Positions 1-64,000 of a stretch of DNA of 64,000 nt are shown here, one piece after another. How positions within the stretch are numbered: position 1 is the first letter of the stretch; every line of letters begins with the position of its first letter. A model generated the notes under the pieces. That model saw only the letters and a program-made list of their open reading frames with translations, had not been told where the DNA came from and made no database searches. Made by a program: the position numbers and the translations under genes. Source of the stretch: Caldicellulosiruptor hydrothermalis 108 (GTDB lineage Bacteria > Bacillota > Thermoanaerobacteria > Caldicellulosiruptorales > Caldicellulosiruptoraceae); assembly GCF_000166355.1 (NCBI RefSeq), contig NC_014652.1:712001-776000 (forward strand), written 5' to 3'.

Positions 1-2
1 AA

Positions 3-1421
3 CTAAAAAAAGGCGAAATACATGCGTTAATGGGAGAAAATGGAGCCGGAAAATCGACTTTTATAAAAATTATTACAGGTGTTCATAAAGCTGATGAAGG
101 TGAAATTTTTATAAAAGGTAAAAAAGTTGAAATTAATAATCCTAATGATGCTAAAAAGTTAGGAATTGCGGTAGTCCATCAACAATTAGCATGCTATCCA
201 CACTTAAGTATTACAGAAAATATATTTATTGGCCAAGAATTAGTCCATCCTTTTGGTAAAAGGTTATTATGGAGGGATATGCATAAGAAAACAAAAGAGT
301 TATTGAATGAATTAGGGGTCGATTATGATCCATTTACTCCAATGGGTGCTTTATCAATTGCACAACAGGAAATAGTTGAGATTGCAAAAGCTATTTCAAC
401 AAACGCAGAAATTATAATTATGGATGAACCTACAGCGGCATTAACTAAAAAGGAAAGCGAAGAATTATACAGAATTATTGAGCAGTTAAAAGCAAAAGGC
501 ACCTCTATAATATTTGTTTCACATCGTATGGAAGATGTGTATAGATTGGCAGATAGAATCACCGTTTTTAGGGATGGCCAATACATTGGGACATGGGATA
601 GTGATAAAATTTCGACACAAGAATTAATTGTTGCAATGGTTGGGCGTGAGGTTAATCAATTATTCCCGAAAAAGCAAGTTCAAATAGGTGAAGAAATACT
701 AAGAATAGAAGGTTTAACTAAGACAGGATATTTTCGAGATGTATCCTTTAATTTAAGAAAAGGCGAAATATTAGCATTAACAGGATTAGTCGGGGCTGGA
801 AGAAGTGAAGTTTGTCAGGCGATAGCAGGAATATTGAAACCTGATAAAGGAAAAATCTTTATTGAAGGGAAAGTAGTGAAAATATCTAATCCGTCGGATG
901 CGTTGAGGTTAGGAATAGGTTATTTACCAGAAGATAGACAAGAGCAGGGGTTAATTGTTGAGTGGGAAATCTTTAAGAATATTAGTTTGCCTGTATTACA
1001 AAAATTTGCAAATAGATTATGGTTAAATGTAAACAGGGAAATTACTACAGCTAATGATTTAGCAAGCAAGGTTAATGTAAAGGCAAGAAGTGTTTTTGAT
1101 AAAGTAAGTTCGTTATCTGGTGGAAATCAACAAAAGGTAGTGGTAGCCAAGTTACTGAATATAAATCCGAAGATAATAATAATGGATGAACCAACAAAAG
1201 GAATAGATGTGGGGGCAAAGGCTGCAATTCATGAACTTATGAGTGAACTTGCAGGTGAGGGATATGGTATCATTATGATTTCTTCAGAAATGCCAGAAGT
1301 GTTAGGGATGGCTGACAGGGTTGTCGTTATGTGTGAAGGACGCGTGACTGCTGTGTTTGACAGAAAAGAAGCTACTCAAGAGAAAATCTTGGAAGCTGCA
1401 ATGACAAAGATGCATGTATAA
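3..1421 (+). CDS. Sugar ABC transporter ATP-binding protein, RbsA type, 5'-truncated by window edge
   Basis: Duplicated-ATPase subunit of a ribose/rhamnose-type importer that hydrolyses ATP at the inner membrane face. The frame is open back to base 3 (LKKGEIHAL precedes the first ATG), so the true start lies outside the window. The first domain has an intact Walker A (GENGAGKST) and Walker B (IIIMDEP); the second has the degenerate Walker A typical of RbsA/XylG (GLVGAGRSE), a signature LSGGNQQKV and a second IIIMDEP. Two permease genes and a binding-protein gene follow on the same strand, with a RhaM-type mutarotase at the end, so L-rhamnose or a related deoxysugar is the likely cargo (inference). 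Confidence 0.93.
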   Translation, partial: LKKGEIHALMGENGAGKSTFIKIITGVHKADEGEIFIKGKKVEINNPNDAKKLGIAVVHQQLACYPHLSITENIFIGQELVHPFGKRLLWRDMHKKTKELLNELGVDYDPFTPMGALSIAQQEIVEIAKAISTNAEIIIMDEPTAALTKKESEELYRIIEQLKAKGTSIIFVSHRMEDVYRLADRITVFRDGQYIGTWDSDKISTQELIVAMVGREVNQLFPKKQVQIGEEILRIEGLTKTGYFRDVSFNLRKGEILALTGLVGAGRSEVCQAIAGILKPDKGKIFIEGKVVKISNPSDALRLGIGYLPEDRQEQGLIVEWEIFKNISLPVLQKFANRLWLNVNREITTANDLASKVNVKARSVFDKVSSLSGGNQQKVVVAKLLNINPKIIIMDEPTKGIDVGAKAAIHELMSELAGEGYGIIMISSEMPEVLGMADRVVVMCEGRVTAVFDRKEATQEKILEAAMTKMHV

Positions 1422-1466
1422 TAAATAGCATATTGGAACAAATGACTGACAGAGAAGGGGATGTAG

Positions 1467-2465
1467 ATGGGGAAAAAATCAAAACTTTCATTAATGAACA
1501 CAGCTAATTTTCAGCAGATAGGGTTATTAATTTTTATAGTTGGGCTTTCGATAGTTGTTCAAATTCGAAATCCGCGATTTTTAACATTTGAAAATATTAG
1601 TGATCTACTTACGAATACTGCTATACTGGCTATATTAACGGTTGGAATGATGCTTGTTATTGTTACAAGAGGTATTGATTTGTCAGTAGGTTCTGTTTTA
1701 GCTCTCGCGGGAATGATATCGGCATTAATAGTTAGTAAATATCAAAATGTTTCACCTATCGTTGCTATATTAATTGGAATTTTTGTAGGTGCAATTTGTG
1801 GTGTAATAAATGGTTTCTTGATATCAAAGACTAATATATTACCAATAATAGCTACTTTAGGAACGATGAATATTTATAGAGGTATTACATACATGATAAG
1901 TAAGGGTCAGTGGGTAAGTGCTGATGAGATGCCACTAAGTTTTAAAAGAATAGCTACGGGAAGTATACTTGGAATAAATAATTTGATAGTTGTAGCGATA
2001 ATTACATATATAGTTTTCTATTATTTCGTCCAGCATACGAGAACAGGTCGGCAAATATATGCTATTGGAAGCAATCCAGAAGCAGCTCGGATAAGTGGTA
2101 TAAATGTATCAAAATTGATTCTTACAGTGTATTTCCTGATGGGGGTATTGTCGGGTTTGGCAGGTGTTTTATGGGTTTCCAAATTTGCTTCTGCTCAAAG
2201 TGATACTGCTACAGGCTATGAAATGAATGTAATTGCAGCAGCAGTATTAGGAGGAGTTAGTATAGCAGGGGGGTCAGGCAGAATTTCTGGCATAATATTA
2301 GGAACTCTCCTTTTGGGAATTTTAAATAATGCACTACCTTTAGTAAATGTTTCTCCGTTTTGGCAGCAAGCAATACAAGGGTTTATTATACTTATTGCGG
2401 TGATCGTAAATGTTTTGGTAAGAATGAACATGGAAAAAGCTCAGTTAAGAAGGAGAGGGATATAA
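1467..2465 (+). CDS. Sugar ABC transporter permease, RbsC/AraH type (first of two)
   Basis: A 332-residue integral membrane permease of the BPD_transp_2 family with about eight to ten hydrophobic segments. Family features are visible: GIDLSVGSVLAL near residue 75, the EAARISGINV cytoplasmic loop near residue 210 that contacts the ATPase, and AAAVLGGVSIAGGSGR near residue 255. The start ATG follows an AAGGGGATG-type ribosome binding site. It lies 45 bp after the ATPase and 1 bp before the second permease. Having two different permease genes implies a heterodimeric channel, as in some rhamnose and autoinducer-2 importers, rather than the RbsC homodimer. Confidence 0.93.
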   Translation: MGKKSKLSLMNTANFQQIGLLIFIVGLSIVVQIRNPRFLTFENISDLLTNTAILAILTVGMMLVIVTRGIDLSVGSVLALAGMISALIVSKYQNVSPIVAILIGIFVGAICGVINGFLISKTNILPIIATLGTMNIYRGITYMISKGQWVSADEMPLSFKRIATGSILGINNLIVVAIITYIVFYYFVQHTRTGRQIYAIGSNPEAARISGINVSKLILTVYFLMGVLSGLAGVLWVSKFASAQSDTATGYEMNVIAAAVLGGVSIAGGSGRISGIILGTLLLGILNNALPLVNVSPFWQQAIQGFIILIAVIVNVLVRMNMEKAQLRRRGI

Positions 2466-2466
2466 T

Positions 2467-3435
2467 TTGAAAAATGTCGATACTAATTTAAATTCAACAT
2501 CTTTAAAATCAATTTTGTACAGATGGGAAATAGTCTTGATCATTTTATTAGTTGTGGTAAATATTATAAATTCATCTATTTCCCCTTATTACTTGAATGC
2601 ACGAAACTTACTTGATGCAACAACTACTTTTTTAGATAAAGCTTTTATAGTTTTTCCAATGATAATGGTCTTGATATTAGGAGAAATTGATATATCAGTT
2701 GGTTCTATTGTTGCTTTAAGCTCCGTGATAATGGGTGTTCTTTATAAAAGTGGTATTCCTATGGTAATTTCGATTTTAGTATGTATAGTGTTAGGTGCTT
2801 TATGTGGATTTTTCAATGGGTATTTACTTTCAAAGTTCAATTTGTCATCAATTATTGTTACACTCTCAACAATGATAATATATAGAGGAATAGCTTACAT
2901 AATTTTAGAAGACCAAGCAGCCGGAGATTTTCCTGAATGGTTTGGTTTTTTTGGTTGGGGATATGTAGGTGTAATACCATTTATTTTAATATGTTTTATA
3001 ATTACCGCTATTGTTTTTGGTTTATTGCTTCATAAGACAACTTTTGGAAGATATATCTACGCGATTGGAAATAATATCACTGCAAGTAGGTTTTCAGGTG
3101 TGAAAGTTGATAAAGTAAAAATTATAGTGTTTACTTTGAATGGATTAATGGCAGCAATAACTGCAATATTTTTAACGTCGAGAATGGGTAATACTCGCCC
3201 AAACATTGCATTGGGGTATGAATTAGATATTATAACAATGGCTGTGTTTGGGGGAGTAAGTACAGCTGGTGGGAAAGGGAATATATTTGGTCCGATTTTA
3301 GCAATATTTGTTATTGGCCTTCTGCAATATGGATTAGGGCTGATAAATGTTCCATCAACAACAATGCTTGTAATTGTAGGTTCTCTATTGATTTTATCAG
3401 TTTTAATTACTAATTTACGGTTTAAAAAAGCTTAG
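2467..3435 (+). CDS. Sugar ABC transporter permease, RbsC type (second of two)
   Basis: Second BPD_transp_2 permease, 322 residues, diverged from its neighbour but with the same landmarks: GEIDISVGSIVAL, the ITASRFSGVKVDK coupling loop and MAVFGGVSTAGGKG. Translation begins at TTG, one base after the TAA stop of the upstream permease, in a GGAGAGGGA-rich context, so the two genes are probably translationally coupled and give equal amounts of both subunits. A short stem-loop follows its stop and precedes the binding-protein gene. Confidence 0.92.
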   Translation: MKNVDTNLNSTSLKSILYRWEIVLIILLVVVNIINSSISPYYLNARNLLDATTTFLDKAFIVFPMIMVLILGEIDISVGSIVALSSVIMGVLYKSGIPMVISILVCIVLGALCGFFNGYLLSKFNLSSIIVTLSTMIIYRGIAYIILEDQAAGDFPEWFGFFGWGYVGVIPFILICFIITAIVFGLLLHKTTFGRYIYAIGNNITASRFSGVKVDKVKIIVFTLNGLMAAITAIFLTSRMGNTRPNIALGYELDIITMAVFGGVSTAGGKGNIFGPILAIFVIGLLQYGLGLINVPSTTMLVIVGSLLILSVLITNLRFKKA

Positions 3436-3436
3436 A

Positions 3437-3460
3437 CTCAGGCAGCTTTGGCTGTTTGAG
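3437..3460 (+). other. Stem-loop between permease and binding-protein genes
   Basis: CTCAGGCAGC pairs with GCTGTTTGAG (10 bp including two G-U pairs, 4-nt loop). No T-run follows, so it does not look like a terminator. It sits just upstream of the binding-protein gene. Confidence 0.5.
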
Positions 3461-3502
3461 ATATACAAAAATCAAATTAATAAATTAAGGAGGTTGGTTT
3501 TT

Positions 3503-4588
3503 ATGAGAAAATCTAAAAAACTGGTAAGTATTGTTTTGGTTTGTGTTTTGGTGTTGTCTTTAGTATTGGTTTCCATTCCGTTTGTTAATAAGATTGATAC
3601 TTTTGGTGCAAAATCTTTTGCAGCTCAAAAATCTACAAGGAAAGCATCTGCAGGTAAAAAGAGAATAGCAATTATTGTAAAAAATGCTGGTAACCCTTAT
3701 AATGAAAAAGAAGCAGAAGGGTTTTCTAAAGCTTTAAAAGAATTAGGTGATACTGTTATTGTTCAAGCACCAGCTCAACCTACAGCCGAGGCTCAAATTC
3801 AAATAATTCAACAATTAATTGCTCAGAGAGTTGACTGCATAGCAATTGCAGCTAATGATCCAGATGCATTGCAACCAGCTTTACAAAAGGCTATGAAAAG
3901 CGGTATTAAAGTTTTATCATTGGATTCAGCTGTAAATCCAAAAAGTAGAATGGTCCATGTAAACCAAGCTGATCCAGAGTTGATTGGAAGAACATTAATC
4001 CAAGCTATGTACCAAATGATAGGTGGGAAGGGTGAATTTGCAATTTTAAGTGCTACATCTCAAGCTACAAATCAAAACACATGGATTAAGTGGATGAAAG
4101 AAGAGTTAAAGAATCCAAAATATAAAAATATGAAATTAGTGAAAATAGCTTATGGTGATGATTTGAGAGACAAGAGCGTTTCTGAAACAGAAGGGTTGCT
4201 TAAATCGTTCCCAAATCTGAAAGGGATAATTGCTCCTACAACCGTTGGAATGGCAGCAGCAGGTAAAGTATTAACTGATAAAGGATTAAAGGGTAAAGTA
4301 AAATTAACAGGGTTAGGTCTTCCAAGTGAAATGGCTGAATATATCAAAAATGGTGTGTGCCCATGGATGTATTTATGGAATCCTATAGATTTGGGTTATT
4401 TAGCGGGATATGTTGCTGACGCTTTAGCAAGAGGAAAAATCACTGGCAAGTTAGGAGAAAAACTTAAAGCAGGTAGATTAGGTGAAAAACAAGTTGTGAA
4501 AGCTCTTGATGGTGGTACAGAAATTCGTCTTGGAGCACCTTTTAAGTTTGATAAGAGCAATATAGATTACTGGGCAAAAGTATATTAA
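3503..4588 (+). CDS. Sugar ABC transporter substrate-binding protein (Peripla_BP_4/RbsB type)
   Basis: Exported binding protein of about 361 residues. It has a basic N-terminus (MRKSKK), a hydrophobic signal segment and then the periplasmic-binding fold (KRIAIIVKNAGNPYNEKEAEGF, CIAIAANDPDAL, LSLDSAVN). The ATG at 3503 is preferred because the AAGGAGG ribosome binding site at 3487-3493 is well spaced from it, while the TTG at 3494 directly abuts that site. No lipobox cysteine is evident. Stem-loops flank the gene on both sides. The substrate is not readable from sequence; the RhaM-type mutarotase downstream suggests L-rhamnose or a similar sugar. Confidence 0.92.
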   Translation: MRKSKKLVSIVLVCVLVLSLVLVSIPFVNKIDTFGAKSFAAQKSTRKASAGKKRIAIIVKNAGNPYNEKEAEGFSKALKELGDTVIVQAPAQPTAEAQIQIIQQLIAQRVDCIAIAANDPDALQPALQKAMKSGIKVLSLDSAVNPKSRMVHVNQADPELIGRTLIQAMYQMIGGKGEFAILSATSQATNQNTWIKWMKEELKNPKYKNMKLVKIAYGDDLRDKSVSETEGLLKSFPNLKGIIAPTTVGMAAAGKVLTDKGLKGKVKLTGLGLPSEMAEYIKNGVCPWMYLWNPIDLGYLAGYVADALARGKITGKLGEKLKAGRLGEKQVVKALDGGTEIRLGAPFKFDKSNIDYWAKVY

Positions 4589-4607
4589 AGGGGTGCTTCC
4601 TACCCTG

Positions 4608-4648
4608 ATAGCAGCCAATGGGGTTTAAAGCCATTGGCTGCTATTTTC
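4608..4648 (+). terminator. Strong stem-loop after binding-protein gene
   Basis: A perfect 14-bp stem (4608-4621 with 4631-4644, 9-nt loop) is followed by a short TTTT stretch. It may be a partial terminator or a 3' stabiliser of the binding-protein mRNA, since the mutarotase gene 40 bp downstream has no obvious promoter of its own. Confidence 0.65.
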
Positions 4649-4687
4649 CATATAAAAATTACTTATTTGAAAGGAATGGTGACAAGC

Positions 4688-5014
4688 ATGAATAAAAGTA
4701 ATAAATATGCGTGGACATGGAGAATAAAAGAAGAGTATTTAGATGAATATGTCAGAATGCATGAGAATCCATGGCCAGAAGTGTTAGAAGAACATAAAAA
4801 GGCGGGTATTCGCAATTATTCAATTTTTCAAAATGGTAATCAGTTTTTTTATTGTTTTGAATGTGATGATGTAAAAGCTGCTTTTGATTACCTCTCAAAA
4901 AGCGAAATATGCCAAAAATGGAATTCAATAACTTCAAAAATGGTTGAAGGTTCCTTTGACCTTTCAGATGAGAATACTATTAGGCCATTAAAGGAAATAT
5001 TTTATTTGGAATAA
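4688..5014 (+). CDS. rhaM: L-rhamnose mutarotase family protein
   Basis: A protein of about 108 residues that interconverts anomers of L-rhamnose (or a related deoxysugar) so that the isomerase can use the sugar after uptake. It follows the E. coli RhaM pattern along its length: EYVRMHENPWPEV contains the conserved His of the active site, followed by GIRNYSIF, an SEICQKW block and the C-terminal EIFYLE. The ATG at 4688 gives the usual family length; the longest frame would start inside the preceding hairpin. It is the last gene of the first transport operon. L-fucose is also possible, because fucose genes lie 14 kb downstream. Confidence 0.88.
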   Translation: MNKSNKYAWTWRIKEEYLDEYVRMHENPWPEVLEEHKKAGIRNYSIFQNGNQFFYCFECDDVKAAFDYLSKSEICQKWNSITSKMVEGSFDLSDENTIRPLKEIFYLE

Positions 5015-5074
5015 TTAAAGATCAGGGAGAATTACTTATATCGTTTACAGTTATCAAAGAGTAAAAGATTAAAA

Positions 5075-5142
5075 AAGGTCGATCTCCTTTAAACAATTCT
5101 TATATTTTTCCGATCGAAGTTAGGGAGACGACCTTAATTTTT
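5075..5142 (+). terminator. Probable terminator after rhaM
   Basis: Inverted arms AAGGTCGATCTCC and GGGAGACGACCTT (one bulged base) enclose a loop of about 35 nt and are followed by AATTTTTTTAT. The long loop is unusual but the T-run is good. Confidence 0.55.
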
Positions 5143-5174
5143 TTATCTTTTCCCATTTATTGTTTTTGCACAAC

Positions 5175-5207
5175 CTTTTGCTGTGTTAAATATATTTACA
5201 CCTATTC
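5175..5207 (+). repeat. Dispersed 33-nt repeat, copy 1
   Basis: This segment, ending in TTTACACCTATTC, recurs with about 88% identity at 43431-43464, upstream of the AraC regulator. Weaker similarity seems to extend upstream in both copies. Probably a remnant of one mobile element; the family is not recognised. Confidence 0.5.
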
Positions 5208-5228
5208 TAAGAATAAAACAAAAAGGTA

Positions 5229-5279
5229 TTGACAAATAAAAACTTAATAATTATAATAAAAGTGAAATGGGTTGCAACT
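5229..5279 (+). promoter_or_regulatory. Promoter and LacI-type operator for the GH35 operon
   Basis: TTGACA at 5229-5234, a 17-bp spacer and TATAAT at 5252-5257 form a consensus sigma-A promoter. The motif GAAATGGGTTGCAACT at 5264-5279 starts 12 bases after the -10 start. The same motif with two changes lies at the same offset in the promoter of the LacI gene at 13676-13703. Its core GTTGCAAC is palindromic. Inferred: operator of that LacI regulator, with a leader of about 350 nt before the GH35 start. Confidence 0.78.
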
Positions 5280-5542
5280 AAAAAATATTGTTCAGATAAA
5301 ACAACAAAATATACATAGCTAATTTACCTTGCCATAATATTAGAAAAATGTTAAAAGGGGTAAGGCTAAAATAAAAAAAGAAGATAAAAAAAGAAGAGAG
5401 AATAACTTTCCCTCTTAAAGTAAAAATAGATTCATTTTAAATATCCCATTTTAATTGTAATGAGCGAATAAAAACTTGTCAATCGGTCTATTAAGTAAAT
5501 AAGTAAAAATGAATTTGATGCGGAGGTGAGAAGGGTCGGTAC

Positions 5543-5596
5543 ATGTTAAAGAATAAAATGTTTAAAGACCAAAAGAATAGAAAAACAAAAAATTAA
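5543..5596 (+). CDS. Possible 17-residue leader peptide
   Basis: An ATG is preceded by a purine-rich GGAGGTGAG at 5522-5530 and opens a 17-codon, Lys/Asn-rich frame that ends 17 bp before the GH35 start. No similarity is recognised. It could be a leader peptide or chance. Confidence 0.2.
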   Translation: MLKNKMFKDQKNRKTKN

Positions 5597-5613
5597 TAGC
5601 AAGGAGGAAAATA

Positions 5614-8373
5614 ATGGACACCAAAAAATACGTTGAACTTGATGAGCAGGGGATCAAAATAGGGAATGAATATAAAATCTTGTTATGTTCTTCACTCTTT
5701 TATTTTCGCATTCCTAAAGCCGAATGGGAAGACAGAATAAGAAAAATAAAAATGGCAGGCTATAATTGCTTGGATGTATATTTCCCGTGGAATTATCATG
5801 AGGAAGAAGAAGGAAAATGGAATTTTGAAGGAGAAAAAAACGTTGAAGGATTTTTAGAAATAGTTAAAAAATACAAAATGTATGTGATTGCAAGACCAGG
5901 GCCTTATATATGTTCAGAGTGGGACTTAGGTGGGCTACCTGCATATTTACTCACAAAAGAAGGTATTCGGTTGAGAGATGAAAATGCAGTTTATTTGAGT
6001 TATGTAGAGAAATGGTTTGATAAAATAATGCCGATAATACATAAGTATCAGTTGACAGAAGAAGGAACTATAATTGCAGTTCAAATAGAAAATGAATTAG
6101 ATTTTTACAATTGCAAAAATAGAAAAGGTTATATGAAGAGTTTATTGGAGCTTACAAAAAAGTACAATATAGAAGTACCAATAGTTGCTTGTGCAGGCCA
6201 GGGAGATATAGAAGGAGCAACCGGTCTTGTAGAAGGTATTGTTCCTACGTTTAATTTTTATCCCTCTATAAAAGACCCTTCTATTGAGGCAAAAATATAT
6301 TATTATCTTGATTATGTCAGAAGAAAAAATCTACCACTCTTAATTACTGAAACAGGAAGAGAACATTTCTTGCTAAAGAGACTTTTAGCAAGCGGAGCTA
6401 AACTTATAGGAGCTTATAATCAAGTCGGTGGTACAAACTTTGAATTTTACAATGCAGTGAATAACTGGGGAGAACCACTTTCATTAATAGCATGCGATTA
6501 TGATTTCAATTCTCTTATTTCAGCTTTCGGAGAAATTAATGAAAAGGAATTTGTAGAGGCACGGGTATTGAGTAAAATAATAAATTCCTTAGGTGAGTTA
6601 ATTGCTGCCTCAAGTATAGAAATTAACAATTCAGTTGAAGTGGAAATTGAAAAAGGGGAATTATGTCCAATTACAAGGATAATTAACCTAAATGGATATG
6701 GAAAAATGGCTTCATTGGTAAATGTTGCAGACGGAGATGCAGTTGTAAAAATAAAAATGAAAAATGATTTATTGCCATATGAATCTGAATTGTCGGTAAG
6801 ACCACTTGCATGCCGGTATGTATTTTTAGATCTGGATCTTAAAAAATGGGGAATAAACGGAAAAATACTTTTTTCTTCAGCTGAGCCATGCTTTATTGAC
6901 GCTATAAGTGATGAAACGGTAATGGTGTTCTACACACCTGATGAAAAAAGCGAAATAACATTAGTGATTGAGGAAATAGAGAAGATAGAAGGAGATGTTG
7001 ATGTTTCAAACGTGGTAACTTTTAGATTTAAGAAAGAAGAGAGTGGAAGATCAATTACAATTGTACTGAAAAATGGGAAAAAGTTAAAATTAATAGGTCT
7101 TGATAAGATAAGTGCTGCAAAACTTGAAGGTATTGATGAAAATGGGAATTTGATTTATCTTGAGAATTTTGAAAATCAAGCTATAGTTGCTGGAGAAAAT
7201 TTGAGAAGTGTCAGGGTCACGTTTGAGAATAGATTAAATGAACTTTTATATGCTCAAAAAGTGGCAGAGAATCATAAGCCTGTGTTTTTAGAACAGGCTG
7301 GTATAGAAAGAGGATGGGGATGGTATGATTTAAAATTTAACACAACAAATACAGATGAATTTAAAGGGATTGTGATAGATAACGCAAGTGACATTTTATC
7401 AATGTTTGTGGATAAGCATTTTTTAGGCACTTTTATAAATGGAGGAGATTACTTGTATATAGACTCACCGCTTAAAGTAGAGGGTAAGGAGATAGAAATT
7501 TTCATTAAATCAGAGATATGGGGCCATTGCAATTTTGATGATATTAGAAAAAAATCGCTTAGATTGCATTCTTTAAAGGGCTTAAGTGATGTAAGTTTAA
7601 TCAAGGATGTGATAGATATTACTCAAAACTGGTATCTCTATAAGGATACAAATTTCGACCATCCACCAATCTATACTAACTTCGGAAGCAGATTGAATTC
7701 TAATAAAGGCTTTAAAGATTGTTATTATAAAGAGATTTTTGTAGATGAAAATACTGAAACTTTATACCTTTGGTTCAAAAACTTTCAATGCAGAGGAGTA
7801 CTTTATATCAATGATAAATGTGTGGGGGAAATAGATAAATACTATCAATTTTTCAATGTCACTGAGTATATCAAAAAAGGTTCAATTAACAACATAAAAG
7901 TGATTGTAGAAAAAAACTATTATGATGAGACTGCAGGGAAAGTTTATATGCTGAAGGGAATAAAGAGTAGAGAATGCACAATTTCAGGTTTATCTGCTCA
8001 TAATTTATATAAGTTAAGTATAGATGCAAAAGAAAGATCAAATGAACTTGCTTTACCACTTGTGTTAGGTGAAGATAATTCGGCCATAGTTTACATTGAA
8101 CCTTCTTATAAAGATGCCTATAAAAAGATTAAGGCTATTTTTAAAGGAGAAAACATAAAGATTACAGCAATTACCCAAAATAAAGTTATTGGGAGAATAT
8201 GGACTGATGAGATGATTAACAAATCCTTTTTAAGAGGGGGAAAACCCGATGTTTTATACATACCTAAGGAGAGATTAGATGAAAATAATAGTAATTTTAT
8301 ACTATATTTAGAGAAAATAAGAAAGGGACAAAAAGGAATATTACACGCTATAGAACTTAAATTTATGCGATAA
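5614..8373 (+). CDS. GH35 family beta-galactosidase, cytoplasmic
   Basis: A 919-residue glycoside hydrolase of family 35 releasing terminal beta-D-galactose. The N-terminal TIM barrel shows family signatures: YFPWNYHE near residue 62, the strongly conserved ARPGPYICSEWDLGGLPAYLL block near residue 95, acid/base Glu161 in QIENE and nucleophile Glu246 in LLITETG. The long C-terminal half should hold beta-sandwich domains. There is no signal peptide, so it acts on imported oligosaccharides. The ATG follows a strong AAGGAGG site. It heads an operon with an ABC importer and a secreted GH30 enzyme, suggesting galactan side chains as substrate (inference). Confidence 0.9.
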   Translation: MDTKKYVELDEQGIKIGNEYKILLCSSLFYFRIPKAEWEDRIRKIKMAGYNCLDVYFPWNYHEEEEGKWNFEGEKNVEGFLEIVKKYKMYVIARPGPYICSEWDLGGLPAYLLTKEGIRLRDENAVYLSYVEKWFDKIMPIIHKYQLTEEGTIIAVQIENELDFYNCKNRKGYMKSLLELTKKYNIEVPIVACAGQGDIEGATGLVEGIVPTFNFYPSIKDPSIEAKIYYYLDYVRRKNLPLLITETGREHFLLKRLLASGAKLIGAYNQVGGTNFEFYNAVNNWGEPLSLIACDYDFNSLISAFGEINEKEFVEARVLSKIINSLGELIAASSIEINNSVEVEIEKGELCPITRIINLNGYGKMASLVNVADGDAVVKIKMKNDLLPYESELSVRPLACRYVFLDLDLKKWGINGKILFSSAEPCFIDAISDETVMVFYTPDEKSEITLVIEEIEKIEGDVDVSNVVTFRFKKEESGRSITIVLKNGKKLKLIGLDKISAAKLEGIDENGNLIYLENFENQAIVAGENLRSVRVTFENRLNELLYAQKVAENHKPVFLEQAGIERGWGWYDLKFNTTNTDEFKGIVIDNASDILSMFVDKHFLGTFINGGDYLYIDSPLKVEGKEIEIFIKSEIWGHCNFDDIRKKSLRLHSLKGLSDVSLIKDVIDITQNWYLYKDTNFDHPPIYTNFGSRLNSNKGFKDCYYKEIFVDENTETLYLWFKNFQCRGVLYINDKCVGEIDKYYQFFNVTEYIKKGSINNIKVIVEKNYYDETAGKVYMLKGIKSRECTISGLSAHNLYKLSIDAKERSNELALPLVLGEDNSAIVYIEPSYKDAYKKIKAIFKGENIKITAITQNKVIGRIWTDEMINKSFLRGGKPDVLYIPKERLDENNSNFILYLEKIRKGQKGILHAIELKFMR

Positions 8374-8426
8374 GGGACAATTTCTATTAAGTTATAAAAT
8401 CAAAGAAAGAGAAAGAAGGGTTGCTT

Positions 8427-9383
8427 ATGAATTTACCAGCTAATAGTTCAAGAATGAGTTACAAATCAAAAAGCAGATTTTCTAAATTGAGGAACAGTAA
8501 AACCTTATTACTTATGTGCATGCCTGCGATAATATTCTTCTTTGTTTTTTCATATATTCCTATGCCTGGTTTATATATTGCTTTTGTTGACTATCGATAT
8601 GATTTAGGAATATTTAAAAGCCCCTTCGTTGGATTAAGTAATTTCAAATTTCTGGTAATATCAGGAGATTTATGGAGGCTAACACGAAATACAGTTCTTT
8701 ATAACATAGCTTTTATTTTAGTTGGTAGTATTGTCGAGATACTAATAGCTATACTACTTAACGAAATAGCAGCGCAGAGATATAGAAAAGTAACTCAAAC
8801 AATTATGTTGTTTCCAAATTTCATTTCATATGTTTTGGTTGGACTGATAGCTTACAATTTTTTAAATTACGACTATGGTGTTATTAACAATTTATTAAAA
8901 AATTTTGGGGCAGAACCAATAGACTTTTATTCAAACCCTAATTTATGGCCATTTATAATTGTGGCAACTAGGATTTGGAAAGGTGCTGGATATGGTTCAG
9001 TAATCTATTTTGCAACCATTACAAATATAGACCCTGAAATAATAGAGTCAGCATTAATTGATGGAGCAAGTACATTTCAAAAGATAAGATACATTATATT
9101 GCCACTCTTGAAGCCGACATTTGTTATCTTACTTTTATTCTCACTTGGAGGTATTCTCAGAGGTGATTTTGGATTATTTTACAACTTAGTAGGTTCAAAC
9201 AATTCAATACTTTTTGAAAAAACAGATATCATAGAAACATTCGTTTTTAGATCACTCATGAACAATTTTAATTTCTCACTTGCAAGTGCTGTAAGCTTTT
9301 ATCAATCAGTATTTGGGTTTTTTATAGTAACCTTTGCAAACTGGCTCATTAAGAAGATTGAACCAGAATATGCTCTGTTTTAA
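8427..9383 (+). CDS. Carbohydrate ABC transporter permease, LplB/YtcP type
   Basis: First permease of an oligosaccharide importer, about 318 residues with six hydrophobic segments. The typical IPMPGLYIAFVDYR segment follows TM1, and the EAA loop near residue 215 reads ESALIDGASTFQKIRYIILPLLKP. The ATG at 8427 is chosen because the AGAAGG ribosome binding site lies 7 bp upstream; the TTG at 8421 is too close. It lies 53 bp after the GH35 gene. No ATPase gene is in this operon, so a shared MsmK-type ATPase encoded elsewhere must power it (known for this transporter class). Confidence 0.92.
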   Translation: MNLPANSSRMSYKSKSRFSKLRNSKTLLLMCMPAIIFFFVFSYIPMPGLYIAFVDYRYDLGIFKSPFVGLSNFKFLVISGDLWRLTRNTVLYNIAFILVGSIVEILIAILLNEIAAQRYRKVTQTIMLFPNFISYVLVGLIAYNFLNYDYGVINNLLKNFGAEPIDFYSNPNLWPFIIVATRIWKGAGYGSVIYFATITNIDPEIIESALIDGASTFQKIRYIILPLLKPTFVILLLFSLGGILRGDFGLFYNLVGSNNSILFEKTDIIETFVFRSLMNNFNFSLASAVSFYQSVFGFFIVTFANWLIKKIEPEYALF

Positions 9384-9395
9384 GAGGTGAAAATT

Positions 9396-10307
9396 ATGGA
9401 AGTTAGTAGTAAAGAAACAAGAATTCAGCAGGATACCTCGGGAATTGTGATTAAGATTGTAGCGTACATTTTTATAACTTTATTTACATTAGCCTGTTTA
9501 ATTCCATTTATAATTGTTATTTCAACCTCATTTACTTCAGAAAGTTACATCATTAAACATGGATATCAACTTATTCCACGTCAATTTACTGTATTTGCAT
9601 ATAAATTAATTGCAGCTGACCCGCAGTATTTAATAGGGTCTTACGTAGTTACAATACTCAATACTTTAATAGGAACCACAGTTGGACTATTCTTGATAGC
9701 AATGACTGGTTATGCTCTTCAGAGACCAGATTTTCCATACAGAAACACAATTTCATTCTACATTTACTTCACCACATTATTTTCAGGTGGATTAGTCCCA
9801 TATTATCTTTTGGTGACTCAAGTTTTGCACTTGAAAGATAATTATTTGGCAATATTGTTACCTTCACTTATGAGCCCGTGGCTGATCATTTTAATGAAGA
9901 ATTTCATGAAATCTATTCCTCACTCCATAACTGAATCAGCAAAAATAGACGGAGCAGGTGATTTTACAATATTTGTACGTATAATTCTACCAATGGCAAA
10001 ACCTGCACTAGCGACAGTTGGACTGTTTTTAGCTCTTGGTTACTGGAATGAATGGTACAACGCAATGCTCTTTTTGTCAAGTTCAGTTAAATATGTACCT
10101 TTACAACTCTTTCTTTATAACGTTGTAAGTAAAGCTGATTTCATAAGAAATTCAGCAGCTGCAGCAAATGTACCACCTCAAGATATACCCATGGAATCTA
10201 TGAAAATGGCAACTGCGGTAGCAGCGACAGGTCCGATTATTTTGGTTTACCCATTTGTTCAAAAATATTTTATAAAAGGTATCACTGTAGGAGCTGTAAA
10301 AGGTTAA
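9396..10307 (+). CDS. Carbohydrate ABC transporter permease, YtcP/AraQ type
   Basis: Second permease of the importer, about 303 residues and six membrane segments. The EAA loop ESAKIDGAGDFTIFVRIILPMAKPALAT contacts the missing ATPase. C-terminal features of the YtcP group are present, including a GNEWYNAMLFL-like segment and the closing KYFIKGITVGAVKG. The GTG at 9387 lies within the GAGGTGA ribosome binding site, so the ATG at 9396 is taken as start. The gap to the upstream permease is 12 bp. Confidence 0.92.
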   Translation: MEVSSKETRIQQDTSGIVIKIVAYIFITLFTLACLIPFIIVISTSFTSESYIIKHGYQLIPRQFTVFAYKLIAADPQYLIGSYVVTILNTLIGTTVGLFLIAMTGYALQRPDFPYRNTISFYIYFTTLFSGGLVPYYLLVTQVLHLKDNYLAILLPSLMSPWLIILMKNFMKSIPHSITESAKIDGAGDFTIFVRIILPMAKPALATVGLFLALGYWNEWYNAMLFLSSSVKYVPLQLFLYNVVSKADFIRNSAAAANVPPQDIPMESMKMATAVAATGPIILVYPFVQKYFIKGITVGAVKG

Positions 10308-10315
10308 TTGTGGCA

Positions 10316-10352
10316 CAAAGCTATTGCCTTATAAATTGAGGTGATAGCTTTG
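10316..10352 (+). other. Stem-loop between permease and binding-protein genes
   Basis: CAAAGCTAT pairs with ATAGCTTTG (9 bp, extendable to 13 with wobble pairs). There is no T-run. It lies 31 bp before the binding-protein gene, in the same relative place as the hairpins at 3437 and 23770. Confidence 0.6.
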
Positions 10353-10383
10353 AAAATAAAAAACAGTAAAAAGGAGGTTTTCT

Positions 10384-11943
10384 ATGATGAAGGTCTTATC
10401 AAAATTAGTAGCGATTGTTTTGGTTATTGCTTTGATTGGTGGAATGTTTATTGTAAGTTCAACAGGTAAGGCTGCTTCAAATGTGCCCAAGAATTTTGTC
10501 AAAGTGACTTATCTGATGTTAGGTGACCCGCCCACAAATGGCCAGCTTGAAAAGGTATCTGCTGAATGGAACAAGGTGCTTAAGAAAAAGGTAAATGCGA
10601 ACTTGGAACTTAAATTTACTGGTTGGGCCGATTGGTATACTAAATATAATATGATTTTGGCTTCAGGTGAACCTATTGATTTAATAACAAGTGCTGACGA
10701 CTGGCTTGATTTGTGGCCAAATGCCGCAAGAGGTGCATTTAAACCGTTGGATGATTTGCTTCCTAAATATGCACCGATTACTTGGAAAAGCGTACCTCAG
10801 TCTCATTGGAAACTCTGTAAATATAATGGCAAAATTATTGCAATTCCAGAAGATCAATTCACTCAATGGGTAAATCATGGATTCTTTTACAGAGGGGATT
10901 GGGCAAGACAAGCAGGTATCAAATTGCCTATCAAAGACTTTGAGACCATCGAAAAATATCTTGACTGGATAAAGAAAAATAAGCCTGGCGTAATTCCATG
11001 GGATGCAGCTGTTTCTATTGGTCAGGAAATTTGGGATGGCTGGGTTGAGTCACATACGGATGCAATAGGTCTTCCATTTGGAACAGGTTATCATAGAATT
11101 TTCTGGGGCAAGTCAGCAAAAGACTGGGCTACTGTTTATTCACCAATATTTGATAATACTATGATTGAATATGCAAAAATGATGAAGAGATGGTCAGACA
11201 AAGGGTATTTTAGGAAGGATGTCTTAACATATAAAGGAGACACAAGAAGTGCACTGAAAGAAGGAAAAACAGGGTTAGATGAACATCATACACAAACGTA
11301 CCTAGGTTTAAGGGTTGATATGGATAAAAAGCAGCCAGGTTCAGATTTACAATTCTTCCCATGGTGTTATACAAGGGGTAATTTAGTGAGACTTTCAATT
11401 TTGCATGGTGCAACTTGTGTTGGCCGAAACAGCAAAAATCCTGAGAGAGCGTTAATGGTTTACGATTTGATACGAAATGATCCTCAGGTTTATAGGCTTG
11501 TCAACTATGGAATAGAAGGTGTTCAATATATTCTAAAGAAGAAAAACGGAGTTTTAGTCAGAGCAACGCCGCCAAATTATGACGAGAACAAACACGCTTT
11601 CTGGTCGAACTTCTGGGGTGGCAGGAATGATAAATTAGAGATTCCAAGCGAAAATACTCCTATTGAGATAAGAAATCAATTGTGGGGGTATTTTGACAAG
11701 ATTGCCAAAGACTTCCCATATACCGGCTGGGCGTTTGATCCAAAACCAATTCAAGCAGAGTTAGCAGCACTTTCAAACATTACTAATACCTATGGACCTG
11801 CTATTAGCTTTGGTAAAGTGAAAGATCCTGTAAAGGCAGTGCAAGAGTATAGAAATAGGTTAAAAGCTGCTGGTTATGATAAGGCTTTAAAAGAAGTTCA
11901 AAAACAACTTCTCAAGTTTAAGAAACAGATGGCAAACCAATAA
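10384..11943 (+). CDS. Extracellular solute-binding protein, LplA/YtcQ type
   Basis: A 519-residue exported binding protein of the family 1 type used with LplB/YtcP permeases. It has an N-terminal signal segment (KLVAIVLVIALIGGMFIV), then KVTYLMLGDPP, an aromatic-rich body with WADWYTKYNMILASGEPIDL, and LINDPQVYRLVNYGIEGVQY-like C-terminal landmarks. A strong AAGGAGG site lies 6 bp before the tandem ATG codons. No lipobox Cys is seen; in a monoderm cell it must be held by another means or by an uncleaved signal. Large stem-loops flank it. Confidence 0.92.
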   Translation: MMKVLSKLVAIVLVIALIGGMFIVSSTGKAASNVPKNFVKVTYLMLGDPPTNGQLEKVSAEWNKVLKKKVNANLELKFTGWADWYTKYNMILASGEPIDLITSADDWLDLWPNAARGAFKPLDDLLPKYAPITWKSVPQSHWKLCKYNGKIIAIPEDQFTQWVNHGFFYRGDWARQAGIKLPIKDFETIEKYLDWIKKNKPGVIPWDAAVSIGQEIWDGWVESHTDAIGLPFGTGYHRIFWGKSAKDWATVYSPIFDNTMIEYAKMMKRWSDKGYFRKDVLTYKGDTRSALKEGKTGLDEHHTQTYLGLRVDMDKKQPGSDLQFFPWCYTRGNLVRLSILHGATCVGRNSKNPERALMVYDLIRNDPQVYRLVNYGIEGVQYILKKKNGVLVRATPPNYDENKHAFWSNFWGGRNDKLEIPSENTPIEIRNQLWGYFDKIAKDFPYTGWAFDPKPIQAELAALSNITNTYGPAISFGKVKDPVKAVQEYRNRLKAAGYDKALKEVQKQLLKFKKQMANQ

Positions 11944-11959
11944 TAAAGCTCCATTTTAA

Positions 11960-12010
11960 TAGCTTCTCCCTAAGAGGAATAGTCTCTTAGGGAGAAGCTA
12001 CAATGTTTTT
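11960..12010 (+). terminator. 17-bp perfect stem-loop after binding-protein gene
   Basis: Arms 11960-11976 and 11984-12000 are exactly complementary, followed after five bases by TTTTTT. It may partly terminate transcription before GH30 and/or protect the binding-protein mRNA. Confidence 0.7.
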
Positions 12011-12041
12011 TATGGAAGTGGGGAAAGAGAGTGCTTGGAAA

Positions 12042-13463
12042 ATGTTAAAGAAATTAATAAAAGTGATAAGTGCGGTTATGATAATTACTATTTTCAGCTC
12101 TAATGTGATGATTGGAAAAGGGAGAATTAACAATGCAATAACGGCAGAAATTACTATTTTGCCTCAAAAAAAGTACCAAAAGATTGAAGGTTTTGGTGTT
12201 TCTGGTGCTTGGTGGGCACAAGATGTAGGTAGCTGGTCAAATTTAGGAGAAATTCTTGATTATCTGTTTCACAAGGAAAAAGGTATTGGTCTTACAATAT
12301 ATAGATATAATGTAGGTGCAGGGCCCAAATATAACAATGTAAATGATCCCTGGAGAAGAACAGAGTGTTTTGAAGTAGCTCCGGGGAAGTATGATTGGAA
12401 TAGAGACAAAAATGCTCAGAAAGCATTGTTTGAAGCAGTTAAACGTGGGGTGGATACAGTAGTATTGTTTGCAAATAGTCCTCCTGGTAGAATGACAAAG
12501 AATGGGTATACATCTGGTGACTTTTGGGGAGGGTCAAACTTCAAAAGTGGAATGGAAAAAGAATTTTCGAAATTTTTATGTGATGTTGCTGAATATTTTA
12601 TAAAAAAAGGTGTACCGGTTAAATATATAAGTCCTATAAATGAGCCACAATGGAATTGGAAGGAGAATCAAGAAGGATGCCATTATACTGTAGAGGAAGC
12701 GTATAGAGTAGCAAAGGCTCTTGTTGCAGAGATAAAAAGAAGAAAATTGAAAGTGAAACCTTCCTTTATAGAGTCAGGGAAGTGGTTTGATCCGGATTAT
12801 ACCTTTAAGATGTATGAACTTCTTACAAATGATAAAGAAATAAGAGAAATTATGGACCATTTTGCTGTGCATTCTTACTGGAGCGACGAGTTTGATAAAA
12901 AAATGGCTAAGAATTTTTTTGATAAGACTAAATTCAAGCTACCGTTATATATGACTGAATGGTGTCAAATGGAGTCAGGAAGAGACCTTGGTATGGGTGG
13001 GGCACTTAAACTTGCTAAAACACTTCATGAAGATCTCACCATTTTATCTGTTTCATCATGGCAACATTGGATAGCAGTTTCCTGTTATGATTATAATGAT
13101 GGCCTAATTTATGTAGATAAAAATACCCACAAATATTATGTTGCTAAAAGATTATGGGCTTTTGGAAATTGGAGTAGATATGTAAGACCAGGGTATGTGA
13201 GGATTGATGCAAAGAGCAAAAGCGATACTGATTTGCTTGTTAGTTCATTTATTAGTCCGGATGACAAAAGGATTGTTACTATAGTAATTAACCAAGCAGA
13301 GGACAGTAAGAATGTAAAATTTAAGGGAGTAGAGAATTATAAAGCGGTGAAAATAATAGAAACAAATGAGAAAAACTCTTTAAAGGAAATATATAAAGGC
13401 CCAAAAAAAGATATCTATACATTAACTCCTACTTCAGTTACTACTTTTGTTTTTTCGTTATAG
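12042..13463 (+). CDS. Secreted GH30 glycosidase, possibly endo-beta-1,6-galactanase
   Basis: About 473 residues with an N-terminal signal peptide (MLKKLIKVISAVMIITIFSS), a TIM barrel of clan A and a C-terminal beta domain. Family 30 landmarks: EGFGVSGAWWAQ near the start of the barrel, SPPGRMT, acid/base Glu201 in SPINEPQW and nucleophile Glu306 in YMTEWCQM. The NEPQW form and length resemble beta-1,6-galactanases, but beta-1,6-glucanase or another GH30 activity is possible. The ATG at 12042 is preferred over 12003 because the signal peptide begins there and a GGGGAAAGAGAG site precedes it. It probably cuts polymer outside the cell for the adjacent importer and GH35. Confidence 0.85.
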   Translation: MLKKLIKVISAVMIITIFSSNVMIGKGRINNAITAEITILPQKKYQKIEGFGVSGAWWAQDVGSWSNLGEILDYLFHKEKGIGLTIYRYNVGAGPKYNNVNDPWRRTECFEVAPGKYDWNRDKNAQKALFEAVKRGVDTVVLFANSPPGRMTKNGYTSGDFWGGSNFKSGMEKEFSKFLCDVAEYFIKKGVPVKYISPINEPQWNWKENQEGCHYTVEEAYRVAKALVAEIKRRKLKVKPSFIESGKWFDPDYTFKMYELLTNDKEIREIMDHFAVHSYWSDEFDKKMAKNFFDKTKFKLPLYMTEWCQMESGRDLGMGGALKLAKTLHEDLTILSVSSWQHWIAVSCYDYNDGLIYVDKNTHKYYVAKRLWAFGNWSRYVRPGYVRIDAKSKSDTDLLVSSFISPDDKRIVTIVINQAEDSKNVKFKGVENYKAVKIIETNEKNSLKEIYKGPKKDIYTLTPTSVTTFVFSL

Positions 13464-13522
13464 ATGTTTACACTAAAATGAAATCTTTAAAAGAAGTTCG
13501 GGTGGGTGTTTGCTTGTGAGAG

Positions 13523-13543
13523 AGCGAATCAACCGCTTTTTTT
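13523..13543 (+). terminator. Weak terminator after GH30
   Basis: AGCG and CGCT form a short stem immediately followed by a T-run (13537-13543). The stem is only 4 bp, but the position fits the operon end. Confidence 0.35.
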
Positions 13544-13652
13544 ACTTATTAAACTTCTTTATTCTTTTTTATTTGATATGATGTTTTTTTGTAGTCATTT
13601 ATTTGACAAATAATTATTTTTATATGTTAGGGTGGTATGTTTTTTAATGGTA

Positions 13653-13703
13653 TTGACAAATATCGCTTTATGCAATATAATAAAAATGAAATAGGTTGCA
13701 CCT
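13653..13703 (+). promoter_or_regulatory. Promoter and operator of the LacI regulator
   Basis: TTGACA at 13653-13658, 17-bp spacer, TATAAT at 13676-13681, then GAAATAGGTTGCACCT at 13688-13703. The motif matches that of the GH35 promoter in 14 of 16 positions at the same distance from the -10. This suggests autoregulation of the regulator together with its target operon. Confidence 0.78.
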
Positions 13704-13786
13704 CTAAAAAATTATTCTTGTGTTACAAGGGGTTGTGATTTATAATTCATAACAAGAAATCATTTCAGCAAGGGTTGATGTACGAA

Positions 13787-14803
13787 ATGAAGAAAGTGAC
13801 AATCTACGATATTGCAAAAGAAGCAAATGTATCTCCGAGTATGGTATCGAGGGTTATTAATGGGAGTGGTCCTGTCAAAAAAGAGAAAGCTGAAAAGATA
13901 TTGCAGATCATAAAAAAATATAATTATGTGCCAAATGCGCTTGCAAGGAGTTTAACAAAAAAAGAAAGCAGAACAATTGGAATAATTTTGCCTGATATCA
14001 GCAATCCCTTCTTTGTTCAGATTTATAAAGAGGCAGAAAAACGTGCTCTTGAACATGGTTATAACATCATATTGGGAAATTCGTTTAGTGATTATAAAAT
14101 AGAATCGCTTTATTTGAAATCATTTTTGGAAAAGCAGGTGGATGGTATCATCTTTTTGGGTGGAAGAATTAATGCATGTAAATTAGATGAAAAGTATGTA
14201 AAGGAAATGGCGGAAATAAAAGGCAAAGTTCCAATAATTACTGTAAATAGTATCTATGAAGAAAGTAGTACTTTAAATATTGTCACTGATGAGGAAAAAG
14301 GCTTTAGGGAATTAGTAGAATTTATAGCTAAAAAAGGTTATAAAAAGATAGGAATTATATTAGGTGAAAAATGTATAAGTTCGAGTGAAACAAAAAGAGA
14401 GTATTTTTTGAAATACATTAAAGAGTACAATTTAAGCACTTCAAAAGAATGGATAATATATAGTGGTTTCAGTGTTGAGGCGGGGAAAAAGGGAATAGGA
14501 AAATTGCTTAAAAACAAAAAGTTACCAGAAGTAATCATGTGTATAAATGACATTGTAGCAATAGGAGCTATAAGAGAACTAGTTTCAAGAGGCTTTAAAG
14601 TTCCAGATGATATTAAAGTGACGGGTTTTGATGATATAGAATTAGCTCAGTCCTTTATTCCTTCTTTAACAACGGTTGATCAGAATTATACTGAAATAGG
14701 AAAGCTTATAATTGATGTTTTGGCGACTAAATCGTTTGATCATAATTTATCTGAAAAGGTAATGATAGAGACAAGTTTAAGGGTGAGAGAGTCATGTAAT
14801 TAA
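13787..14803 (+). CDS. LacI family transcriptional regulator of the GH35/GH30 locus
   Basis: About 338 residues. The N-terminal helix-turn-helix reads VTIYDIAKEANVSPSMVSRVINGSG, with the hinge helix region NYVPNALARSL, followed by a periplasmic-binding-like sensor domain (TIGIILPDISNPFF, DGIIFLGG, VTGFDDIELAQSF). The ATG at 13787 gives the usual MKKVTI start; ATG 13778 is an alternative but is only 3 bp from the AAGGG. It closes the locus downstream of GH30, under its own promoter with the shared operator. Likely a repressor released by an imported galactoside (inference). Confidence 0.9.
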   Translation: MKKVTIYDIAKEANVSPSMVSRVINGSGPVKKEKAEKILQIIKKYNYVPNALARSLTKKESRTIGIILPDISNPFFVQIYKEAEKRALEHGYNIILGNSFSDYKIESLYLKSFLEKQVDGIIFLGGRINACKLDEKYVKEMAEIKGKVPIITVNSIYEESSTLNIVTDEEKGFRELVEFIAKKGYKKIGIILGEKCISSSETKREYFLKYIKEYNLSTSKEWIIYSGFSVEAGKKGIGKLLKNKKLPEVIMCINDIVAIGAIRELVSRGFKVPDDIKVTGFDDIELAQSFIPSLTTVDQNYTEIGKLIIDVLATKSFDHNLSEKVMIETSLRVRESCN

Positions 14804-15032
14804 AAAAATAAAGAAGAGAAAGAGAAAAAGAGAAAGGGGTCTGTAAATAATTTTGTGTATTTAACTTGAACCATCCCTCTTAGCAAGAAATAGCAAGAAA
14901 TCATTCAGGATAATCTTGTCTACCTTCTATTTTTTAGTATTACCCTTTTAAAAATTTTTATGCATAAATTTTTCAAAAGCTGGACAAAATTTAAGACGGG
15001 GATATACTGCTCTAGTTTTTGGTTCTAATTTG

Positions 15033-15064
15033 TTTTAGATTGCTTCCATGGAAGCAATCTAAAA
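15033..15064. repeat. 32-nt perfect palindrome downstream of element A transposase
   Basis: The sequence is its own reverse complement, centred on CATG with arms AGATTGCTTC. It lies 19 bp beyond the transposase stop and could act as a bidirectional terminator of the IS transcript. Confidence 0.55.
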
Positions 15065-15082
15065 GCGAACTGAGGTTTGTTA

Positions 15083-15826
15083 TTAATTTATATATCCACT
15101 TAAACGTTCTGGATACATTATCAAAAGCTGATTTAATATTATATCCCAATTTCTGTACCTCTGTGTCCACTTTCTTACAACATTTTTTGTTGCAAGATAA
15201 AGCATTTTCTCTAATGCTGTATCGTTTGGAAATACTGATTTTGCTTTTGTCACTTTTCTAAATTGTCTATGAACTCCTTCTATGATGTTTGTTGTATAAA
15301 TTATCTTCCTTATCTCTGGGGGAAACTTAAAAAACGAAGTCAGTGTATCCCAGTTGCTTTCCCAACTCCTGAACGCATAAGGATATTGTTTCCCCCATTT
15401 TTCTTTTACATGATAAAAATTCTCCAGCGCTTCTTCTTCATTAGTTGCCTGATACACTCTTTTAAAATCCTTTGAAAATTCTTTTATATGCTTGTATGAA
15501 ACATATTTGAACGAATTTCTGAGCTGATGAATAATACACCTTTGAATATCGCTTTTTGGGAACACTGCTTCTATTGCTTCCTTTAAACCTGTCAAGCCGT
15601 CAACACAAAACAGTAATACATCTTCCACTCCTCTTGTTTTCAAGTCATTCAAAACACCCAACCAGAATTTAGAACTTTCACTTTCTCCAATCCATATCCC
15701 TAAAACATCCTTATATCCTTCAATGTTAATACCCAAAACAACATAGGCAGCTTTATTCACAATTTTACCCTCATCTTTTATCTTGTAATGAATTGCGTCC
15801 ATGAAAATAAACGGATATATCGGGAG
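15083..15826 (-). pseudogene. IS256-family transposase, N-terminally truncated
   Basis: About 248 codons of a transposase normally near 400 residues. The retained part starts at LPIYPFIFMDAIHYKIK, where the first catalytic Asp lies in the family, and includes VLGIWIGESE, the second Asp segment DVLLFCVDGLTGLKEAI, CIIHQLRNS and the C-terminal TTNIIEGVHRQFRKVTK. An in-frame TAA directly precedes the first retained residue, and no promoter or N-terminal DNA-binding part remains, so the protein should be inactive. Truncated by the sequence now called element B. Confidence 0.88.
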
Positions 15827-15829
15827 TTA

Positions 15830-17039
15830 AAATAAAATTGTATCCACTGTCTAATTAGTATTGAAATAATCAAAAAAAAGGGAGTTCACGATCATGAACA
15901 AAAATGAAATTTTTGAAATCGCTAAAAATATGGCTATCGAGCAGGTATTAAACATGTATTGCTTAAAAGACGATCCCTCACGTCCAGCCTTAAAACAGCT
16001 CTTAGAAAATTTGCAAAAGTAGCTCATGGTGTCAGAAAGAAATATTTACCTTGCTAAAATGACAAAGGTAATGGATTTTATGATAGAAAACTTGCAACCT
16101 CCATTGGTACTCTTGAAATTTCTGTTCCTCGAGCTCGCACTAAGAACTTTAGACCTTCTATTCTACCTGACCCATACAAAAGAGTAGATGACTCATATAT
16201 TACACTCCTTATGTCTTTAGTCGCAAATGGTTACTCGGAAAGCTCACTTGTTCAAACTTTGAAAACCATGAATCTACCTTACTCTGAAAATGAAATCCTA
16301 AAAATTAAAGAAGACCTTAAAAATGAACTTCAGTTATTCAAACAAAGAGAACTGCCCACAAGTACTTTTGCACTTATCATCGACAGTTATCATTGCGAAG
16401 TTAAAGACAATTCTAAAGTTAAACAGGCTACTTGCTATGTCGTGCTTGGTATCGATTTGGAAGGTAAAAAAGACATCTTTGAAGTTTACACCTTTTTCGG
16501 CAAAGAAAATAAAGCCGATTGGACAAAAGTCTTCGAAGACTTAATTACAAGAGGTCTTAAAGAAGTTTTAATAGTTGTAAGCGATGACTTTCCTGGTATT
16601 ATAAATGCTGTCAAACTTGCTTACCCTCTTGCTGATCATCAGCTATGTTTTGTCCACCTCTAGCGTAATGTCAGAAAACACATGACAAAAGAAGATGCTT
16701 CAGCTTTTAATAAAAGTTTGGACAAAATCAGAAAAGGAATATTTGAAAAACAGAGTTTTATCTTGCCCACATGAAATATCCTGAAGATTTAAGAAAGCAT
16801 GTCTATACTACAAATGCAGTTGAAAGTGTCAATAGTATGATTGATAAAATCAGAATAAACTCTGGTGGATATTTTCAGTCTGTTGATGTTTTAGAAATAA
16901 ATATTTATTTACAACGTGAAAACCTGCGTCGAACAAAATAGAAAAAAGAAGTTCCTTGTATTGAAAAATGTTCTAACAATATAATACAGCTCTACAACTT
17001 ACGTTATAAATTAGAAACACAAAATTCTTGACAAGTCTC
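15830..17039 (+). mobile_element. IS256-family element B, decayed
   Basis: It carries a broken transposase on the plus strand and a right end at 17017-17039 (ACACAAAATTCTTGACAAGTC), similar to IS256-family ends. No matching left end is found near 15830, so the left boundary is only the junction with element A. Its right end sits inside an IS30 transposase. Confidence 0.65.
15894..16941 (+). pseudogene. IS256-family transposase with several lesions
   Basis: The reading starts at ATG 15894 (IFEIAKNMAIEQVL) and shows an in-frame TAG at 16020, a frameshift near 16055, a nonsense TAG replacing a residue after CFVHL at 16661, and an apparent internal deletion near 16750 before LAHMKYPEDLRKHVYTTNAVES. 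The segment 16211-16663 is the longest intact stretch and contains the DSYHCEVKD and VVSDDFPGI catalytic regions. It is of a different subtype from element A, so this is not one gene broken in two. Confidence 0.88.
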
Positions 17040-17620
17040 AGGTATCTATTTCCCAATGCCCAAATTTCTTTCTGTTATTTGCTACTTGTGGTCTTTCTTC
17101 TATGCTCTTGCCTTTTGGCTTACTCTTCACTACTTTTCTGCTTACTTTCCTTGGCTTTAATCTAACTCTAACTGGCAAATCTATGTTCTTTACTTTCAAA
17201 AACCCTTTTCCTATCCAGTTGTATAATGTCTTTGTACATACCTTCTTATCTTTGCTAAATCCGAGTTCCTGTCTGCAGTACCTAACCACCGCATCAACTG
17301 ACCACTTATCTTTCAGCATCTTCTCTTCTGCAAGTTTTAAAAATTCTTCCACTTCCAAAAGTTTACTTTTCCTACCACACCTTGCTCTGTTTTTGTCATA
17401 CACAGCTTTACCTGTTTGAGAAGAATACTTTTCAAATGTGCTCAGGTCAGTTCTCATTTGAGTTGTGGTTCCTCGCTTTATCTCTCGCGAAATAGTACTT
17501 GCATTTCTGCCTAATCTTTTTGCTATTTCTCTTATGCTCAGACCAAGCGCTCTATCAGTCTTTCTATCGCTCCTCTTTCGGCTTCACTTAGGTGTTTAAA
17601 TTTCCTTCTCTTTGTGGTAT
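17038..17620 (-). pseudogene. IS30-family transposase fragment
   Basis: Read on the minus strand: KFKHLSEAERGAIERL, then a one-base frameshift near 17545, then LSIREIAKRLGRNASTISREIKRG (helix-turn-helix), and a continuous segment down to KKFGHWEIDT, where the catalytic domain of IS30 transposases should begin. The stop TGA at 17038-17040 comes from the end of element B. The DDE domain is absent from the window. Confidence 0.85.
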
Positions 17621-17741
17621 GATTATTATAGGCTGTAGCTTCAAACCTCCTGTGTATGTGTTTGTCTTTCCAACTAATATCATACACAGTTTAAAGCTAT
17701 GGCTTCAATTTTTTTTACCCTGTTGCATTTAATTTTACAAC
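17040..17741 (-). mobile_element. IS30-family element remnant
   Basis: This covers the transposase fragment plus an end-like GTTGTAAAATTAAATGCAAC (minus strand, 17722-17741), which resembles IS30-family terminal repeats. The other end is lost beyond element B. Confidence 0.55.
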
Positions 17742-17834
17742 AAACATTTCAAACGATACATGCTAAAACTCTTGATTGAAAAGGCTTTAAGGTGATAAAA
17801 TAAACTAAAAATAAAAATTACTGTACAAAAGAGG

Positions 17835-18851
17835 GTGATAAAAATTCCTGCGACCATCAAAGACATTGCTCGCTACACAGGATTATCAATTGCCACAATT
17901 TCGAAGTACTTAAATGGAGGACATGTGCTTGAAAAAAATAGAATATTGATTGAAGAGGCTATAAAAGCGTTGGATTTTGAGGTAAATGAGATTGCAAGAG
18001 GGCTCAGGACAAATAAGACTATGGCTGTTGGAGTGCTTATACCTGTATTTGAGCAATTCTTTAGCACTATTATTTCAAGTTTAGAGACAATCTTGCTTGA
18101 AACAGGCTACAGCGTTGTTGTGTGCGACTATAAAGATGATGAGAAATTGGAAAAGGAAAGATTTGATTTTCTTTATAAAAAAAGAGTAGATGCTCTTGTA
18201 GTTGTTCCCACTTCTTTGAAAGGTTCTGATATAAGAAAAATTGTAAAAAGAGATATTCCAATAATAGCAATTGATAGACCAATTCCGGATTATGATTGTG
18301 ACACAATTGTTGTAAACAATTTTGAGGTTTCATACAAAGCGGTGGAAAAACTTATTACAATGGGACATAGAAAAATTGGCATAATATGTGGTCCGCAAAA
18401 TATATATACAGCAAAGGAAAGGCTGAGAGGTTATATTGAGGCACACAAGGACTATAACGTGGAAATAGACGAAGGGTATATAAAGTTTAGTGATTATCAC
18501 AGTATGGAATCAGGATTTAAAAAGATGATAGAACTTTTAGAGAAAGATAGTCCTCCTACTGCGGTATTCATTACAAATTACGATATGACTGTAGGGAGCG
18601 TAATTGCTTTAAATGAAAAGGATGTCAAAATTCCCGAGGAACTTTCTGTGATTGGATTTGACAGCATTGAAATAGCAAGGATGGTAAAACCGCCATTGTC
18701 TTTAGTGCTGCAACCGACAGAGGAAATTGGCAAGGTAGCAGCGGAACTTATTTTGAAAAGATTAAAAGGGGATAAAAGCGATTTTCCTCTCTTTAAAAAG
18801 TTGGATGCACAACTTTTAATAAAAAAGTCTATAAAAGAAATCAAATGTTGA
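17835..18851 (+). CDS. LacI family regulator of the fucose operon
   Basis: About 338 residues with helix-turn-helix ATIKDIARYTGLSIATISKYLNGG, hinge region FEVNEIARGLRTNKTMAVGVLIP and a sugar-sensing domain ending in VIGFDSIEIARMVKPPLSLVLQPTEEIG. Start uncertain: GTG 17835 lies inside the ribosome binding site GAGGGTGAT (17831-17839), while ATT 17844 is ideally spaced; no ATG exists nearby. It stands just upstream of fucI and very likely binds the two TGAAACGTTTAGC operators there (inference from position and from the classic LacI-family operator TGAAACGTTTCA). Confidence 0.88.
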   Translation: MIKIPATIKDIARYTGLSIATISKYLNGGHVLEKNRILIEEAIKALDFEVNEIARGLRTNKTMAVGVLIPVFEQFFSTIISSLETILLETGYSVVVCDYKDDEKLEKERFDFLYKKRVDALVVVPTSLKGSDIRKIVKRDIPIIAIDRPIPDYDCDTIVVNNFEVSYKAVEKLITMGHRKIGIICGPQNIYTAKERLRGYIEAHKDYNVEIDEGYIKFSDYHSMESGFKKMIELLEKDSPPTAVFITNYDMTVGSVIALNEKDVKIPEELSVIGFDSIEIARMVKPPLSLVLQPTEEIGKVAAELILKRLKGDKSDFPLFKKLDAQLLIKKSIKEIKC

Positions 18852-18913
18852 TTTTATTGGTTTTAAGATGATTTAAAATGCTTTGACTAATTTTTTATTC
18901 AATTTATTTGTGA

Positions 18914-18942
18914 TTGACAAGGAATGCATTAAAGAATATAAT
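18914..18942 (+). promoter_or_regulatory. Distal fucose-operon promoter P1
   Basis: TTGACA 18914-18919, 17-bp spacer, TATAAT 18937-18942. It is consensus quality and about 410 nt upstream of the fucI start. Confidence 0.75.
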
Positions 18943-18978
18943 AAAATCAAAAATGAAATTTTTATTTTGTCGTATAAT

Positions 18979-18992
18979 GTGAAACGTTTAGC
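18979..18992 (+). promoter_or_regulatory. LacI-type operator O1
   Basis: GTGAAACGTTTAGC, a LacI-family operator shape, 36 bases past the P1 -10 box. It is the exact reverse complement of O2 at 19275-19288. Confidence 0.78.
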
Positions 18993-19200
18993 ACATATAG
19001 AGAGAATTTTAGTGATAAGTTATAAACATTTTTAGATTCCTTGTATCAAAAGAGAGGAAAAATAGAAAACTGCTTTAGACAATAGAAAAAAGGTATTATA
19101 AATGACTCTCCATTTTTGTGGTGAATAGAAGAATGTGATATATAATTGTGACTAACCGACAATTATATAAGAGCTTATAGCAAAAAATTAGTTAGATATA

Positions 19201-19229
19201 TTGACAAGTTGTGAAAAAGAGTATATACT
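19201..19229 (+). promoter_or_regulatory. Proximal fucose-operon promoter P2
   Basis: TTGACA 19201-19206, 17-bp spacer, TATACT 19224-19229, about 130 nt upstream of fucI. Confidence 0.75.
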
Positions 19230-19274
19230 AAAAGTAGAATAAGAAATTCAAAAATTATTTTTTGTAAAACAAAA

Positions 19275-19288
19275 GCTAAACGTTTCAC
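19275..19288 (-). promoter_or_regulatory. LacI-type operator O2
   Basis: GCTAAACGTTTCAC, the inverted copy of O1, 45 bases past the P2 -10 box. The centre-to-centre distance to O1 is 296 bp. Confidence 0.78.
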
Positions 19289-19357
19289 GAACTCACTTTC
19301 CATTTCGCCAGTGTAGTTTTACATTTCAAAAACTGAAAGAAAGGAGTAATGCTGAAA

Positions 19358-21172
19358 ATGTCAAATGAAAGATTAAATGTTTTTATAGGTGAAAAAAGAT
19401 TTGTTGAAGATTACCCCAAGGTAGGTATAAGACCAACTATAGATGGAAGATATGGTGGAGTAAGAGAATCCTTAGAAGAGCAGACATGGAGATTAGCAAA
19501 ATCAGTGGCAGAGTTTATAGAAAAGAACGTTTATTTACCAAATGGTGAGAAGGTAAAGTGTGTACTTCCACCTCGATGTATTGGTGGTGTTGTTGAGGCA
19601 AGAATGGCAGATGAACTTTTTAAGAAAGAAGGAGTAGGGGTTTCCATAACAGTCACACCTTGTTGGTGTTATGGATCTGAAACAATGGACATGACATTGG
19701 ATATTCCAAAAGCTGTATGGGGATTTAATGGCACAGAAAGACCGGGTGCTGTGTATCTTGCAGCTGTATCTGCTGCTCACAACCAAAAAGGACTTCCTGT
19801 CTTTAAAATCTATGGCAAGGATGTTCAAGACAGAGACGACTTTTCAATTCCTAAGGATGTCCAAGAAAAGATTTTAAAGTTTGTAAAAAGTGCTTTAGCA
19901 GTTTCTATAATGAAAAATAAGTCTTATCTTTCAATTGGGAGCGTATCGATGGGAATTGCAGGTTCTATTGTTGACCCTGACTTTTTTGAGGATTATCTTG
20001 GGATGAGAGTTGAGTATGTTGACATGTCCGAAATAATAAGGCGGATAGAAGAAAAGATATACGACCAAGAAGAATTTGAAAGGGCAATGCAGTGGATAAA
20101 AAATAATTGTAGGGAAGGAGAAGACCCTAATCCACCGGAGAAAAGAGTTGACAGAAAAAAGAAGGATGAAGTATGGGAATTTGTAGTTAAGATGGGTATA
20201 ATAACAAGAGATTTGATGGTTGGAAATAAAAAACTTGAAGCATTAGGATACCCAGAAGAAAGCCTTGGTCACAATGCAATTTTGGCAGGATTTCAAGGGC
20301 AGCGTCAATGGACAGACCACTTCCCAAACGGTGACTTTATGGAAACAATTCTAAACTCCTCATTTGACTGGAATGGACTTAGACAGCCTTACATACTTGC
20401 AACTGAAAATGACAGCTTAAACGGTGTATGTATGTTATTTGGACATTTACTTACAAATACAGCTCAGATTTTTGCAGATGTTCGAACATATTGGAGCAGT
20501 AGCGCTATTTATAGAGTTACAGGTTGGAAGCCAGAAGGACTCCTTGAGGATGGTGTTATCCATCTAATCAACTCTGGTTCTGCAGCACTGGATGGAACAG
20601 GTCAGCAAGAGATTGACGGCAAGCCTGCGATAAAACCTTTCTGGGAGATTACCGAGCAAGAAGTTAAAAAGTGCTTAGACGCAACAAGATTTTGTTATGC
20701 TAATTTGGGATATTTTAGAGGTGGTGGATTTTCAACAAAGTTTGTAACAAGAGGCGGCATGCCTGTTACAATCTCAAGATTAAATATTGTTAAAGGTTTA
20801 GGGCCAGTCCTTCAAATTGCAGAAGGCTGGACAGTAGAACTTCCTGCAAATGTTCATGAAATACTTGACAGAAGAACAGACCCGACATGGCCGACCACAT
20901 GGTTTGTACCAAAACTAACTGGCAAGGGAGTATTTAAGAGCGTATATTCTGTGATGGAAAACTGGGGAGCAAATCACTGTGCAATAACGTATGGGCATGT
21001 GGGTGATTTGTTTATCACATTGGCATCAATGTTAAGAATTCCAGTTTGTATGCATAATGTTGAAGAGGAGAGAATATTCAGACCAAGTGCATGGAGTGCA
21101 TTTGGCACAGAAGATTTGGAAGGAGCAGATTTTAGAGCATGCAAAAATTTTGGCCCACTTTATAAGAAGTGA
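19358..21172 (+). CDS. fucI: L-fucose isomerase
   Basis: About 604 residues; converts L-fucose to L-fuculose in the cytoplasm using Mn2+. It aligns along its whole length with E. coli FucI (591 residues): [60 protein letters not shown]. Metal and catalytic residues Glu350 (ATENDSLNG) and Asp374 (FADVRTYW) keep the E. coli spacing of 24. The ATG at 19358 is preferred because the AAGGAG site is only 2 bp from ATG 19349. It heads an operon with an importer, kinase and fucosidase, controlled by two promoters and two operators upstream. Confidence 0.97.
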
Positions 21173-21235
21173 GAAGACCCAGAGATATAACTTGGATAAC
21201 ATAATATGTTATTGAAAGCAGGAGTTGAGAAGTAT

Positions 21236-22741
21236 ATGAGTCAGTTACTTCTTTTGATGGAAGGAATAGAGAAAAGTTTTCCTGGGGTTCAGGCATTAAA
21301 AAATGCGAGATTTGAACTAATGCCAGGTGAAATACATGCATTGGTAGGTGAAAATGGAGCGGGGAAATCAACATTGATGAAAATTTTAACAGGAGTTTAT
21401 CAGAAAGATGCGGGAAGGATTGTATATAAAGGTAGAGAGGTAGAAATTCCAAATCCAAAAATAGCACAAGAGATGGGAATAAGCATTGTTCATCAAGAGT
21501 TAAATCTAATGCCACATCTTACAGTTGCTCAGAATATTTTTATAGGGAGAGAACCTCGTAGAAAAAGTTTTTCTCTTTTTTTGGACGAGGAAGAAATGAA
21601 TAAAAAAACGAAAGAACTGTTAGACATGTTGCATTTAAAAGTAGATCCAAAAACGAAAGTAGCGAATTTAACTGTTGCAAAGCAACAAATGGTTGAAATT
21701 GCAAAGGCATTATCTTTTAATTCTGAAGTGTTGATAATGGATGAACCTACTGCGGCTTTAAGTGAGGGAGAGGTCGAAGAGCTTTTCAATATTTTAAGAA
21801 AACTAAAAGCGAATGGAATGGGGATTATTTATATATCACATCGCTTAGAAGAATTAAAACAAATTGCTGATAGAGTAACTGTTATGAGAGATGGCCAGTA
21901 TATAGGAACTGCTAAAATTGATGAAATCACAATAGATGAAATTATAAGTATGATGGTAGGAAGAGAAATTTACGAAACTTTGAGAGAAAAAGAAGTAAAA
22001 GAGAATAGTGAAATTGTTTTAGAGGTAAGTAATTTAAAAAGAGGTAATGAAATAAAAGATGTAAGTTTCAAGTTGAGAAAAGGTGAGATATTAGGTTTTG
22101 CGGGATTGGTTGGAGCAGGTCGCACTGAAGTAGCAAGAGCTGTATTTGGGGCTGATCCAGTTGAATCAGGTGAGATTTATGTAAGAGGTAAAAAGGTTCA
22201 TATAAAAAGTCCGTCTGACGCTATAAAACATGGGATAGCTTATCTGTCGGAGGATAGAAAAAGATATGGGTTAATGTTGGGATTAGACGTAGAAAGTAAC
22301 ATGGTTTTACCTTCTATGAAAGAATTTTTAAACCCCTTAGGTTTTGTGAAAAAGAAAAGAGCTGAAAGGATTTGTAATGAATATGTAAAAAAATTAAGAA
22401 TTAAGACTCCTTCATTAAATCAAAAAGTCAGAAATTTGTCTGGCGGGAATCAGCAAAAAGTTATTATTGCAAAATGGCTTATGAAAAATTGCGATATTTT
22501 GATATTTGATGAACCAACGCGGGGAATTGATGTAGGGGCTAAAAATGAAATATATAAATTGTTGAATGAACTTGTAAATGAAGGAAAATCAATAATTATG
22601 ATTTCTTCTGAGTTGCCAGAGATTTTACGTATGAGTCACAGAATTATAGTTATGTGTGAAGGAAGAATAACAGCGGAGCTGAGTGGGAAAGAAGCAACAG
22701 AGGAATTAATAATGAAATATGCTACGATGTATGAAAACTAA
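21236..22741 (+). CDS. Sugar ABC transporter ATP-binding protein, RbsA type (fucose locus)
   Basis: About 501 residues with two ATPase domains. The first has Walker [10 protein letters not shown] and Walker B VLIMDEP; the second has the degenerate GLVGAGRTE, signature LSGGNQQKV and ILIFDEP. It energises import of the sugar handled by the adjacent permease and binding protein, probably L-fucose. The ATG at 21236 ([17 protein letters not shown]) gives the usual family start; the longer frame from 21206 adds ten residues with no family equivalent. The gap to fucI is 63 bp and to the permease 39 bp. Confidence 0.93.
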
Positions 22742-22780
22742 TTCTAAATCTTATATAATTTTAAAGTTGGAGGTATAAGA

Positions 22781-23767
22781 ATGGAAACTACTCAAAAATT
22801 TCGTGGTTTTAGGAAAGAGGCCTTACGGCAACTTCTTATGTTTGGAAGTTTATTTTTGTTATTTGTATTTTTCTCACTGGCATCTCCCAATTTTTGCACA
22901 TTTGAAAATATTATATCAATAATTCTTGCAACATGTGTAAATGGAATGTTAGCATTGGGTGTTACTTTTGTAATTATAACAAGTGGAATAGACCTTTCTA
23001 TTGGAACAGTTATGACACTATCAGCTGTAATGAGTGGAGTTTTCATTACATATTGGCATCTTCCAGTATGGTTAGGAGTATTAGGAGGAATTGGTACAGG
23101 AATGCTATGTGGCTTTGTAAATGGAATTGTCATTTCAAAAATGAAACTTCCTCCTTTCATTGCAACACTTGGTATGATGATGATTGCAAAAGGTTTAGCA
23201 CTTGTTATCTCAGGTGCAACTCCAATTTATTATACTGATGCTCCAAGTTTTTCAGATATTGCTATGGGTTCAATAATTGGAAAGATAATTCCTGGTGCTG
23301 ATATTCCAAACGCAATTTTAATTTTTATTCTTTTTGCAATAATTGCAAATATTATCCTTACAAAAACCGCAATTGGTAGATATGATTTTGCCATTGGTAG
23401 TAATGAAGAAGCCGCAAGACTTTCAGGTTTAAATGTGGACAGGTGGAAAATAATAATTTACATGTTATGTGGATTTTTTGTAGGAATTGGTGGGATATTG
23501 ATGGCTTCACGATTGAATTCAGCTCAGCCTGCTTTAGGACAAGGTTATGAATTAGACGCAATAGCAGCTGTTGTTATTGGCGGTACCTCTTTGAGTGGTG
23601 GAGAAGGATCAATAATTGGAACTGTTATAGGTGCACTTATTATGAGTACACTTACAAATGGTTTGAGAATTCTTTCTGTTCCACAAGAGTGGCAAATTGT
23701 TATAAGTGGAATTATTGTAATAGGAGCTGTATATTTAGACATTATTAGAAGAAGACGGACTAAATAG
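22781..23767 (+). CDS. Sugar ABC transporter permease, RbsC type (fucose locus)
   Basis: A 328-residue membrane permease with the family landmarks TSGIDLSIGTVMTLSAVMSG, NEEAARLSGLNVDRWK (ATPase contact) and DAIAAVVIGGTSLSGGEGS. A GGAGG ribosome binding site lies 8 bp before the ATG. Only one permease is present, so a homodimer is expected, unlike the first locus. A 12-bp stem-loop follows, and then an IS element separates it from its binding-protein gene, which before insertion lay about 62 bp away. Confidence 0.93.
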   Translation: METTQKFRGFRKEALRQLLMFGSLFLLFVFFSLASPNFCTFENIISIILATCVNGMLALGVTFVIITSGIDLSIGTVMTLSAVMSGVFITYWHLPVWLGVLGGIGTGMLCGFVNGIVISKMKLPPFIATLGMMMIAKGLALVISGATPIYYTDAPSFSDIAMGSIIGKIIPGADIPNAILIFILFAIIANIILTKTAIGRYDFAIGSNEEAARLSGLNVDRWKIIIYMLCGFFVGIGGILMASRLNSAQPALGQGYELDAIAAVVIGGTSLSGGEGSIIGTVIGALIMSTLTNGLRILSVPQEWQIVISGIIVIGAVYLDIIRRRRTK

Positions 23768-23769
23768 GA

Positions 23770-23800
23770 TTTTATTTACCCTATTTAAGGGTAAATAAAA
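23770..23800 (+). other. Stem-loop after permease gene
   Basis: A perfect 12-bp stem TTTTATTTACCC/GGGTAAATAAAA with a 7-nt loop and no T-run. It occupies the same permease/binding-protein boundary as at 3437 and 10316. The IS target site begins at its last base. Confidence 0.65.
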
Positions 23801-23811
23801 TAAAAAAACAA
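23800..23811 (+). repeat. Target-site duplication of IS copy 1, left
   Basis: ATAAAAAAACAA, repeated at 25644-25655. The low-complexity sequence makes this duplication less secure than that of copy 2. Confidence 0.75.
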
Positions 23812-24076
23812 TAGGCGTTTGCAAAATAGGTGGTGATTGAAGGTAAAAGGCACCAATACTAACATGAAATACAATCAAGATACAAAAAGAAAAGAGAAGT
23901 GAAAACCAAATATTATCAATACCAACAAAAATAATCAGCAACAAACATATGACAAAAATTAACAACTTCAAAAAAGACAATAATATCCTAAGCCTTCTTA
24001 ACTCCTTGTTTTAGAAGGTTAAGTAAAAACAAAACCAGAAATTTTTTGTAAGAAATAGATTTAAAAAATAGTAGTA

Positions 24077-25507
24077 TTAAGCGATAAGTTTTTTGAGCTT
24101 GTTAAGTTTTTTGATAGTCAATTTAGAGCAATAGAGTTTGATATTGTGAGCGAGAATAAACAAGAGCGAGAAAGTAATGGCAGATAGCAAGAAATCAGAG
24201 AAAATAGAAATATGGTCATAAGTAGAGATAGTATCAGAGCCCATGTAGGATTTCAGGTGGTAAATAGTCTGCTCTACAGCGACACGTTTTTTGTAGAGGT
24301 CAAAAAACTCTTGTGAATTTCTGTTGATACCTGGGAAAGAGCGAAAGTTATCTGGGTATGTATAGAACATTCTACCCGATTTAGAGGTAGTACAAGGCTG
24401 AGGGCAAGAGCAGATGCGTTTGCCATCTTTGTATTGTGACATAGGGCAAGTCCATTTAAGGCGCAAAGAGCGATTTTTACCCTGACATTTGCCTTCGGGT
24501 TTAAAAGGTTTGTTGAACTTTTTGCAGATAGGGATACCATCTTCAGAAATAACGATATTGGGGTCTGATGTAGGTGTAGTATTTTTAGAAGCTCTTGTAT
24601 TTAGTGGAATAACGATTTTGGAGAAGTTAAAGGTATTTTTTAAAGTGGAGTATATGTTGTGGGAATCCAAAGCACTGTCGGCGATGAAAGTGGAGAAATT
24701 TTTGGGGATATAAGAGAATAAAGTTTCGAGCGAAGGAATTAAACCTTTAGAGTCGGAGATAGCTTTTGCTTCTTGTGGGTCAGAGGAAGGGGAATCATAG
24801 TTAAACAGAGGTACTAAAGCTAAAGGGATACCGAGAGCGTTGGTAATGACTGCAAATTTTAAAGCCCAGCAGAAATGGCCATTTACAAACATAAGACGGA
24901 TGTTAGAATTAGCGTTAGCAGTTTTAGGCAAAGAAGAATAAACGAGAGAGTAGACTTTTTCAGAGGGAAGTTCAGGGTTAGCTTTTGAGGTATTTTTCAG
25001 CAGTAGATGAATGAATTTAGGATTGTTTTCACGAACCTTTGGGACAATACCTGTTGTGTCGAAGATTAAGATTGAAGAATCTTGAGGGCATTGTTGGATG
25101 GAAATATTATGTGCATGGATAGAGATATTTTGAAAAAGTTTATGGATTTCACTTGCAAATATTTTTCTAAAGCGAGAGAGAGTAGAGATAGAAGGGACAT
25201 TGCCATGAAGATTACAAAATGAGCGAAGTTCGAATGAGTTGAGTAAGACAGCACGAAGCTGAGTTAAAGTATTGAGTTTGAGCAATTTTTGGACGAGGAA
25301 GCAACAAAGCATAGATTCTAAAGAGAAGTATCTATGCTTACCGAAATATTTGTAGTAGGCATTGTAGAAAGAAGAAGGTATATAATGTGACAAGTCAATG
25401 AATTTATTGAACAAGCCCAAGAGGCTTTCAGGCTTGTAGAGAGCCAAAGCCTTTAGGTGGGAGAATAGGTCTATGAAAGAAAGTTGTTTAGGTTTGGTGT
25501 TGAACAT
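24077..25507 (-). CDS. IS4-type transposase, copy 1
   Basis: A 476-residue DDE transposase, intact. The N-terminal half has the DUF772-like region (LESMLCCFLVQKLLKLNTLTQLR, ISTLSRFRKIF). The catalytic core shows the first Asp in LIFDTTGIVPKVREN, the second in FIADSALDSHN, and the IS4 signature Y-x2-R-x3-E-x6-K in YKKRVAVEQTIYHLK. A CxC/CxxxC cluster (CPMSQYKDGKRICSCPQPC) between the last two may bind zinc. The ribosome binding site GAGGAGGG at 25513-25520 lies in one arm of an inverted repeat. It differs from copy 2 by one residue (Leu instead of Ser in SHLKALALY). Confidence 0.93.
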   Translation of the reverse strand: MFNTKPKQLSFIDLFSHLKALALYKPESLLGLFNKFIDLSHYIPSSFYNAYYKYFGKHRYFSLESMLCCFLVQKLLKLNTLTQLRAVLLNSFELRSFCNLHGNVPSISTLSRFRKIFASEIHKLFQNISIHAHNISIQQCPQDSSILIFDTTGIVPKVRENNPKFIHLLLKNTSKANPELPSEKVYSLVYSSLPKTANANSNIRLMFVNGHFCWALKFAVITNALGIPLALVPLFNYDSPSSDPQEAKAISDSKGLIPSLETLFSYIPKNFSTFIADSALDSHNIYSTLKNTFNFSKIVIPLNTRASKNTTPTSDPNIVISEDGIPICKKFNKPFKPEGKCQGKNRSLRLKWTCPMSQYKDGKRICSCPQPCTTSKSGRMFYTYPDNFRSFPGINRNSQEFFDLYKKRVAVEQTIYHLKSYMGSDTISTYDHISIFSDFLLSAITFSLLFILAHNIKLYCSKLTIKKLNKLKKLIA

Positions 25508-25514
25508 TTTGGAA

Positions 25515-25575
25515 CCCTCCTCATAGTAGAAAATTTGTTTTATATAATCATATTTTACTACAATTATGAGGAGGG
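25515..25575 (-). promoter_or_regulatory. Inverted repeat that can hide the transposase ribosome binding site, copy 1
   Basis: CCCTCCTCATA (25515-25525) and TATGAGGAGGG (25565-25575) are exact complements, with GTAG/CTAC adding inner pairs. On the transposase strand the proximal arm contains the Shine-Dalgarno AGGAGGG. An mRNA entering from outside would carry both arms and mask it. Confidence 0.7.
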
Positions 25576-25610
25576 TGACCAGTCTTTTTTGATTCTATGT
25601 AAAGCTTGAT

Positions 25611-25632
25611 AACGCTCATCTTGAGCGTTTTT
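25611..25632 (+). terminator. Outward-facing hairpin at IS end, copy 1
   Basis: AACGCTCA/TGAGCGTT, 8 bp, 3-nt loop, followed by TTT. It would act on plus-strand transcripts leaving the IS toward the binding-protein gene. Confidence 0.55.
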
Positions 25633-25643
25633 GCAAAAGGCTA

Positions 25644-25655
25644 ATAAAAAAACAA
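25644..25655 (+). repeat. Target-site duplication of IS copy 1, right
   Basis: ATAAAAAAACAA, matching 23800-23811. The AAAGGAGG of the next gene follows within a few bases. Confidence 0.75.
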
Positions 25656-25673
25656 AAAAAGGAGGTTTTTTCT

Positions 25674-26663
25674 ATGAAAAGGTGGTTTAGAATTATTTCA
25701 TTAATTGTAAGTGTGGTGTTCTTAGTTTCATTAACTTTTATTTATGCTACAAAAAGTACTTTGGCTAAAACTGCAAAAAAGACTACAGGTAAGAAACTTT
25801 ACATTGCAATGATTTCAAAAGGATTTCAACATCAATTTTGGCAAGCTGTTAAAAGAGGAGCAGAAAAAGCTGCAAAAGATTATAATGTAACAATTACTTT
25901 TGAAGGACCTGAGTCGGAATCAATGGTTGACAAGCAGATAGAAATGCTTCAAGCGGCGTTGGCTAAAAAACCAAATGCTCTGTGTATTGCAGCGTTAGAT
26001 AGCAAAGCTGTAATTCCATATTTAAAGAAAGCAAAATCAATGGGTATTCCAGTTATTGGATTTGACTCAGGCGTTGACAGTGATATTCCGGTTACAACTG
26101 TTGCTACTGACAATGTTAAAGCTGCAGCATTTGCTGCCGATAAAATGGCTCAATTGATAGGGTATAAAGGGGAAATAGCACTTGTAGTTCATGACCAAAC
26201 AAGTAGAACAGGAATTGACAGACGAGATGGATTTGTTAACAGAATAAAAGAAAAATATCCCAAGATAAAGATTGTAGATATTCAATATGGTGGAGGTGAC
26301 CATCTAAAATCTACAGATCTTGCAAAGGCTATTATTCAAGCTCATCCTAAGCTAAAAGGTATTTTCGGAGCAAATGAAGGTTCAGCAATAGGTGTTTTGA
26401 ATGCAGTAAAAGAGTTGAAAAAAGTGGGGAAAATAGTGGTTGTAGGATATGATTCAGGTAAACAGCAAATCGATGCAATAAAAGCTGGAATTGAAGCTGG
26501 TGCTATTACTCAAAATCCTATTGGAATGGGATACAAGGCTGTTGAGGCTGCTATAAAAGCAATAAAAGGTGAAAAACTACCTAAGAAGATTGATAGCGGA
26601 TTTTATTGGTATGACAAGAAAAATGTAGATTCACCGCAAATAAAGCCACTGCTCTATCAATAG
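25674..26663 (+). CDS. Sugar ABC transporter substrate-binding protein (fucose locus)
   Basis: A 329-residue exported protein of the Peripla_BP_4 family. It has signal segment RIISLIVSVVFLVSLTFIYA, then KLYIAMISKGFQHQFWQAVKRGAEKAA, IEMLQAALAKKPNALCIAALDSKAV, VIGFDSGVDSD and TVATDNVKAA, the usual ribose/fucose-binding lay-out. AAGGAGG precedes the ATG. It should work with the ATPase and permease upstream, but a 1.8-kb IS now lies between them, so its expression may depend on readthrough through the IS or a new promoter. A large stem-loop follows. Confidence 0.92.
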   Translation: MKRWFRIISLIVSVVFLVSLTFIYATKSTLAKTAKKTTGKKLYIAMISKGFQHQFWQAVKRGAEKAAKDYNVTITFEGPESESMVDKQIEMLQAALAKKPNALCIAALDSKAVIPYLKKAKSMGIPVIGFDSGVDSDIPVTTVATDNVKAAAFAADKMAQLIGYKGEIALVVHDQTSRTGIDRRDGFVNRIKEKYPKIKIVDIQYGGGDHLKSTDLAKAIIQAHPKLKGIFGANEGSAIGVLNAVKELKKVGKIVVVGYDSGKQQIDAIKAGIEAGAITQNPIGMGYKAVEAAIKAIKGEKLPKKIDSGFYWYDKKNVDSPQIKPLLYQ

Positions 26664-26666
26664 TGG

Positions 26667-26708
26667 AAAGTGGGCTCCTCATATCCTTTTATATGAGGGG
26701 CCCACTTT
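26667..26708 (+). other. 18-bp stem-loop after binding-protein gene
   Basis: 26667-26684 pairs with 26691-26708 (one G-U pair, 6-nt loop). No T-run follows, so mRNA stabilisation is more likely than termination. Confidence 0.65.
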
Positions 26709-26759
26709 GATGGTTGCGGGTTTTAAGCTATTTTCATAGATTTGTTGGGAGGTATTTCC

Positions 26760-27710
26760 ATGAGCATAGTTTGTTTTGGAGAAGCGCTTATTGATTTTTT
26801 GAACGTAGAAGGAAATTTGTTTGAAGCCAATATTGGGGGTGGACCTACTAATGTAGCAGGTGCTATTGCAAAGTGGGGTGGAAAAACTTTTCTTATTTCT
26901 AAAGTAGGGAACGATATGTTTGGAAGAATGATAAAAAATAAATTAGAAGAAATAGGGGTAGACGTGTCTGGACTAAAGATTACTGATCAATATTTTACTA
27001 CCCTTGCATTTGTAAAAGTTGACGAAAGAGGAGAAAGATCGTTTAGTTTTTCAAGAAAACATGGTGCAGATGTTTACATAACTCCGGATGAAATTGAAGA
27101 GGAAATAATAAAATCTTCAAAGATTCTCCACTTCAGCTCTTTATCTATGACACATAACACTAACAGAAAGACAACATTTCATATTTTGGAAATTGCAAAG
27201 AACAATGGATTATTAATTTCCTATGATCCAAATTTTAGAGAGCCGCTATGGGAAAGCAAAAACCTGGCAATAGATACAATCATGCTTCCTATCAAATTAG
27301 GTTACGTAGATATATTAAAAGTTTCCTTGGAAGAAGTAAATCTTTATGCTCTCTATCCAGAAGATTTTTACCAGATGATCAAAGATAAAGTAAAACTTCT
27401 ATTTGTTACAATGGGGGAAAAAGGAACTATTGTGTTTTGCGGTGGCAATAAAGAAAGAGTACCATCTATCGAGGTTACAGCTGTCGATACAACAGGATGT
27501 GGAGACTGTTTTATGGCTTTAATCTTGTTCGAAATTTGGAAAATAGGCACGTTAAAAGATATTTCGTTTGGAAAGTTAATAGAAATAACAAGAAAAGCGA
27601 ATGTTGCAGGAGCTCTTTGTGCAACAAAAAAAGGAGCCTTGCCAGCTGTTCCAGATTATAATGAGATTGAGAGGGTTCTTTCGAAACCTAATACAAATTT
27701 TGAAAGGTAA
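26760..27710 (+). CDS. PfkB/ribokinase family sugar kinase, candidate fuculose kinase
   Basis: About 316 residues; cytoplasmic ATP-dependent sugar kinase. It has the N-terminal FGEALIDF and IGGGPTNVAGAIAKWGG motif of fructokinase-like PfkB proteins and the C-terminal anion-hole motif DTTGCGDCF with catalytic Asp249 (GCGD rather than the common GAGD). The ATG at 26760 follows GGGAGGT; the earlier TTG lies before that site. It sits between the fucose binding-protein gene and alpha-L-fucosidase. The locus lacks an FGGY-type fucK, so a role in phosphorylating L-fuculose is inferred; fructose or another ketose is also possible. Confidence 0.88.
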   Translation: MSIVCFGEALIDFLNVEGNLFEANIGGGPTNVAGAIAKWGGKTFLISKVGNDMFGRMIKNKLEEIGVDVSGLKITDQYFTTLAFVKVDERGERSFSFSRKHGADVYITPDEIEEEIIKSSKILHFSSLSMTHNTNRKTTFHILEIAKNNGLLISYDPNFREPLWESKNLAIDTIMLPIKLGYVDILKVSLEEVNLYALYPEDFYQMIKDKVKLLFVTMGEKGTIVFCGGNKERVPSIEVTAVDTTGCGDCFMALILFEIWKIGTLKDISFGKLIEITRKANVAGALCATKKGALPAVPDYNEIERVLSKPNTNFER

Positions 27711-27734
27711 AATCAAAGAAGGAGTAGAAGAGAA

Positions 27735-29195
27735 ATGGAAAAAATCAATTTTAACATCCAAGAAGGTCCTTTTTCACCTACTTGGGAATCATTAAGACAA
27801 TTCAAATGCCCTCAATGGTTTTTGGATGCAAAGTTTGGAATTTGGGCGCACTGGGGACCTCAGAGTGTTCCAATGTATGGGGATTGGTATGCAAGAAATA
27901 TCTACAGAGAAGGAGAGCCACAATATTACTATCACTGGCGAAAATATGATCACCCTTCAAAGGTTGGTTACAAAGACATAGTTCAGATGTGGAAAGCCGA
28001 AAGGTTTAAGCCGGAGGAACTAATTGATCTGTATATCAAAGCAGGTGCAAGGTATTTTGTTGCTCAGGCTGTTCACCACGATAACTTTGATAACTGGAAT
28101 TCTCGGTACCATAGGTGGAATGCAGTAAATATGGGCCCGAAGAAAGATATTGTTGGAATGTGGTGCAAAGCCGCAAGGGAAAGAGGACTTCCGTTTGGTG
28201 TATCAGAACATCTGGCTGCAAGCTTTTCATGGTTTGCACCAAGTAAAGGGCATGACACAAAAGGATCATATAAAGGTATCCCATATGATGGAAATGATCC
28301 GGCCTATGAGGATTTTTATCATCCAAATAGGGACGAGTACGAATTGGAAAAACAGCATGGGAAGATTGTCAATTGGTACTCGCCCAATCCCCAGTGGCAT
28401 ATGAAATGGTTTTTAAGAATCAAAGATTTGATTGACCAATATGAACCAGACTTTTTATATACAGACGGCGGTGTTCCTTTTGGAGAAGTTGGACTCAATA
28501 TTGTCGCGCATCTTTACAATACAAGTGCAAAGAATCACGGTGGTATAAACCAAGCAGTGCACACTCAAAAAGACACAAACCCAGAAGTCTATAAAATTGG
28601 TGTTTTGGACATTGAACGTGGAGCAGCCGAAGATATTCTATCTCATCCATGGCAGACGGATACATGTTTAGGTGGCTGGTTTTATGATGTTAGAGCGGTT
28701 TATAAAACCCCGCAACAGGTAATTGAAATGCTTATTGATATTGTCAGCAAAGGTGGAAACCTTCTTTTGAATATTCCGCAAAAACCAGATGGCACGCTGG
28801 ATGATGAATGTCTTTATATTCTTGATGAGATTGCAAAATGGATGAGAGTAAATGGAGAAGGTATATATGGGACGCGTCCATGGAAAAGATATAGAGAAGG
28901 TCCGACAAAAGGGCAAGGTGGAGCTTTTCAGGAGAAAAAACTTGAGTGGACGCCAGAGGATTTTAGATTTACCCAAAAAGATGGAAAAATTTTTGCCTTT
29001 CAAATGAAGTATCCAGGGGACCACAAGGCAATCATCAAAAGTTTGGGATTATCAAGTGGTATTTTTGTAAAAAAAGTAAAACTTTTGGGATTTGAAGGTA
29101 AGCTTGAATTTGACCAGTTAGAAAACGCTTTGGTCATCAAATTGCCAGAAAAGTGGTATGACACAGGATATCCACATTGTTTTTGCATAGAGTGA
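27735..29195 (+). CDS. Alpha-L-fucosidase, GH29, cytoplasmic
   Basis: A 486-residue retaining glycosidase releasing L-fucose from imported glycans such as xyloglucan fragments. Family 29 landmarks: WFLDAKFGIWAHWGPQSVP near residue 28, FVAQAVHHDNFDNWNS near residue 113, GVSEHLAASFSWF, nucleophile Asp244 in FLYTDGG, and LLLNIPQKPDGTLD near residue 340. There is no signal peptide, so hydrolysis is intracellular. The gap from the kinase is 24 bp. It is the last gene of the fucose operon and feeds fucI directly. Confidence 0.95.
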   Translation: MEKINFNIQEGPFSPTWESLRQFKCPQWFLDAKFGIWAHWGPQSVPMYGDWYARNIYREGEPQYYYHWRKYDHPSKVGYKDIVQMWKAERFKPEELIDLYIKAGARYFVAQAVHHDNFDNWNSRYHRWNAVNMGPKKDIVGMWCKAARERGLPFGVSEHLAASFSWFAPSKGHDTKGSYKGIPYDGNDPAYEDFYHPNRDEYELEKQHGKIVNWYSPNPQWHMKWFLRIKDLIDQYEPDFLYTDGGVPFGEVGLNIVAHLYNTSAKNHGGINQAVHTQKDTNPEVYKIGVLDIERGAAEDILSHPWQTDTCLGGWFYDVRAVYKTPQQVIEMLIDIVSKGGNLLLNIPQKPDGTLDDECLYILDEIAKWMRVNGEGIYGTRPWKRYREGPTKGQGGAFQEKKLEWTPEDFRFTQKDGKIFAFQMKYPGDHKAIIKSLGLSSGIFVKKVKLLGFEGKLEFDQLENALVIKLPEKWYDTGYPHCFCIE

Positions 29196-29206
29196 AACTT
29201 CCTGTT

Positions 29207-29241
29207 CAGGGCTATTCCGTAAAGAAAGAGGAATAGCCCTG
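29207..29241. terminator. Terminator between convergent fucosidase and glycerate kinase genes
   Basis: A perfect 12-bp stem CAGGGCTATTCC/GGAATAGCCCTG with an 11-nt loop. It lies between convergent stops and may serve both strands. Confidence 0.7.
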
Positions 29242-29259
29242 ATGATTTTATCTGCTTTT

Positions 29260-30393
29260 TTAAAACTTTTTTGATCTTAAAATCAAATTCACAATGCTCT
29301 TTGTAGTTTCTTTAAGTAGTCGTGGTGCCTCCTTTAGGCATCTGTCGAGTGATGATGCCATATCAACAATAGAGAAAATTGAGGTTATACCTTCTTTTGT
29401 GTACTCTTCAAAAGGACAATCAATTGACCCTGAAATAACAATTACCATTTTGCCAAACTTTGCACCAAGTCTTGCAATTCCAATTGTAGATTTTCCAGAT
29501 AAGCTTTGCCTGTCAAATCTTCCTTCACCGGTGATGATAATATCTGCCGATTTGACGTGTTCTTCAGCGTTCGAAGCGCTTAGTATATAATCTATTCCCG
29601 AGACATACTGAGCGTTCAAAAAAGCCAAAAGTGCAAATCCCAAGCCCCCTGCAGCACCAGCTCCACTTGAGGTTGATAGGTCTTTTCCAAGATACTGTTT
29701 GGCGACATTTGCAAAATTTTTTAATCCTTCATCAAGAAGCTTTACAGCATTTTCATCTGCCCCTTTTTGAGGTGCAAACACATACGCTGCACCGTTTTCT
29801 CCGTACAATGGATTTGTAACATCGCACAGAACTGTAAATTTTACTTTGCGAACATCTTTCAAAAATTCTGAATCATCTATCTTTTTTATTTTAATCAAGT
29901 TTTCTCCGATTGGTTTTAACTCTTCTCCATTTTCATTCAAAAATTTCATTCCAAGCGCGCTCAGCATTCCTGTACCTGCATCATTTGTTGCAGAGCCGCC
30001 AATGCCAATGATGATTTCTTTAACTCCTTTTGAAATTGCGTATTTGATGAGTTCACCAACACCATATGTTGTTGTGTAAAGAGGATTTCTTTCTTCATCT
30101 TTTAAAAGAAGAAGACCTGAACATTCTGCCATTTCAATGATTGCTTTGTCTTCAAAAAATCCTATCCTGCTTTTGATCTTCCTAAAAAGAGGGTCATTTA
30201 CCTCAACCTGTTCTATTTTGGCACCAAAAATTTTAGATAGAGCTGTCAGGGTTCCTTCTCCACCGTCGGCAAGCGGAAGCTGAAAAACTTCTGCACCTTT
30301 GTCAACCTCAACAATAGCTTCTTTTATTATTTCGGATGCGACTAAAGCGTCAAACGATCCCTTATATTTATCCGGTGCAACCAAATATTTCAA
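29260..30393 (-). CDS. Glycerate kinase, GarK/GlxK family
   Basis: About 377 residues; phosphorylates D-glycerate to 2-phosphoglycerate. Family signatures: N-terminal APDKYKGSFDALVASE, LPLADGGEGTL, a GIGGSATNDAGTGMLSALG loop and ITGEGRFDRQSLSGKST near the C-terminus. A TTG start at 30393 (LKYLVAPDKYKG) is chosen because the AGGGGG ribosome binding site lies just upstream; the ATG at 30417 precedes that site. It is convergent with the fucose operon and divergent from rplM, apparently a single-gene unit. Confidence 0.93.
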   Translation of the reverse strand: MKYLVAPDKYKGSFDALVASEIIKEAIVEVDKGAEVFQLPLADGGEGTLTALSKIFGAKIEQVEVNDPLFRKIKSRIGFFEDKAIIEMAECSGLLLLKDEERNPLYTTTYGVGELIKYAISKGVKEIIIGIGGSATNDAGTGMLSALGMKFLNENGEELKPIGENLIKIKKIDDSEFLKDVRKVKFTVLCDVTNPLYGENGAAYVFAPQKGADENAVKLLDEGLKNFANVAKQYLGKDLSTSSGAGAAGGLGFALLAFLNAQYVSGIDYILSASNAEEHVKSADIIITGEGRFDRQSLSGKSTIGIARLGAKFGKMVIVISGSIDCPFEEYTKEGITSIFSIVDMASSLDRCLKEAPRLLKETTKSIVNLILRSKKF

Positions 30394-30497
30394 TAAGATT
30401 TCCCCCTTTCTTATCAATCAAGAGCTTACATTTATATTTTACCAAAATTTTTATCAGATGCTTTGTGTTTTTAGAGTAAAAATCCTTGTCCAAGCAA

Positions 30498-30526
30498 TTG
30501 ACATTGACAATATAATGTATTAGAAT
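30498..30526 (+). promoter_or_regulatory. Promoter of rplM-rpsI
   Basis: TTGACA 30498-30503, 17-bp spacer, TAGAAT 30521-30526. The leader to rplM is about 80 nt; such leaders often carry an L13 autoregulatory structure in Firmicutes, but none was clear enough to call. Confidence 0.7.
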
Positions 30527-30615
30527 ATTTTATGTTTTAAAATGAGGCCCCGAGTATGAGTTGATAATATAGATTTTCAGAAAACAAAATTTCAAAAGGA
30601 GTGTAGGGAGAAGCG

Positions 30616-31044
30616 ATGAAGACATACCTTGCAAAACCAAACGAGGTTCCAAAGAAGTGGTATGTTATTGATGCAACAGGAAAGCCGCTTGGAAGGCTTG
30701 CAGCTAAAATTGCTGTGATTTTGAGAGGCAAGCACAAACCGCAGTTTACTCCAAATGTTGACACTGGCGACTATGTTATTGTAATCAATGCTGAAAAGGT
30801 TGTGTTGACTGGCAAAAAGCTTGACAAGGATGGATACAGATATCATACAAAGTATCCAGGTGGACTCAAGTTCATACCATATCGCAGACTTCTTGAAAAG
30901 CATCCAGAGAAGGCAATTGAGATTGCGGTGCGCGGAATGCTTCCTAAAAATAGGCTGAGAGATAGGTTCATGAGAAAGCTCAAAGTTTACAGAGGACCAA
31001 ATCACCCACATGCAGCACAGAAGCCAGAAGTACTGGAAATATAG
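30616..31044 (+). CDS. rplM: 50S ribosomal protein L13
   Basis: 142 residues, normal length. Conserved features: [51 protein letters not shown], and [20 protein letters not shown] near the C-terminus. An early assembler of the large ribosomal subunit. The ATG is preceded by AGGAGTGTAGGGAG. It is 17 bp upstream of rpsI, the standard bacterial pair. Confidence 0.98.
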
Positions 31045-31061
31045 TTTTGTAAGGGGAGGAT

Positions 31062-31460
31062 ATGAAAGTGGCGCAGGTAAAATACTATGCAACTGGTAGA
31101 AGAAAAACTTCTGTTGCAAAGGTTTGGGTTTCACCTGGAAGTGGCAAAATTATTGTGAACGATAAGAACATGGAAGAGTATTTTCCTCTTGAGACATTGA
31201 GAATTATTGTAAAGCAGCCATTGACACTTACTGAAACGCTCAACAAATATGATGTGATTGCAAAGGTTAAAGGCGGCGGTCTTTCTGGTCAAGCGGGTGC
31301 AGTAAGACATGGAATTGCAAGAGCACTTGTGCTTGCTGACCCAACTTTAAGACCAGTTTTGAAAAAGGCAGGATTTCTTACAAGAGATCCACGTATGGTG
31401 GAGAGAAAGAAATACGGTCTCAAGAAAGCAAGAAGAGCACCCCAGTTCTCGAAAAGATAA
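31062..31460 (+). CDS. rpsI: 30S ribosomal protein S9
   Basis: 132 residues: [16 protein letters not shown] at the N-terminus, [19 protein letters not shown] in the middle, and the basic tail [16 protein letters not shown] that reaches the P-site tRNA in the ribosome. The ATG at 31062 follows GGGGAGG; GTG 31068 is a less likely start. A clear terminator follows. Confidence 0.98.
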
Positions 31461-31472
31461 AAGAATTTTTGC

Positions 31473-31500
31473 AGCTCCTTTTTCCAAGGAGCTTTTATTT
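31473..31500 (+). terminator. Terminator of rplM-rpsI
   Basis: AGCTCCTT/AAGGAGCT, 5-nt loop, then TTTATTTTT. Confidence 0.88.
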
Positions 31501-31531
31501 TTGCAATTTAGAAGTTTTTCTCTTTCACCTA

Positions 31532-31560
31532 TTGACAATTTACAAAGAAGAGAATATAAT
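31532..31560 (+). promoter_or_regulatory. Promoter of amt-glnK
   Basis: TTGACA 31532-31537, 17-bp spacer, TATAAT 31555-31560. Confidence 0.8.
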
Positions 31561-31576
31561 AAAATTGTAATTGCCA

Positions 31577-31616
31577 ATGGGGGCATACCAAAAAAGGTAT
31601 GTCCCCATTTTGCATT
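31577..31616 (+). promoter_or_regulatory. Terminator-like hairpin in the amt leader
   Basis: ATGGGGGCATACC pairs with GGTATGTCCCCAT (13 bp, one G-U, loop of six A) and is followed by TTTGCATTTT. It begins about 10 nt after the expected transcription start, so most transcripts could end before amt. Candidate attenuator. Confidence 0.65.
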
Positions 31617-31661
31617 TTAGGCGGATATAGACTTTCAAAATAAAATTTGGGGGTGTTTTGG

Positions 31662-32882
31662 ATGAACTATGCTGATATTGTATGGGTTTTAATTTCAACT
31701 GCTTTGGTTATGCTGATGACACCAGCAGTAGGTCTTTTTTATGGTGGTATGGTCAGAAGAAAAAACCTTCTTTCCACAATTACCATGTCAGCACTGACTC
31801 TGGGACTTATCAGCATTGAATGGGTTTTGATTGGTTACAGCATGGCTTTTGGACCTGACAAGTTTGGACTGATTGGGAGCTTTGAGTGGGCAGGATTAAA
31901 AAATGTTGGATATAAGCCTAACCCTGACTATGCAGCAACAATCCCACACCTTTTGTTCATGGCATTTCAGATGATGTTTGCAGCAATTACTCCTGCACTT
32001 ATTGTAGGTGCTTATGTTGAGAGAATAAAATTTAGCAGTTATATACTTTTTACATTACTATGGTCAATATTTGTCTACAACCCTGTTGCACATTGGGTGT
32101 GGGCAAAAGGTGGATGGCTCAAAAACTTGGGAGCACTTGACTTTGCAGGAGGTACTGTTGTCCACATCACTGCAGGTAGTTCAGCTTTGGCACTGTCGCT
32201 TGTGCTAAGAAAAAGAAAGGACTTTGGCAAAGTTCAGATGGAGCCAAATAATATTCCTTTAACACTTGTTGGGGCGTTTTTGCTTTGGTTTGGCTGGTTC
32301 GGGTTCAACGGCGGTAGCAGCCTTGCTGCAAACGAGATTGGTGTCAACGCATTTGTTGTAACAAATATTGCTGCTGCATCAGCTGCAGTTTCTTGGATGA
32401 TTATAAGCTGGCTTTACAAAAAACCAAGCGCAATTGGAATTGCAACAGGTGCAGTGGTTGGGCTTGTTGCAATAACACCTGCATCAGGTTATGTAAACTC
32501 TCTTTCAGCAATTGTTATTGGTGCAGTTGCATCTATAATATCGTTCTACTGTATTAGACTTAGAGAAAGATTAGAACTTGATGAGACGTTAGATGTTTGG
32601 GCTTGCCACGGAATGGGTGGAACTTGGGGGGCGCTTGCAACAGGCATATTTGCAAGCAAGGCTGTAAATCCAGCAGGAAACGATGGGCTCTTGCTTGGAA
32701 ACTACAAGCTGTTTTTTGTTCAACTTATCTCGGTGTTAGTTGTTTGGGCATTTTCGTTTATTGTGACCATAATAACTTCAAAAGTGATTGACAGAACAGT
32801 TGGCTTGGCTGTGACATATGAAGAGGAGACTGTTGGTCTTGACATATCCCAGCATGGCGAAGAGGCTTATGGCGGAATTTAA
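31662..32882 (+). CDS. amt: Ammonium transporter
   Basis: About 406 residues with eleven hydrophobic segments. Amt/Mep/Rh landmarks: TPAVGLFYGGMVRRKN in TM1, FAAITPALIVGAYVER, the first pore His in NPVAHWVW, DFAGGTVVHITAG, and the second pore His in ACHGMGGTWG. Imports ammonium across the cytoplasmic membrane. The ATG at 31662 follows a GGGGGTG ribosome binding site; the upstream TTG abuts it. Paired with glnK 18 bp downstream, whose product normally blocks the channel when nitrogen is plentiful. Confidence 0.97.
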   Translation: MNYADIVWVLISTALVMLMTPAVGLFYGGMVRRKNLLSTITMSALTLGLISIEWVLIGYSMAFGPDKFGLIGSFEWAGLKNVGYKPNPDYAATIPHLLFMAFQMMFAAITPALIVGAYVERIKFSSYILFTLLWSIFVYNPVAHWVWAKGGWLKNLGALDFAGGTVVHITAGSSALALSLVLRKRKDFGKVQMEPNNIPLTLVGAFLLWFGWFGFNGGSSLAANEIGVNAFVVTNIAAASAAVSWMIISWLYKKPSAIGIATGAVVGLVAITPASGYVNSLSAIVIGAVASIISFYCIRLRERLELDETLDVWACHGMGGTWGALATGIFASKAVNPAGNDGLLLGNYKLFFVQLISVLVVWAFSFIVTIITSKVIDRTVGLAVTYEEETVGLDISQHGEEAYGGI

Positions 32883-32900
32883 TTTTGGGGGTGTTTTGAG

Positions 32901-33236
32901 ATGAAGAAAATAGAAGCCATCATAAGAGAGGAAAAGCTCAACGACCTCAAAGAGTGCCTTGAAAGAGAGGGCATATACGGAATGACAGTTATGAGAGTTA
33001 AAGGAAGAGGTATACAGCGCGGTATTACCTTGCAGTGGAGAGCCGGAAGCTACACTGTAGACCTTCTTCCAAAAGTGCTTGTGATGATTGTTGTGAGTGA
33101 TGAGAAGTTTGAAAAGGTGATTGACATTATTTTGGAGTGCTGTTCAACAGGAAATCCAGGGGATGGTAAGATTTTTGTATCAGAGGTAAGTGAGGTTATA
33201 AGAATTAGCAGCAAGGAAAGAAACGTGAGGCTGTGA
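32901..33236 (+). CDS. glnK: Nitrogen regulatory protein PII
   Basis: A 111-residue trimeric signal protein. Conserved: KKIEAIIREEKLNDLKECL, GMTVMRVKGRG, T-loop with uridylylation-site Tyr51 in AGSYTVDLLPK, and the C-terminal signature TGNPGDGKIFVSEVSEVIRI. It senses ATP/ADP and 2-oxoglutarate and docks on Amt. The ribosome binding region (TTTTGGGGGTGTTTTG) is nearly a copy of that of amt, which should give matched translation. Confidence 0.96.
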   Translation: MKKIEAIIREEKLNDLKECLEREGIYGMTVMRVKGRGIQRGITLQWRAGSYTVDLLPKVLVMIVVSDEKFEKVIDIILECCSTGNPGDGKIFVSEVSEVIRISSKERNVRL

Positions 33237-33256
33237 AATTCTCAGGTCTTAAAATC

Positions 33257-33326
33257 AAAAGGGCTACCTTGCTAAGAGGTTTGAAAATAAGACTTTTGAA
33301 GCAGGTAGCCCTTTTATTTTTTCGAA
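33257..33326. terminator. Terminator between glnK and glycosyltransferase
   Basis: AAAAGGGCTACCT (33257-33269) pairs with AGGTAGCCCTTTT (33303-33315) and is followed by ATTTTTT. The right arm overlaps the stop codon of the convergent gene. Confidence 0.7.
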
Positions 33327-34441
33327 AGTATGCTTTTATAAATCTCAAATTGCATCCTTGCCATATTTTCTGCAGAGAACCTTTCTCTTGCTTTTTTAGA
33401 AAGAAGTTGTCCAAACTCTTTGATGAGATCTTTATTTTGCAAAAGAATTTCTATCTTTTGAGCAAGCCCTTTATAATCTCCAACGTCAAATAAAAAACCA
33501 TTTTTCCCATCTTCAATTAGGTCTGGCACAGAACCTACTTTACTTGATATGCAACACTTTTCAAGTGCTGTTGCTTCTAAGATTGAATATGGGAATGTTT
33601 CAGAGTATGAACTGATGACATTTATATCTATGCTATTAAAAAAGTCATATGGATTTTTTATACTGCCAAGTAAAAACACCCTGTCGTTCAAATTGTATTC
33701 ATTTATCATTTGCTTTAAAAACTCCTTTTGAGGACCACTTCCACCAATTAAAAAAATGACATCAGGATATTTTTTAGCTATTATATTTGCAGCTTTTATA
33801 AATACATCCAAACCTTTTACCTTGTATAACCTGCTTAAGTTTCCTATAACTATTTTGGAATCAAATACTTTTCTGTCAAGAAACTTTGATAAGAACTCAT
33901 CCTTTTGCACATAATGTATCTCTTTTGAAAAATCAAAACCATTATACAAAAGAAAAATCCTATCTTCTCTTATCCCAAGCCCTTTTATCTTGTCAATTAG
34001 TGCAGAGCCCACAGAGACAAAATAGTCAAATCTTTTTAAAGCAAGTTTGTTCAGATATGAAAACACCACTCTCTTATAAAAAACATCTTGAAAATCTAAA
34101 TCAAAATCGCTATGTACTGTTGTGATAAATGGCTTGTTTTTGATTTTTCGTTTTAGAAACATTCCAATGAAATTTGCTCTTGCGCCGTGGCAATGAATTA
34201 TATCATAACCTTCAGCCTCAACAATATGCGCAATCTTGTCAACCACGCTTAAGTCAAATCGAGAAGATTGCTGAATAACATCTATATCAATTCCAGCATT
34301 TTTTACCTCTTCATAAAATTGTCCATACATGAAACATATAATTTTAAGACTGACAACATCTTTTAGCTTTGAACACAGGTTTATTATATGTGTCTTTGCT
34401 CCCCCTGTATCACCACCGCTTATAAGGTGCAGAACTTTCAT
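33314..34441 (-). CDS. Glycosyltransferase family 4
   Basis: 375 residues, GT-B fold. The N-terminal domain starts KVLHLISGGDTGGAKTHIINL; the C-terminal domain has NLSRLYKVKGLDVFIKA, IGGSGPQKEFLK and the donor-binding ETFPYSILEATALEKCCI motif. It transfers a sugar from a nucleotide donor, probably to a cell-surface polysaccharide or lipid carrier; donor and acceptor cannot be told. AGGAGGT lies upstream of the ATG. It is divergent from radA and stands alone, but a cell-wall polymer gene (36886) is 2.5 kb away. Confidence 0.9.
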   Translation of the reverse strand: MKVLHLISGGDTGGAKTHIINLCSKLKDVVSLKIICFMYGQFYEEVKNAGIDIDVIQQSSRFDLSVVDKIAHIVEAEGYDIIHCHGARANFIGMFLKRKIKNKPFITTVHSDFDLDFQDVFYKRVVFSYLNKLALKRFDYFVSVGSALIDKIKGLGIREDRIFLLYNGFDFSKEIHYVQKDEFLSKFLDRKVFDSKIVIGNLSRLYKVKGLDVFIKAANIIAKKYPDVIFLIGGSGPQKEFLKQMINEYNLNDRVFLLGSIKNPYDFFNSIDINVISSYSETFPYSILEATALEKCCISSKVGSVPDLIEDGKNGFLFDVGDYKGLAQKIEILLQNKDLIKEFGQLLSKKARERFSAENMARMQFEIYKSILSKK

Positions 34442-34570
34442 TTTAGAAAAACAGACCTCCTCAACTTAAATACCCTATCGATTAGATTATATCATAACTC
34501 TTTATAAATGTGTGAAAATATGATAAAAATATATCGTGTGGATTTGAAATGATTTTGAGGAGAATTTAAA

Positions 34571-35911
34571 ATGAAGATGAAAAGTGTTTATGTATGCCAG
34601 GAGTGCGGCTTTAAAACCTCAAAATGGCTTGGAAGATGTCCAAACTGTTCAAGCTGGGATACCTTTGTGCTTGAAAGAATAGACCAAAACAAAAAAGAAA
34701 CTATCTCTATTTCAAAAGAGAACTCAGCAGTATTAAAACTTTCTAATGTCAGCACAAAAGAAGAAAGATTTTTATCTGGCATAGAAGAGCTGGATACTGT
34801 CATTGGTGGCGGATTTGTAAAGGGAGAGCTTGTTTTGCTTGGTGGTGAGCCGGGGATTGGAAAGTCAACCCTGCTGTTGCAGGTTGCAAATATATTAAGT
34901 GGAAGAATGAAGGTTTTGTATGTATCAGGCGAGGAAGGAGCAAACCAGCTAAAAGTTCGAGCACAAAGGCTCAATATAGATGGAAACTTTGATGTTGTGT
35001 GTGAAACCAATTTTGATTTAGTAAAAAATATTATCTTAGAAACAAAACCAGAGTTTGTTATAATTGATTCTATCCAGACAATGTATATGCCAGAAAACCA
35101 GTCAGCACCTGGAAGTGTAACCCAGGTCAGAGATGTGACAATGCAGCTTTTGAAAATTGCAAAGACTTATAAAATCACAGCTGTAATTGTGGGGCATGTG
35201 ACAAAAGATGGTCTTATTGCAGGACCGAGGGTTTTAGAACACATGGTTGACTGTGTTTTGTATTTTGAAGGAGAGAGGTTTAACACCTATAGGGTAATCA
35301 GAGCTTACAAAAATAGATTTGGTCCTACAAACCAGCTTGGGATTTTTGAGATGACAGACGGTGGACTTGTTGAAGTAAAAAATCCTTCAAGCATTTTTTT
35401 AGAAAGCAGCTACAATGTTGAGGGTGTTGCTATTTATTCTGCAATAGAAGGAACAAGGTCTATTCTTTTAGAGATACAGGCCCTTACCACACCAACATCT
35501 TTTGGTACGCCAAGAAGAACAGTAACTGGAATTGATTATAACAGATGCGTGATGCTCTGTGCTGTGCTTGAAAAGAAGATTGGACTTGCGTTAAATAGTC
35601 AAGATATATATGTAAATGTCGCAGGTGGGTTTAAGGTTTCAGAGCCGGCAGCAGACCTTGCCATTGTGTGTGCAATAGCTTCAAGTTATAAAGGAATTCC
35701 TATTGGAGATACTGTATTAATAGGTGAAGTGGGTTTGACAGGCGAGATTAGAGCTGTGTCGAATATAGAAAAAAGATTGAATGAAGCAAAAAAGCTGGGG
35801 TTTAAAAGAGCTATCGTTCCAAAGAGAAATATGGAAAGAATTCAGACTGATAGCATGCTTGAAGTCTTTGGTATGTCAAATATAGAGGAAGTTTTGAATT
35901 TCATTTTTTAG
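34571..35911 (+). CDS. radA: DNA repair protein RadA
   Basis: 446 residues, normal size. Domains in order: N-terminal C4 zinc finger (CQECGFKTSKWLGRCPNC), RecA-like ATPase with Walker A GGEPGIGKST near residue 92, the RadA-specific KNRFG motif (AYKNRFGPTNQ) near residue 250, and a C-terminal Lon-like domain (NVAGGFKVSEPAADLAIVCAI). Functions in recombination intermediate processing and branch migration. The short 19-bp gap suggests cotranscription with the following QueG-like gene. Confidence 0.97.
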   Translation: MKMKSVYVCQECGFKTSKWLGRCPNCSSWDTFVLERIDQNKKETISISKENSAVLKLSNVSTKEERFLSGIEELDTVIGGGFVKGELVLLGGEPGIGKSTLLLQVANILSGRMKVLYVSGEEGANQLKVRAQRLNIDGNFDVVCETNFDLVKNIILETKPEFVIIDSIQTMYMPENQSAPGSVTQVRDVTMQLLKIAKTYKITAVIVGHVTKDGLIAGPRVLEHMVDCVLYFEGERFNTYRVIRAYKNRFGPTNQLGIFEMTDGGLVEVKNPSSIFLESSYNVEGVAIYSAIEGTRSILLEIQALTTPTSFGTPRRTVTGIDYNRCVMLCAVLEKKIGLALNSQDIYVNVAGGFKVSEPAADLAIVCAIASSYKGIPIGDTVLIGEVGLTGEIRAVSNIEKRLNEAKKLGFKRAIVPKRNMERIQTDSMLEVFGMSNIEEVLNFIF

Positions 35912-35930
35912 AAGAGAGAGTGGTTATAAA

Positions 35931-36620
35931 ATGCTTTTGGAAGAACTTAAAAAGATGCTACTTAGCGAAGGTGCAAGTGATGTAGGATTTTCTTCCATAA
36001 ATCAATATTTGCCAGATGATTTGAAGATGTTCAAAACTTGCATAACAGTGGTTATAAAGCTTTCAGATGCCATTATTAACCAAATTGTTGACTCTCCAAC
36101 ATTTACATACTATCACCACTACAAAGCTGTCAATAACCTCATTGACCTTTTGACCTTAAAAGGTGTGCTGTTTTTGGAATCAAAAGGATATTTTGCCATG
36201 AGCGTTGCTGCATCACAAAGTGTCCACGGCAAGGACAATGGGTTTTCGGGTGTGCTGTCACACAAAATAGGAGCGGTACTGTCTGGCATGGGTTTTATTG
36301 GGAAGAGTAATCTTTTTGTCCATGAAAGATTTGGGCCGCGTGTGCGCCTTGGGACAATTCTCACAACATATGAACCAGAAAATGAAATTAAAAATAATAT
36401 TATTGAACCAAAATGTGGCGATTGTAATCTTTGTGTTGTGAGCTGTCCTGCACAGGCAATCTATGGAAGAACATGGCATTTAGGTATTGATAGGAACGAG
36501 ATGATAGACCCCCATGCATGCAGCAGTTATATGAAGGAAAAGTTTAAGTTCATTGGGCGGGGTCAGGTGTGCGGCATATGCATGAGGGTCTGTCCTTATG
36601 GAAGTGAAGTCAAAAGATAG
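35931..36620 (+). CDS. QueG-like protein with two 4Fe-4S clusters
   Basis: 229 residues. The C-terminal half has two cluster motifs, CGDCNLCVVSCP near residue 163 and CGICMRVCPYG near residue 218, in the pattern of epoxyqueuosine reductase QueG. The middle (HHYKAVNNLIDLLTLKG, SHKIGAVLSGMGFIGKSNLFVHERFGPRVRLGTILT) also matches that family. It is much shorter than QueG (about 350-380 residues) and lacks the C-terminal HEAT-like part, so a true queuosine role is uncertain; it may be an iron-sulfur reductase of unknown substrate. Confidence 0.8.
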   Translation: MLLEELKKMLLSEGASDVGFSSINQYLPDDLKMFKTCITVVIKLSDAIINQIVDSPTFTYYHHYKAVNNLIDLLTLKGVLFLESKGYFAMSVAASQSVHGKDNGFSGVLSHKIGAVLSGMGFIGKSNLFVHERFGPRVRLGTILTTYEPENEIKNNIIEPKCGDCNLCVVSCPAQAIYGRTWHLGIDRNEMIDPHACSSYMKEKFKFIGRGQVCGICMRVCPYGSEVKR

Positions 36621-36623
36621 GTG

Positions 36624-36782
36624 TTATCTTCGAAGCTGGTAGGTGTGACAGTTTGTTTTTTCCTTTGTTCCATGGGCAGAAGATCCGCCACCATCTACAG
36701 AAACTTCAATTGATGGTGCTGTACATCTTTTGTTATCCCAGTACATGCAGTCGGAAACATTGCATGTGATTCTGTCTGGCAT
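36624..36782 (-). CDS. DUF1540 small cysteine-rich protein
   Basis: A 52-residue protein on the minus strand, too short for usual ORF cut-offs. It begins MPDRITCNVSDCMYWDNKRC, continues with TAPSIEVSV and ends near TNCHTYQL, giving the C-x4-C-x7-C...C pattern of DUF1540, probably metal binding. A GGAGG ribosome binding site lies 9 bp before the ATG. It overlaps nothing and fills the gap between the QueG-like gene and the CsaB-TagA gene. Function unknown; related proteins are widespread in Clostridia. Confidence 0.85.
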   Translation of the reverse strand: MPDRITCNVSDCMYWDNKRCTAPSIEVSVDGGGSSAHGTKEKTNCHTYQLRR

Positions 36783-36885
36783 CTTCAATACCTCCATTTT
36801 GATTTGAGTTTGCAGCTTTCAAAGTTTATTTTCTGCAACAAAACTTAGGTTTATTCAAAATAATGAATTTGGGTGAGAAAATCAA

Positions 36886-38724
36886 ATGAAAAATATTGTA
36901 ATATCAGGATATTATGGACAATTGAATACTGGTGATGAGGCCATACTGAGGGTTTTAATAGATAAGCTAAGAGAATATGAAAGAGAAGAGAATGAAGATT
37001 TAAATATTGTTGTTCTCTCCTCAAGACCCGAGCTTACAAGTAAGCTTTATAATGTCGACTCTGTAAACAGAAAGAAGATTTGGAGAGTTGTAAAGTCAAT
37101 AAAAAAGTGTGATATCTTTATTTCTGGTGGTGGAAGCCTGTTTCAAAATGAGACAAGCAATAGGAGTCTTTATTACTACCTATTTCAAATTTTTGTTGCC
37201 AAGCTGTTTGGTAAAAAGGTTTTTATTTTTTCTCAAGGAATAGGACCAATTAAAAAGTGGTATAATATTCTAATTTTCAAGCATATAATCAAACTTGCTG
37301 ATTATATAACAGTGAGAGACTATGACTCTTTTGACCTGTTGCATAGACTAAAGCTTAAAAAGAGAGTGGACTTGTCAGCAGACCCTGCATTTTTACTTAA
37401 TCCCTGCTGCGAAAAGAGAGTAGAAAAATTATTAGAAAAATATAACATAGACTTCAATAAAAAGACAATAGGGATAGTGGTAAGGAAATGGAAAAAGGAA
37501 AAGGATATGGCCGACAAGATTGCTCAAATTGCTGACATTCTTATAGAAAATGAAGGATATAATGTGGTGTTTATTCCATTTCAGGGTAAGTGGGATATAA
37601 TAAAAATAAATGAAATTATTTCGAAAATGAAGAATAAACCATATATTCTCTCTGAAAATTTTCAGCCTCACGAACTGCTGGGCGTTTTCAGGAATTTTGA
37701 TTTGATAGTAGGTATGAGACTTCACAGTCTCATTTTTGCAGCAATAATGAATACAAGATTTATTGGGATATCCTATGACCCTAAAATTGATAGTTTTCTT
37801 AAGATGTATGGGCTCAAACCGGCAGGATATGTTGACAGTTTTGATATAAACAATGTGCTTATAAATATTCAATACATGTTATCTGAAACAAAAATGTTGA
37901 AAAAGATTGAGCAGACCACACAAAATATGGTTCAAAAAGCAGAAAAGTCTTTTGAAATTTTAAAAGAGGCTCTAAATTCTATAAAGAAAAAGAAGAGCAT
38001 AAACGTCCTGGATGTGAGAGTTGATTGTGTTAACTTTTATAAAGCAAAAGAGAAATGCATTGAGTTTTTGGCTACGTCCTCGCCCCATATTGTTTTTACA
38101 CCAAATGTGGAAATGATTATGCTCTCACAGAAAGATGAGAAGTTCAAAAAGGTGCTAAACTCAAGCGACCTAAATATTCCTGACGGCATTGGGGTTGTTT
38201 GGGCATCAAAGTATTTTGGTGAAAAGCTATTTGAGAGGGTCACAGGTTTTGACATGATGATGTCTCTTATGCCAGAGCTTGAGAAAAAGGGCTGCAGAGT
38301 ATTCTTGCTTGGTGCAAAACCGGGGATTGCCGAAAAAGCAAAAGAAAATCTTTTAAAACAGTTTAAAAATTTGGAGATTTGCGGGGTTTATCATGGATAT
38401 TTTAGTGAAGAAGAGAATGACACGGTTGTGGAGATTATAAACTCCTCAAAAGCAGATGTTTTATTTGTTGCAATGGGTATGAAAAAACAGGAAGAATGGA
38501 TTTACAAAAATAAAAAGAAGCTCAAATGTAAGCTCATTATGGGTGTTGGTGGCAGCCTTGATGTTTTGTCAGGTGAGGTAAAAAGAGCACCTGTGATGTT
38601 CCAAAGACTTGGTCTTGAATGGTTTTATAGGTTAATTACCCAGCCCTGGAGGTTCAAAAGGATGCTTGCACTTCCTAAATTTGTACTTGTTGTTTTGAAA
38701 ACCAGAATATTTGGGGGAAGATAA
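36886..38724 (+). CDS. Fusion of CsaB-type polysaccharide pyruvyltransferase and TagA/WecG glycosyltransferase
   Basis: 612 residues in two enzyme domains. Residues about 1-360 are CsaB-like: ISGYYGQLNTGDEAILR at the start, IFISGGGSLFQNETS, FSQGIGPIKKW and GMRLHSLIFAAI, the family that adds pyruvate ketals to cell-wall polymers. Residues about 370-612 are WecG/TagA/CpsF-like: LDVRVDCVNFYKAKEKC, FTPNVEMIMLSQKD, IPDGIGVVWASKYFG, RVTGFDMM, MGMKKQEEWI and GVGGSLDVLSGEVKRAP, the family that transfers ManNAc to a lipid-linked GlcNAc. The frame is continuous, so the fusion is real in this sequence. Probable role: secondary cell-wall polymer that anchors S-layer proteins. Confidence 0.92.
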   Translation: MKNIVISGYYGQLNTGDEAILRVLIDKLREYEREENEDLNIVVLSSRPELTSKLYNVDSVNRKKIWRVVKSIKKCDIFISGGGSLFQNETSNRSLYYYLFQIFVAKLFGKKVFIFSQGIGPIKKWYNILIFKHIIKLADYITVRDYDSFDLLHRLKLKKRVDLSADPAFLLNPCCEKRVEKLLEKYNIDFNKKTIGIVVRKWKKEKDMADKIAQIADILIENEGYNVVFIPFQGKWDIIKINEIISKMKNKPYILSENFQPHELLGVFRNFDLIVGMRLHSLIFAAIMNTRFIGISYDPKIDSFLKMYGLKPAGYVDSFDINNVLINIQYMLSETKMLKKIEQTTQNMVQKAEKSFEILKEALNSIKKKKSINVLDVRVDCVNFYKAKEKCIEFLATSSPHIVFTPNVEMIMLSQKDEKFKKVLNSSDLNIPDGIGVVWASKYFGEKLFERVTGFDMMMSLMPELEKKGCRVFLLGAKPGIAEKAKENLLKQFKNLEICGVYHGYFSEEENDTVVEIINSSKADVLFVAMGMKKQEEWIYKNKKKLKCKLIMGVGGSLDVLSGEVKRAPVMFQRLGLEWFYRLITQPWRFKRMLALPKFVLVVLKTRIFGGR

Positions 38725-39576
38725 ATGACCAGAAAAATTTTCAGGATAATATATGAATATGCTGCAATAACTTTTGGTTCGCTTTTGGTTGCACTGTCGC
38801 TGAATCTTTTTCTTGTTCCAAATAAGATTGCAGCTGGTGGTTTTTCTGGCATTGCAACAGTTGTATATTATGTTTCACATTACAAGCTTCCTGTTGGTAT
38901 GACCATGCTTGCCCTTAACATCCCTGCCTTTATTCTTGGTGTTAGAACAATTGGCGTGGATTTTGGTGTAAAAAGCGTTTATGGGACGGTCATACTTTCA
39001 GTGCTCACGGACATCACCAGATTTGTCCCCTGCATTACATATGACAAGCTTTTGGCGTCAGTATTTGGTGGAGCGCTGATGGGGATTGGTCTTGCAATTG
39101 TTCTATTGTTTGGTGCAACAACTGGTGGGACAGAAATGCTCGCTAAAATAATTCACAAGTTCATTTCGTTCATCTCTGTTGGCCAAATTCTTCTGGGACT
39201 TGATGTTGCTGTTATTGTGCTTGCATCGATTGTATTTAAAAACTATGAGCTTGGACTTTGGGCAGTTTTGACTCTTTTTGCATGTTCAAAACTAATTGAT
39301 GCAATACTGGAAGGTGTAAACTTTGCAAAGGCGCTCATAATAATCTCAGATAAATCTGACATAATTGCTGAAAAAATTTTAAAAGAGCTTGACAGAGGTG
39401 TAACAGGGCTTCATGGCATTGGGATGTGGACAAAGACAGAGAAAAATGTTCTGCTGTGCGTTGTAAAAAGACATGAGGTAAGCTGTGTCAAAAACCTTGT
39501 CAAGAGCATTGACCAAAGAGCCTTTGTGATTTTAACAGATGTTCGTGAGGTTTTAGGTGAGGGTTTTTCTGTTTGA
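38725..39576 (+). CDS. YitT family membrane protein
   Basis: 283 residues; N-terminal membrane domain with about five or six hydrophobic segments (ITFGSLLVALSLNLFLVPNKIAAGGFSGIATV, GALMGIGLAIVLLFGATTGGTEMLA) and a C-terminal soluble DUF2179 domain (RGVTGLHGIGMWTKTEKNVLLCVV, AFVILTDVREVLGEGF). The family is a predicted transporter of unknown substrate. Its ATG directly follows the TAA of the fusion gene, so the two are translationally coupled. Confidence 0.93.
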   Translation: MTRKIFRIIYEYAAITFGSLLVALSLNLFLVPNKIAAGGFSGIATVVYYVSHYKLPVGMTMLALNIPAFILGVRTIGVDFGVKSVYGTVILSVLTDITRFVPCITYDKLLASVFGGALMGIGLAIVLLFGATTGGTEMLAKIIHKFISFISVGQILLGLDVAVIVLASIVFKNYELGLWAVLTLFACSKLIDAILEGVNFAKALIIISDKSDIIAEKILKELDRGVTGLHGIGMWTKTEKNVLLCVVKRHEVSCVKNLVKSIDQRAFVILTDVREVLGEGFSV

Positions 39577-39601
39577 GTAAAAAATGATTTAATGGTATAA
39601 T
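39573..39601 (+). promoter_or_regulatory. Promoter of the transketolase genes
   Basis: TTGAGT 39573-39578, 17-bp spacer, TATAAT 39596-39601. The -35 box overlaps the end of the yitT-family gene. Confidence 0.65.
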
Positions 39602-39623
39602 ATAAAGAAAAAAGAACTAAACC

Positions 39624-39637
39624 ACCAGTTAACTGGT
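39624..39637. promoter_or_regulatory. 14-bp palindrome downstream of the transketolase promoter
   Basis: ACCAGTTAACTGGT is a perfect palindrome 22 bases past the -10 box, a position suited to a repressor. The cognate regulator is not known. Confidence 0.5.
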
Positions 39638-39686
39638 AAAACACAATCCAAAAATTGTATCTTACAAAGGAGGTTTAAAAGCTAAG

Positions 39687-40535
39687 ATGGACAAGGCAAA
39701 AGAGCTTGAACTCAAAAAAATAGCAACCGAGATAAGAAAGAGTATAATTATTCAAACTGCTTCGGCAGGGTCTGGTCATCCTGGCGGGTCACTCTCTGGC
39801 GTTGAAATTTTGACATATCTTTACTTTGTTGAGATGAATATTGACCATAAAAATCCACAAGACCCAAACAGAGATAGGTTTGTTCTTTCCAAAGGACATG
39901 CATCGCCACTTTTGTATGCCGTTTTGGCTGAAAGGGGTTTCATCAGTAAGGATGAGCTAACAGGCTTTAGGCAGATTTATTCAAATCTCCAAGGCCATCC
40001 TGACATGAAAAAGGTGCCAGGTGTTGAGATGTCAACAGGGTCGCTTGGGCAAGGTTTATCTGTTGCAAACGGTATGGCATTGGCTGCAAAGCTGGATGGA
40101 AAAGACTATAGAGTTTATGTTTTGCTTGGTGATGGTGAGATTCAGGAAGGTCAAATTTGGGAAGCTGCAATGACAGCTGCACATTACAAACTTGACAACC
40201 TGACAGCATTTTTAGACCACAATGGGCTTCAGATAGATGGCAAAATCACAGAGGTTATGTCACCTGAGCCTGTTGATGAGAAGTTCAAGGCATTTGGCTG
40301 GCATGTGATAAAAATTGACGGACATGATTTTAATCAGATTGAAAAGGCTGTAAACGAGGCAAAGACAATAAAAGGAAAACCCACAATCATAATTGCTGAA
40401 ACAGTAAAAGGCAAGGGTGTATCATTTATGGAAAATGAAGTAGGCTGGCATGGAACAGCACCAAATAAAGAGCAGGCACAAAAAGCTTTAGAGGAGCTAC
40501 AAAAGCAGCTTGAGATGTTGGAGGTGCAAGGATAA
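39687..40535 (+). CDS. Transketolase, N-terminal subunit
   Basis: 282 residues; the thiamine-diphosphate pyrophosphate-binding half of a split transketolase. Conserved: [60 protein letters not shown] and the ThDP motif [24 protein letters not shown]. Acts with the next gene product in the non-oxidative pentose phosphate pathway, supplying pentose and hexose interconversion for sugars entering by the nearby transporters. AAGGAGG precedes the ATG. It ends 1 bp before the start of the second subunit. Confidence 0.95.
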
Positions 40536-40536
40536 G

Positions 40537-41478
40537 ATGGCAAAGATAGCAACAAGAGAAGCATATGGTCAGGCATTGGCTGAGTTTGGTGAAGTATACA
40601 AGGACATTGTTGTGCTTGATGCTGACCTTTCAAAATCAACAAGGACAGAGATTTTCAAGAAAAAGTTTCCTGACAGGTTTTTCAATATAGGAATTGCAGA
40701 ACAGGACCTTATGGCAACTGCAGCAGGGCTTGCAACATGTGGTAAGATTCCATTTGCAAGCACATTTGCAGTCTTTGCCGCTGGAAGAGCTTATGACCAG
40801 GTGAGAAACTCAATAGGCTATCCACATCTAAATGTTAAGATTGGAGCATCACATGCAGGTGTATCAATTGGCGAGGACGGAGCATCTCATCAGATGCTTG
40901 AAGATATAGCTTTGATGAGAGTAATCCCTGGGATGGTGGTACTCTCTCCTTCTGATGCAACATCCACATATGAGTGTGTAAGACTTGCAATTGAGCATGA
41001 AGGACCTGTTTATATTCGTTTGGGTAGACTTGGTGTTGAGGATATTTACAAAAAAGGAGAGCTAAAGCTCACTCTTGGCAAAGGCATTGTTCTTCAAAAA
41101 GGGACAGATGTTGGAATTTTGGCAACAGGGCTAATGGTTCATGAAGCTATAAAGGCCGCAAAAATGCTGCAGGATGAGGGAATTTCAGTATATCTTGTTG
41201 ACATGCCGTGCATAAAACCGATTGATGTTGATTTGATTTTAGATGTTGCAAAAGTGGCTGGCTGCATTGTCACAGCAGAAGAGCACAATGTGCTGGGCGG
41301 TTTTGGAAGTGCTGTTTCTGAGGTTTTGATTCAAAACTATCCTGTACCGGTAAAAATGGTTGGTGTAAATGATGAGTTTGGAAGGTCGGGTAAGCCTGAA
41401 GATGTTCTCAAGTTCTATAAACTTACAGCAGAGGAGATTATAAATAAAGCAAAAGAGGTTATGAAGATGAAAAAATAA
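40537..41478 (+). CDS. Transketolase, C-terminal subunit
   Basis: 313 residues; carries the pyrimidine-binding and C-terminal domains: DADLSKSTRTEIFKKKFPDRFFNIGIAEQDLMATAAGLA (with the Glu that activates ThDP), SHAGVSIGEDGASHQMLEDIALMR, and a C-terminal EEHNVLGGFGSAV. The ATG at 40537 lies one base past the upstream stop, with GGAGGTG 10 bp before it; the TTG at 40510 is upstream of that site. A terminator hairpin follows. Confidence 0.95.
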   Translation: MAKIATREAYGQALAEFGEVYKDIVVLDADLSKSTRTEIFKKKFPDRFFNIGIAEQDLMATAAGLATCGKIPFASTFAVFAAGRAYDQVRNSIGYPHLNVKIGASHAGVSIGEDGASHQMLEDIALMRVIPGMVVLSPSDATSTYECVRLAIEHEGPVYIRLGRLGVEDIYKKGELKLTLGKGIVLQKGTDVGILATGLMVHEAIKAAKMLQDEGISVYLVDMPCIKPIDVDLILDVAKVAGCIVTAEEHNVLGGFGSAVSEVLIQNYPVPVKMVGVNDEFGRSGKPEDVLKFYKLTAEEIINKAKEVMKMKK

Positions 41479-41491
41479 AAGATATATGGTG

Positions 41492-41514
41492 GCCGCCCTC
41501 ATGAAGAGGGTGGC
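41492..41514 (+). terminator. Hairpin after transketolase genes
   Basis: GCCGCCCTC pairs with GAGGGTGGC (9 bp, one G-U, 5-nt loop). The T-run is poor. Confidence 0.55.
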
Positions 41515-41873
41515 TTGCATAATTATTATCGTACGCTTCTTTAGAAAAAAAGGCATAATATAGCATTTTAATGTTTGATTAACATAAGTTGAGTCAAATC
41601 AACAAGGAAATAAGTCATTTCTGTTTTGTATGTAATGAGGATAGGGAACGTAGAATAAAGAATTCTCTTTTTTAACCTGGGGTTTCATATTGAGAGCCAC
41701 ATAGGAAAGTGGTTATGTATTTTTTAAGCTGGCTTCTTGGCCATGGCGTCTTTATATTGTGTTATGATCTTTTTTATTTTTAAGCATGGAAATTAATTGA
41801 GAGATGGTCCTGGGGACAGACAGAAAGTTTAAACTTTCTGATTACCCGTAAAAAAAGATTAATCATTCTATTC

Positions 41874-41963
41874 AAGGTAAGTATAAACACTTTGGCTGAT
41901 AGAGGTTAGCTCACTTCAAAAAGCTGATTTCTCCTATCACTCGCAAGGTTATTTACTTACCTT
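41874..41963 (+). ncRNA. Three-tier structured segment before an IS110 remnant, possible bridge RNA
   Basis: Nested complements: outer AAGGTAAGTA/TACTTACCTT (41874-41883 with 41954-41963), middle TGATAG/CTATCA (41897-41902 with 41934-41939), inner TTAGCT/AGCTGA (41906-41911 with 41922-41927) around a 10-nt loop. The three helices stack on one axis with internal loops. It lies 80 bp upstream of the decayed IS110 recombinase, where IS110-group elements encode a bridge RNA. Inference only; an unrelated structured RNA or chance is possible. Confidence 0.4.
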
Positions 41964-42044
41964 CAAGCGGAATGGAACTTCCTTGCCTAAATTAATTGTG
42001 AAATCTTTGATTTAAAACAACATATGAAGAAGAACTTACTACAA

Positions 42045-43218
42045 ATGACAGAAAGGCCTATTGCAGGTATTTGTGTTGCTTGACTTTAAGCGAAATTGCT
42101 ATTATTTTACTTTCTTATAAAATAGTTGCTCGATTGCAAACAAAACTCTTCAGATTTAAAGAAAGCTACTGACATGCTTAAAAAAGTAGGAAAGAATTTT
42201 GCAGCTGCCCATGTAGTTGTTATGGAATCAACAGGGCATTACCCCAAAATCCTCTTTCACTACTTCACTAAAATCGGATTGGAAATGCTTATCTTAAATC
42301 CCCTCCAATCTGATTCTATTAAAAATATCTCAATAAGAAAAGTAAAAAATCACAAAATTGATGCTTTTAGAATTGTTATACTTTACAAATTAAATCAATC
42401 AAACATAATTATCTTGCCTCTTGAGACTATTGAATCTGGGATTTGTTCAAAAACTGCTTTAGTTGTGTTAGGAAAATATCCTGCACTAGAAGATATTCTC
42501 AATGCGGACAGAAATGAATTAATATCTGTGATTCAGCAAAATTCTCATTAAAGCTATCTGTGGGTTTGTGAAAAGTACGAGCTGCTATATAAGAAAGCTC
42601 AGGAGTTTAGAGAAATTTCTATTTCCGATTTAGCAAACATAACCATGCTAAAAATTTACATAGATACTATAAGAACCTTGGAGAAAAGCATCCAACGAAT
42701 AATTGAAGCTATTGAAGAAATAATTAAGGAGAGTTCGCAAACAGGAGAATCTATTCTTTCGACAATAGAACTTTTACAAACAATTCCTGGTGTAGGATTT
42801 ATCTCAGCAGTGACCATTTTGGCTGAGGTAGGAGACTTCAAGAAGTTTTCAAAACCGAACAAATTAGTTGCATATTTTGGTGTAGACCCCTCGGTAGTTC
42901 AAGCAGGGCAATTTGTTGGTACGAAGAACAAAATGTCAAAAAGAGGTTCAGAAATATTGCGAAGAGTATTGTTCTGCGTAGCTTTTGCTAATTATTAGGA
43001 CTAAGAGAAATAACCAGCCCTGTAATCCTGTGCTATATGAGTATTATCAGAGAAAGTGCCAACAAAAGCCCAAAAGAGTCGCTTTAGGTGCTGTTATGAG
43101 GAAGATAGTGTGTATTATCTTTGCTGTAGTGAGAGACAATAAACCTTTTGAATTCAGAACACCTGAAGAACATATTCAAAAGTATTTTAGTAAAGCAGCA
43201 GTTGTGAACTGTAAATAA
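42045..43218 (+). pseudogene. IS110-family recombinase, decayed
   Basis: The reading from ATG 42045 begins ERPIAGICVA, where functional relatives have GIDVA, so the first catalytic Asp of the RuvC-like DEDD domain is Cys. In-frame stops follow at about 42081, 42087 and 42120. The frame then continues (SSDLKKATDMLKK, VVVMESTGHY, NISIRKVKNHKIDAF), has a TAA at 42549, resumes with the transposase-20 domain (TIPGVGFISAVTILAEVG, KNKMSKRGSEILRRVL) and shifts frame near 42990 for the C-terminus (RTKRNNQPCNPVLYEYYQRK, FEFRTPEEH). Nonfunctional. Confidence 0.9.
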
Positions 43219-43430
43219 GCAATTGTTTTATTGAAAGTACATTGGTTAACCATAATACTTAGAAGCCTCCATTTATTATGTTAACTGAAGATGGATGGTT
43301 TAGCTTTTTTGCGCCTTTTTAGAAAATTAATGAAAAAAATTTATTCAAAATTTTTTTAAAAACCTCTTGACTTTAATTAGCTGGTCTCTCTTCTTTTTAT
43401 AGCCTTCTGCTCTTCAGTATTTTCGTACAT

Positions 43431-43464
43431 CTTTTCGCTATGGTAAATATCTTTACACCTATTC
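43431..43464 (+). repeat. Dispersed 33-nt repeat, copy 2
   Basis: Similar to 5175-5207, ending in the identical TTTACACCTATTC. Between 43219 and this repeat there is only AT-rich sequence with no other feature seen. Confidence 0.5.
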
Positions 43465-43563
43465 GAATGAATTGTAAAAAAGACGGCTTTTTTGTTTTTG
43501 TGCATTTGTGATAAAATAAAATTATATTAAAGCTTAAGACAGTATTTTGGTGGTGGTGAGATA

Positions 43564-44418
43564 ATGGATGAAAAGATAAAACTCAAAGAAAAAGTCCAAC
43601 ATGGAAGTCCAATGTTCCCAATAAATGTATACGGAAATCTGTTTGTGCCTGAAAATAACCCAGTTTTGCCACACTGGCATGATGAGTTTGAAATAATCTA
43701 CCTTGAAAAAGGTTTGGCAAGTTTTGCTATAGATGGTCAAGAGTATAGATTATTACCTCATCAGTTCTTGTTTGTAAACTGCGGTTCAATCCATTCTGGA
43801 AAGGCTATTGACTCTCCTGAGGCGTATGCAATTGTATTTAACCTAAATATGCTCTATTCAGGAGAGTCAGATATTTGCAAAAGCAAATATTTACAGCTGA
43901 TTGAAACTAGAAAACTTTTAGTTCCTCATTTTGTTGAAGACATTTCTTTGAGAGATTTGATATTTAACCTCATAAGGATATGGAAAGAAAAAAGATGCGC
44001 TTATGAACTTTTTGTAAAATCAAATCTTTTTATGATATTCTATAATCTCTTTGCTAAAGGGTATATTGTCAGTAATAGTTATGATAAAGAATTTAACTGG
44101 AGACTTGAAAAGATAAAATCTGCTCTTGATTATATCAGTTCAAATTACGCTGCTCCCTTAAAGATAGAAGACCTCAGTAGAATTACTAACCTCAGTAAGT
44201 ACTATTTCTGTCGGCTTTTCAAAGAGATTACCCACCTTACTCCAATCGATTATATAAACAAGTTTAGGGTGGAAAAAGCTATAGAGCTTATCAAAAATAC
44301 CAATCTTAGCATATCAGAAATAGCATTTGAGGTGGGTTTTGACAATGTAAGTTATTTTATTAAGGTTTTCAAGGAGCATGTAGGTGTAACACCTTTACAA
44401 TATAAAAAGAGAGTGTGA
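43564..44418 (+). CDS. AraC family regulator of the xyloside locus
   Basis: 284 residues. The N-terminal cupin sensor has the pattern LPHWHDEFEIIYLEKGLASFAIDGQEYRL; the C-terminal DNA-binding domain has two helix-turn-helix motifs (IEDLSRITNLSKYYFCRLFKEITHLTPIDYINKFRV and ISEIAFEVGFDNVSYFIKVFKEHVGVTPLQYKK). GGTGGTGAG lies 5 bp before the ATG. It precedes the MalFG-type importer and GH31 genes with 960 bp between; likely an activator of that operon (inference from position and from direct repeats at 45096-45126). Confidence 0.92.
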   Translation: MDEKIKLKEKVQHGSPMFPINVYGNLFVPENNPVLPHWHDEFEIIYLEKGLASFAIDGQEYRLLPHQFLFVNCGSIHSGKAIDSPEAYAIVFNLNMLYSGESDICKSKYLQLIETRKLLVPHFVEDISLRDLIFNLIRIWKEKRCAYELFVKSNLFMIFYNLFAKGYIVSNSYDKEFNWRLEKIKSALDYISSNYAAPLKIEDLSRITNLSKYYFCRLFKEITHLTPIDYINKFRVEKAIELIKNTNLSISEIAFEVGFDNVSYFIKVFKEHVGVTPLQYKKRV

Positions 44419-45095
44419 AATCTATATTATCTCTAAAGTTTTTAGAAGTAATTTTTGGTATTTTATGGTAAAGAAGAAATAAAATAATAAACTTTTTTAA
44501 ATTATTGAATAAAATTTTATTACAATTATTTCACTCAAATCTATAAACATGTCGTAATTCTACCAATTAGTTGTACCACGGATATTTAAGAAAGATACAA
44601 TAACCGCTAACTGGATTTATGTATTTATCTATCAAGTAAGTAATTTACAGCCGGGACTATTATTAAGTCTTATAATACTCTGAAACAATTTCCCTTCCTT
44701 TATGTTGAACTCTAATTCCTAAGACTAAATACTTTGTTCTTTTACACAACAAAACGCACTATTATTTGTTTTAAAATAAATCCATTCGGTGTGCCGCGTT
44801 TGTTCTTCTTTTTTTGGGTATCTTAACTTAGTATTCAAAAATGTTAAGTACTTTGTCTATAACTTCATAGATTTAAAAAATACTCGTTTTAATATTTTGT
44901 GAAATGGTATAATTTTTATGTAAGCCATTCTTTGTGGTCATTTTTATTATTTAATTTTTTCTTATTTTACTACATCAGATAGGTTTTTTTTTCTATTTCC
45001 TGTACAATTATTACCTAAAATAGAAATATCATTTATTCGGTAAGTTACATTACTACAGTGTTATTTTGTCATCTACTTTTTAACTTTATTCAAAA
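44419..45095. other. Gene-free AT-rich stretch
   Basis: About 680 bp with no plausible coding frame, no recognised repeat and no clear RNA structure beyond short local hairpins such as CTTAAC/GTTAAG near 44825-44850. It may be decayed mobile DNA. Confidence 0.5.
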
Positions 45096-45165
45096 GCAAA
45101 ATTGTTATAAAAAAATGCAAAATTGTATTAGAAATTTAGCACAGAATGTTGATACAATTTATACT
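45096..45165 (+). promoter_or_regulatory. Candidate AraC-activated promoter of the xyloside transporter
   Basis: The direct repeats GCAAAATTGT at 45096-45105 and 45117-45126 start 21 bp apart, two helical turns, as AraC-type dimers prefer. A -10 like TATACT lies at 45160-45165 with no good -35 at the correct distance, fitting activator dependence. A second -10 like TATAAT lies at 45328-45333. Confidence 0.5.
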
Positions 45166-45380
45166 GTATAGAAATAAGAAAAGGTATCAATTATAGTTTT
45201 CGGACCAATATGGTATTAAGAAGAGATTAATAAAAATCTAAAATAAAGACAGAATTTTTATAGCCATCTGCAATAATGCGTATTAAATGATATTATATTA
45301 CATTCATAATATAGCTAAATTCTAAGGTATAATGCCCCCGGGTGGCATTTATATACAATCAGGAAAAAAGGAGGGAGACT

Positions 45381-46745
45381 ATGAGGTTCAAGAAAATATG
45401 GAAAGTATGGGTGATACTAGTAGTATTTGGCATTACTCTTCTCTTAGGAAATGCGATGTATCTGACTAAAGCTAGTAATTCGCAACAAATTACTCTGACT
45501 GTTCAAACTTACCATTCAACTGACCAAACAACTGGTACTGGATACTATTTATTACAACAGTTTAAACAGTATGAGAAACTGCATCCAAATGTAAAGATAA
45601 TTCATAATTATGTTCCGTTTGGTGAGTTAGTGAAAAAACTTATTGTTCAAGCAATGAGTAAAAAGATGCCAGATATTGTTTTTGCTGACAACCCAGATGT
45701 CCAATATCTAGCAAGAAGTGGTGTGTTTAAAGATATAACAAATATAGTAAAAAAATGGGGTATATGGAATGACTTTACACCAGGTTCTCAGTTAGCTGTA
45801 ACTTATAAAGGTAAAATATGGGCATTACATCATGATACTAACAATCTTGCATTATGGTACAACAAGGATTACTTCAAACAAGCAGGAATAACTGTTCCTC
45901 CCAAGACGTGGGGAGAATTGCTGGAAGTTTGCAAAAAATTAAAAGGAAAACTCCCCAAAAATGTATATCCAATAGGATTTTCTGCAACCAATACGGAAGA
46001 AGCAACATGGCAGTTTGAACCATTTTTATGGAGCAATGGTGGAAACTTATTAGCACTGGACAGAAAAGAATCAATAGAGGCACTTAACTTATGGGCTACA
46101 CTTGTAAAAAATGGCTATGCTCCGAGAGATGTTTTAAATTGGGGGCAAGGAGACCTTACTACTTATTTCAAAAACAAACGTTTGGTAATGATTATACAAG
46201 GATGTTGGGAACTAACAGAGAATAATCTAGCTGATTTTAAAAAGCATGGATTAGTATATGGAATAAATTTTGATATAACTTATATTCCAGTGCCACAAAA
46301 GGGGAGGAAAGTAGTTGTACCTGCGGGGGGAGAATGTTTTGCATTACCTTCGACCTCTAAATCGCCGAAGGAAGAAGTTGCAGTTGATTTATTGAAATTT
46401 TTATATGATTCTAAAAATATGGCTGAATTTTGTAAAAATACAGGGCGGATCCCTACACGGAAATCGGCTATTGATATAATGATAAAAGAAAGACCAGATT
46501 TGAAGGTATTTGCTGAACAAGCAAAAAATGCTTTGCCACGACCTGCTGCAGGTGGAGGAGAAAAATATACTCAGATATCAGCAATTACAAGGGAAGCAAT
46601 TCAAAAGGTTTTATCAGGCAGTTTAGGTGCTCAAAAAGCCTTTAGTGATGCAGCTGAAAAGATAAGAAAACTCTTTACTTCTGAATCAGAGTATAAGCAA
46701 TGGTTAAAAGAAGCCGATGAAGCTTTAAAGAAAGTAAGCAAATAG
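45381..46745 (+). CDS. Oligosaccharide ABC transporter substrate-binding protein (MalE/UgpB type)
   Basis: About 454 residues with signal segment KVWVILVVFGITLLLGNAMYL, then the family 1 binding fold: QQFKQYEKLHPNVKI, MPDIVFADNPDVQYLARSGVFKDIT, NNLALWYNKDYFKQAGI and PPKTWGELLEVCKKL. Captures an oligosaccharide outside the cell for the next two permeases. The ATG at 45381 is chosen because AAAAGGAGGGAG lies 6 bp upstream; the longer frame from 45342 starts before that site. No ATPase gene is in the operon. A 12-bp stem-loop follows. Confidence 0.92.
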   Translation: MRFKKIWKVWVILVVFGITLLLGNAMYLTKASNSQQITLTVQTYHSTDQTTGTGYYLLQQFKQYEKLHPNVKIIHNYVPFGELVKKLIVQAMSKKMPDIVFADNPDVQYLARSGVFKDITNIVKKWGIWNDFTPGSQLAVTYKGKIWALHHDTNNLALWYNKDYFKQAGITVPPKTWGELLEVCKKLKGKLPKNVYPIGFSATNTEEATWQFEPFLWSNGGNLLALDRKESIEALNLWATLVKNGYAPRDVLNWGQGDLTTYFKNKRLVMIIQGCWELTENNLADFKKHGLVYGINFDITYIPVPQKGRKVVVPAGGECFALPSTSKSPKEEVAVDLLKFLYDSKNMAEFCKNTGRIPTRKSAIDIMIKERPDLKVFAEQAKNALPRPAAGGGEKYTQISAITREAIQKVLSGSLGAQKAFSDAAEKIRKLFTSESEYKQWLKEADEALKKVSK

Positions 46746-46767
46746 TGGTGGAAAGTATTATATAAAT

Positions 46768-46799
46768 CCGTGGAAGGCATGTAAAAGTGCCTTCCACGG
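46768..46799 (+). other. Stem-loop after binding-protein gene
   Basis: A perfect 12-bp stem CCGTGGAAGGCA/TGCCTTCCACGG with an 8-nt loop and no T-run, 25 bp before the permease gene. Fits mRNA stabilisation of the binding-protein segment. Confidence 0.65.
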
Positions 46800-46824
46800 C
46801 CTGTATTAGAAAGGAGAAGGCTGA

Positions 46825-47697
46825 ATGAGTAGAAGGGAAGATTGTACAAAGTATTTATTTATACTTCCTGCTTTGGTATTTACTGTATGTTTTACTCTTT
46901 ATCCACTTATTTATAACCTTTTATTAAGCTTCAAAGATGCAACAGCAATGAGTTTAATGGAAGGAAATAGCAAATTTATAGGATTGAAAAATTATATCGA
47001 TATTATAAAAGATCCAGTATTTACAAGAGTGGTTTTAAATACAATTATATTTACAGTAGGGTCAATATTGTTTCAATTTATTATTGGCTTTTTAATTGCA
47101 TTGCTTTTTGATAATGACTTTCCAGGAAAAAATTTTATGATTGCTCTTGTAATGTTACCATGGTTTGTTCCTGTGTTGGTAAGCGCAACAGTATTTAAGC
47201 TTTTTTTTGCTGATACAGGGTTGTTAAATAACGTGCTTTTATCATTGAGGCTGATTCGACATCCAATACCTTGGATTACAGACGCAAGCAAAGCTATTTA
47301 TTCTGTAACTATTGCTAATATTTGGTTAGGAATTCCTTTCAACTTTATAATGATATACACAGGATTGAGAGGCATACCAAGAGAAATATACGAAGTGGCC
47401 GAATTAGATGGTGCTATTAGTTATAAAAAGGTGTTTTATATAATATTGCCAATTCTCAAGCCCGTTATTATCACTACAATTCTCCTTGGTACAATATTCA
47501 CTGTAAAAGTATTTGATTTAATTTGGATTATAACAGGGGGAGGACCAGGTAATTCTTCACATCTGTTCAGTACTTTAGCATATAAGCTGGCATTTACTGA
47601 TTATAATTTTGGTATAGGTACAGCAACAACTGTAATAATGATTTTAATAATTGTAATAGCTGTAAGTATTCTCAATCAGATAAAAGTGGAGGAGTAA
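46825..47697 (+). CDS. Oligosaccharide ABC transporter permease, MalF/UgpA type
   Basis: 290 residues with six hydrophobic segments. The start CTKYLFILPALVFTVCFTLYPLIYNLLLSF is typical; the EAA loop near residue 192 reads YEVAELDGAISYKKVFYIILPILKPV, followed by IWIITGGGPGNSSHLFSTLAYKLAF, a hallmark of the group. AAAGGAGAAGG precedes the ATG. It ends 3 bp before the second permease gene. The ATPase must be supplied from elsewhere in the genome. Confidence 0.93.
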   Translation: MSRREDCTKYLFILPALVFTVCFTLYPLIYNLLLSFKDATAMSLMEGNSKFIGLKNYIDIIKDPVFTRVVLNTIIFTVGSILFQFIIGFLIALLFDNDFPGKNFMIALVMLPWFVPVLVSATVFKLFFADTGLLNNVLLSLRLIRHPIPWITDASKAIYSVTIANIWLGIPFNFIMIYTGLRGIPREIYEVAELDGAISYKKVFYIILPILKPVIITTILLGTIFTVKVFDLIWIITGGGPGNSSHLFSTLAYKLAFTDYNFGIGTATTVIMILIIVIAVSILNQIKVEE

Positions 47698-47700
47698 AAA

Positions 47701-48546
47701 ATGAGAAAAATGAGGAGAAAACAGCAAGGAGAAAAAAAATGGAAAATTACTCTAGTAGCTTTGATTCCAGTAATTTTGATAGTTTTTCCTATATGGTACA
47801 TACTAATTGGGAGTATGATGACAACACCACAAATTTTTCATCAACCACCTTATCTCTTTCCACCTCATCCTAAGGAAGCAATTGAAAATTATTCAACAGC
47901 AATTAAAGGTATTAGAAATGCTTTTTTAAATAGTATTATTATTACGGGGGGAAGTATGTTAGTAATTTTAATTCTGTCAACCCCTGCTGCATTTGCACTT
48001 GCTAAGCTAAAACTGAAATTCAAGAAAGCTTCCTCATTTACCTTACAATTAATACAAATGTTACCGATAACATCTACGATTATACCATTATATCTCTTAT
48101 TTCAAAAAATCAATCTTTTGAACTCATTTATAGGAGTTATTGTAGCTATTTCTTCTTTTGGTATTCCATTCATAATAATAATGTTAATCCCCTATATGAA
48201 TTCTTTCCCTACAGCTTTGATGGAAGCTGCTGAAATAGAAGGTGCTTCATTATGGGTAATTTTCACCAAAATCGTAATACCGCTTTCTCGACCAGCATTA
48301 ACGACCGCTTCATTATTTGCATTTTTACAAGGATGGAATAATTTTGTATTTCCTCTTACTCTTTTGCAAGATGATACGTTATATCCACTTAGCATCCGAT
48401 TATTTACCTTTGTGGGAGAATTTGGGACTCAATGGAATTACTTGATGGCAGGAAGTATGATATATGCTTTGCCATCAATAATTCTAATTTTGATTGGAAG
48501 TAAGTTTTTAGTTACAGGATTAACAGCAGGTGCTTTTAAAGAGTAA
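47701..48546 (+). CDS. Oligosaccharide ABC transporter permease, MalG/UgpE type
   Basis: 281 residues, six hydrophobic segments. Landmarks: FPIWYILIGSMMTTPQIF after TM1, the EAA loop MEAAEIEGASLWVIFTKIVIPLSRPALTT near residue 177, QGWNNFVFPLTLLQDDTLYPLSI and the C-terminal FLVTGLTAGAFKE. GTGGAGGAG gives the ribosome binding site. An IS4-type element lies 28 bp after its stop; removing it leaves only 46 bp to the GH31 gene, so the operon was originally continuous. Confidence 0.93.
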   Translation: MRKMRRKQQGEKKWKITLVALIPVILIVFPIWYILIGSMMTTPQIFHQPPYLFPPHPKEAIENYSTAIKGIRNAFLNSIIITGGSMLVILILSTPAAFALAKLKLKFKKASSFTLQLIQMLPITSTIIPLYLLFQKINLLNSFIGVIVAISSFGIPFIIIMLIPYMNSFPTALMEAAEIEGASLWVIFTKIVIPLSRPALTTASLFAFLQGWNNFVFPLTLLQDDTLYPLSIRLFTFVGEFGTQWNYLMAGSMIYALPSIILILIGSKFLVTGLTAGAFKE

Positions 48547-48561
48547 AAAAAAAGTATAAGT

Positions 48562-48574
48562 ACTTAATAATTCA
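48562..48574 (+). repeat. Target-site duplication of IS copy 2, left
   Basis: ACTTAATAATTCA, 13 bp, repeated exactly at 50407-50419. Confidence 0.93.
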
Positions 48575-48839
48575 TAGGCGTTTGCAAAATAGGTGGTGAT
48601 TGAAGGTAAAAGGCACCAATACTAACATGAAATACAATCAAGATACAAAAAGAAAAGAGAAGTGAAAACCAAATATTATCAATACCAACAAAAATAATCA
48701 GCAACAAACATATGACAAAAATTAACAACTTCAAAAAAGACAATAATATCCTAAGCCTTCTTAACTCCTTGTTTTAGAAGGTTAAGTAAAAACAAAACCA
48801 GAAATTTTTTGTAAGAAATAGATTTAAAAAATAGTAGTA

Positions 48840-50270
48840 TTAAGCGATAAGTTTTTTGAGCTTGTTAAGTTTTTTGATAGTCAATTTAGAGCAATAGAGT
48901 TTGATATTGTGAGCGAGAATAAACAAGAGCGAGAAAGTAATGGCAGATAGCAAGAAATCAGAGAAAATAGAAATATGGTCATAAGTAGAGATAGTATCAG
49001 AGCCCATGTAGGATTTCAGGTGGTAAATAGTCTGCTCTACAGCGACACGTTTTTTGTAGAGGTCAAAAAACTCTTGTGAATTTCTGTTGATACCTGGGAA
49101 AGAGCGAAAGTTATCTGGGTATGTATAGAACATTCTACCCGATTTAGAGGTAGTACAAGGCTGAGGGCAAGAGCAGATGCGTTTGCCATCTTTGTATTGT
49201 GACATAGGGCAAGTCCATTTAAGGCGCAAAGAGCGATTTTTACCCTGACATTTGCCTTCGGGTTTAAAAGGTTTGTTGAACTTTTTGCAGATAGGGATAC
49301 CATCTTCAGAAATAACGATATTGGGGTCTGATGTAGGTGTAGTATTTTTAGAAGCTCTTGTATTTAGTGGAATAACGATTTTGGAGAAGTTAAAGGTATT
49401 TTTTAAAGTGGAGTATATGTTGTGGGAATCCAAAGCACTGTCGGCGATGAAAGTGGAGAAATTTTTGGGGATATAAGAGAATAAAGTTTCGAGCGAAGGA
49501 ATTAAACCTTTAGAGTCGGAGATAGCTTTTGCTTCTTGTGGGTCAGAGGAAGGGGAATCATAGTTAAACAGAGGTACTAAAGCTAAAGGGATACCGAGAG
49601 CGTTGGTAATGACTGCAAATTTTAAAGCCCAGCAGAAATGGCCATTTACAAACATAAGACGGATGTTAGAATTAGCGTTAGCAGTTTTAGGCAAAGAAGA
49701 ATAAACGAGAGAGTAGACTTTTTCAGAGGGAAGTTCAGGGTTAGCTTTTGAGGTATTTTTCAGCAGTAGATGAATGAATTTAGGATTGTTTTCACGAACC
49801 TTTGGGACAATACCTGTTGTGTCGAAGATTAAGATTGAAGAATCTTGAGGGCATTGTTGGATGGAAATATTATGTGCATGGATAGAGATATTTTGAAAAA
49901 GTTTATGGATTTCACTTGCAAATATTTTTCTAAAGCGAGAGAGAGTAGAGATAGAAGGGACATTGCCATGAAGATTACAAAATGAGCGAAGTTCGAATGA
50001 GTTGAGTAAGACAGCACGAAGCTGAGTTAAAGTATTGAGTTTGAGCAATTTTTGGACGAGGAAGCAACAAAGCATAGATTCTAAAGAGAAGTATCTATGC
50101 TTACCGAAATATTTGTAGTAGGCATTGTAGAAAGAAGAAGGTATATAATGTGACAAGTCAATGAATTTATTGAACAAGCCCAAGAGGCTTTCAGGCTTGT
50201 AGAGAGCCGAAGCCTTTAGGTGGGAGAATAGGTCTATGAAAGAAAGTTGTTTAGGTTTGGTGTTGAACAT
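48840..50270 (-). CDS. IS4-type transposase, copy 2
   Basis: 476 residues, intact, with the same domains and Y-x2-R-x3-E-x6-K signature as copy 1. It differs from that copy by a single Ser for Leu change in SHLKASALY, caused by one base near 50209. Near-identity plus a clean target duplication points to recent transposition. Confidence 0.94.
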   Translation of the reverse strand: MFNTKPKQLSFIDLFSHLKASALYKPESLLGLFNKFIDLSHYIPSSFYNAYYKYFGKHRYFSLESMLCCFLVQKLLKLNTLTQLRAVLLNSFELRSFCNLHGNVPSISTLSRFRKIFASEIHKLFQNISIHAHNISIQQCPQDSSILIFDTTGIVPKVRENNPKFIHLLLKNTSKANPELPSEKVYSLVYSSLPKTANANSNIRLMFVNGHFCWALKFAVITNALGIPLALVPLFNYDSPSSDPQEAKAISDSKGLIPSLETLFSYIPKNFSTFIADSALDSHNIYSTLKNTFNFSKIVIPLNTRASKNTTPTSDPNIVISEDGIPICKKFNKPFKPEGKCQGKNRSLRLKWTCPMSQYKDGKRICSCPQPCTTSKSGRMFYTYPDNFRSFPGINRNSQEFFDLYKKRVAVEQTIYHLKSYMGSDTISTYDHISIFSDFLLSAITFSLLFILAHNIKLYCSKLTIKKLNKLKKLIA

Positions 50271-50277
50271 TTTGGAA

Positions 50278-50338
50278 CCCTCCTCATAGTAGAAAATTTG
50301 TTTTATATAATCATATTTTACTACAATTATGAGGAGGG
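50278..50338 (-). promoter_or_regulatory. Inverted repeat that can hide the transposase ribosome binding site, copy 2
   Basis: Identical in sequence and position to 25515-25575 in copy 1: 11-bp complementary arms, one holding the AGGAGGG site. Confidence 0.7.
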
Positions 50339-50373
50339 TGACCAGTCTTTTTTGATTCTATGTAAAGCTTGAT

Positions 50374-50395
50374 AACGCTCATCTTGAGCGTTTTT
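50374..50395 (+). terminator. Outward-facing hairpin at IS end, copy 2
   Basis: Same AACGCTCA/TGAGCGTT stem and T-run as 25611-25632, here facing the GH31 gene. Confidence 0.55.
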
Positions 50396-50406
50396 GCAAA
50401 AGGCTA

Positions 50407-50419
50407 ACTTAATAATTCA
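50407..50419 (+). repeat. Target-site duplication of IS copy 2, right
   Basis: ACTTAATAATTCA, identical to 48562-48574. The GH31 ribosome binding site AAGGAGGG follows 3 bp later. Confidence 0.93.
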
Positions 50420-50437
50420 GGTAAGGAGGGATTATTG

Positions 50438-52450
50438 ATGAGTATATTAACATTTACTGACAATAAGCTTATTAGAAAGTTTGATGGCGAGACAATTTGG
50501 ATTGAACCATGGGGTAAAAATGCTTTAAGGATTCGCTGTACAAGGCTGGCAAAGATGCCTGAGGAAAATTGGGCGTTATTACCTGTAAATTCATCTGAAG
50601 TTGAGGTTAAAGTAAATGGTAATTCAGGTTTTATTAGAAATGGCAATGTAATTGCTGAGATAAATGAATATGGCTTTATAAAAATTAAAAACAGCAAAGG
50701 TGATGTGTTATTAGAAGAATATTGGCAAACTCGGATCGATAAAAATAATAAAATTTCGCTACAGATTCCTGGTAGAGAACTTAAACCAATACCAGGCGGA
50801 TTATATAAAGCTAAGGTTGTATTCAAAGGCTGCAATGACGAAAAAATGTATGGGTTGGGACAACATCAGGAGCCTTTTTTGAACTTAAAAGGTTGTGAAT
50901 TTGAGCTGTCTCAAAGGAATTCTCAAGCGACGGTTCCTTTTATTATCTCGAATCGTGGGTATGGTTTTTTATGGAATAATCCGGCGGTAGGGAGAGTGAC
51001 ATTTGCCAAAAACGGAACACAATGGGTAGCAGAAGTTACCAAAACGATAGATTATTGGGTTACAACAGGAGAAAATATTGAGGAAATTATTGAGAACTAT
51101 ACGGAAGTAACTGGACGATATCCACCTATTCCATATTTTGCAACAGGATTTTGGCAATCAAAACTGAGATATCACTCTCAGGATGAGGTTTTAGAAGTTG
51201 CTCGTGAGTATAAAAAACGGGGATTACCGCTTTCGGTTATAGTTATTGATTTCTTCCACTGGCCACAGCAAGGTGAATGGAGATTTGATCCAAAATATTG
51301 GCCGGATCCTGAGAAAATGGTGAAAGAACTCAAAGATATGGGTATAGAGGTAATGGTCTCAATTTGGCCTACTGTTGATCCAAGAAGTTGCAACTACCAA
51401 GAGATGAAGGAAAAAGGATATTTAGTGCAAACAGATCGGGGTATACGGACACAAATGCTGTGTCAAGGTAATGAAGTCTTTGTAGATTTTACAAATCCTG
51501 AAGCTGGGGAGTATGTGTGGAACAAAGTAAAAGAAAATTATTTTAAGTATGGTATAAGGATCTTTTGGCTTGATGAAGCTGAACCCGAATATAGTGTTTA
51601 TGATTTTGATAACTATAGATATTCCTTAGGGCCGTGTCTTGAAGTAGGGAATATTTATCCTTTCTATTATGCGAAGGCTTTTTATGAAGGTCTAAAAAAA
51701 GAGGGAATTAATGACGTGTTAAATTTGGTGAGATGTGCATGGGCTGGTAGCCAGCGATATGGAGCGTTGGTATGGTCGGGAGATATCCATTCAAATTTTA
51801 AGACTCTCCGGAAGCAAGTTGCAGCTGGATTGAACATGGCTTTATCTGGTATTGCTTTATGGACCACGGATATAGGCGGATTTTTTGGTGGAGATCCTAA
51901 AGATCCAAAATTTCAAGAACTGATTGTACGTTGGTTCCAGTATGGAGTTTTTTGTCCAGTATGCAGATTACATGGTTATCGTGAGCCTACAGCTCAGGAT
52001 GTAGGGAATAATGATACAGGCATGCATGACTTTGACACATGTGGTCCAAATGAAGTTTGGAGTTTTGGGGATAAAGCTTATGAGATAATTAAAGAATTGT
52101 TATTCTTAAGAGAAAGGTTACGTCCTTATATTGCTGAACAATTTAAGCTAACTCATGAACGAGGAACTCCGATTATGAGACCATTGTTTTATGATTTTCC
52201 ACAAGATGATATTACTTGGGAGATAGAGGATGAATATATGTTTGGACCAGACATTTTAGTAGCTCCAGTTTTGTATGAAGGTGCGACGTCTCGAAGAGTG
52301 TATTTACCAGCTGGGGTGAAATGGGTAGATGTTAATTATGGCAAAATATATGAAGGTGGACAATGGATTGATAGTTATTATGCTCCATTAGAGGTTGTAC
52401 CTGTATTTGTAAGAGAAAGTGCTCCAGTATTGGATTGTTTTAGAAGATAA
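50438..52450 (+). CDS. GH31 glycosidase, probable alpha-xylosidase
   Basis: 671 residues, cytoplasmic. N-terminal beta domain, then a TIM barrel beginning near residue 225 (YFATGFWQSKLRYHSQDEVLEVAREYKKRGLPL). The nucleophile is Asp379 in FWLDEAEPE, like the WLDxxEPE form of some xyloglucan alpha-xylosidases; the acid/base candidate is Asp449 in VWSGDIHSNF; WTTDIGGFFGG follows. Exact substrate is inferred, alpha-glucosidase or alpha-galactosidase activity cannot be excluded. AAGGAGGG lies 9 bp before ATG 50438. Originally the last gene of the importer operon, now cut off by an IS just upstream. Confidence 0.88.
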   Translation: MSILTFTDNKLIRKFDGETIWIEPWGKNALRIRCTRLAKMPEENWALLPVNSSEVEVKVNGNSGFIRNGNVIAEINEYGFIKIKNSKGDVLLEEYWQTRIDKNNKISLQIPGRELKPIPGGLYKAKVVFKGCNDEKMYGLGQHQEPFLNLKGCEFELSQRNSQATVPFIISNRGYGFLWNNPAVGRVTFAKNGTQWVAEVTKTIDYWVTTGENIEEIIENYTEVTGRYPPIPYFATGFWQSKLRYHSQDEVLEVAREYKKRGLPLSVIVIDFFHWPQQGEWRFDPKYWPDPEKMVKELKDMGIEVMVSIWPTVDPRSCNYQEMKEKGYLVQTDRGIRTQMLCQGNEVFVDFTNPEAGEYVWNKVKENYFKYGIRIFWLDEAEPEYSVYDFDNYRYSLGPCLEVGNIYPFYYAKAFYEGLKKEGINDVLNLVRCAWAGSQRYGALVWSGDIHSNFKTLRKQVAAGLNMALSGIALWTTDIGGFFGGDPKDPKFQELIVRWFQYGVFCPVCRLHGYREPTAQDVGNNDTGMHDFDTCGPNEVWSFGDKAYEIIKELLFLRERLRPYIAEQFKLTHERGTPIMRPLFYDFPQDDITWEIEDEYMFGPDILVAPVLYEGATSRRVYLPAGVKWVDVNYGKIYEGGQWIDSYYAPLEVVPVFVRESAPVLDCFRR

Positions 52451-52473
52451 AAGTTTTGTACTTTGTCAAGTGT

Positions 52474-52515
52474 GGGGGTGGATATTTTCCTGAATGTCCA
52501 CCCTTAGTTTTTTTA
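52474..52515 (+). terminator. Terminator after first GH31 gene
   Basis: GGGTGGA (52476-52482) pairs with TCCACCC (52497-52503), followed by TTAGTTTTTTT. From here to 52730 the sequence is AT-rich with nothing else recognised. Confidence 0.75.
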
Positions 52516-52733
52516 AAGCCTTATAAATAATAAAGTTGAATTTTTAAATCAATTTTAAAATTTGCAAGGACTAATATCATTTTTAGAACAAAGTTGCAGT
52601 AGTATAAGCTATATTTGATGAGAGTGTTTTAAAAACAAATATAGTGAAATAAGATCTTTACAGTGTAAAAAGAGATTATAAGCCGAAAGTTCTTTTATAC
52701 TTTCTCAAAAATACCTAATTTCTTCGTTATGGC

Positions 52734-52793
52734 AAAGTATTAATACTTTTTTGCAAAATGCTTTGAGAAATAAAGTATTAAATTTTGTATAAT
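52734..52793 (+). promoter_or_regulatory. Promoter region of the second GH31 gene with 16-bp palindrome
   Basis: AAAGTATTAATACTTT at 52734-52749 is a perfect palindrome, and its half AAAGTATTAA recurs at 52772-52781, between the possible -35 and the TATAAT at 52788-52793. The spacing suggests a repressor or activator site for this gene alone. Confidence 0.5.
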
Positions 52794-52839
52794 CATAATA
52801 CAAAATATATATTCCGATAAGCTCAAGGAGGCATGACTA

Positions 52840-55167
52840 ATGAAATTTACAGATGGCTTTTGGCGTGTCAAAGAAGGGGTAAGATTATATCATCCAGCCC
52901 ATGTGTATGATTATGAAATTTCGAAAGATTCAGTTGTTATTTTTGCACCAGCTCACTTCATTACAAACAGAGGGCAAACACTTCAAGGTCCTGTTTTTAC
53001 CATACGATTCTCTTCACCTTTTAAGGATGTTATAAGAGTGCAGATTTGGCACTACAAGGGTCAAAAAAGCAAAAAGCCTTATTTTGAATTTTACCAAGAA
53101 GAAGGATATTGTCCTTGCATAGAAGATTTTTCAGATAATATAGTAATAACAAGTGGAAAGCTCAAAGCTACCATTAATAAAAAAGGCGAGTGGGGAGTAA
53201 TATATTACTACGAAGATAAATATCTAACAAAAAATGGTTGTAAATATCTTGGTTATGCAATCATGCCTGATAATACTGCTTACATGAGAGAACAGCTTTC
53301 TTTGAGTGTTGGTGAGTGTGTGTATGGTTTTGGTGAAAAGTTTACACCATTTGTTAAAAACGGCCAGTCAATTGATATATGGAATGAAGATGGTGGAACC
53401 ATTTCAGATCAGGCTTACAAGAATATTCCTTTTTATATAACAAACAGGGGTTATGGTGTTTTTGTGAATGATCCTGGCAAAGTGTCATTTGAAGTTGCAT
53501 CTGAAAATGTTGAAAGAGTTCAGTTTTCTACAAGAGGCGAGTATTTGGAATACTTCATCATTGGCGCAGATGACATGAAGGGTGTTTTAGAAAACTATAC
53601 AAAACTCACAGGAAGACCCTCTTTACCACCTGCATGGTCTTTTGGACTTTGGCTCACAACCTCTTTTACAACAAGCTATGATGAAAATACAGTCACAAGC
53701 TTTATAGATGGAATGATTGAAAGAGATATTCCACTTCATGTGTTTCATTTTGACTGTTTCTGGATGAAGGATATGCACTGGGTTGACTTTGAATGGGACA
53801 AGAGAGTTTTCCCAGACCCAAAAAATATGCTTGAAAGATTAAAAGAAAAGGGAGTTAAAATTTGTGTTTGGATAAATCCTTATGTGTCTCAGTTTTCAAA
53901 ACTTTTTGATGAGGGAAAGGAAAAAGGATATTTTCTAAAAAAACCAAACGGAGATGTCTGGCAGTGTGATGACTGGCAGCCTGGTATGGCTATTGTTGAT
54001 TTTACAAACCCAGAGGCATGCAAGTGGTATGCAGAAAAGCTCAAATATCTAATTAGAATGGGGGTTGACTGTTTTAAGACAGATTTTGGTGAAAGAATTC
54101 CAACAGATGTTGTATACTTTGATGGTTCTGACCCTCAAAAGATGCACAACTATTACACATACCTTTACAACAAGACTGTGTTTGAGACGCTTCAAGAGGC
54201 GTTTGGTAAGGGAAATGCAGTAGTTTTTGCAAGGTCAGCAACAGCAGGAAGCCAGAAATTTCCTGTGCACTGGGGCGGAGACTGTTTGGCCTCATATGAG
54301 TCCATGGCAGAGACACTCAGGGGTGGTCTTTCACTTTCACTTTGCGGGTTTGGTTTTTGGAGTCATGACATAGGTGGTTTTGAAAGCACAGCAACACCAG
54401 ACCTTTACAAAAGATGGGTGGCATTTGGACTTTTGTCTTCCCACAGCAGACTTCATGGAAATTCTGCCTATAAAGTTCCATGGCTTTATGATGAAGAGGC
54501 GGTTGATGTTCTTAGGTTCTTTACAAAATTGAAATGCAGGCTTATGCCATACATTTTTTCAGCTGCGTGTGAGGCGACAGAAAGAGGAATTCCTGTTTTG
54601 AGACCAATGGTTTTAGAGTTTCCGGACGACCCAGCGTGCCTTTATCTTGACAGGCAATATATGCTTGGGGATAGCCTTTTAGTTGCACCAGTCTTTTCAG
54701 AAGATGGATATGTTGAGTATTATGTGCCAGAAGGGATTTGGACAAATATCTTGACAGGTGAGAAAATTGAGGGTGGCAAGTGGAGAAAAGAAAAGCACGG
54801 CTATTTTAGCCTTCCACTTTTAGCAAAACCAAATACTATAATCCCAATGGGAAGTGTAGACACAAAGCCCGATTATGATTATGCTGATAATGTGGTGTTG
54901 AATATTTATCATCTTGATAGTGGGAAAACTGTAAAATCTCAGGTAAGAAATACAGAAGGTAAGGCAGAAGTTGAAATTGAAGTGAGAAGGGACGGAGATG
55001 TTATTTATGTGACAAAGATAAGGGATACGAAAAAACCATGGAGTTTGTATTTTGATTCTCTAAAGATAGAAGCTTTGTCAGGAGCAGGTGTGGAGATTGA
55101 TAAGAAAGGCAGCAGAGTTGTTATGGTTAATGATTGTGCTGTTTTGAAGATTGTAGAGTTTATATAA
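52840..55167 (+). CDS. yicI: Alpha-xylosidase, GH31, YicI type
   Basis: 775 residues, aligning along its whole length with E. coli YicI (772). Landmarks: the N-terminal FTDGFWRVKEGVRLYHP, WNEDGGTISDQAYKNIPFY, PAWSFGLWLTTSFTTSYDE, nucleophile Asp415 in CFKTDFGERIPTDV, acid/base Asp481 in HWGGDC and FWSHDIGGFE. Removes alpha-1,6-xylose from the non-reducing end of isoprimeverose-like oligosaccharides in the cytoplasm. It has its own promoter region, separated by 390 bp from the first GH31, and a terminator downstream. With the importer and first GH31 it points to xyloglucan use. Confidence 0.95.
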   Translation: MKFTDGFWRVKEGVRLYHPAHVYDYEISKDSVVIFAPAHFITNRGQTLQGPVFTIRFSSPFKDVIRVQIWHYKGQKSKKPYFEFYQEEGYCPCIEDFSDNIVITSGKLKATINKKGEWGVIYYYEDKYLTKNGCKYLGYAIMPDNTAYMREQLSLSVGECVYGFGEKFTPFVKNGQSIDIWNEDGGTISDQAYKNIPFYITNRGYGVFVNDPGKVSFEVASENVERVQFSTRGEYLEYFIIGADDMKGVLENYTKLTGRPSLPPAWSFGLWLTTSFTTSYDENTVTSFIDGMIERDIPLHVFHFDCFWMKDMHWVDFEWDKRVFPDPKNMLERLKEKGVKICVWINPYVSQFSKLFDEGKEKGYFLKKPNGDVWQCDDWQPGMAIVDFTNPEACKWYAEKLKYLIRMGVDCFKTDFGERIPTDVVYFDGSDPQKMHNYYTYLYNKTVFETLQEAFGKGNAVVFARSATAGSQKFPVHWGGDCLASYESMAETLRGGLSLSLCGFGFWSHDIGGFESTATPDLYKRWVAFGLLSSHSRLHGNSAYKVPWLYDEEAVDVLRFFTKLKCRLMPYIFSAACEATERGIPVLRPMVLEFPDDPACLYLDRQYMLGDSLLVAPVFSEDGYVEYYVPEGIWTNILTGEKIEGGKWRKEKHGYFSLPLLAKPNTIIPMGSVDTKPDYDYADNVVLNIYHLDSGKTVKSQVRNTEGKAEVEIEVRRDGDVIYVTKIRDTKKPWSLYFDSLKIEALSGAGVEIDKKGSRVVMVNDCAVLKIVEFI

Positions 55168-55193
55168 GACAGCTCAAATATATTTAATTTGAG

Positions 55194-55237
55194 GAGGTTG
55201 CTCTGTAAAGAAATGAGAGAGCAGCCTCTTTAATTTT
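55194..55237 (+). terminator. Terminator after yicI
   Basis: GAGGTTGCTCT (55194-55204) pairs with AGAGCAGCCTC (55218-55228), one G-U, then TTTAATTTT. Confidence 0.75.
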
Positions 55238-55294
55238 CCCGAAATATGTAGTATAAAATATAAATATAATCTTGCTGCTGTGAGGGAATTTTGG

Positions 55295-55945
55295 ATGCTA
55301 CAGGATATATTGAAAATCATATTTGCAATATTAGCAGGTGGGCTTATAGGTATTGAACGTGAAAATGTCCACAGACCAGCAGGTTTTAGAACACATATTT
55401 TAGTGTGCGTTGGTTCTACTCTGGTTATGATGACATCAGAGTATATATATAATGTATACTACAAAAGCCATGCAAATATTGACGTTGCAAGGCTCGGTGC
55501 TCAGGTCATCTCAGGGATTGGTTTTCTTGGTGCAGGGACAATTATAAAAGACGGTGCTACAGTCAAAGGTTTAACCACTGCTGCAACTCTGTGGGCTGTT
55601 GCGTGTATTGGTCTTGCAATTGGAATTGGGTATTACAAAGGAGCTTTTTTAGCAACAGCTGCTGTATATCTTACTTTGATTCTATTAAAAAAGTTTGAAG
55701 TAAAATTTGTATCAAAAGGGATTTTAAGGTCAATAATTGTCGAGGGGCACAATCTAAAAAGTTCTATTCAAAAGATAGATTCAATTTTGACTGCACATTC
55801 TGCGACAATTAAGGATATTAAATTTATGCATGAAGAGACTGAAAAGGTTTGTTATAAAGCTTTAGTTTTGCCAGATAGCAATATCAACCAGCTTATTACA
55901 GATCTATATCTGATTGAGGGTGTGAGCCGCGTAACTTTTGAGTAA
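55295..55945 (+). CDS. MgtC/SapB family membrane protein
   Basis: About 216 residues. The N-terminal membrane domain is typical: ILAGGLIGIERENVHRPAGFRTHILVCVGSTLVMM, ARLGAQVISGIGFLGAGTIIKDGATVKGLTTAATLWAVACIGLAIG. A smaller C-terminal soluble domain follows. Linked to magnesium homeostasis in other bacteria; true function here not known. The ATG at 55295 is preferred over GTG 55280, which overlaps the GAGGGA ribosome binding site. Followed by a decarboxylase gene on the same strand with a 71-bp gap. Confidence 0.9.
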   Translation: MLQDILKIIFAILAGGLIGIERENVHRPAGFRTHILVCVGSTLVMMTSEYIYNVYYKSHANIDVARLGAQVISGIGFLGAGTIIKDGATVKGLTTAATLWAVACIGLAIGIGYYKGAFLATAAVYLTLILLKKFEVKFVSKGILRSIIVEGHNLKSSIQKIDSILTAHSATIKDIKFMHEETEKVCYKALVLPDSNINQLITDLYLIEGVSRVTFE

Positions 55946-56016
55946 AAAAGTACTTTTAAAAAAATTGCAGTGTGGTATAATTATCAATCAGAAAATTAAA
56001 AAATATAGAGAAAGGA

Positions 56017-57498
56017 ATGGAGGCAGGGCAGAATAAGGTGACAAAGGAGGACCAGAGCAAAACACCCTTATTTGATGCTGTAAAAAGACACATTGAAAAG
56101 AACATAATACCGTTCCATGTTCCAGGGCACAAATATGGAAGAGGTCTTAAAGAGTTTACCGAATTTGTTGGGCAAAACGTCATGCTCATGGACTTAAACG
56201 GTATGGAAGATTTGGACAATGCAAACAATCCAATCGGTGTCATCTATGAAGCTGAAAAACTTTTTGCAAGCGCGTTTGGTGCTCAGTATGCATATTTTTT
56301 GGTAAATGGCACAACATCCGGTGTTCAGACAATGATAATGTCGGCATGCGAACCTGGAGATGAGATAATACTACCTCGAAACGCACACAAAAGTGCATTT
56401 GGCGGGATAATCCTAAGCGGGGCAATTCCTGTTTATGTTCAGCCAGAAGTCAATGAAGAGCTTGGGATTACTATGGGTGTTACAATTGAGAATGTAAAAA
56501 AGGCAATATTGAAACATCCTCATGCCAAAGCAGTTTTTGTTATAAACCCCACATACTATGGTGTTGCAAGTGATTTAAAGTCCATAGCAAGGACAGCTCA
56601 CAAGTTTGGAATGGCTGTTTTGGTAGATGAAGCGCATGGTGCACATATGGGATTTCATAACGATTTTCCGCTCACTGCAATGGAAGTTGGAGCGGACATG
56701 AGTGCAGTTTCTACACACAAAACAGGAGGATCGCTCACTCAAAGCTCTGTGCTTCTTTTGCGTGGTCACAGGATTCAGCCAGAGGTGGTCAAGCAGGTTT
56801 TGAACCTTACTATGACAACAAGCTCTTCATACATTTTAATGTGTTCTATAGACGTTGCAAGAAAACAGCTTGCAATGTATGGTGAAGAGATGTTAGAAGA
56901 GACTTTGAGACTTGCCAGAATGGCAAGAGAGGAGATAAACAAGATTGAAGGACTTTATGCCTTTGGAAAAGAACTAATTGGCACGCCGGGCGTTTATGAC
57001 TTTGATGAGACAAAACTTGGGATAAATGTCAGAAGGCTTGGCATAACTGGATATGAAGCTGAAAGAATTTTGAGAGATGAATATAACATCCAAGTAGAAA
57101 TGTCTGACCTTTATAATATATTGGCTATAATCTCTTTAGGAGATACACAGGAGAGTGTTGAAAAGCTAATTGAGGCGCTGCGTGATATGGCAAAGAAACT
57201 TGGTGTTAAGGATGTAAAAACTCCAACAATAGTTTTGCACTCGCCACAGGTGATTGTATCGCCAAGAGATGCATTTTACAGCTCAAAAAAAGTTGTTGAG
57301 CTTGAAAATGCAGTTGGGGAGATTTCAGGTGAGATGGTTATGGCATATCCACCGGGAATACCACTTATTTTGCCGGGCGAGAGAATTACAAAAGACCTTG
57401 TTGATTATATAAAGCTTTTAAAAGAAGAAGACTGCCAGCTTCAGGGGACAGCTGACCCTTATGTCAATACAATAAGGGTACTTGGAACAGCTGATTAA
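56017..57498 (+). CDS. Orn/Lys/Arg decarboxylase family protein (SpeA-like)
   Basis: 493 residues, PLP enzyme of the fold-type I decarboxylase group. Landmarks: FHVPGHKYGRGL near residue 33, LVNGTTSGVQTMIMSACEPGDEIILPRNAHKSAFGG, VDEAHGAHMGFH and the PLP-binding Lys in STHKTGGSLTQSS, with a C-terminal domain (YPPGIPLILPGERIT). Makes a polyamine precursor, probably agmatine from arginine as for Bacillus SpeA of similar length; lysine is an alternative. AGAAAGGA precedes the ATG. Very close to mrnC (14-bp gap). Confidence 0.93.
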   Translation: MEAGQNKVTKEDQSKTPLFDAVKRHIEKNIIPFHVPGHKYGRGLKEFTEFVGQNVMLMDLNGMEDLDNANNPIGVIYEAEKLFASAFGAQYAYFLVNGTTSGVQTMIMSACEPGDEIILPRNAHKSAFGGIILSGAIPVYVQPEVNEELGITMGVTIENVKKAILKHPHAKAVFVINPTYYGVASDLKSIARTAHKFGMAVLVDEAHGAHMGFHNDFPLTAMEVGADMSAVSTHKTGGSLTQSSVLLLRGHRIQPEVVKQVLNLTMTTSSSYILMCSIDVARKQLAMYGEEMLEETLRLARMAREEINKIEGLYAFGKELIGTPGVYDFDETKLGINVRRLGITGYEAERILRDEYNIQVEMSDLYNILAIISLGDTQESVEKLIEALRDMAKKLGVKDVKTPTIVLHSPQVIVSPRDAFYSSKKVVELENAVGEISGEMVMAYPPGIPLILPGERITKDLVDYIKLLKEEDCQLQGTADPYVNTIRVLGTAD

Positions 57499-57512
57499 TA
57501 AAGAGTGCGTTT

Positions 57513-57947
57513 TTGGATATTTTAAAAACGGATTTGAAAGAGAGTGAGGACAGGTTGCTCAGTCCTTTAGTATATGCTTATATTGGAGATGCAGTATATG
57601 AGTTATTTGTGAGAAATAAGGTGATAGCAGAGAATCCCAATTTAACTCCTTATCTTTATTATTTAAAAACCACTATGTATGTAAGGGCTTCAAGTCAAGC
57701 AATGGCTATAAAAAAATTGTATGAAGAACTTGATGAAAATGAAAGGAGGATTGTAAAAAGAGGTAGAAATGCAAAAACTAAAACTATTCCCAAGAACGCA
57801 AAATTAAGTGATTATAAATATGCTACAGCCCTTGAAGCATTAATTGGTTATCTGTATTTAGAAAATAATAATGAAAGATTGAATTATATTCTTTCGCAAG
57901 TATACCAAATAATAACCAAAGAACACAATATTATCAAAAGCAACTAA
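57513..57947 (+). CDS. mrnC: Mini-ribonuclease III
   Basis: 144 residues; RNase III catalytic domain only, without the double-stranded RNA binding domain. Signature: LSPLVYAYIGDAVYELFVRN near residue 16, then RGRNAKTKTIPKNAKLSDYKYATALEALIGYLYL, the second part of the active site. Matures 23S rRNA ends in Firmicutes. The start is TTG at 57513 with only a weak purine stretch before it. The gene is usually next to cysS and rlmB; here rlmB is 4.5 kb downstream. Confidence 0.93.
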   Translation: MDILKTDLKESEDRLLSPLVYAYIGDAVYELFVRNKVIAENPNLTPYLYYLKTTMYVRASSQAMAIKKLYEELDENERRIVKRGRNAKTKTIPKNAKLSDYKYATALEALIGYLYLENNNERLNYILSQVYQIITKEHNIIKSN

Positions 57948-57980
57948 TTTGGGCAAAAATTTCGAAAGGAGTAATGAGTA

Positions 57981-59006
57981 ATGATTACAGGGTTAATAGT
58001 CCTACTTTTGATTATTTTATTTTTACCTTTTTTTGTTAAGGCAGTTGAGCACAATTTAGAGTATTTTTTATTTATAATGGGCATTATTGGTGTTATTATC
58101 TCTAAGCAGATGAGCTTAGATTTAATTGAGCACATATTTAAAAATCGATTGCTCTATTATATAACTTTTGCTGTTTTGATAGCAGGGATGTTGTTTTTCT
58201 TCTTTAGAGATAAAATAAACAGAATGATAGAATTGTTGACTCACAAGATCTCAATCCAGCTTTTTATCTTCATTGTAATTATTATGTTGGGGTTAAGTTC
58301 AAGTTTTATTACTGCGATAATTGCGTCACTATTATTAACCGAAATCATGCATCACATGCCACTTGATAGGAATACTAAATTAAAGGTTATTGTATTGGCA
58401 TGTTTTGCAATTGGATTTGGTGCTGCATTGACACCAGTGGGTGAGCCATTAGCAACAATTACTATTTCAAAACTCAAAGCAGATTTTTTCTATTTAGCAA
58501 GAGCTATTGGATTAGAAATTATTATCACAATATTGCTGATGGCATGTTTAGCAGCTTTAGTTGTTAAAAAGGCAAATAAAATAGATAAAGATGAATTTAT
58601 AGAAAATACAGAGGGAATTAAGGATGTTTTTTTGAGAGCTTTCAAGGTTTTTATATTTGTGTTCGCACTTGAACTTTTAGGAACAGCTTTCAAACCATTG
58701 ATAGATTTGTACATTATAAAGTTGGATGCTAAAATTCTTTACTGGGTAAACATGATTTCTGCTATCGTTGATAACGCTACCCTGGCAGCTGCAGAAATTT
58801 CCAAGGATATGACAAATGAACAAGTCCGAGCTATTATTCTTGGAATGATTGTAAGTGGGGGAATGTTAATACCTGGGAATATACCAAATATAATATCAGC
58901 GGGAAAATTCAAAATTAAAAGCAAAGAATGGGCAAAAATTGGAGTTCCGATAGGTTTGATTTTAATGGCTGTCTATTTTGTTTTGGTATTTGTACTTAAG
59001 GTGTAA
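57981..59006 (+). CDS. DUF1646 family putative cation transporter
   Basis: 341 residues with about ten hydrophobic segments. The two inverted half-repeats of the arsenite-permease/NhaD-like superfamily are visible as GFGAALTPVGEPLATITISK near residue 148 and SGGMLIPGNIPNIISAGKFKIKSKEW near residue 293. This family is predicted to move sodium or another cation; the substrate is not known. GAAAGGAG lies 10 bp before the ATG. It falls between mrnC and fabZ on the same strand. Confidence 0.85.
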   Translation: MITGLIVLLLIILFLPFFVKAVEHNLEYFLFIMGIIGVIISKQMSLDLIEHIFKNRLLYYITFAVLIAGMLFFFFRDKINRMIELLTHKISIQLFIFIVIIMLGLSSSFITAIIASLLLTEIMHHMPLDRNTKLKVIVLACFAIGFGAALTPVGEPLATITISKLKADFFYLARAIGLEIIITILLMACLAALVVKKANKIDKDEFIENTEGIKDVFLRAFKVFIFVFALELLGTAFKPLIDLYIIKLDAKILYWVNMISAIVDNATLAAAEISKDMTNEQVRAIILGMIVSGGMLIPGNIPNIISAGKFKIKSKEWAKIGVPIGLILMAVYFVLVFVLKV

Positions 59007-59045
59007 AACTTGATTTTGAAAATTTTAGAAAGGAAGAGGTCATTG

Positions 59046-59468
59046 ATGTACGATATTAACAGGATACACGAGGTTCTTCCTCACAGATATCCTTTTTTAC
59101 TTGTTGACAAGATTGTAGAAATTGAAGAAGGCAAGAGAGCGAAGGGAATCAAAAATGTAACAATAAACGAACCGTTTTTTCAGGGGCATTTTCCTCAAAA
59201 TCCTGTAATGCCGGGCGTTTTGATTGTTGAGGCGATGGCTCAGGTTGGAGCGGTTGCAATGCTTTCAAAAGATGAGTTCAAAGGCAAAACTCCGTTTTTT
59301 GCAGGTATTGACAAGGTAAGGTTTAAAAAGGTTGTAAAACCTGGAGATGTTCTTGTGATTGAGACAGAGCTAATTTCACTCAAAGGTTCGATTGGCAAGG
59401 CAAAAGCATTTGCATATGTTGAGGGTGAAATTGTGTGTGAAGGTGAACTGCTTTTTGCTATAAAATAA
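59046..59468 (+). CDS. fabZ: 3-hydroxyacyl-ACP dehydratase FabZ
   Basis: About 140 residues, hot-dog fold. Signature: [18 protein letters not shown], then the catalytic His segment [25 protein letters not shown] with the active-site Glu. Dehydrates 3-hydroxyacyl-ACP in fatty acid elongation. The ATG at 59046 follows GGAAGAGGT; the TTG at 59010 lies upstream of that site. It is separate from any other fatty-acid genes in the window. Confidence 0.96.
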
Positions 59469-59506
59469 AGGTAACCGGCAAAATTTCAAGCTGGTTACCT
59501 TTTTCT
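59467..59506. terminator. Terminator between fabZ and the dnaC-like gene
   Basis: AAAGGTAACC (59467-59476) pairs with GGTTACCTTT (59493-59502), followed by TTTC. It lies between convergent genes. Confidence 0.8.
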
Positions 59507-59555
59507 TTCTGATATTTCCTTCAAAGTGCTGAGCTCATATTGTAAAAAAATCCTT

Positions 59556-60596
59556 CTATGATATCTCTGAAGTTCTCTTTTCAAGCTGAAGCTTTGCTTT
59601 TATTATCCTCACATCTTCTCCGAACAGGTGCAAAAACATAAAATATTCTTGAAGTCTTCCCATTATGAACTGCGAATAAACGGTTACAAGTCCATCAAGG
59701 CTGTAGTTTGTGGTTATAACCGTTTTTTTGCCTAACAGATGTCTTTTGTCCAGCAAACTTTGAAAAACGCCATGGCAGAACTCAGCATTTTTTCCCTCAT
59801 TTCCAAGGTCATCAATGATCAAAAGATCAACCTCTTCAAGACTTTTGTATTCTTCATCACTGACTTCGTCATAGAGCCGAAGCATTTTGGAATATTTGTC
59901 TTTTAATATTTCAAAGAAAGAGATACTATCTAAGAATATTACTGTTTTGCCTTTATCAATGATTTCCTTAGCAATACAGTGAGCAAGAAACGTCTTGCCA
60001 AGGCCCGTTGGCCCATAAAACAACAGATTTTTTTGATTTGGCTTATCAAAATTTTCCACAAACTTTTTCGCTTCTTCGACTATCTTGAGCATGTTCTTAT
60101 ATGGTGATAGACCTTCTTTTACATCCACTTCTTTGGAGTAGAAATCCAAGTTGAGATTGTCAAAATTATGATGTTTTAAAATATCCTTTAGCTTGCTCTG
60201 TTCATACAAAAGTTCAATGAAAAGCTGGGTCCTGCATTTGCAAACCTCAACTTTGTCGTCTGAGACAACAAAACCTGTGTCATGGCATGCCTTACACACA
60301 TAGTCTGGTTCTAAGTAATCGCTGCTGTAACCCATGTCAATTAAAAGTTTTGTCCTTTTTGAAATAAGTGTATCTAAAATCTTGGAGTATTTAGCTATTT
60401 GTTCTTTGTTTTCCATCAATGATGCTTTTGATAACTTCAGCCCAGCTAATTTTATTTTGTCACATATATCGGCAAACTCTTTTGATTTTTCACAAAGTTT
60501 CCTAATTTTTCTTTCTTTTGAGAGCTCTGCATTGTAGCGTCTTTGTTTGTATATTCTATCTATCGTCTCTAATATTTCTTTTTTATTCGTCATCAT
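59556..60596 (-). CDS. DnaC/DnaI-like helicase-loader ATPase
   Basis: About 346 residues. The N-terminal region is helical, followed by a CKACHDTGFV...VCKC zinc-binding cluster near residue 105, then an AAA+ core with Walker A YGPTGLGKTFLAHC near residue 195, Walker B LLIIDDLGNE and sensor KKTVITTNYSL. It probably loads the replicative helicase DnaB with the DnaD-like protein encoded upstream. The ATG at 60596 (MMTNKK) is better spaced from GAGAGGT than 60602. It overlaps the 3' end of the dnaD-like gene, so the two are translationally coupled. Confidence 0.9.
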   Translation of the reverse strand: MMTNKKEILETIDRIYKQRRYNAELSKERKIRKLCEKSKEFADICDKIKLAGLKLSKASLMENKEQIAKYSKILDTLISKRTKLLIDMGYSSDYLEPDYVCKACHDTGFVVSDDKVEVCKCRTQLFIELLYEQSKLKDILKHHNFDNLNLDFYSKEVDVKEGLSPYKNMLKIVEEAKKFVENFDKPNQKNLLFYGPTGLGKTFLAHCIAKEIIDKGKTVIFLDSISFFEILKDKYSKMLRLYDEVSDEEYKSLEEVDLLIIDDLGNEGKNAEFCHGVFQSLLDKRHLLGKKTVITTNYSLDGLVTVYSQFIMGRLQEYFMFLHLFGEDVRIIKAKLQLEKRTSEIS

Positions 60597-61602
60597 CTGC
60601 ATTACCTCTCAAGGCTTTTTTGTAAAGTTCTTCTAATGCAGTGTATGTAGATGGGTCTCTTTCTTCACGAAGGCTCTTTTTATTTGATGACTGTTTCTTG
60701 GTCTTTTCTTTCTTCTGAGCATTTTCAAGTTCAAACTTTTTGATTGATTCTAAATCTTTTAGCCCCACCTCATACCACTTTTTTATTATACCATTAACAT
60801 AATTCACTGTGGGATTGTTTACATTTTTCACAAGGCTCAAAGCATACATAATAACATCTTCTGGTATTTTCCAGTCGTTTATCCATACATTCATAATTTC
60901 ATCTTCCACCTTGGTCGGAGCCCTGTTGTATATTCCAAGGTACTGAAGAACAAGCCTTTTTATTCTGCTTGTATCTTCTTGTGACCTTATATATTCTTCA
61001 GCTTTTTCAATGCTGTCAATGTTAAGCTCTTTCCATTTGATTGCCATTTGTTCAAGAAATTTCAGATTTTTATTGTTCTTATTTATTGTAACATAGTTTA
61101 TTAAAAGGTATATGACCTCAATAGGCAGTTTTAGCCAGTCATAAATCTCAAGCAAAACATCAATATCACTTTTGTTAAATGTCCTGCAGTACTGTTTTTG
61201 GGCAAATTCAAGAAGGTTTCTAAACTTTTCATCTGTCTCAAAAAATCTTGATAAATCTTCTGTTGTGTAAACTGGGGGTGCTACAGAATTTTCAACCTTT
61301 TCAGATGCAAACATCTCATCCAAAAACTCAATTGAAAAATTGCCATCAACGTCTTTGGAAAGCCTTATTAGGTTTCTCTGTGCCCAAAATTCGAGTGCTT
61401 TAACAACATCACTCTCAAGAAGATTTAGTTCCTTTGCAACCCTATCTATTTCAACTGCTTCAATTTTGTTCTGGAAAAGATATTTAAGGTATATGTACAC
61501 CTTCACAAACTCCCCGTCAGAAAAAGGCATATGATTTTTAATAAAATCAAAGCCTATTAAAACAAAGTTTTGCTGTTTAGGCGTAATAAATAGCTTTCCC
61601 AT
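60583..61602 (-). CDS. DnaD domain replication protein
   Basis: About 339 residues. An N-terminal winged-helix part ([42 protein letters not shown]) and two DnaB/DnaD-type helical repeats ([58 protein letters not shown] with [14 protein letters not shown], the YxxxIxxxW motif). The tail is charged. Works in helicase loading and remodelling of the origin. The ATG at 61602 is used because AGGGGGC lies 10 bp upstream; the longer frame starts before it. Divergent from thyX. Confidence 0.9.
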
Positions 61603-61619
61603 ATATAAAATTGCCCCCT

Positions 61620-61648
61620 TTTTGTGATACAATAATTTTATCACAAAA
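61620..61648. promoter_or_regulatory. Inverted repeat between dnaD-like gene and thyX
   Basis: TTTTGTGATA and TATCACAAAA form 10-bp arms with a 9-nt gap in the short divergent promoter region. Candidate operator for one or both genes; the regulator is unknown. Confidence 0.45.
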
Positions 61649-61703
61649 CTTCATTTATTTTTATACCAGCAAAATGCAATTATTGTACATGGAGGAATTA
61701 GCT

Positions 61704-62495
61704 ATGAAGTTTAAGATTGTTCTTTTATCCCACACACCGGAGCCTGAAAAGGTTGTTGCAACTGCTGCAAAACTTTGTTATTCTAATGCAACCATTGAGA
61801 ATATCTTCGAAAGATTAGATGATGAGACAGTTAAAAACTTTCTGAATTTTTTGGTAGAGGTGGGGCATCAGTCACCCTTAGAACATGTAAGCTTTACATT
61901 TGGGATAGAAGGAGTTTCAAGAAGCTTTACACACCAGCTTGTCCGTCACAGGATTGCTTCGTATTCACAGCAATCTCAGCGGTATGTCAAGATGGATGGG
62001 TTTGATTATGTTGTTCCGCCAAGCATAGAAGAAGATGAAGAGCTTAAAAATATTTTTATAGACACCATGAATCAGATTTCACAAGCTTATGCTATTTTGT
62101 CTGAAAAGCTTCAAAAAAAGCACATTGAAAGATTTAAAATGCAAGGAATTTCAGAGAAAGAGGCTTTAAAAAAAGCAGAGAAAATGGCAATAGAGGATGC
62201 AAGATATGTTCTTCCAAATGCCTGTGAAACAAAGATTATCATGACAATGAACGCAAGAGAGCTTTTACATTTTTTTAGCGAAAGGTGCTGCAACAGAGCT
62301 CAGTGGGAGATAAGGGCTGTTGCTGACAAGATTTTAGAGCTTGTAAAAGAGGTTGCTCCAAACATATTCAAGTTTGCAGGTCCTAAATGCATAGGACTTG
62401 GCTATTGCCCGGAAGGAAAGTTCTCTTGTGGAGAGATTGAAAAGGTCAGGGAAAAGTATCTTGGGAGAAAGAGGGAAGAACATGAGGACTATTGA
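61704..62495 (+). CDS. thyX: Flavin-dependent thymidylate synthase
   Basis: About 263 residues. The defining motif [14 protein letters not shown] lies near residue 93; other landmarks are [29 protein letters not shown] and [31 protein letters not shown]. Makes dTMP using FAD, NADPH and methylene-tetrahydrofolate, in place of ThyA. The ATG at 61704 follows GGAGG; the longer frame begins upstream of that site. Its end overlaps the rlmB start by 14 bp. Confidence 0.96.
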
Positions 62496-63243
62496 AGGCA
62501 AAAATCCTGTGAAAGAAGCGCTCAAAAGCGGAGCTAAGATAACAGAGGTGTATATCTCAAATTCAGCAAAAGATAAAGAGACTGCCCAGATAATAGACCT
62601 TTGCAGACAAAGTGGGGTTGTGGTAAAATTTGTTGATAAAAGCAAAATAGATAAAATGGCGCAGACAAAAAATCCACAAGGCGTCATTGCCATTGCACAC
62701 GAGTTTGAATATTGCGATATAGATGACATCTTATTTGAAGCAAGGCAGAAAAAAGAAGCCCCTTTTTTAGTTTTGCTTGATGGCATAACCGACCCACAGA
62801 ACTTTGGGTCTATCATAAGGTCTGCACATTTGTGTGGAGCGCATGGAATTGTGATTGAAGCAAGAAATTCATGTCCTGTGACACCAGCTGTTGAAAAGGC
62901 TTCTGCAGGTGCTGTTGAGTATATGAAGATTGCAAGGGTTGTAAACTTAAGAAGGACTATTGAGGAGCTGAAAGAGAAGGGCATATGGGTGTTTGCTGCA
63001 GATGCAAGTAGTCCAAAACCTGTTTATGAGTGTGATTTTACTATTCCAACATGTATTGTGATAGGTTCTGAAGGAAAAGGTATCTCCAGGCTTGTGAAAG
63101 AAGGTGCTGACTTTTTGATAAAAATCCCACAAAAAGGATATGTCAATTCGTTTAATGCGTCTGTTGCGGCCGGTATCATATTTTTTGAGGTTTTGAAACA
63201 GAGACTTAAAGAAGGAGAAATCAAAGGTGCACTTGATGGTTGA
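62482..63243 (+). CDS. rlmB: 23S rRNA 2'-O-methyltransferase RlmB (TrmH family)
   Basis: About 253 residues. A substrate-binding N-terminal domain begins [17 protein letters not shown]; the SPOUT methyltransferase core has [43 protein letters not shown] and [11 protein letters not shown], the knotted SAM site. The ATG at 62482 starts the conserved protein; the longest frame adds 28 unrelated residues from within thyX. Overlaps thyX upstream and yacP downstream. Confidence 0.95.
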
Positions 63244-63733
63244 TGGATACAACTTTATAAACGCATGGGAACTATTGAGGAAAATTGCTGAAGATGATAT
63301 GGACAGTGCACGAAAAAAGTTAATTGACATTTTGGCAGATTTTTCTGGTTACAAAGGATATAAAATTACTATTGTGTTTGATTCACACTTGGTTAAAGGG
63401 GCTATGCGTAAAAAAGAAACCTTTAGCAATGTAGAGGTAATATTCACAAAAGAGGGCGAGACAGCTGACAACTACATAGAACAGTATGTTTACAAGAATA
63501 GCAAAAACGAAAAGATTGGTGTTGTAACCTCAGACTATTTAGAACAGCTTATGATACTTGGAGATGGCGCTTTGAGAATACCTCCAAGAGAACTTATATA
63601 CGAGATTGAACATTATAGAAAAGAAATCGAGAAGAAAGAAAAAGAAAAGATGCATAAAAATAGCAAATTAGAAGATGCTTTAGAAGATGATATTATTCGC
63701 AAACTGGAGAAGTTCAAAAAAAACCTGGAATGA
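63227..63733 (+). CDS. yacP: NYN-domain ribonuclease YacP/Rae1
   Basis: 168 residues, PIN-like nuclease. Conserved acidic residues sit in [36 protein letters not shown] and VVTSDYLEQ. In Bacillus the homologue Rae1 cleaves mRNA at the ribosome. Start is GTG 63227 or ATG 63236, both inside the end of rlmB, showing coupling. The order rlmB-yacP-sigH matches Bacillus. Confidence 0.93.
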   Translation: MHLMVDGYNFINAWELLRKIAEDDMDSARKKLIDILADFSGYKGYKITIVFDSHLVKGAMRKKETFSNVEVIFTKEGETADNYIEQYVYKNSKNEKIGVVTSDYLEQLMILGDGALRIPPRELIYEIEHYRKEIEKKEKEKMHKNSKLEDALEDDIIRKLEKFKKNLE

Positions 63734-63735
63734 GC

Positions 63736-63765
63736 TTGAAAGAAGCTTTAGCAATAATATATAAT
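63736..63765 (+). promoter_or_regulatory. Candidate promoter of sigH
   Basis: TTGAAA 63736-63741, 18-bp spacer, TATAAT 63760-63765, just after the yacP stop. Confidence 0.55.
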
Positions 63766-63828
63766 TATTGTGATAGGTTTTTCTTTGAATTCTTAACAAG
63801 GCTTAAAAACTTAAGGAGGCATATTGCC

Positions 63829-64000
63829 TTGACATTGCAAAAATGGCTTTTGAATTTTAAAGAATGTCCAGATGAGGAATTGGTTAAATATTCAAGAGAA
63901 GGTGTAAAAGAAGCTCTTGAGGAGCTTCTTTCCAGGTATCAAAACTTTGTAAAGGCAAAGTGCAGGATGTACTTTTTGATTGGAGCTGATAAGGAGGATA
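63829..64000 (+). CDS. sigH: RNA polymerase sigma-H factor, N-terminal part, runs off the window
   Basis: 57 codons are present, starting at TTG 63829 with AAGGAGG 9 bp upstream. The peptide reads NFKECPDEELVKYSREG, EALEELLSRYQNFV and FLIGADKED, matching the start of region 2 of Spo0H/SigH (DEELV...ALE.L...Y.NFV..K...YFLIGAD.ED). Position directly after rlmB-yacP, as in Bacillus, supports this. SigH directs transition-state and sporulation genes in Firmicutes. The C-terminal regions lie beyond base 64000. Confidence 0.9.
   Translation, partial: MTLQKWLLNFKECPDEELVKYSREGVKEALEELLSRYQNFVKAKCRMYFLIGADKED

Follow-up and report, generated by a model that had tools for sequence, protein, structure and literature searches.

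The fucose operon of Caldicellulosiruptor hydrothermalis 108 is probably governed by two promoter–operator modules arranged in tandem, both controlled by the LacI-family regulator FucR, whose dimers are likely to obstruct early transcription with no need for a DNA loop. We place the probability of this reading at roughly two in three. The FucR assignment, the paired sites and the start site of the upstream promoter (P1) are already known from C. bescii through the text of Rodionov et al. (2021; PMC8579813), in which the FucR regulon of C. bescii and its relatives was reconstructed. The additions made here are modest, namely a second promoter (P2) and the two-module origin of the control region. 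All coordinates refer to the window, i.e. the whole 64,000-nucleotide stretch of DNA that was analysed.

Gene content of the locus

The genes that define the locus are listed below, with the basis of each assignment in parentheses.

17835–18851, + strand: fucR, LacI-family regulator of 338 amino acids with a GTG start (open reading frame and Pfam domains)
19358–21172, + strand: fucI, L-fucose isomerase (NCBIfam equivalogs above cut-off; alignment of starts)
27735–29195, + strand: alfA-like α-L-fucosidase gene (Pfam Alpha_L_fucos; gene order)

The initial annotation had placed the regulator gene just upstream of the control region, and this was confirmed: the gene is of the LacI family and the next gene is fucI, an adjacency that is kept in six genomes. 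A Pfam search of the fucR product returned the LacI and periplasmic-binding-protein-like domains. By its position beside fucI, the regulator is the FucR described in the text of PMC8579813. For fucI, the ATG at 19358 was taken as the start since it is kept between species; the open-reading-frame listing gives 19349.

Orthologues of FucR with 95–97% identity adjoin fucI in five congeners, and orthologues with 76–79% identity are found in five further genomes. At the loci of this second group (L007–L011, in G004, G010, G003, G009 and G001), fucI and the glycerate kinase gene are more than 90% identical to those of the window where they are kept; judged from these identities, the fucR region may have been exchanged between lineages. 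The fucI gene is broken in five species (L037 and L038–L047, in G011, G009, G004, G003 and G010) and absent in G006, so that fucose use seems to have been lost repeatedly.

In the five congeners alfA immediately follows fucI. The operon in the window differs from this order, and from fucI-alfA of C. bescii, in having transporter genes, an insertion sequence (IS) and a kinase gene in between. This interval (21206–27710) holds a sugar ABC transporter ATPase and permease, the IS, a sugar-binding protein and a PfkB-family kinase. These genes may represent an added fucose uptake system, since the published C. bescii table contains no fucose transporter (PMC8579813). A complete transposase open reading frame lies on the − strand at 24077–25507, between the permease and binding-protein genes, and may cut the operon. 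Motif searches of the window and the genome found no second FucR site near the inserted transporter and kinase genes or near the genes that follow the transposase. Upstream of fucR, transposase-like fragments were recognized by eye from the translations at 16211–16663 and 17038–17457.

Promoters and operators

Four elements lie between fucR and fucI.

18914–18942, + strand: promoter P1, TTGACA-17-TATAAT, 12 of 12 consensus positions
18979–18992, + strand: operator O1, GTGAAACGTTTAGC, covering about +32 to +45 relative to P1, with 13 of its 14 positions invariant in six species
19201–19229, + strand: promoter P2, TTGACA-17-TATACT, 11 of 12 consensus positions
19275–19288, − strand: operator O2, exactly reverse-complementary to O1, covering about +41 to +54 relative to P2

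The initial annotation was accurate in its description of two near-consensus promoters and of a 14-mer with an exact reverse-complement copy, including the distances: O1 starts 36 bp after the P1 −10 box and O2 45 bp after that of P2, and the two sites are 296 bp apart. Promoters of this quality (at least 11 of 12 consensus positions, spacing 16–18 bp) are scarce, with only ten on both strands of the whole 64-kb window. By analogy with C. bescii, transcription from P1 is predicted to start near 18948, about 410 nt before the ATG at 19358; a P2 transcript, with its predicted start near 19235, would have a leader of about 123 nt. O2 is also located at about +328 of P1.

A genome scan for the 14-mer, which the initial annotation had suggested as a check, bore out the specificity of the sites. 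With up to one mismatch allowed, GTGAAACGTTTAGC has two matches in the whole genome of 2,770,676 bp, both at this locus, and the reversed control pattern has none. The looser pattern GNNAAACGTTTNNC matches at the same two places only (control, 16 matches). In each species with fucR beside fucI (n = 6), exactly two motif matches were found, both before fucI. The operators (13/14 positions invariant over the six species) stand out from the P1–O1 leader (46%) and from other shared leader stretches (46–70%), and the nine bases before O2 (AAAACAAAA, 19266–19274) are fully invariant. Because the operator core AAACGTTT is itself palindromic, the description of O2 as an inverted copy carries little weight; the difference in orientation amounts only to which side has the weaker half-site (GTGAAAC versus GCTAAAC). 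The confinement of the motif to this locus, its conservation across species and the assignment published in the text for C. bescii support O1 and O2 as the putative FucR operators of the fucose operon, in keeping with their earlier attribution to the adjacent LacI-type regulator.

P1 is found in all six genomes in which fucR lies beside fucI. Over the same species the −35 box of P2 is invariant at six of six positions and the −10 box at five of six, and P2 is retained in two genomes (G003 and G009) in which fucR is distant. This conservation, even where P1 is not near, argues that P2 is a real promoter.

Correspondence with the C. bescii regulon

We take genome G007 of the comparison to be C. 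bescii. Counting back 329 nt from the conserved fucI start in G007 leads to the sixth base past the −10 box of P1. The leader reported for C. bescii fucI-alfA is 329 nt long and contains tandem FucR sites, with FucR assigned as a repressor by inference (PMC8579813), and its published start site, which falls on that sixth base, is thus P1. C. hydrothermalis 108 was among the 14 genomes used in that work, in which, according to its text, fucose was not a growth substrate of the C. bescii cultures. The two descriptions therefore agree in the regulator (by position), the target fucI, the tandem sites in a long leader that starts at a mapped promoter, the P1 start and the repressor role. They differ in that the text of PMC8579813 mentions neither P2 nor a two-module origin nor differences in spacing; it gives a single start site and reports no P2 transcript. 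The P1 half of the two-promoter control claimed by the initial annotation thus coincides with a start published for C. bescii, and the P2 half is backed by conservation of its sequence.

P2 has a 19-bp spacer in C. bescii and a 17-bp spacer in C. hydrothermalis, where P1 too has one of 17 bp. The longer spacer may be the reason why only P1 was reported in C. bescii, and the difference leads us to predict species-specific promoter use.

Spacing of the operators

The O1–O2 distances in the six species are 296 (the window), 212, 213, 226, 211 and 215 bp; the variation amounts to 1–14 bp within the five species with shorter distances and to 84 bp in the window. The greater length in the window is mostly due to one additional stretch.

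19018–19100, no strand assigned: about 84 bp of sequence separating O1 from P2, present only in the genome of the window (alignments)

The stretch was considered as a mobile repeat, which was rejected as no other convincing copy was found in the genome. Within it lies a partial copy of P1 in inverted orientation (ACAAGGAAT and ATTCCTTGT, at 18917 and 19036), a likeness equalled in score by 12 of 500 shuffles. Further downstream, at 19139–19169, lies a perfect 11-nt inverted repeat (TATATAATTGT and ACAATTATATA, nine bases between) that is partly conserved in congeners and is possibly the site of another regulator.

Possible separate inheritance of the two modules

An O1-like site lies 116–134 bases after the fucR stop codon in all 11 genomes with fucR. 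It is preceded by a −35-like TTGACA or TTGGCA, and the gene that follows is fucI, aldolase-like or other sequence. In G003 and G009, P2 and O2 precede a broken fucI although fucR is located 15–18 kb upstream, and the distant fucR keeps its own O1-like site. From these two patterns it follows that P1–O1 goes with fucR and P2–O2 with fucI. In G001, G004 and G010 a different promoter and one variant site precede the fucI gene or its remnant. An origin of P1–O1 and P2–O2 as tandem duplicates was rejected: outside the motifs their likeness is no better than that of shuffled sequences (210 of 1000 and 569 of 1000 as good).

These patterns lead us to propose, tentatively and at somewhat short of even odds, two separately inherited FucR-controlled modules, one in the 3′ flank of fucR and one belonging to fucI, arranged in tandem wherever the two genes are neighbours. 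Species would then differ in the driving promoter, mainly P1 in C. bescii and both promoters in C. hydrothermalis.

Downstream of fucR in L007 and L008, two FucR-like sites 32–36 bp apart precede aldolase-like and dehydrogenase-like genes. Here the operators of the same regulator are laid out differently.

Alternative explanations

Two alternatives take the paired motif itself to be something other than a pair of FucR operators. Binding by CcpA, with O1 and O2 as catabolite (cre) sites, has in its favour the AAACGTTT-type core that the sites share with LacI-family operators, cre included. The outer bases of cre (consensus from general knowledge) do not fit the sites, the motif occurs at one locus only, with its two matches genome-wide, and no protein of the genome exceeds the TIGR01481 cut-off for a CcpA orthologue (best score 235 of 442 bits); we regard this reading as very improbable, and CcpA acting alone, which the initial annotation had named as a competing possibility, is likewise disfavoured. 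It is scarcely credible that the two copies instead pair in the P1 transcript as a 14–15-bp stem that regulates the leader. The consensus leader fold does pair O1 with O2, but such a stem arises automatically from two near-palindromic copies in opposite orientation; it shows no compensatory change and has one broken pair, and two species retain O2 in the absence of O1. An Rfam search of the leader gave no credible match, the one sub-threshold match, to a renin element, being dismissed.

The other alternatives accept the operators and concern their geometry or the number of working promoters. The initial annotation had proposed a looping switch held by a tetrameric LacI-type repressor, and a FucR tetramer, or two touching dimers, might bridge O1 and O2 and trap P2 inside the loop. 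Two good operators 211–296 bp apart in six species provide a workable loop length, and GalR loops without the LacI-type C-terminal helix; LacI tetramerizes through this helix and GalR through a surface of the C-subdomain (PMC3877293). However, residues 5–312 of FucR align to residues 3–310 of LacI, and FucR ends at residue 338, equivalent to about residue 336 of LacI and before the tetramer helix, so that a LacI-type C-terminal tetramerization extension is absent in this alignment. The O1–O2 spacing varies and its helical phase shows no significant concentration (p = 0.12–0.25, although little can be concluded in either direction from six related values), and P2–O2 is present without a nearby O1 in two species. 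A DNA loop is not needed, and we consider it quite unlikely. The fucose locus resembles looping by LacI at E. coli lac in combining a LacI-family repressor with multiple operators for a sugar operon, and differs from it in the missing C-terminal tetramer helix, in a downstream operator for each promoter and in a spacing without significant conservation of phase. At E. coli gal only a few bases separate the promoters, and the operators, about 113 bp apart, surround them. The fucose locus shares with gal (GalR) two promoters and two operators at one sugar operon and a repressor lacking the LacI-type helix, but its promoters are 287 bp apart and an operator lies downstream of each. An alternative closer to the tandem-module reading has P1 as the single active promoter in all species, O1 and O2 as tandem roadblocks on its leader and P2 as a relic. 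This agrees with the single start site, equal to P1, in the text of PMC8579813 and with the 19-bp P2 spacer of C. bescii. The near-invariance of the P2 boxes amid drifting surroundings, the retention of P2 where P1 is not near fucI and the 17-bp P2 spacer in C. hydrothermalis argue against it, and we judge it unlikely.

Proposed mode of repression

In the tandem arrangement that we favour, a FucR dimer would bind each operator when the inducer is absent. Each operator is located past its own promoter, within the transcribed leader, and not over the promoter itself (the starts in the window being predicted by analogy), which makes a roadblock the most likely mode of repression. Judged from these positions, FucR probably acts as a repressor by hindering promoter escape or early elongation, and obstructed early elongation is the simplest mode because the promoter hexamers are left uncovered. 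Transcripts from P1 would face two obstacles (O1 and O2) and those from P2 one (O2). L-Fucose or one of its catabolites would presumably release FucR.

When bound downstream of a promoter in E. coli, LacI reduces elongation by up to 25-fold, and multiple roadblocks may be needed to match repression at the promoter (PMC4132739); by analogy, the two operators after P1 would fit this need. With a spacing of 30 bp, readthrough in E. coli was higher for weak promoters (PMC4132739), so that a single close operator could leak. The fucose locus is like the LacI roadblock systems in having an operator about 30–40 bp or more past the start and, on P1, two operators in series. Those systems are engineered E. 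coli reporters (PMC4132739), whereas a roadblock by FucR is suggested here by the operator positions.

Implications

The earlier looping claim gives way to a simpler reading with published support, to which a conserved second promoter, unmentioned in the main text of PMC8579813, is added. If the modules are inherited separately, species of one genus would differ in the promoter that drives fucose use. The locus would provide a small-scale natural case in which two promoter–operator modules make up a single regulated operon and, as a modest practical use, a candidate two-step inducible promoter region from a thermophile of biotechnological interest.

What the first reader, a model, noticed from the sequence alone, without database searches (positions are those of the whole stretch)
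41874..41963. Candidate bridge RNA fossil upstream of a dead IS110 recombinase
Three nested stems form an almost continuous 90-nt hairpin, 80 bp before the recombinase start, in a 560-bp non-coding stretch. IS110-group elements encode a structured bridge RNA there that guides target choice through internal loops. The internal loops here (41884-41896/41940-41953 and 41903-41905/41928-41933) would be the guide candidates.
Basis: inference. Interest (0 to 1): 0.55.

Follow-up and report, generated by a model that had tools for sequence, protein, structure and literature searches.

The report
Guide RNA of a broken transposon
The hairpin is half of a "bridge RNA", the guide that tells an IS110 jumping gene which two DNA ends to join; here it survives beside a broken recombinase gene, while working copies of the same system sit elsewhere in the genome.

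Summary
The hairpin is real (z = -5.0) and is the donor-binding loop (DBL) of an IS110-group bridge RNA. A covariance model built from 14 relatives without the window finds exactly this place in the 64 kb, E = 2.7e-16. RDG and element end change together: CTTG ends with CAAG guides in 20 of 20 elements, CTAG ends with CTAG guides in 9 of 10. Target guides match their own insertion sites far better than nearby decoys in most copies, but not in the window copy. The window recombinase is dead; five intact copies lie in the same genome; 11 of 11 congeneric genomes have the site empty. It is a new member of a known kind (IS621-like). By-product: in one sister genus the target guide reads like the 16S anti-Shine-Dalgarno, and 8 of 10 insertions sit just upstream of a start codon.

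The parts
41491..41515 (+). Left half of the target site: terminator-like hairpin downstream of transketolase, ending in the core CT (41514-41515)
   Evidence: Hairpin ending at the core, -19.1 kcal/mol, 5 T in the 8 bases that follow beyond the element; locus without the element in 11 of 11 congeneric genomes
41516..43387 (+). Complete IS110-group element, 1872 bp including the right core CT
   Evidence: Ends fixed by comparison with 19 related insertions
41516..41523 (+). Left tip TGCATAAT: right donor sequence (with core: CTTGCAT) and -10 box of the circle-junction promoter
41797..41865 (+). [quoted passage not shown]
   Evidence: Alignment with 18 relatives; apical hairpin 41821-41840, 0 of 300 shuffles as good
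41803..41811 (+). Left target guide position (GATGGTCCT); does not fit the window's own target
41849..41857 (+). Right target guide position (TAAAAAAAG)
41866..41976 (+). [quoted passage not shown]
   Evidence: Model R1 built without the window: 78.7 bits, E = 2.7e-16, only match in the window
41894..41901 (+). Left donor guide GGCTGATA; fits the right end AGCTGGTC with one wobble and two mismatches
   Evidence: register by analogy with IS621
41939..41947 (+). Right donor guide ACTCGCAAG; GCAAG pairs fully with CTTGC at the left tip
   Evidence: IS621 register from PMC11208158 passages
42045..43216 (+). Dead IS110 recombinase pseudogene
   Evidence: tblastn with the intact copy: early stops, D10 to C, D106 to H, about 38 codons missing, late frameshift; Pfam PF01548 and PF02371
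43367..43387 (+). Right end TTGACTTTAATTAGCTGGT plus core CT: -35 box and left donor sequence

Best explanation
41866-41976 is the donor-binding loop of an IS110-group bridge RNA, encoded with its target-binding loop (about 41797-41865) in the left non-coding end of a complete but dead IS110 element (41516-43387). In a live copy the excised circle would join right end to left end, making a TTGACT-17-TATAAT promoter; the RNA would bind the recombinase, its donor loop would pair with the element's own ends (LDG with AGCTGGT-C, RDG with CTTGTAT), its target loop with a chromosomal site, and the recombinase would exchange strands at the CT core. Shown here: the fold, its conservation, guide-end covariation, guide-target matching in relatives, the ends, the empty site, the dead gene. 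Inferred from IS621: transcription, binding and catalysis. In the window copy the recombinase cannot act and the target guide no longer fits its own site, so any movement would need the recombinase of the five intact copies.
For: Model built without the window finds it, E = 2.7e-16, sole match in 64 kb. 26 pairs, 94.3% of cells paired over 14 relatives, covariation score above 500 of 500 shuffles, slid controls 32-50% paired. Donor covariation: CTTG with CAAG 20 of 20, CTAG with CTAG 9 of 10; the CTAG tip predicted for L080 from its RDG (note) was then found. LTG plus RTG score beats every CT decoy within 400 bp at 15 of 30 insertions, median decoy fraction 0.005. Junction promoter TTGACT-17-CATAAT in the window. 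Recombinase related to the solved IS621 (8wt6, E = 9.7e-18) and ISCro4 (9t56, 7.9e-20) proteins. The RDG register, and the G opposite T12, match IS621 as described in PMC11208158 (passages).
Against: No expression data. Rfam has no match, which only says that no curated family covers it. The window's own LTG and RTG fit its target no better than decoys (54 of 89 CT decoys as good), and its LDG has two mismatches to its own end. In three genus elements (two in G009, one in G010) the LDG has changed although the right end has not. Of 16 more distant recombinase loci from the phylum search, nine gave no R1 match at E <= 1. The 'further pair types' measure did not exceed its shuffles.
Confidence: 0.95

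Rival explanations
1. The hairpin is an ordinary cis element of the recombinase mRNA (a leader hairpin or attenuator), not a guide.
For: It lies 68 bases before the start codon, on the coding strand.
Against: The loop letters track the element's ends across 30 insertions and the neighbouring loop tracks the target sites; a leader hairpin predicts neither.
Confidence: 0.03
2. The window RNA or ends are still in use: the dead element is served in trans by the recombinase of the five intact copies.
For: The DBL is the best-kept part (79% against 57% for the first part of the left end); both ends are intact, and the window's C12 makes a full G-C pair with the RDG where the intact copies have G-T.
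Against: The LDG has two mismatches, the target guide does not fit the site, no sigma-70-like promoter was found inside the window left end, and the recombinases are only about 49-58% identical. The preservation may be inherited from the time the element was alive.
Confidence: 0.1
3. Chance hairpin in AT-rich non-coding DNA.
For: The left end is AT-rich and long.
Against: z = -4.98; sole model match in the window at E = 2.7e-16; conserved in relatives.
Confidence: 0.005

Closest known systems
IS621 bridge RNA and recombinase (IS110 group, E. coli)
   Same: RNA in the left end; TBL then DBL; CT core; junction promoter; donor right CTTGTAT; RDG ending GCAAG with G opposite T12; related recombinase
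   Different: Left end is about 430-530 bp, so TBL starts some 250 bp inside the element; the intact copies also have an internal promoter-like site TTGCCA-16-TATAAT; C-rich targets instead of REP; recombinase about 100 residues longer (430 against 328 in 8wt6)
seekRNA of ISEc21 (IS110) and ISEc11 (IS1111)
   Same: Guide RNA from a non-coding region selects the target (PMC11187229, start of abstract and four passages)
   Different: Not compared at sequence level here; IS1111 members have the long non-coding stretch in the right end (PMC11208160 passage)
IS900 (IS110 family, Mycobacterium)
   Same: Reported to target translation initiation signals (title of Doran 1997 in the reference list of PMC8141618)
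   Different: The paper itself was not read, so the insertion point relative to the Shine-Dalgarno was not compared; no guide-RNA link in the passages seen

Membership tests
IS110-group bridge RNA | Encoded in the left non-coding end, upstream of a DEDD/Tnp recombinase | tested here: met
   intact copies have PF01548 at E = 6.8e-31
IS110-group bridge RNA | Two stem-loops with internal loops and conserved structure | tested here: met
   DBL. TBL apical hairpin: at most 11 of 300 shuffles as good in 15 of 16 distinct sequences scored, G10 the exception (90 of 300); the L080 sequence was not caught by the pattern
IS110-group bridge RNA | RDG pairs with the element's left tip | tested here: met
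   29 of 30 elements, window included
IS110-group bridge RNA | LDG pairs with the element's right end | tested here: inconclusive
   Fits in most relatives; window two mismatches; altered in G009 and G010 elements. The right end hardly varies, so no covariation, and other stretches scored as well in the blind scan
IS110-group bridge RNA | LTG and RTG match the insertion site | tested here: inconclusive
   Met for relatives as a set; not met for the window copy (54 of 89 decoys as good)
IS110-group bridge RNA | Core dinucleotide CT at both ends | tested here: met
IS110-group bridge RNA | Promoter formed at the right-left junction of the circle | tested here: met
   TTGACT-17-CATAAT by sequence; activity not testable
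IS110-group bridge RNA | RNA is transcribed, binds the recombinase and is required for recombination | not testable with these tools
   Needs experiment
Active IS110 element | Intact DEDD catalytic residues and open frame | tested here: not met
   D10 to C, D106 to H, stops, deletion, frameshift

The most novel reading that the evidence does not exclude
In this clade the bridge RNA's left target guide has come to copy the 16S rRNA anti-Shine-Dalgarno sequence (CACCTCCT, recalled), so that an RNA-guided transposon aims at the ribosome-binding site of any gene and lands just upstream of it. In genus g6, 8 of 10 insertions (7 of 9 independent sites) lie 13-14 bases before a start codon of a frame of at least 60 codons, against 86 of 1870 CT decoys; a G351 copy from another family does the same. 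In the window's genus the guide drifted to CCCCCCT-like forms and the enrichment is weaker (5 of 18 against 163 of 3207 decoys).
Probability: 0.5. Interest if true: 0.6.

Novelty: new member of a known kind. Interest (0 to 1): 0.38.

Why it matters
It shows that a bridge RNA can be spotted from sequence alone next to a dead recombinase, and adds a clade with intact copies, natural donor-guide switches (CAAG to CTAG together with the element end) and many natural target-guide variants. These are ready-made tests of the pairing rules. If the anti-Shine-Dalgarno reading holds, it would suggest an RNA-level cause for the older report that an IS110-family element targets translation starts.

Tried and rejected
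Rfam at gathering and relaxed thresholds: nothing relevant. Blind scan for the best guide position over the left end: found LTG and, inside the non-coding part, RTG; for the donor guides the AT-rich background gave equal or better scores elsewhere, so the donor claim rests on the between-clade switch instead. Idea that all targets are intrinsic terminators: rejected; a clear hairpin ending at the core was computed at 3 of 30 sites (window, L071, L075); by eye L064 and L065 also look palindromic, but the test did not score them. Idea that solo left ends are small mobile elements carrying their own RNA: no right end found near L142 or L143. The genome-contig scan gave only three loci from two peptide patterns. 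RNAalifold on A2 paired the LDG with the apical stem, so the structure for A3 was set by hand from single-sequence folds; the counts therefore lean towards it. Own copies in L018 and L021 were dropped from the guide and site tests because their left tip is altered. The internal-promoter match was one of 2 found against 1.0 expected, so it is only suggestive.

Full report
WHAT IS THERE. The hairpin exists and is far more stable than shuffled sequence (z = -4.98, 0 of 200 shuffles). It extends outward to 41867-41976. The frames downstream carry the two IS110 domains, PF01548 and PF02371. The same genome has five intact copies (430-residue recombinase from the ATG) about 70% identical at the DNA level, and the genus search found matches in 12 of 12 genomes, some of them only fragments.

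ELEMENT ENDS. Comparing 19 related insertions fixes the ends: target...CT | TGTATAATTATT ... TTGACTTTAATTAGCTGGT CT | target. In the window the left core is 41514-41515 and the right core 43386-43387, so the element is 1872 bp. Joined right to left, the ends make TTGACT-17-CATAAT, the kind of junction promoter described for IS110 circles (PMC11208160: passages, and section 7 whole).

THE RNA. The hairpin's structure, set by hand from single-sequence folds, has 94.3% of cells paired in 14 relatives, 14 cells with changes on both sides, and a covariation score above all 500 shuffles; slid versions pair 32-50%. One measure, further pair types, did not exceed its shuffles. A model from those 14, without the window, finds the window hairpin at 78.7 bits, E = 2.7e-16, and nothing else in 64 kb. 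Over 37 genomes of the class it finds 41 matches in 17 genomes; 36 of the 41 lie beside an IS110 gene or remnant, and all 16 genomes with a strong recombinase match have the RNA. Further out it fades: of 16 recombinase loci from a 398-genome phylum search that were given to the model, four match at E <= 1e-5, three weakly, nine not at all.

DONOR GUIDES. In IS621 the RDG is A157-U158, two flipped bases, G161 opposite T12, then C162-G165, on the right donor side (PMC11208158 passages). Here the RDG is ACTTGCAAG in the intact copies and ACTCGCAAG in the window (41939-41947), and the left tip with core is CTTGTAT or, in the window, CTTGCAT. In the sister genus g6, in L080 and in G351 the RDG reads GCTAG and the tip reads CTAG. 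Over 30 insertions: CTTG with CAAG 20 of 20; CTAG with CTAG 9 of 10; the remaining one is L091 with CTAA. The CTAG tip of L080 was predicted from its RDG before it was looked at (note, result). The LDG (GGCTGGTT, window GGCTGATA at 41894-41901) fits AGCTGGTC, but the right end hardly varies, so this is a match, not covariation; in the G009 and G010 elements the LDG has changed.

TARGET GUIDES. For 30 insertions with clean ends (L018 and L021 left out, altered tips) I scored LTG and RTG against the true site and against every CT within 400 bp on both strands. The sum beat every decoy at 15 of 30; median decoy fraction 0.005 for LTG and for the sum, 0.25 for RTG alone. The clear failures include the window (54 of 89 decoys as good), L069, L068, L072 and L103. 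So the window's target half is either decayed or changed since insertion.

THE WINDOW COPY. Its recombinase has D10 to C, early stops, about 38 codons missing, D106 to H and a late frameshift. Against the intact copy, codon positions differ by 35, 21 and 56%, the mark of selection for most of its history, so it probably died late (inference). The DBL is the most conserved section: 79% identity, against 57% for the first part of the left end, 60% TBL, 67% gene, 75% right end. The element sits at a terminator-like hairpin after the transketolase gene; the same locus has no element in 11 of 11 other genomes of the genus.

A BY-PRODUCT. In g6 the LTG is mostly TCACCTCCT, ATTCCTCCT or CCACCCCCT, and the reverse complement of most sites reads AGGAGG or close to it with a start codon 13-14 bases in: 8 of 10 insertions have a frame of at least 60 codons there, against 86 of 1870 CT decoys; L097 and L104 share one site, so 7 of 9. 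In the window's genus it is 5 of 18 against 163 of 3207, and some of those frames are doubtful, the window's among them. The decoys were all CT dinucleotides, not C-rich ones, so this shows where insertions lie, not that the Shine-Dalgarno is preferred over equal C-rich sites. IS900 was reported to target translation initiation signals (title only, in the reference list of PMC8141618). Searches pairing IS110 or bridge RNA with Shine-Dalgarno or translation initiation gave listings in which I recognised no paper that links the two; PMC11208160 and PMC11187229 do not contain a word beginning 'Shine'. The library is partial, so this is no proof of absence.

VERDICT. It is the donor half of an IS621-like bridge RNA in a dead element of a clade with intact members: a new member of a known kind.

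Noticed in passing
window 43391-43479: Dispersed repeat right beside the element's right end, with six further partial copies in the same genome at 78-93% identity.
   Followed up: no
L078 (G003), L032, L033, L040: A 175-bp right-end remnant about 93% identical to the window element (42858-42978 plus 43334-43387) in several congeneric genomes; no intact close copy of the window sublineage was found in 12 genomes.
   Followed up: partly
L142 (G001) and L143 (G002): Left end with complete bridge RNA but no recombinase or right end nearby; the break points differ. In L142 a 498-codon frame spans the stretch beyond the break, perhaps another insertion.
   Followed up: partly
L018 and L021 (own genome): Two intact copies share the same 40-bp left flank but have different right flanks, and have lost the TG at the left tip.
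   Followed up: no
L060 (G007) and L076 (G011): Truncated copies, nearer to the window (75%) than to the intact copies (72%), that keep only the last part of the donor-binding loop.
   Followed up: no
L146 (G032) 4187-4253: A second, partial donor-loop match 1.3 kb from the first, without a recombinase of its own.
   Followed up: no
L171, L182, L186, L172-L175: More distant relatives end in TAGCTGGTTT rather than TAGCTGGTCT, perhaps a TT core, and mostly lack an R1 match.
   Followed up: no
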